A DNA stretch of 16,306 bases, from contig NYZA01000069.1 in NCBI GenBank assembly GCA_002686955.1, positions 1-16,306 of the forward strand, read 5' to 3'. This stretch comes from Gemmatimonadota bacterium (GTDB taxonomy: Bacteria; GCA-2686955). The stretch's first letter is position 1; the number at the start of each line of letters is the position of its first letter. The notes beneath the pieces are model-generated. The model saw only the letters and a list, made by a program, of their open reading frames with translations, did no database searches and was not told where the DNA came from. Below, piece after piece: positions 1 through 16,306 of this stretch. The position numbers and the translations under genes are program-made.

Positions 1-82
1 CACAAAGCGAAACGGGGGGAAGTGCTGCCAGGGTGCGGAGATGCGCCGCCACAGCAGAAAGTTGGTGAGAAATGCGGGCTAG
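1..82 (+). repeat. Left copy of an 82-bp inverted repeat pair
   Basis: Positions 1-82 match the reverse complement of 16159-16240 at 80 of 82 positions; the mismatches are at 26 and 28. Similarity stops abruptly after 82. Because the window begins inside the repeat, its true left end is unknown. Read on the plus strand, codons from position 2 are open and end with a TAG at 80-82, giving a C-terminal tail ending SRKLVRNAG, so this may be the 3' end of a gene outside the window. The same stop codon closes the right copy. Confidence 0.9.
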
Positions 83-122
83 ATAGGATGATGGCCTTGC
101 CGGCGCTCGAATGATGCGCGTT

Positions 123-166
123 GTGCCCGCCGGTGCCGGCTCGAGGGCCGGCGGGCACCTGTTTTT
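123..166 (+). terminator. Rho-independent terminator
   Basis: A perfect 11-bp stem (GTGCCCGCCGG at 123-133 with CCGGCGGGCAC at 148-158) encloses a 14-nt loop and is followed by CTG and five Ts at 162-166. It would stop plus-strand transcription entering from the left, about 40 bp after the TAG that ends repeat copy 1. It therefore insulates the phosphodiesterase gene from upstream transcription. The loop contains a second GCCGGC that could shift the pairing. Confidence 0.8.
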
Positions 167-192
167 GTCCGTGACATCTGCGGCGATCCATG

Positions 193-394
193 ATTCCTTA
201 CTAAGGGTCCGCGCAAGAATGACTTGTCATCTTGGCGCTCAGATGTGCCGCAGGTCTGGTCGATCGGTGATTTCCGAAACCGGAGGAATGGTCGGGCCAT
301 TTCGAGGATCGCGGAGCTCGCCGATCGGCCGGAGATGTGGTGCGGATGGGATGCCAAATGACAAGTTGTTCTTGCGCGGACCCCAAATGGGAAT
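193..394. repeat. About 200-bp imperfect palindrome upstream of the phosphodiesterase gene
   Basis: The arms 193-230 and 358-394 are inverted copies sharing the cores TGACAAGT and TTCTTGCGCGGACCC. Pairing continues inward through a CGATCGG segment on both sides to the centre near 293, where ATGG (288-291) faces CCAT (297-300). Several mismatches are G-U compatible, so a transcript could fold into one long hairpin. No ORF here looks genuine. It ends 27 bp before the chosen phosphodiesterase start. It could be a non-autonomous element (MITE-like), a degenerate repeat or a regulatory hairpin. Confidence 0.7.
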
Positions 395-420
395 CAACAC
401 CTCCAGGGGGATCTCCGCCC

Positions 421-2139
421 ATGCTCTCGATCCGACTCACAGCACTGCTCGCAGCAACCACGACCACGCTCGCATCACCGATCCCAGGCACTGAACGGGT
501 CGTCATCGTCGATGTCGACGGCTTGCGCCGCGAGGCCTTGTACGGGCGCCTGCTGAACAACCCGCAGCTACTTCCGAACATCTCCGAGATCGTGTTGGGG
601 CCCGACTCCTCGCTCTCTACCAATGACGAGCGGATCCCCCCCCTCGGCCAATATGTCGCCGCTAAGCACGCAACGACCGCTTTTCCATCGTACACCTTCG
701 CGTGCCAGGCGAGCCTCTACACCGGCAACTGGCCCGCCACGCACGGCATCACCGGCAATGAGTTCTTCGATCGCGACATCCGCCGCCGATTCGGCTTCAG
801 CGGCGGGTCGGTAACCGACCCGAAGGACATCACCCATACCTACGAATACGACCCTATCTACGACGACAGCGAGAGCTCGATCTGCGACTGGCTGCTCGAT
901 CCGATCGGTCAATCCCATCCGGCATGGGGCGGATTGGCGAATCTGCAGCTCTGGACGCCCACCCTGTACGACGCTGCGTCGGCCGCCGGCATCAGCTCCG
1001 TGGTCGCGTTCAATATGTACTCATCCACCGCCCACCACGAAGACGACAACATCTCCTGGGTTGTCCCGACCCCCGACGACCTCTGTACATATCAGCTGGG
1101 GAACGCTTGGGACTATGATGCTGCGATGGTCGATGCGCTGCTGGCGACACTCGGAACCGAGCCTCCATACGCTCAGATCATCACGGCCTACTTCGCCGGC
1201 CACGACCACTACTGTCACGGCTTCGATACCGGTGTCGACACTGACGAACAAGCCCAGAAATGGTATCTCACCGAAGCGGTCGATCCCCTGATGGGGCGGC
1301 TCATCAGAGGCATGAAGGAGCGCGGCATCTACGACGATGCCGTATTCGTCTTCACCGCCGATCACGGTCACACCAACGTCATCGCAAACGATCGTCACTC
1401 GATCGTCATGGAGGACGAGCTCGAGGAATCGATCGAGGACTACACTTGCGATTTCTTCCTGCCCTGTTTCGATGTTTTCGATCGGTGGGATTGGTTCTGG
1501 GGAGACGATTTTTCGGCCTATGTAGCGCAGAACTCAGGCGCAGCGCACATCTACCTGCGAAACCTCTCGACCGACAACTGGTCCGACTTCCCCGAAACCG
1601 CCGATCTGCGCGGCGTAGCCAAGCAGCTCGCTCGTTACCACTACGGGGCGACCGACGCCGAGGAGCCCGCGGATGGGCCGATCTACCCGAGCGACCGCGT
1701 CGAGTTGATTCTCGTGCGCGATCCGAACGAGTGCCCCGACGAAGGGTGGTCCACTCCCTACAAGGTGTGGGTCGATTCGGACCAACCTCTCGCCGATCTG
1801 GCCATCTGGCTCGACGAGCACCCAGATGACTACAACTACGTCGAGCCCTTGCTCCGCATCGAGAAGATGAACTGCATGCGCTCGGGAGATATCGTCTTCG
1901 TCCCCGCGCAGGACGAGCACGACCCGGAGCTCACCTGGTATGCCGACTACGAAGTGGAGTCCACGCACGGAAGCCTGTATCCTCTCGACTCCTATATTCC
2001 GTTCATCGTCGCCGGGCCGCCTCTCGCCGGTCGCACCAGACTCGTCGGCAGTGCGGCGATCGTCGATGTCGCGCCAACGGTGGCCGATATTCTCGAGTTC
2101 GATGACGGCGGGATGGACGGAGTGAGCCTGCTCCAATAG
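421..2139 (+). CDS. Secreted type I phosphodiesterase / nucleotide pyrophosphatase family protein (alkaline phosphatase superfamily)
   Basis: The 572-residue product should be a metal-dependent hydrolase of phosphodiester or pyrophosphate bonds acting outside the cytoplasm. Residues 1-19 form a short signal peptide (LTALLAATTTTLA). Family motifs follow in order: VVIVDVDG (metal ligand D31 or D33), ATTAFPSYTF with the nucleophile Thr at 85/86, TGNWPATHGI, GHDHYCHG (D262, H266), FTADHGH (D314, H315) and ESTHGS near 513-518. These are the ligands and nucleophile expected for the NPP branch. ATG 421 is preferred over an in-frame GTG at 337 because it starts the signal peptide and has AGGGGG at 405-410; the earlier start would run through the palindrome. 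The natural substrate is unknown. It contains about eight cysteines, unusual in this window. A 122-bp gap separates it from the carbamoyltransferase gene, so co-transcription is possible but not shown. Confidence 0.87.
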   Translation: MLSIRLTALLAATTTTLASPIPGTERVVIVDVDGLRREALYGRLLNNPQLLPNISEIVLGPDSSLSTNDERIPPLGQYVAAKHATTAFPSYTFACQASLYTGNWPATHGITGNEFFDRDIRRRFGFSGGSVTDPKDITHTYEYDPIYDDSESSICDWLLDPIGQSHPAWGGLANLQLWTPTLYDAASAAGISSVVAFNMYSSTAHHEDDNISWVVPTPDDLCTYQLGNAWDYDAAMVDALLATLGTEPPYAQIITAYFAGHDHYCHGFDTGVDTDEQAQKWYLTEAVDPLMGRLIRGMKERGIYDDAVFVFTADHGHTNVIANDRHSIVMEDELEESIEDYTCDFFLPCFDVFDRWDWFWGDDFSAYVAQNSGAAHIYLRNLSTDNWSDFPETADLRGVAKQLARYHYGATDAEEPADGPIYPSDRVELILVRDPNECPDEGWSTPYKVWVDSDQPLADLAIWLDEHPDDYNYVEPLLRIEKMNCMRSGDIVFVPAQDEHDPELTWYADYEVESTHGSLYPLDSYIPFIVAGPPLAGRTRLVGSAAIVDVAPTVADILEFDDGGMDGVSLLQ

Positions 2140-2169
2140 GAGCTGCGCGAGCCCAAGGGGCGGACCTCC

Positions 2170-2249
2170 CGATCGGCGTATGTTCCGATCGCTTTGAGTG
2201 GGAGATCCGAGCACTAGTGCGACCGGGGCCGATCCACCCGACCCGGTCG
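2170..2249 (+). promoter_or_regulatory. Palindrome-rich leader ahead of the carbamoyltransferase gene
   Basis: Three dyad elements lie within 80 bp: CGATCGG (2170-2176) facing CCGATCG (2185-2191) across 8 nt; the perfect palindrome GCACTAGTGC (2211-2220); and CGACCGGG (2220-2227) facing CCCGGTCG (2242-2249). The last hairpin ends 12 nt before ATG 2262 and could affect translation initiation. They may be operators or leader hairpins. There is no T-tract, so none is a terminator. Confidence 0.4.
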
Positions 2250-2261
2250 ATCGGAATCGAC

Positions 2262-3407
2262 ATGAATGACATATTGAGCCGACTGCGTGGAATCGAAGGC
2301 TCCGATCTGCGAGCCCTCCACGGCAAGAACCTGGCCTTGACCCAGGATTGGTCCACACCGGAGATCGAAGCCTTGCTCGCCGTCGCCGCGACCTTCGCCG
2401 ATCTCGACCGGTCCGGCGTCAAGCTGCCCCTCTTCCCCTCCGAGCTGGCCTATGCGCTTTTTTTCGACAACTCCACCCGTACGAAGAGCGCTTGGGCGGG
2501 CGCTGCGTCTCGCCTCGGCATGCAGCCGGTCATAGTCGACGGCTCCTCCACGCAGGTAGCGCATGGAGAGACGGCGGCCGAGACCGGCGCCATGTTGGGC
2601 ATGAATGCCCACGCCATCGGTGTCCGGCACGATCTGATCCTGGGGGAGGGGAATCGCTTCATGCGCGATCTCGCGAGCGGAATCGACGACTATCTCTCGG
2701 CGACGGACGATCCCCGCAAAGTGCCGATCGTCAACCTCCAGTGCGACATCGACCATCCCACGCAGACTCTCGCCGATCTGATGTGGCTCCGGGAGAACTT
2801 CCCGGATGGACTGGAAAACAAGTCGATCGCGGTGAGCTGGGCGTACTCCCCTTCGTACGCAAAACCGCTCTCGGTCCCTCAGGGGCTGATCACGCTCTTG
2901 ACGCGTTGGGGTGCCGATGTTCGGCTCGCCCATCCCAAAGAGTACCGCCTGATGGACGAATGTGTCGCTGCCGCGACGAAGAACGCTGAGCAGTCGGGTG
3001 GATCATTCCGAGTCGTCGAAGAGATGGATGAGGCTTTTCACGGCGCCCACGCGGTCTACCCGAAAAGCTGGGGACCCTTCGATCTGATGATGGAGAGGGT
3101 GGAAGCGAACCGAAGCGGCGACACCGAGGCGATGGGGGAGATCGAACAACGCGCACTCGCCCGCAACGCACGATTCACCGACTGGATCTGCGACGAGAGG
3201 CGGATCGAGCTGACAGCGGACGCGGACGCCCTCTACCTTCACTGCCTGCCGGCAGATATCGGCGCCGAAGTCTCGCCGGGCGTGATGGCCCGCCACACAG
3301 TCAATGTCGCCAGAGAAGCCAATTGGAAGGTCTACGTCGTCATGGCGCTTCTCGCCTGCGCGAAAGAGCCGGCTCTTCTCGAAAGACTGAACGATCTACA
3401 CCGTTAG
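2262..3407 (+). CDS. ygeW: YgeW-type knotted carbamoyltransferase
   Basis: This 381-residue protein belongs to the aspartate/ornithine carbamoyltransferase superfamily, which moves a carbamoyl group between carbamoyl phosphate and an amino or amide acceptor. Visible motifs are FFDNSTRTKS (67-76, carbamoyl-phosphate loop), HGET (101-104), QCDIDHPTQT (160-169), SWAYSPSYAKPLSVPQG (192-208) and LHCLPADI (326-333). The QCDIDHPTQ and SYAKPLSVPQG stretches are diagnostic of the E. coli YgeW group rather than of true OTCase or ATCase. The YgeW acceptor substrate is not established, but the family is genetically linked to YgeX/YgeY and anaerobic purine or urate catabolism. The ATG at 2262 is chosen over an upstream GTG at 2217 because family similarity begins there. 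The next gene begins 16 nt after the stop. No ygeX (diaminopropionate ammonia-lyase) is present. Confidence 0.92.
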   Translation: MNDILSRLRGIEGSDLRALHGKNLALTQDWSTPEIEALLAVAATFADLDRSGVKLPLFPSELAYALFFDNSTRTKSAWAGAASRLGMQPVIVDGSSTQVAHGETAAETGAMLGMNAHAIGVRHDLILGEGNRFMRDLASGIDDYLSATDDPRKVPIVNLQCDIDHPTQTLADLMWLRENFPDGLENKSIAVSWAYSPSYAKPLSVPQGLITLLTRWGADVRLAHPKEYRLMDECVAAATKNAEQSGGSFRVVEEMDEAFHGAHAVYPKSWGPFDLMMERVEANRSGDTEAMGEIEQRALARNARFTDWICDERRIELTADADALYLHCLPADIGAEVSPGVMARHTVNVAREANWKVYVVMALLACAKEPALLERLNDLHR

Positions 3408-3423
3408 AAAGCAACACGAAATC

Positions 3424-4965
3424 ATGGACGCACTGGACCGAAGAGTCGCCGAATTGAGCGCGGAGTACTTGCCCCTCGCGGTAGAGCTCTTGAAGGAAGC
3501 GATTCGCATTCCCGGGGACTACATAGATCGCCCCGTCGAATCCGGCGGAGATCCCGATTGCGGCCTGAGCAATCACGAGGGCCCGCGACTCGAGTATCTG
3601 AAGAAGCGAATCGTCGAGACCGGCGCCGTTCGCTCGGCCGACGATGTAGGATTCGACACCTACGGAAACCTCGTCTGGCACGTCGAGGACCCCGATGACG
3701 GCGTGGCGCGGGAAGACAAGCGGGTCGTTTATTTCGACGGACACTCCGACACCGTTCGGGCCTTGCGGAATCAATGGACCGAGAAGATCGGCGGGGGGAT
3801 CGATGCATATGCTGGCCTCGTCGATCGTGAGAAGGTCGACAGCGCCTTCTTGACGCGTGAGCTCGGCTACCTTCCCCCCGAAGATGAGTGGGACGAGCTG
3901 ATTTTCGGCCGCGGCTCGGCCGACCAGCTCGGCGGAGTGATCGCCCAGATCGTAGCCACCAAGATCGCGCTGGAATTGGCGCATGAAGGCGCGCTGCGGG
4001 GGGTGGTCATCTGGTCGTACGCCACAGCGGCCGAAGAGGACAACGACGGCGCGGGACCGATGTTCCTGATGAAAGAGGTACTTCCCGGGGCCGGCCCCGA
4101 CCGGATCCCCGATGTCGTCGTTTTGACCGAGGGCACAGGCGATGCGGAGAAGGGTGCGCTGGGGATCTATCGCGGCCAGCGCGGACGGATGCAGATTCAG
4201 GTGACTGTCACCGGCAAGAGCTGTCATGGATCGATGCCCTGGGAAGGGCTGAACCCCCTTGAATACGGCGCCGCGATCATCTCCGAGGCTGCCCGCCGCT
4301 ACAACGAGCGCGACGGTTTTCTGGACGACACTTTTTTGGGTCACGGCACGAGAACCGCGTCTTGGGCGAATCTGGAGACACCCAGCGATTGCGCCGTCCC
4401 GGACCGATTCGCATTCCGTTTCGATCGCCGGCTCACGGTCGGTGAGAGCCCCGAGCTCGCCCTCGGAGACGTGGAGGCGCTCGATGCCGTGCGTGATGCT
4501 CGAGAAGCCGGCTTGACCGTCGAAATCGAGGTCCCGCGATACGACGACGCGACTTGGCGCGGCTATCGCCCAGGCAATCCACAGACCTATCTCGGCTGGG
4601 CGACGCCGCTGGATCACGATGCGATTCGAAGGGCCGTGAGCGTCTACGAGAGGGTCGTTTCTCCACACGTCGAAGAGACCGACGCCAAGGGCGGACGGGT
4701 TCGGAAATCGGCGCGGGTCGATCGATGGATCTTCTCCACGGACGGCGTGGGTTTTCCAATACCGCGGAACGACTCATCGATCGATATCCCAGAGCGCAAA
4801 GCATGGGTCCTCAGCGGGGACTTCAAACACCCGCCGATGTTCGGCATCGGCCCGGGCATTGAGCAGAATACGCACAAGATCGGAGAATGCACTGATCGCA
4901 GAGATCTGCGCCATTCGATCTCGTTCCTCGCCCGCTTTCCCAGTGCGTTCGCGTCGGACGAGTAG
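3424..4965 (+). CDS. ygeY: YgeY-family M20 metallohydrolase
   Basis: This 513-residue protein is a zinc-dependent M20 (ArgE/DapE-like) amidohydrolase of the YgeY selenium-metabolism-linked group. Motifs include YFDGHSDTV (H107, D109), FGRGSADQLGG (D167 as bridging ligand), AEEDNDG (catalytic Glu and ligand at 204/205), LTEGTGD (E236), YRGQRGRM (249-256), SCHGS (H268, lid domain), FSTDGVG and GIGPGIEQNTHKIGE (last metal-ligand His at 484). YRGQRGRM and the FST-GV motif are hallmarks of YgeY. It is about 100 residues longer than the roughly 400 usual, with extra sequence near the N-terminus, between GHSDTV and FGRGS (112-160), and before the FSTDGV motif. It lies 16 nt after ygeW and 11 nt before the ABC ATPase gene. 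The substrate is unknown; N-acyl or carbamoyl amino acids are an inference from the partner. Confidence 0.9.
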   Translation: MDALDRRVAELSAEYLPLAVELLKEAIRIPGDYIDRPVESGGDPDCGLSNHEGPRLEYLKKRIVETGAVRSADDVGFDTYGNLVWHVEDPDDGVAREDKRVVYFDGHSDTVRALRNQWTEKIGGGIDAYAGLVDREKVDSAFLTRELGYLPPEDEWDELIFGRGSADQLGGVIAQIVATKIALELAHEGALRGVVIWSYATAAEEDNDGAGPMFLMKEVLPGAGPDRIPDVVVLTEGTGDAEKGALGIYRGQRGRMQIQVTVTGKSCHGSMPWEGLNPLEYGAAIISEAARRYNERDGFLDDTFLGHGTRTASWANLETPSDCAVPDRFAFRFDRRLTVGESPELALGDVEALDAVRDAREAGLTVEIEVPRYDDATWRGYRPGNPQTYLGWATPLDHDAIRRAVSVYERVVSPHVEETDAKGGRVRKSARVDRWIFSTDGVGFPIPRNDSSIDIPERKAWVLSGDFKHPPMFGIGPGIEQNTHKIGECTDRRDLRHSISFLARFPSAFASDE

Positions 4966-4976
4966 TCGGGATTTCG

Positions 4977-5981
4977 TTGCCACCGATCGTTCACGTCCGC
5001 GGCCTGTCGAAGCGGTTCACGGTCCACAAGAAGGCGCCCGGTTTGCGTGGATCGGTGCGGGCTCTCTTCGTACGCGACAAACTCGTGAAAGACGCGGTGC
5101 GCGGAGTGTCGTTCGAAGTTGGAGAAGGCGAAATCGTCGGTTTGGTCGGAGCCAATGGAGCCGGCAAGACGACGATCGTCAAGATGCTGGCCGGTATCAT
5201 CCATCCCACTTCAGGCCAGGCCCGAGTTCTCGGACACGATCCCTGGAAACGCCACAACGATTTCAGGCGACAAATCGCCTTGATCATGGGACAAAAAGCA
5301 CAGCTCTGGTGGGATCTGCCGGCCGCGGACTGCTTTCTCGTCCTGAAGGAGATCTACCGAATACCCGCGGACCGGTATCGCCGAACACTCGACTACCTAG
5401 CCGATGTGCTGAATATCGGTGATGAGCTGAATGTTCAGATTCGACGGCTCTCGCTCGGGGAACGGATGAAGATGGAGCTGATCGCGGCGCTGCTCCACAC
5501 GCCGAAGGTGGTCTATTTGGACGAGCCGACCATCGGCCTCGATCTCTCCGCTCAGCGGGCCATTCGCGGTTTCATTCTCGAGTACAGAGAGAGGCATGCT
5601 CCGGCCATGTTGCTCACCAGCCACTACATGGAGGATATCGAGCGGCTGTGCGAGCGCATCTTGATCATGCGAGAAGGCGAAATCGTATACGACGGACGAC
5701 TCGACCAGGTTGTGCGGAAGCATGCCGGCTACAAGGTGCTCACGATTCACCTTCAAGAGCAGGTTCAGGGTGTCTGTGAGACTCCCGAGCTGGCGGCGGT
5801 AGGTGAGGTGCAGGAATGCAATGAAGAGCTGATTCGGCTTCATGTCCCCAGGCGGGAAGCGGCCACCGCCGCGGCTCACCTCTTGGCCAGCTACCCGGTC
5901 GCAGATCTGACTCTGGAAGAACCGGAGATCGGTGACATCATCGAGCGGATCATGGCCGCCCAAAAAGGAGCACCTGCATGA
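4977..5981 (+). CDS. ABC-2 type transporter ATP-binding protein (COG4586-like)
   Basis: This 334-residue cytoplasmic ATPase powers the two permeases encoded directly downstream. It has Walker A GANGAGKT (58-65), Q-loop Gln106, signature LSLGE (158-162), Walker B VVYLDEPT (178-185) and H-loop TSHYMED (H216). WWDLPAADCF just after the Q-loop is typical of the COG4586 subgroup. Residues from about 245 form a C-terminal extension common in this group. The start is a TTG: no ATG or GTG lies before the conserved VHVRGLSKRF segment, and the ygeY stop is 11 nt upstream. The stop overlaps the next start as ATGA. The cargo of COG4586/4587/3694 systems is undefined. Confidence 0.9.
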   Translation: MPPIVHVRGLSKRFTVHKKAPGLRGSVRALFVRDKLVKDAVRGVSFEVGEGEIVGLVGANGAGKTTIVKMLAGIIHPTSGQARVLGHDPWKRHNDFRRQIALIMGQKAQLWWDLPAADCFLVLKEIYRIPADRYRRTLDYLADVLNIGDELNVQIRRLSLGERMKMELIAALLHTPKVVYLDEPTIGLDLSAQRAIRGFILEYRERHAPAMLLTSHYMEDIERLCERILIMREGEIVYDGRLDQVVRKHAGYKVLTIHLQEQVQGVCETPELAAVGEVQECNEELIRLHVPRREAATAAAHLLASYPVADLTLEEPEIGDIIERIMAAQKGAPA

Positions 5982-6790
5982 GCCCGCGTCTCTTCCTCCA
6001 TGTTCTCAGCGTCGAGACCCGAAAGCTCATGAGCTACAGAGTTGAGTTCTGGCTCAATACAGCCGTCGGGTTCCTCGCTCAATTCGGTGCGATCTATTTC
6101 TTATGGAAGGCGATGTTCGCCGAGTCGGAGCACAGCATCATCGGCGGATATTCCTTCGACGAAATGCTCCTCTACTATGTCAGCGCGATATTGCTCACAA
6201 AATTGGTGCGCGGTAGAGAACGGGAATCCGCGCTGTCGCAAGAGATCTATGAAGGCAGCTACACTCGCTATATCATCTATCCAACGAGCTTTTTTCGGTA
6301 CAAGTACGCTCAGCATCTCGGCGCGCTCGCGCCCGCTTCAGTGCAGGTGATGGTGTTCGGCGCCGCGGCGGCGGTCGCCATCGGTCCGAGAACGCTGGAA
6401 ACGATTTCGATGACATCCGTCGCGATGACTATGGTCATCGTGGCGATCGCCAACCTGCTTCATTTCGTCATGAAGGCACCGGTCGAGGGGGTCGCGTTCT
6501 GGGCCGACAATGTGTGGAGTCTCGATGTGATGCTCCGTTTCATCATCGGGATCCTGGGTGGTGCGATGCTCCCCCTCGATCTGTACCCGACCTGGGCACA
6601 GGAGCTTCTTGTCTGGTTGCCCTTTCAGTACATCACGTACTTTCCCGTGCGCGTTCTCGTCGGGGAGGTAGGCGGCATCGATTTCGCCATCGGCGTCGCG
6701 ATCGCCCTGTTCTGGACCGCGGTGTTCGCCGGAGTCGTGCGGATCGTGTGGAAGCGAGGCGATTTGCAGTACACCGGTGTCGGGATCTGA
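5978..6790 (+). CDS. ABC-2 type permease (COG4587-like)
   Basis: This 270-residue inner-membrane protein has about six hydrophobic segments, including FWLNTAVGFLAQFGAIYFLW near the start, MLLYYVSAILLTKLV, a central VQVMVFGAAAAVAIG, and GVAIALFWTAVFAGVVRIVW near the C-terminus. The ATG overlaps the ATPase stop (ATGA) and is preceded by AAGGAG at 5965-5970, a strong ribosome-binding site. Family assignment to the ABC2_membrane_6 type rests on the FDEMLLYY and YPTSFFRY segments and the gene order. It should form a heterodimeric channel with the next gene's product. The transported substrate is unknown. Confidence 0.85.
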   Translation: MSPRLFLHVLSVETRKLMSYRVEFWLNTAVGFLAQFGAIYFLWKAMFAESEHSIIGGYSFDEMLLYYVSAILLTKLVRGRERESALSQEIYEGSYTRYIIYPTSFFRYKYAQHLGALAPASVQVMVFGAAAAVAIGPRTLETISMTSVAMTMVIVAIANLLHFVMKAPVEGVAFWADNVWSLDVMLRFIIGILGGAMLPLDLYPTWAQELLVWLPFQYITYFPVRVLVGEVGGIDFAIGVAIALFWTAVFAGVVRIVWKRGDLQYTGVGI

Positions 6791-7578
6791 TGCTCCGCTA
6801 CATTCGCCTCTATGCCCATTTCGTGCGCTTCTCGTTCAGTCGAGCCATGGAGTTTCGGCTCGACTTCTTCTTTCGCATCGCCATGGACTGCCTCTTCTAT
6901 GCGGTTCAGCTCGCCTTCTTCGGCATCCTCTATCGGCACACCTCACTTCTCGGCGGCTGGAACCTCGACCAGGCGTGGGTTTTCGTCGCCGGCATTTTCG
7001 TAGCCGATGCGCTCCAGATGACGATCTTCGCGAACAACTTGTGGTGGCTGCCGATCTTCGTGAACCGCGGCGATCTTGACTACTACCTGGTGCGCCCCGT
7101 CTCGTCCCTCTTCTTTCTGGGCACCCGCGATTTCGCCGCCAACTCTTTCGTCAATCTCCTAATGGCGCTGGGCGTGCTCTGCTGGGCCCTGTTTCGCTAC
7201 CCGGGGTCTCTCGGATTCGTAGGACTCGTGCTCTACGCCCTGCTGACAATCGTCGGAATGTTGCTTCTCTTCGCCGTACACATGTACTTCTTGATCCCGG
7301 TCTTTTGGCTTCAGTCCAGCCGCGGCCTCGACGAGATCTACTGGTCGATTCATGTGCTCTCGGAGCGGCCCGATCGCATATTTCACGGGTGGGTCCGCCG
7401 CGTGCTGGTGTCGATCCTGCCACTCGCGTTGATCATCTCGTTCCCAACGAGGGTGGTTCTCGGTGAAGGCTCCGCATGGACGATCGTGCACATGGTCGGC
7501 GTGACCTTCGTTGCGTGGAGCCTCCTCTTCGTCTTCTGGAACCGCGGAGTGCGCAGCTACTCCTCCGCTTCTTCCTGA
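6790..7578 (+). CDS. ABC-2 type permease (COG3694-like)
   Basis: This 262-residue membrane protein is the second half of the permease pair, with about six transmembrane stretches (for example CLFYAVQLAFFGILY, a segment around GIFVADALQMTIF, LLTIVGMLLLFAVHMYFLIP, and MVGVTFVAWSLLFVFW at the end). FVNRGDLDYYLVRPVSSLF is a characteristic cytoplasmic loop of this family. The ATG shares its first base with the preceding gene's TGA (TGATG), so translation is coupled. A longer frame starting at 6514 is rejected because its first part is arginine-rich shadow of the upstream permease. The TGA directly abuts the TGA of the convergent gene on the other strand. Confidence 0.87.
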   Translation: MLRYIRLYAHFVRFSFSRAMEFRLDFFFRIAMDCLFYAVQLAFFGILYRHTSLLGGWNLDQAWVFVAGIFVADALQMTIFANNLWWLPIFVNRGDLDYYLVRPVSSLFFLGTRDFAANSFVNLLMALGVLCWALFRYPGSLGFVGLVLYALLTIVGMLLLFAVHMYFLIPVFWLQSSRGLDEIYWSIHVLSERPDRIFHGWVRRVLVSILPLALIISFPTRVVLGEGSAWTIVHMVGVTFVAWSLLFVFWNRGVRSYSSASS

Positions 7579-8136
7579 TCAGAGGCCCAGCATTCCTTCC
7601 TTCAGGCTCTTCCCGGGGGGATTCGGACCGAGCCACACGCGGAGGGTGGCGAGAGCGAAATCGTCACCCTCGACGGCGCCCTTCCGCTCCCCGTTCAGGG
7701 CCACTCTCAAGCCTTCGCCCGGGACCGCGGTGAGCTCGACGATATCGCCCTTTTTCATGTCCCCGAAGAGCGCGATCAGCTCGCCCATCCGCTCCCGCAG
7801 GTTCGCCAACTCTCCGGGAGAGTTCTTCGCGTACCCTTCTTCCAACGCCGACCTCATCTTCGATTTGGTCGCACGGTCGGTGACGAAATGCATGACGACC
7901 CGCTTCGTCCCCCCCGACGCTAGAATCTCGTCTGGGCTGGCAGATCTCCGCTCCAGATAGAGACCGCCGATGTAGATCTCTACCCAGAGCTTCTTGCGAA
8001 CCCCCATGCCGTTCAGCAGAAGACGGCTCCCCGAGACCGTAATCTCGTCGGGCATCGTGACGCCCGAAAGCTCTCGCGCGGAGGCGAGAGGCAACACGAG
8101 AAGGGCGATGGCCAGGGCGAGCAGGCGTCTTGTCAT
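7579..8136 (-). CDS. Secreted chalcone-isomerase-like protein
   Basis: This 185-residue product has a signal peptide (RRLLALAIALLVLPLASA, residues 3-20) and then the bacterial chalcone-isomerase-like fold. The segment LNGMGVRKKLWVEIYIGGLY (about 43-62) matches the family's LNG-G-R-K--Y--LYL signature. Later blocks are FVTDRATKSKMRSALEEGY and GDIVELTAVPGEGLRVALNG. Bacterial members are periplasmic and mostly uncharacterised; flavonoid isomerase activity should not be assumed. The start at 8136 has GGAG six nt upstream. A start at 8154 is rejected because it lies within the T-tract of the terminator-like hairpin upstream. It converges with the permease gene with no intervening base. Confidence 0.85.
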   Translation of the reverse strand: MTRRLLALAIALLVLPLASARELSGVTMPDEITVSGSRLLLNGMGVRKKLWVEIYIGGLYLERRSASPDEILASGGTKRVVMHFVTDRATKSKMRSALEEGYAKNSPGELANLRERMGELIALFGDMKKGDIVELTAVPGEGLRVALNGERKGAVEGDDFALATLRVWLGPNPPGKSLKEGMLGL

Positions 8137-8146
8137 GATGCGCTCC

Positions 8147-8183
8147 AAAAACAAAGAGGCGCCATGTTTCCATGGCGCCCCTC
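8147..8183 (-). terminator. Intrinsic terminator abutting a ribosome-binding site
   Basis: On the minus strand a perfect 9-bp GC-rich stem (8179-8171 pairing with 8166-8158, GGCGCCATG arms) with a 4-nt loop is followed by TCTTTGTTTTT ending at 8147. The next four bases (8146-8143) are GGAG, the Shine-Dalgarno of the chalcone-isomerase-like gene. This is either the end of a discrete small RNA or an attenuator in that gene's leader. The adjacent bases 8156-8157 and 8182-8183 can extend the stem past a two-base bulge. Confidence 0.75.
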
Positions 8184-8281
8184 AGGCTCGAGCAAGGGTG
8201 GTCAAGCCAAGATCATTCGAGCCCCAGCTTATGTGGTGCCGCGCAATGCGGGCCGGAGCAATAAAGAAGGGATGTGTGTGA

Positions 8282-8297
8282 TAGGTAGGTAGGTAGG
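8282..8297 (+). repeat. Tetranucleotide repeat (TAGG)4
   Basis: Four perfect TAGG units occupy 8282-8297, followed by another G. On the minus strand this reads CCTA four times and sits in the predicted apical loop of the candidate RNA. No other tetranucleotide tract of this kind was seen in the window. Unit number could vary by slippage. Confidence 0.9.
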
Positions 8298-8365
8298 GAA
8301 GATTGGCCCTGCACTGTCGAGCGGGACCACTTTGCTGTGTCAATGCTCCCTCATGACCACTTAGG

Positions 8366-8394
8366 AGATTAGCCGCGCCCGACCGAAGTGGCAA
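8366..8394 (-). promoter_or_regulatory. Possible sigma70-type promoter for the candidate RNA
   Basis: On the minus strand TTGCCA (8394-8389, five of six to the -35 consensus) is separated by exactly 17 nt from TAATCT (8371-8366, a weaker -10, three of six). Initiation would fall near 8360, exactly where the outer helix of the predicted RNA begins. The remainder of the 8395-8597 gap shows no other convincing site. Confidence 0.4.
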
Positions 8395-8597
8395 GGGTTT
8401 TTTGCGGGGAATCGGGATTTTCTTTAAGCCTTGAAACTCGCTGGTACGGCGCCGCTTAGGATGGCCCGCTCCGCCCTAATTCACCTATTTCAGGATATCG
8501 GACTTGCGGCGCTCCATGACATCGGAGAGTATCCCCATCACGGGAAGAGAATCGCCGCAACTCATCCACACCAAGACCCTTCGACGAAGGAACTACC

Positions 8598-9410
8598 GTG
8601 GCGGAAACACCGATCGGAGCGGAGACCTCCATTGCGGTCTTCATCGATTTCGAGAACCTGGCGTTGGCCTTCCCTTCGCGCGCTACCGTCGATCTGGACG
8701 TCGAGAGAATACTCGGTCGAATGCTCGAGAAGGGGAAGATTCTGGTCAAGAAGGCGTATGCCGACTGGGGCAGATACTCCAAGCACAAAAAGGCCCTGCA
8801 CGAGCACGCAATCGAGCTGATCGAGATACCGCATCGGACATTGAGCGGAAAGAACTCCGCCGACATTCGCCTCGTCGTGGATGCAATGGACCTGAGCTAC
8901 TCGAAAGATCACATCAACACCTTCGTGATCGTCAGTGGCGACTCCGATTTCTCTCCGCTGGTCGCGAAGCTGAAAGAGAATGGAAAGCATGTCATCGGCA
9001 TGGGCATGAAGAACTCCACGTCGCAACTCCTGATGGAGAGCTGTGACGATTTCATCTTCTACGAGAACCTAGAGCCGACCGCCGCGCCCAAGACGGACTC
9101 GACGGCAATCCCGTCGACAGTGCCGGATGACCGCGCCGAGATGTTCCGGTTGTTGTTCAGGGCGGTGGAAGCACTGCAGCGCGAAAACAAAGAGCTCATT
9201 TATGCGTCGATGGTCAAGGACACCATGAAGCGCATGCGCCCGTCTTTTCATGAGACATCGGTGGGATACCGTTCGTTCTCCGAGCTTCTCGAAGAGGCTG
9301 AGGACGAACGGTTGGTGGAGCTGAAGGTCGATCCCCGCAGCGGGACCTACTTGGTGTCACCCGCCGCACGCAAGAAGAGGAGCCGGCGCCCCAGGGCGAA
9401 ACGTCCTTAA
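8598..9410 (+). CDS. NYN-domain (LabA/DUF88) RNase-like protein with C-terminal OST-HTH/LOTUS domain
   Basis: This 270-residue soluble protein has an N-terminal NYN (PIN-like) nuclease domain at about 11-157. Acidic metal-site residues appear in VFIDFENL (D17), KNSADIRLVVDAMDL (D89, D95) and VSGDSDFSPL (D115, D117). A linker of about 25 residues leads to an OST-HTH/LOTUS-type winged helix at about 180-260 (the RPSFHETSVGYRSFSELLEE segment), a fold known to bind RNA, and a very basic tail (KKRSRRPRAKRP). Predicted role: metal-dependent RNA cleavage or processing; targets are unknown. The GTG start has AAGGA seven nt upstream. It ends 6 bp from the convergent glycosidase gene. Confidence 0.88.
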   Translation: MAETPIGAETSIAVFIDFENLALAFPSRATVDLDVERILGRMLEKGKILVKKAYADWGRYSKHKKALHEHAIELIEIPHRTLSGKNSADIRLVVDAMDLSYSKDHINTFVIVSGDSDFSPLVAKLKENGKHVIGMGMKNSTSQLLMESCDDFIFYENLEPTAAPKTDSTAIPSTVPDDRAEMFRLLFRAVEALQRENKELIYASMVKDTMKRMRPSFHETSVGYRSFSELLEEAEDERLVELKVDPRSGTYLVSPAARKKRSRRPRAKRP

Positions 9411-9416
9411 TGGCGG

Positions 9417-12400
9417 CTACGCTCTGGAGACGAGCAGGCGCGGGGAGCAAAGCAGCCCGAGAGGCGCGTTCGAAGAGGGCTCGAACACGTTTCCGAGGTG
9501 TCCCAGAACTCGAACCCGCAAGGTGCGCGAACCAGCTGAGGAGAGCCGAGAGCCGAGGTTGACCCAGTGGTTTCTCCAAGGCGCGGCCCCTACGAACTCG
9601 TCGTCCAGCGACACTTCGAAAGAGACGCCACCGGGTGGCTCACCATCGGGGGCCAGCGCGAGAATCGCGCGCTCGTCACCGGCAACGATCGGGGCTTCGA
9701 AGTGCCATGTGTAGACGATTTCACCCGCATGGTGGGCCAACCCCTGAGTTCGGAGATCGGCAAGGGTGACGACATCCGGGCGGGGACCGACTTTCTGCCC
9801 TTTTCCTTCGACCGAAAGCTCGCCGAGCAGGATCATCGGCTCCAGCTCCAAGGGCGAATGGAGGTCACGTTCCACCGCAATGGTGTTCTCACCGATCCGC
9901 AGGAGGGGGCTCAAGTCGAATGCCTCGAGCGCGGGATCCAGCCACCGCCCCAGCTCGATCGCGCGGGACACTCCAAGGTCGGACGCGGAAATGGGCCCGG
10001 GCTCCTCCGCTCGCTTCGCCCCTTTCGCGGCGCACCGACTCGCCTGGTCGAGGGGCGCTCCGTTGACCACAAGATGCGCGGCCTCGGAGTTTTCGAGGAC
10101 GAGAGCGATCGCTTCGGTTGGAGGCATGGTCATCACGAATCGCGTCTCCAGAACACAGCACTCTTCGTCCGAGCGAGCCCAGGGCCGCTCCACCAAGAGC
10201 CGTATCGCACGGGCGGCCTCATAAAGCTCGCAGGGCTCCGAGAAAGTCCGCTCGGCGTGCGGCCCCCCCTCCCCCGGCACGGCGGACGGCAACGAACCGT
10301 GCGCGGCCCGATCGAGCTTCCATCGAACGGTGGTCAAAGGGATCGCGGTGGCGCCGACCAGATCTATGCCGTTAGGCTCTGGCAGCTCGACCTCGCGCAC
10401 GATCGCCCCTCTCAAGGCGATCAGATCCGCTTTCACCTGGGCCGCCAAGTCCCCCGACGGCGGCACATCCGCGTCATCGTCCGCGCCCACCAAGAGTGCA
10501 CTCCCCCCAGGCGGTAGCCGAAGAGAGAACCCGGTCTCATCTCTTGGTAGCAGCGACCGGGCTCCGCTCGAGAGATCCCAAATCCGCATCTCCTCTTCGG
10601 CATCGATTCGAAGATCGAGAGAGCGCTCGACCGTTCGTGACACCACGAATGCGACGCTTCGTGCCCCGATTCGCCCCCGACGGAGCCAGACAGGAGCCGC
10701 GCCCGCATCGCGAGCACCGTGCACACGGCACAGGCCCGAGGGCAGATCCACCAGCCGCTTCGGCAGTATCTCTTCGATCTCGACACACGTCAGCGGCGTG
10801 ATTCTCTGGTCACCGAGCAGCGCGGCCGTGTCCGCGTCGGGCGTCGCGATCGGGGATCGTCCAGGCCGTATCACGATCACCTTTCCCCGCAGGTCGAGGA
10901 AGCGCTCGATCATGGCGAGGGTCGTCGCGCGAAGTCGGAGGACCGGGGGGATCAGCAGGAGCTTGCAGTCCCTTGCTCCGATACGAAGAAGCGCGGCGCC
11001 CTCCTCACGGGCCACGACACCGATTCGGGCCAATTGATCCTCGTCGATGAGATCGATCTGCACATGGGCCGCCAATGCTGCATGGATGACCGCTTCGAAG
11101 TCGGCGTCCAGCGCGGTGGCGCACGCCGAATCTACCGGGGACGCCACTGCCCAAACACTCTCGATCGGGTGGAGAATCGCCACCTCGGCAGTCGGTTCCA
11201 TCTCCTCGAAAAGAGCTTGCAGCCGGGCCAGATGATCGGCGAGATAATGTAGATGCCGCCAGCCGGGAGCCGCTGGGGTCAGGGGACAGGGCTTTTCGCG
11301 CAATGCCCGACCCCGCAGCGATGATGGAACCGGACCGATCGAAGGACGATCGACCCCCAGCACCATGGCGGATTCCGCGAGCCGCCTGAGCTCGGCGAGA
11401 GATGTCGCCCAGCCACACCCTTCACCGATATCGGCGCGCGCGGAGCGTCCCGTCGCGCGCGCCACGGAGGCGGCTTGCAGCAGCGCAAGTGGCCCCTCCC
11501 CGGCACGGGTCCTCACCGCGGGTTCGTGCATCACTTCGTGATGCCGCATCGCCGCGCCAATGCTCCGCGCCTGCGAAACCAAGTCGTTGTCGCTGCCGAT
11601 CGGACCACCGAGCTCCAGTCCGTGGCGGTCACACCAACGAGACAATCGACCGGTGAAGTTCTGAACGAAATAGGTCGCCAAGGTCTCACGGTACGCCCAC
11701 CGCACCTCCTGGTGGCGCCCGTTCTGTCGCCGATAGATCAGCTCCGGGAGCCTCGCGAGCAGATCGATGCCGTGGCGGAGCCGAACGATCTCCGCCAGTC
11801 CCGAGACCCATGGCAACCCGGCCGAAAACACCGTGCTCAGATCCCCCAGGTGGTAGGTGGGAGCGTTCAGTCGCAAGCCCGCCCAGGCGCGCTGATCCCG
11901 GATGCGAACGGCGCCCTTCTCGTATCGATCTTCGACCCAGGTCCCGACGGCTTCGGGGGAGAGCAGATCGAGATACGCAGCATCCCCCGACCGTGGAAGA
12001 TCAGGACAGGTGACTTGATCGATCAGAATCACGGTGGTCCCCGGCCCCGCCAGAGTCCTGCGTCCTCCGACCGGCACGAAGATCGACTCGTGCAGGATCG
12101 GGCCGTCGCGCCGCAACAAGAAGGCGAGCGTATCTCGTCGGATGTCGCCCTCAGGCAAGGTCAGATCGGCCGCCTGCTCCCGCACACGAAGAACGCATTG
12201 GCGGTGGCCATCCGGCATGGGAGCTCCTCCGCGGCGCAGTCCCGATCGATCCCCAGGGTCGGCATCGTGCAGCCAGAAGGTCGCACCCGTCTTCGCCGCG
12301 CCTTCGTGCAGCTCGCGTAGCGCGGACCACCAGATGTCCTCCGAGAGGTCCTTTGCCCGTCCCCAATCGATCTCGATTCCGAGAGGGCCGAATCCAGCCG

Positions 12401-12506
12401 CGGCGAATGAATCCAACGCTCCGGTGATCCGGTCGGAATCGACGGGACGACTCCACCGCCATCGAATCATCGGACCAGATTTCGCCCCTCTCCTCCCGTC
12501 GCTCAC
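9417..12506 (-). CDS. GH106-like (alpha-L-rhamnosidase-type) glycoside hydrolase
   Basis: The product is 1029 residues from the GTG at 12506, or 1017 from ATG 12470. Its N-terminal half resembles GH106-type TIM-barrel enzymes: IRWRWSRP, AYLDLLSPEAVGTWVEDRYE (about 177-196), WCDRHGLELGGPIGSDNDL (about 291-308), a QAASVARATGRSARADIGE block, GCGWATSLAEL, and TPAAPGWRHLHYLADHLARL. A glutamine-amidotransferase-like segment follows (AILHPIESVW, about 443-552), then beta-sandwich domains to the C-terminus. Positions where I would expect acidic catalytic Glu read D306/D308 and D359. The GTG overlaps the upstream stop as GTGA, suggesting translational coupling; a purine-rich stretch precedes the alternative ATG. 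No signal peptide is visible, odd for this family. An extension to 12923 is rejected because it is shadow of the upstream gene. Family assignment is by motif memory only. Confidence 0.68.
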   Translation of the reverse strand: MSDGRRGAKSGPMIRWRWSRPVDSDRITGALDSFAAAGFGPLGIEIDWGRAKDLSEDIWWSALRELHEGAAKTGATFWLHDADPGDRSGLRRGGAPMPDGHRQCVLRVREQAADLTLPEGDIRRDTLAFLLRRDGPILHESIFVPVGGRRTLAGPGTTVILIDQVTCPDLPRSGDAAYLDLLSPEAVGTWVEDRYEKGAVRIRDQRAWAGLRLNAPTYHLGDLSTVFSAGLPWVSGLAEIVRLRHGIDLLARLPELIYRRQNGRHQEVRWAYRETLATYFVQNFTGRLSRWCDRHGLELGGPIGSDNDLVSQARSIGAAMRHHEVMHEPAVRTRAGEGPLALLQAASVARATGRSARADIGEGCGWATSLAELRRLAESAMVLGVDRPSIGPVPSSLRGRALREKPCPLTPAAPGWRHLHYLADHLARLQALFEEMEPTAEVAILHPIESVWAVASPVDSACATALDADFEAVIHAALAAHVQIDLIDEDQLARIGVVAREEGAALLRIGARDCKLLLIPPVLRLRATTLAMIERFLDLRGKVIVIRPGRSPIATPDADTAALLGDQRITPLTCVEIEEILPKRLVDLPSGLCRVHGARDAGAAPVWLRRGRIGARSVAFVVSRTVERSLDLRIDAEEEMRIWDLSSGARSLLPRDETGFSLRLPPGGSALLVGADDDADVPPSGDLAAQVKADLIALRGAIVREVELPEPNGIDLVGATAIPLTTVRWKLDRAAHGSLPSAVPGEGGPHAERTFSEPCELYEAARAIRLLVERPWARSDEECCVLETRFVMTMPPTEAIALVLENSEAAHLVVNGAPLDQASRCAAKGAKRAEEPGPISASDLGVSRAIELGRWLDPALEAFDLSPLLRIGENTIAVERDLHSPLELEPMILLGELSVEGKGQKVGPRPDVVTLADLRTQGLAHHAGEIVYTWHFEAPIVAGDERAILALAPDGEPPGGVSFEVSLDDEFVGAAPWRNHWVNLGSRLSSAGSRTLRVRVLGHLGNVFEPSSNAPLGLLCSPRLLVSRA

Positions 12507-13099
12507 GGCCGAAAGATCTCCGGCGGCGCACCCAGTCCCGAAGCGCCAACCCTCCGGGCGTCGACCCGAGTCACGCTCGGGCTCACACTCCCTTCGAGTG
12601 AAATCAGCACGATCTTCCATTGCAGGTATCGACCGGCGGTCGGCGTGACACGCATCGGCTGACCAGGGCGAGCGGGTACCAGGAGCCAGGCCGTCCATGC
12701 GTCGCGGTCCGGAGTCGGCGTTCGTCCCGTTCGCAGAGTCAGCCGCACTCGAGTGCCCGGAGGTTCCTGACCGAACCACCTCACGCTGATTCCCCGGCGA
12801 GCGCCGCCGCCGGCGATTCCGCCAAGGTCGATCACGGGCGAAGTCACGACCCCCTGCGACCGATGTGTCTCGGCCCGGAGCTGCGCCATCAAGCCCGCGC
12901 CTTCCTCTTCGGAGGGAAGCCACAAACCCCTTGCCAACACCAATGCGCTCCTTTCGACCGTGATGTTCTCCATCTGTGCCTCGCGCACCATCCGTTTCGC
13001 GTCCATCGATGTCGGATCGAGTAGGGCCGACGCGGCGATCCAGGGTAGCAACAGGAATGCGGATACTCTTCGCTCGCGGAAACTGGGCCCGAAAGGCAT
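12503..13099 (-). CDS. Secreted beta-rich hypothetical protein, upstream partner of the glycosidase
   Basis: This 198-residue protein begins with a basic n-region and hydrophobic core (RRVSAFLLLPWIAASALL), a likely signal peptide cleaved near 25-30. The remainder has alternating strands, with VVTSPVIDLGG, ISVRWFGQEPPGTRVRLTLR, DAWTAWLLV, RYLQWKIVLISL and SVSPSVTRVDARRV, a pattern typical of beta-sandwich or carbohydrate-binding domains found fused to glycosidases. It ends PPEIFRP, with its stop overlapping the GTG of the GH106-like gene. It may be a separate secreted subunit or the detached N-terminal domain of one ancestral secreted enzyme. I do not recognise a named family. Confidence 0.7.
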   Translation of the reverse strand: MPFGPSFRERRVSAFLLLPWIAASALLDPTSMDAKRMVREAQMENITVERSALVLARGLWLPSEEEGAGLMAQLRAETHRSQGVVTSPVIDLGGIAGGGARRGISVRWFGQEPPGTRVRLTLRTGRTPTPDRDAWTAWLLVPARPGQPMRVTPTAGRYLQWKIVLISLEGSVSPSVTRVDARRVGASGLGAPPEIFRP

Positions 13100-13198
13100 G
13101 ATGGCGAAGGCTCCGACGTCTTGCGACGGAACATGGTTGGAGGGCAGGCGTCTACCAGGAACATCGGCATTCGGGCGGGTAGTCTGGAGCTGCCCGTG

Positions 13199-14254
13199 TC
13201 AGCTCGCTACCGCGTCCCCGAGCCCACCAGCGCCGCTTTGCGGCCCTCGCTCGGTGGGTTTGCGATTCGAGATGAGCTCGAGCCCCGCGGGGCTGGCGTT
13301 CCCGATCAGGAAGGCGACATCGTCTTCGTCGAGAACGGAAAGCTGTTTCGATCGCGGATTCTTGCGCCGGGAGCCGGCGGGCCACAGATACTCGCGCACC
13401 GAATCGGCGGTCAGGCGCAGCTTCGGCGCGACCGGAGGCGGCGCGGTCTGCGCGGGCAGAGCCAGATCGGTAAACAGGGCCACCTGGTCCCGCGTCAGAA
13501 GAGACCCGGGTGCAACGGCCAGAAATCGGGCCAAGAAACGAGCGAGTCCGGGACTCAGGTGGACACGGGGGCGCCTCAGGCGATGACCGGCACTCTCGAC
13601 CGCGTCGATGATCGAGTGGAATGGCATCGGCTCCGGGCCGAGCAGATCGTAGGTCTGGCCGATGGTCCCGGAATCGCAGAGGCATGCGCGGAGGTTCTCG
13701 ACCATGTCGCCGATATGAACCGGCTGCATCGGAGTCGTACCGTCGCCGACGATCGGCATGATCGGGAGCCGAAGAACGTTCGCCAGCCGATTGACGAGAT
13801 GATCGCCGGGTCCAAACACGGCCGACGGGCGCAGAATGGTCCAGTCCAGGTCGCTCTCCCGCACCGCGTCTTCGGCGGCGGCCTTCGCTCTGAGCAGCTT
13901 GCTTTGCGCGCTGGAGGAGGCCCCCCGAACACTCACGTAGACGAAACGCCTTACTCCGGAACGACGAGCTTCGGAGACGAGCGACTTGGTTCCCGCTCGA
14001 ATGACGGCGTCGAAGCGGTCGTAGCGGGTCTCCTTGAAGATCCCTCCGAGATGCACGACCGCATCACAATCATCGAGCACGCCAAACATGCCGGATGGGC
14101 GCCGCAAATCCATGGGATAGGCGGAGATACGCTCCAAGCCCATGTATGCGCTCACACGGCGGCAAAGGCAACGAACCTCGCAATCGGCGCTGAGCAGTGC
14201 CCGCGTCAAGTGCTGGCCGATGAACCCCGTCGCACCGGTGACCGCTATTTTCAT
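13199..14254 (-). CDS. Atypical NAD(P)-binding SDR (NDUFA9/complex-I-like epimerase family)
   Basis: This 351-residue Rossmann-fold protein starts MKIAVTGATGFIGQHL (dinucleotide loop, about 6-13). It continues with DAVVHLGG, RFVYVSVRGAS, a RAKAAAE helix (K124) and LRPSAVFGPGD (about 141-151), then PVHIGDM. The usual YxxxK pair appears altered: position 120 is Leu, while K124 is kept, which suggests a cofactor-binding, structural or modified catalytic role rather than a classical dehydrogenase. A C-terminal tail of roughly 55 residues beyond the core is unassigned. The start at 14254 is set by the Rossmann motif; an extension to 14710 is arginine-rich shadow that runs over the cysteine-rich gene. 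The next minus-strand gene starts 99 bp downstream, so an operon with the beta-rich protein and glycosidase is possible. Confidence 0.85.
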   Translation of the reverse strand: MKIAVTGATGFIGQHLTRALLSADCEVRCLCRRVSAYMGLERISAYPMDLRRPSGMFGVLDDCDAVVHLGGIFKETRYDRFDAVIRAGTKSLVSEARRSGVRRFVYVSVRGASSSAQSKLLRAKAAAEDAVRESDLDWTILRPSAVFGPGDHLVNRLANVLRLPIMPIVGDGTTPMQPVHIGDMVENLRACLCDSGTIGQTYDLLGPEPMPFHSIIDAVESAGHRLRRPRVHLSPGLARFLARFLAVAPGSLLTRDQVALFTDLALPAQTAPPPVAPKLRLTADSVREYLWPAGSRRKNPRSKQLSVLDEDDVAFLIGNASPAGLELISNRKPTERGPQSGAGGLGDAVAS

Positions 14255-14539
14255 GGCTCGGTTCCGTTGCCGTGCCGCACCGTTCAAGGGGGGCGCGGCG
14301 CGCGTCGATACGCCCACGAACTCCTCTACTCTCCTTATCTGTCGGAAATGCGTCGATGCTGATTCACGCCGATCGTCCAGAATGCGCGATGCTGGCGACG
14401 CTGCCATCATGACCCCGGTTGGCGTCCGTAGGCAAACGGACAATCGCGTTTTTCGCCGATGATAGGAATCGGCTTGCGTTCGGGGCGGGACACAACCGAA
14501 CATGTGCGATGAGCTAACTCTCTGAAAAGGAGCGACCAA
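14255..14539. promoter_or_regulatory. Divergent intergenic region
   Basis: These 285 bp separate the minus-strand SDR gene from the plus-strand cysteine-rich gene and must hold promoters for both, but I see no clear -35/-10 pair. GTCCGT (14424-14429) faces ACGGAC (14436-14441) across 6 nt. GCCGAT and ATCGGC near 14455-14473 form a second short dyad, with TTTTT at 14449-14453 between them. These could be operator or hairpin elements. Confidence 0.3.
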
Positions 14540-14839
14540 ATGTCGATCAAGCGCCGACGGGCACTGGCCCTGGCCACCCTGACCCTCTCCCTCGCGTTTC
14601 AGCCGGCCCTGGCCGGCAACGAGACCGCGCCGGCAAAGCCGCAGTGCTGCGCCGCCGCCAAAGGAAAAACCGCGGCCCAGTGCGAGAAGCAGAAGGCCGA
14701 GTGTCTTCACGCGCTCGGCAAGGCCGGCAAAGCCGAATGCAAGCCGAAGGCCGACAAGCTCGCCAAGCAGTGCTGCATCGACGCCGTCAACGCGGGCAAA
14801 GACCCCTGCTGCGATACGAAGACTCAGAATCCGGGCTGA
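14540..14839 (+). CDS. Small secreted cysteine-rich protein
   Basis: This 99-residue protein has a clear signal peptide (basic SIKRRR, then ALALATLTLSLAFQPALA, cleavage after about residue 25). The mature part of about 74 residues carries nine cysteines, three as CC pairs (QCC, QCCID, PCCD) and three single Cys in CEKQKAEC and AEC contexts, in an otherwise Lys/Ala-rich sequence. The start is certain: AAGGAG at 14527-14532 lies seven nt before ATG. I know no matching family; an extracytoplasmic metal-binding or disulfide-knotted protein is the simplest guess. Its 3' end overlaps the convergent CBM9-like gene by 16 bp. Confidence 0.75.
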   Translation: MSIKRRRALALATLTLSLAFQPALAGNETAPAKPQCCAAAKGKTAAQCEKQKAECLHALGKAGKAECKPKADKLAKQCCIDAVNAGKDPCCDTKTQNPG

Positions 14840-15483
14840 GCCGCCGGCCCCAGCTCAACCGTCGGCCAGCGCTCCGGTTCGTGAAACCAGCGCTGCGTCG
14901 GCGCCCAGGTTTGGTACTCGATCGCGTCGTCGGCGGGACGCTCGATCCGCGTCAGATTGAGTCGCATCTCGTGGGCGATCGGATCGGGTAGCTCGTCGAG
15001 AGGGACCGAGATCTCGGCCCTCCATCCTCCTTCCGATCGCGCGACGGAGGCCGTCAAACCTTCGAGATCGAAATCGGTCGAGCCCTCGAGAATGGGGCGG
15101 CCGCTCGTCGCGTCGACCCAGGCGTCATAGACGACGCCCGTCGGGCTGATCTCGATCTCGAGATAACGGTGCGAGCCTGAATCTGGGCACAGAAAGAGCT
15201 CGACGACCTCTTCCCGCCAGAGCGGTGCATCGCGCTCGGTCAACGTGGCGAAAGGACGCGGGTCGAGACAATCGAAGGACACGAAGAGCTTGGCGTGGCT
15301 CCACGCCAACCGAGCCCGTGTCGGACGAGTGGGGCGAGCGCCGGTCGCCATGACGCGCAGCGCGATCTCCGGCGCCGCTCGCCAGACCGCGTCATCCAAT
15401 GCCCCGTCGATCGCCGGGGGATCCGGGATCCACGGGATCGAAACGAGCGCGGTTCCCCATATCCGCTTCCAATCGCCCTTCAT
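14824..15483 (-). CDS. CBM9-like carbohydrate-binding domain protein
   Basis: This 219-residue protein consists of one CBM9-type (DOMON-like) beta-sandwich. Family signatures are PPAIDGALDDAVWRAAP at the start, RLAWSHAKLFVSFDCLD, WREEVVELFLCPDSGSHRYL, EIEISPTGVVYDAWVD, GGWRAEISVPLDEL and RLNLTRIER near the C-terminus. No signal peptide is evident, so secretion or surface display is unproven. ATG 15483 leaves a 10-bp gap after the transporter gene; a GTG at 15510 in the same frame would overlap that gene. The role is probably glycan binding or a diverged sugar-acting function tied to the upstream carrier gene. Confidence 0.82.
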   Translation of the reverse strand: MKGDWKRIWGTALVSIPWIPDPPAIDGALDDAVWRAAPEIALRVMATGARPTRPTRARLAWSHAKLFVSFDCLDPRPFATLTERDAPLWREEVVELFLCPDSGSHRYLEIEISPTGVVYDAWVDATSGRPILEGSTDFDLEGLTASVARSEGGWRAEISVPLDELPDPIAHEMRLNLTRIERPADDAIEYQTWAPTQRWFHEPERWPTVELGPAAQPGF

Positions 15484-15493
15484 CGCGGTCCGC

Positions 15494-16219
15494 TCATGAA
15501 ACCCCTCCACGCTCCTCGAGTCGATCGAGAGGCAAGAATAAGATCGGGATCAGTCCGGGGAGGGTGAGGCCGATCACGAGCACGAAGAAACCGACGTAGC
15601 CGAGCTGCGCCTGAGCGAAACCGCTGATCATCCCGGGCACCATCATGCCGAGCGCCATGATGCCGGTCGAGATCGCGAAATGAGAGGTCTTGTACTTGCC
15701 GATCGCGGAATACATCAGCACGACCGTAAACGCCGTGAAGCCGAGTCCGTAACCGAGTTGTTCCAGGGCGATGAGCGGATAGATCAGCGCGAGGGAGGGT
15801 TTGGCCAGCGCCATGTAGATGTAGACCAGATCGGGCCCTTTGAGCGCGAGAGCCATCGGCCAGATCATCCGTTTGAGGCTGAAGCGCGAGACCAGCCATC
15901 CGCCCGCGATCCCTCCCACGACCAGGCTCAGAACGCCGACGGTTCCCTGTACGATCCCGACCGTTTCGGTCGACAGCCCGAGTCCCCCGACTCCTGGTGC
16001 GTCGAGCAGAAAGGGAGCGGTCATCTTGGACAGAAACGCCTCGCCCAGCCGGTAGGTGAGGATGAAGGCCACCAGCACTCCGACCTTCTCCTGCGCGAAA
16101 TAGGTGCGGAACACATCCGCGAACTCACGGATGTGGGGGGCCAACCCTCGTACGACCCCTAGCCCGCATTTCTCACCAACTTTCTGCTGTGGCGGCGCAT
16201 CTCCGCACCCTGCCGGCAC
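15494..16219 (-). CDS. C-terminal half of an MFS transporter (5'-truncated)
   Basis: Residues from REFADVFRTYF onward match the second half of a sugar-type or AmpG-like MFS carrier. Six transmembrane helices are visible (VGVLVAFILTYRLGEAF, VGVLSLVVGGIAGGWLV, WPMALALKGPDLVYIYMA, LEQLGYGLGFTAFTVVLM, GIMALGMMVPGMISGF, FFVLVIGLTLPGLIPILFLP). Family members have twelve helices and over 400 residues; here the first six are absent. The open frame upstream of about residue 20 is simply the repeat read in this frame (PPQQKVGEKCGL), so homology starts right after the repeat edge at 16159. Most likely a gene fragment left by a rearrangement or by mis-assembly at the repeat; a TTG near 16143 could start a half-size protein. 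Confidence 0.75.
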   Translation of the reverse strand: MPAGCGDAPPQQKVGEKCGLGVVRGLAPHIREFADVFRTYFAQEKVGVLVAFILTYRLGEAFLSKMTAPFLLDAPGVGGLGLSTETVGIVQGTVGVLSLVVGGIAGGWLVSRFSLKRMIWPMALALKGPDLVYIYMALAKPSLALIYPLIALEQLGYGLGFTAFTVVLMYSAIGKYKTSHFAISTGIMALGMMVPGMISGFAQAQLGYVGFFVLVIGLTLPGLIPILFLPLDRLEERGGVS

Positions 16220-16240
16220 TTCCCCCCGTTTCGCTTTGTG
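16159..16240 (-). repeat. Right copy of the 82-bp inverted repeat pair
   Basis: This segment is the reverse complement of 1-82 with two differences. Both differences fall in one codon of the tail frame, changing Cys (left) to Arg (right). The identity boundary coincides with the TAG at 16161-16159. On its inner side lies the truncated transporter; on its outer side another 66 bases follow to the window end. Confidence 0.9.
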
Positions 16241-16306
16241 CGACGTGCAACCAGCACGCCTCCGCGCGAAACGGTGCGAAGCACCGCCAGGGCACGAATC
16301 TGCGCC
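16159..16306 (-). CDS. Possible 3' end of an unidentified gene entering from the right edge
   Basis: On the minus strand a frame is open from the window edge (16305) for 48 codons to the TAG at 16161-16159. It gives an Arg/Gly-rich tail containing RALAVLRTVSRGGVLVARR and ending SRKLVRNAG, and it covers the whole repeat. High arginine content is also what a non-coding GC-rich repeat would give by chance, so coding is doubtful. A small dyad CGGTGC/GCACCG (16272-16286) lies within it. Confidence 0.25.
   Translation of the reverse strand, partial: AQIRALAVLRTVSRGGVLVARRTKRNGGKCRQGAEMRRHSRKLVRNAG

Follow-up and report, generated by a model that had tools for sequence, protein, structure and literature searches.

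The intergenic gap between a minus-strand gene for a chalcone isomerase-like protein and a divergent gene for an NYN-domain protein raises the question of whether it contains a small RNA gene in its own right or an attenuator of the downstream gene—the two options that a preliminary description had offered—and, if an RNA is made, how it could act. The window, by which we mean the whole stretch of 16,306 nucleotides under analysis, is contig C69 of a 4.28-Mb assembly (G000) whose phylum comprises two genomes, G000 and G001, in the compared set. Within the gap, a self-contained minus-strand unit at 8366–8147 combines promoter-like sites, a rod with an open loop, a second hairpin, and a terminator (Table 1), and we consider it very probable that this unit is a real and independent small RNA gene. 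It is the comparative evidence, beyond a modest fold energy and a weak promoter, that leads to this judgment.

Table 1. Features of the small RNA locus in window coordinates; G001 is the relative used for comparison.
Feature	Position	Strand	Remarks
A6 tract, UP-element-like, just upstream of the −35 box	8398–8403	−	A7 in G001; a few nt before CTTGC in both
−35-like box TTGCCA	8394–8389	−	TTGCTT in G001; position conserved, consensus weak
−10-like box TAATCT	8371–8366	−	TATATT in G001; 17-nt spacer in both
Small RNA transcript (inferred)	8361–8147	−	~215 nt; start at 8361–8358 inferred from −10 spacing
P1, 5′ strand GUGGUCA	8360–8354	−	complements UGACCAC (8204–8198) within the P3 loop
P2 rod (CAGC/GCUG, GUGGU/ACCAC, CCGC/GCGG, CAGUGC/GCAUUG, GGGCC/GGCCC)	8337–8225	−	RNAalifold, arm swap
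P2 apical loop (50 nt), rich in C and U, with UCCC twice and repeated CCUA	8304–8255	−	46 nt in G001
P3 hairpin GGGCUCGA/UCGAGCCU, conserved 25-nt loop with UGACCACC	8224–8184	−	two-sided change at one pair, one-sided at two; all pairs intact
Intrinsic terminator, 13-bp stem (8183–8154), then TTTGTTTTT	8183–8147	−	−25.0 kcal/mol; −23.2 kcal/mol in G001
Chalcone isomerase-like protein gene, downstream (context only)	7579–8136	−	PF16036, E 5.6e-48
NYN-domain protein gene, divergent neighbor (context only)	8598–9410	+	PF01936, E 1.1e-36

The putative promoter had been claimed as a TTGCCA–17–TAATCT pair, and this pair is indeed present on the minus strand, with a spacer of exactly 17 nt and a position that is conserved in G001; it is too weak to be matched by a promoter scan at a 9-of-12 threshold. 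The intrinsic terminator, which had also been described, was the sole one found when 7600–8900 was scanned for terminators, and two-sided changes have occurred at two places of its stem between the window and G001.

G001 was the only other genome of the same GTDB family among the genomes compared. A BLAST search with 301 bases gave a single strong hit, a 222-nt segment of G001 at the syntenic place (E 5.8e-29). This DNA match is confined to window positions 8366–8147: it begins with the final base of the −10 box and stops where the terminator stops. The gene order around the small RNA is alike in the two genomes, and most flanking proteins are 56–77% identical, with one large protein at only ~35%. 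In the window, the Shine-Dalgarno sequence GGAG of the chalcone isomerase-like gene (8146–8143) adjoins the terminator, which is not so in G001, where the gene follows the terminator after ~270 nt as opposed to ~10 nt in the window. Because of this distance, what is conserved is the RNA unit, and not its coupling to the chalcone isomerase-like gene. A promoter and an intrinsic terminator of its own within an intergenic gap, kept as a unit independently of the neighboring gene, are expected of a trans-encoded regulatory small RNA, and the locus has them, with a promoter that is weak by consensus.

Some other parts of the window deserve mention in their own right. A reading frame of 1168 residues at 9417–12923 (minus strand) has no Pfam match at all, and its G001 relative shares ~35% identity over 676 aa. 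A 99-residue, cysteine-rich, probably exported protein with paired cysteines is encoded at 14540–14839 (plus strand), and its core is kept in G001 (53% over 47 aa). At 2217–4965 (plus strand), a carbamoyltransferase-family gene is followed by an M20 peptidase-family gene, an arrangement that we presume to be reminiscent of ygeW/ygeY pairs.

The fold energy alone is modest, with z-scores of −3.3 with and −1.1 without the terminator. RNAalifold, applied to the two sequences, yielded the rod P2, the second hairpin P3, and the terminator with 42 pairs, all of which are standard pairs in both sequences, and six of which have changed on both sides. The check for covariation in the homologous intergenic region thus came out in favor of the structure, at the shallow depth of two sequences, which gives covariation no statistical depth and no proper significance; a shuffle control of these two sequences reached the observed covariation value in 30 of 500 cases. 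The pairs include three G-U pairs in the window and six in G001 and no A-C pairs, and the structure can therefore be assigned to the minus strand. When the pairing partners were slid against each other, pairing dropped from 100% to 25–39%. We also swapped the arms of the rod between the species, folding them with the loop replaced by GAAA: the native rods reached −38.1 and −40.6 kcal/mol, whereas the hybrids reached −24.7 and −26.5 kcal/mol, and shuffled arms −25.0 and −26.3 kcal/mol. Exchanging arms between species thus destroys the rod.

The outer GTGGTCA/TGACCAC helix of the preliminary description has to be seen differently. The sequence match exists, but the helix cannot nest with the conserved P3 hairpin, whose loop holds the 3′ half of the match. 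As its GGUCA/UGACC core does not vary between the species, covariation neither supports nor contradicts it, and the pair probabilities predicted in nested folds are 0.14–0.20 for P1 and 0.22–0.48 for P3. From these models, P1 may possibly form as a pseudoknot or as an alternative pairing.

The C-rich apical loop with its UCCC and repeated CCUA motifs, as noticed before, appears in the minimum free energy fold and is predicted to be open, with an unpaired probability of 0.99. Together with the flanking GGGCC/GGCCC stem, it is identical in both species save for one 4-nt CCTA-type repeat unit, and this indel argues against a conserved open reading frame through the loop. The longest exact match between the two contigs, 47 nt at 8247–8293, lies in the small RNA and is longer than any coding match; the next-longest outside the small RNA, of 37 nt, falls within the gene for the ABC ATPase. 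A G-free run of 47 nt at 8260–8306 (43 nt in G001) exceeds all others in the 301 kb of G000 that were sampled, and 14 YC dimers are found in the loop of the window and 13 in that of G001. The loop is more conserved than neighboring protein-coding DNA, and something seems to recognize these ~50 nt closely. The plus strand opposite the loop, at 8260–8306, reads GGTAGGTAGGTAGGG; its four G tracts, which lie upstream of the NYN gene, could form a two-layer G-quadruplex.

As far as its distribution has been seen, the RNA is restricted to one family. A covariance model (R1) detected a single copy in G000 and a single copy in G001, and no member in the other 384 of the 386 genomes searched, under stricter filters by which weak matches may be lost. 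An exact 18-mer of the loop had 21 matches among 84,980 species genomes; one was G001, and the other 20 had no further loop sequence and appear fortuitous. In the nearest lineage, picked by ABC-ATPase identity (63–65%) and comprising five genomes of the phylum of G194, no counterpart was present upstream of the NYN orthologs; a single candidate there lacked the loop, lay inside a small open reading frame, and was rejected. The NYN ortholog of that lineage comes after a gene that, judged by eye, resembles a pseudouridine synthase. The plasmids, phages, and viral contigs searched contained no match, no Rfam family, riboswitches included, reached its gathering score at the small RNA, and a literature search in open-licence papers returned nothing that matched. 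The 3′ part (8233–8147) aligns with the two hairpins of BjrC68 (RF02353) at 30.9 bits, but the gathering score is 39, the G001 ortholog has no match, and neither the rod nor the loop is part of the model; we treat this likeness as chance. The assignment as a novel small RNA thus agrees with what is seen: own promoter-like sites and a terminator, a conserved unit, coevolving stems, and no Rfam family. With its transcription predicted from sequence, the RNA appears to be new and undescribed.

How could such an RNA function? We propose that it would be a stand-alone, intrinsically terminated regulatory RNA of ~215 nt, in which the P2 rod would display 46–50 unpaired, nearly G-free, C/U-rich nucleotides, while P3 and the terminator would complete the molecule. 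It would act in trans and without Hfq, and parts of the loop (UCCC, CCUACCUACC, and AUCCCUUCUUUAUUG) would pair with one or several mRNAs at ribosome-binding regions rich in purines. We regard antisense action on purine-rich starts as the likeliest single mechanism, with protein binding as a close rival, because the loop resembles in kind segments of the small RNAs sX13 and LhrC and because Hfq was not detected in the assemblies of G000 or G001 (each ~84% complete). Both sX13 of Xanthomonas (PMC3771888) and LhrC (PMC4132741) are Hfq-independent and act through C-rich or UCCC motifs that target G-rich sites close to starts. Like the RNA described here, sX13 is structured and has its activity in open C-rich loops, but it has three such loops as compared to a single one of 46–50 nt on a long rod (PMC3771888). 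LhrC of Listeria shares the G-poor, CU-rich segments with UCCC motifs and does not need Hfq, but it is only ~111–114 nt long and is present as five copies, having three redundant sites, whereas our RNA is a single-copy RNA of ~215 nt (PMC4132741).

That the C-rich loop is used for antisense pairing, as suggested in the preliminary description, is plausible, with UCCC motifs in a loop that is predicted to be open, but a specific pairing signal did not emerge from the complements or from the starts that we sampled. For two loop segments, complements with no or one mismatch turned up in only a handful of places elsewhere in G000 and G001, not convincingly at gene starts or at starts shared by both. 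At 210 crudely predicted translation starts (~7% of the genome), the mean duplex energy of the real loop was −15.8 kcal/mol versus −16.8 kcal/mol for shuffled loops, and the real loop thus paired no better than shuffled ones. Since starts are better pairing sites than gene interiors for any C/U-rich sequence, the composition of the loop alone proves little. It also counts against antisense pairing that a seed usually needs less than near-identity over ~50 nt. Given that the small RNA is real, we see an even chance for the antisense step, and the whole explanation—a stand-alone RNA that acts in trans, without Hfq, through antisense pairing of its loop—falls just short of that.

Because so long a stretch is conserved, recognition by a protein is a serious rival, which we hold to be quite possible, though only tentatively. 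According to this alternative, the RNA binds a protein: the rod would be only a holder, and the G-free loop would titrate or recruit a cold-shock, S1, or Rho-like binder, or the neighboring NYN-LOTUS protein. Near-absolute identity over 46–50 nt next to freely changing stems suggests an extended sequence-specific recognition, and the finding of no specific antisense signal at the 210 starts fits in with this. Rho prefers C-rich, G-poor sequences, and the G-free run of 47 or 43 nt with its 14 or 13 YC dimers resembles them. The divergent neighbor encodes an NYN domain in both species, with a C-terminal OST-HTH/LOTUS match (PF12872) that is weak and under the curated cut-off in both (E 0.0018 in the window and 0.00014 in G001). 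However, NYN orthologs occur in the next lineage without the small RNA alongside, and the adjacency may therefore be mere shared synteny of the region. Rather unlikely is the narrower idea that the RNA serves specifically as a decoy or platform for a protein that binds single-stranded RNA (of the Rho or cold-shock type, or the adjacent NYN-LOTUS protein), with a pyrimidine motif and not the GGA of Csr sponges; if it were true, the RNA would be a protein-titrating RNA specific to the family.

A leader attenuator, in which termination or read-through at 8183–8147 sets the expression of the chalcone isomerase-like gene, could be suspected from the window, as the terminator ends at the Shine-Dalgarno sequence of that gene, ~10 nt before its ATG, and no promoter is apparent in between. 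In G001, however, the complete unit lies ~270 nt from the orthologous gene, the gap there holds a promoter-like site (9/12, at a chance level of 0.4 per region), and we noticed no other pairing for the terminator stem that both species would share. We consider attenuation very unlikely, and as a conserved role it had to be abandoned, but read-through from the small RNA may feed the chalcone isomerase-like gene in the window species. That the locus is a conserved DNA element, such as a regulatory or G-quadruplex site at GGTAGGTAGGTAGGG on the plus strand, is highly improbable: the four G tracts opposite the loop do lie upstream of the NYN gene, but the coevolving arms, the G-U wobbles that are possible on the minus strand only, and the aligned promoter and terminator would be left unexplained. 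Hardly credible is a divergent 6S RNA (RF00013) or other housekeeping RNA that the Rfam models missed. Size (~200 nt) and rod shape are 6S-like, and the 6S model has no match in the genomes of G000 or G001; however, the RNA matches no such model, lacks a central bubble enclosed by pairing of its two ends, and is conserved in one apical loop, and no counterpart was found in the nearest lineage tested. The earlier impression that no housekeeping RNA signature is present was borne out, as 6S, SRP, RNase P, and tmRNA are absent from the Rfam scan of the region even at E 10.

In conclusion, our comparison points to a stand-alone small RNA, for which antisense pairing of the loop is the mechanism that we favor. 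It adds a well-delimited structured RNA to a poorly known bacterial lineage, and the two sequences supply the covariance model R1 and make it clear which mutations of the loop to test; Hfq was not detected in these bacteria.
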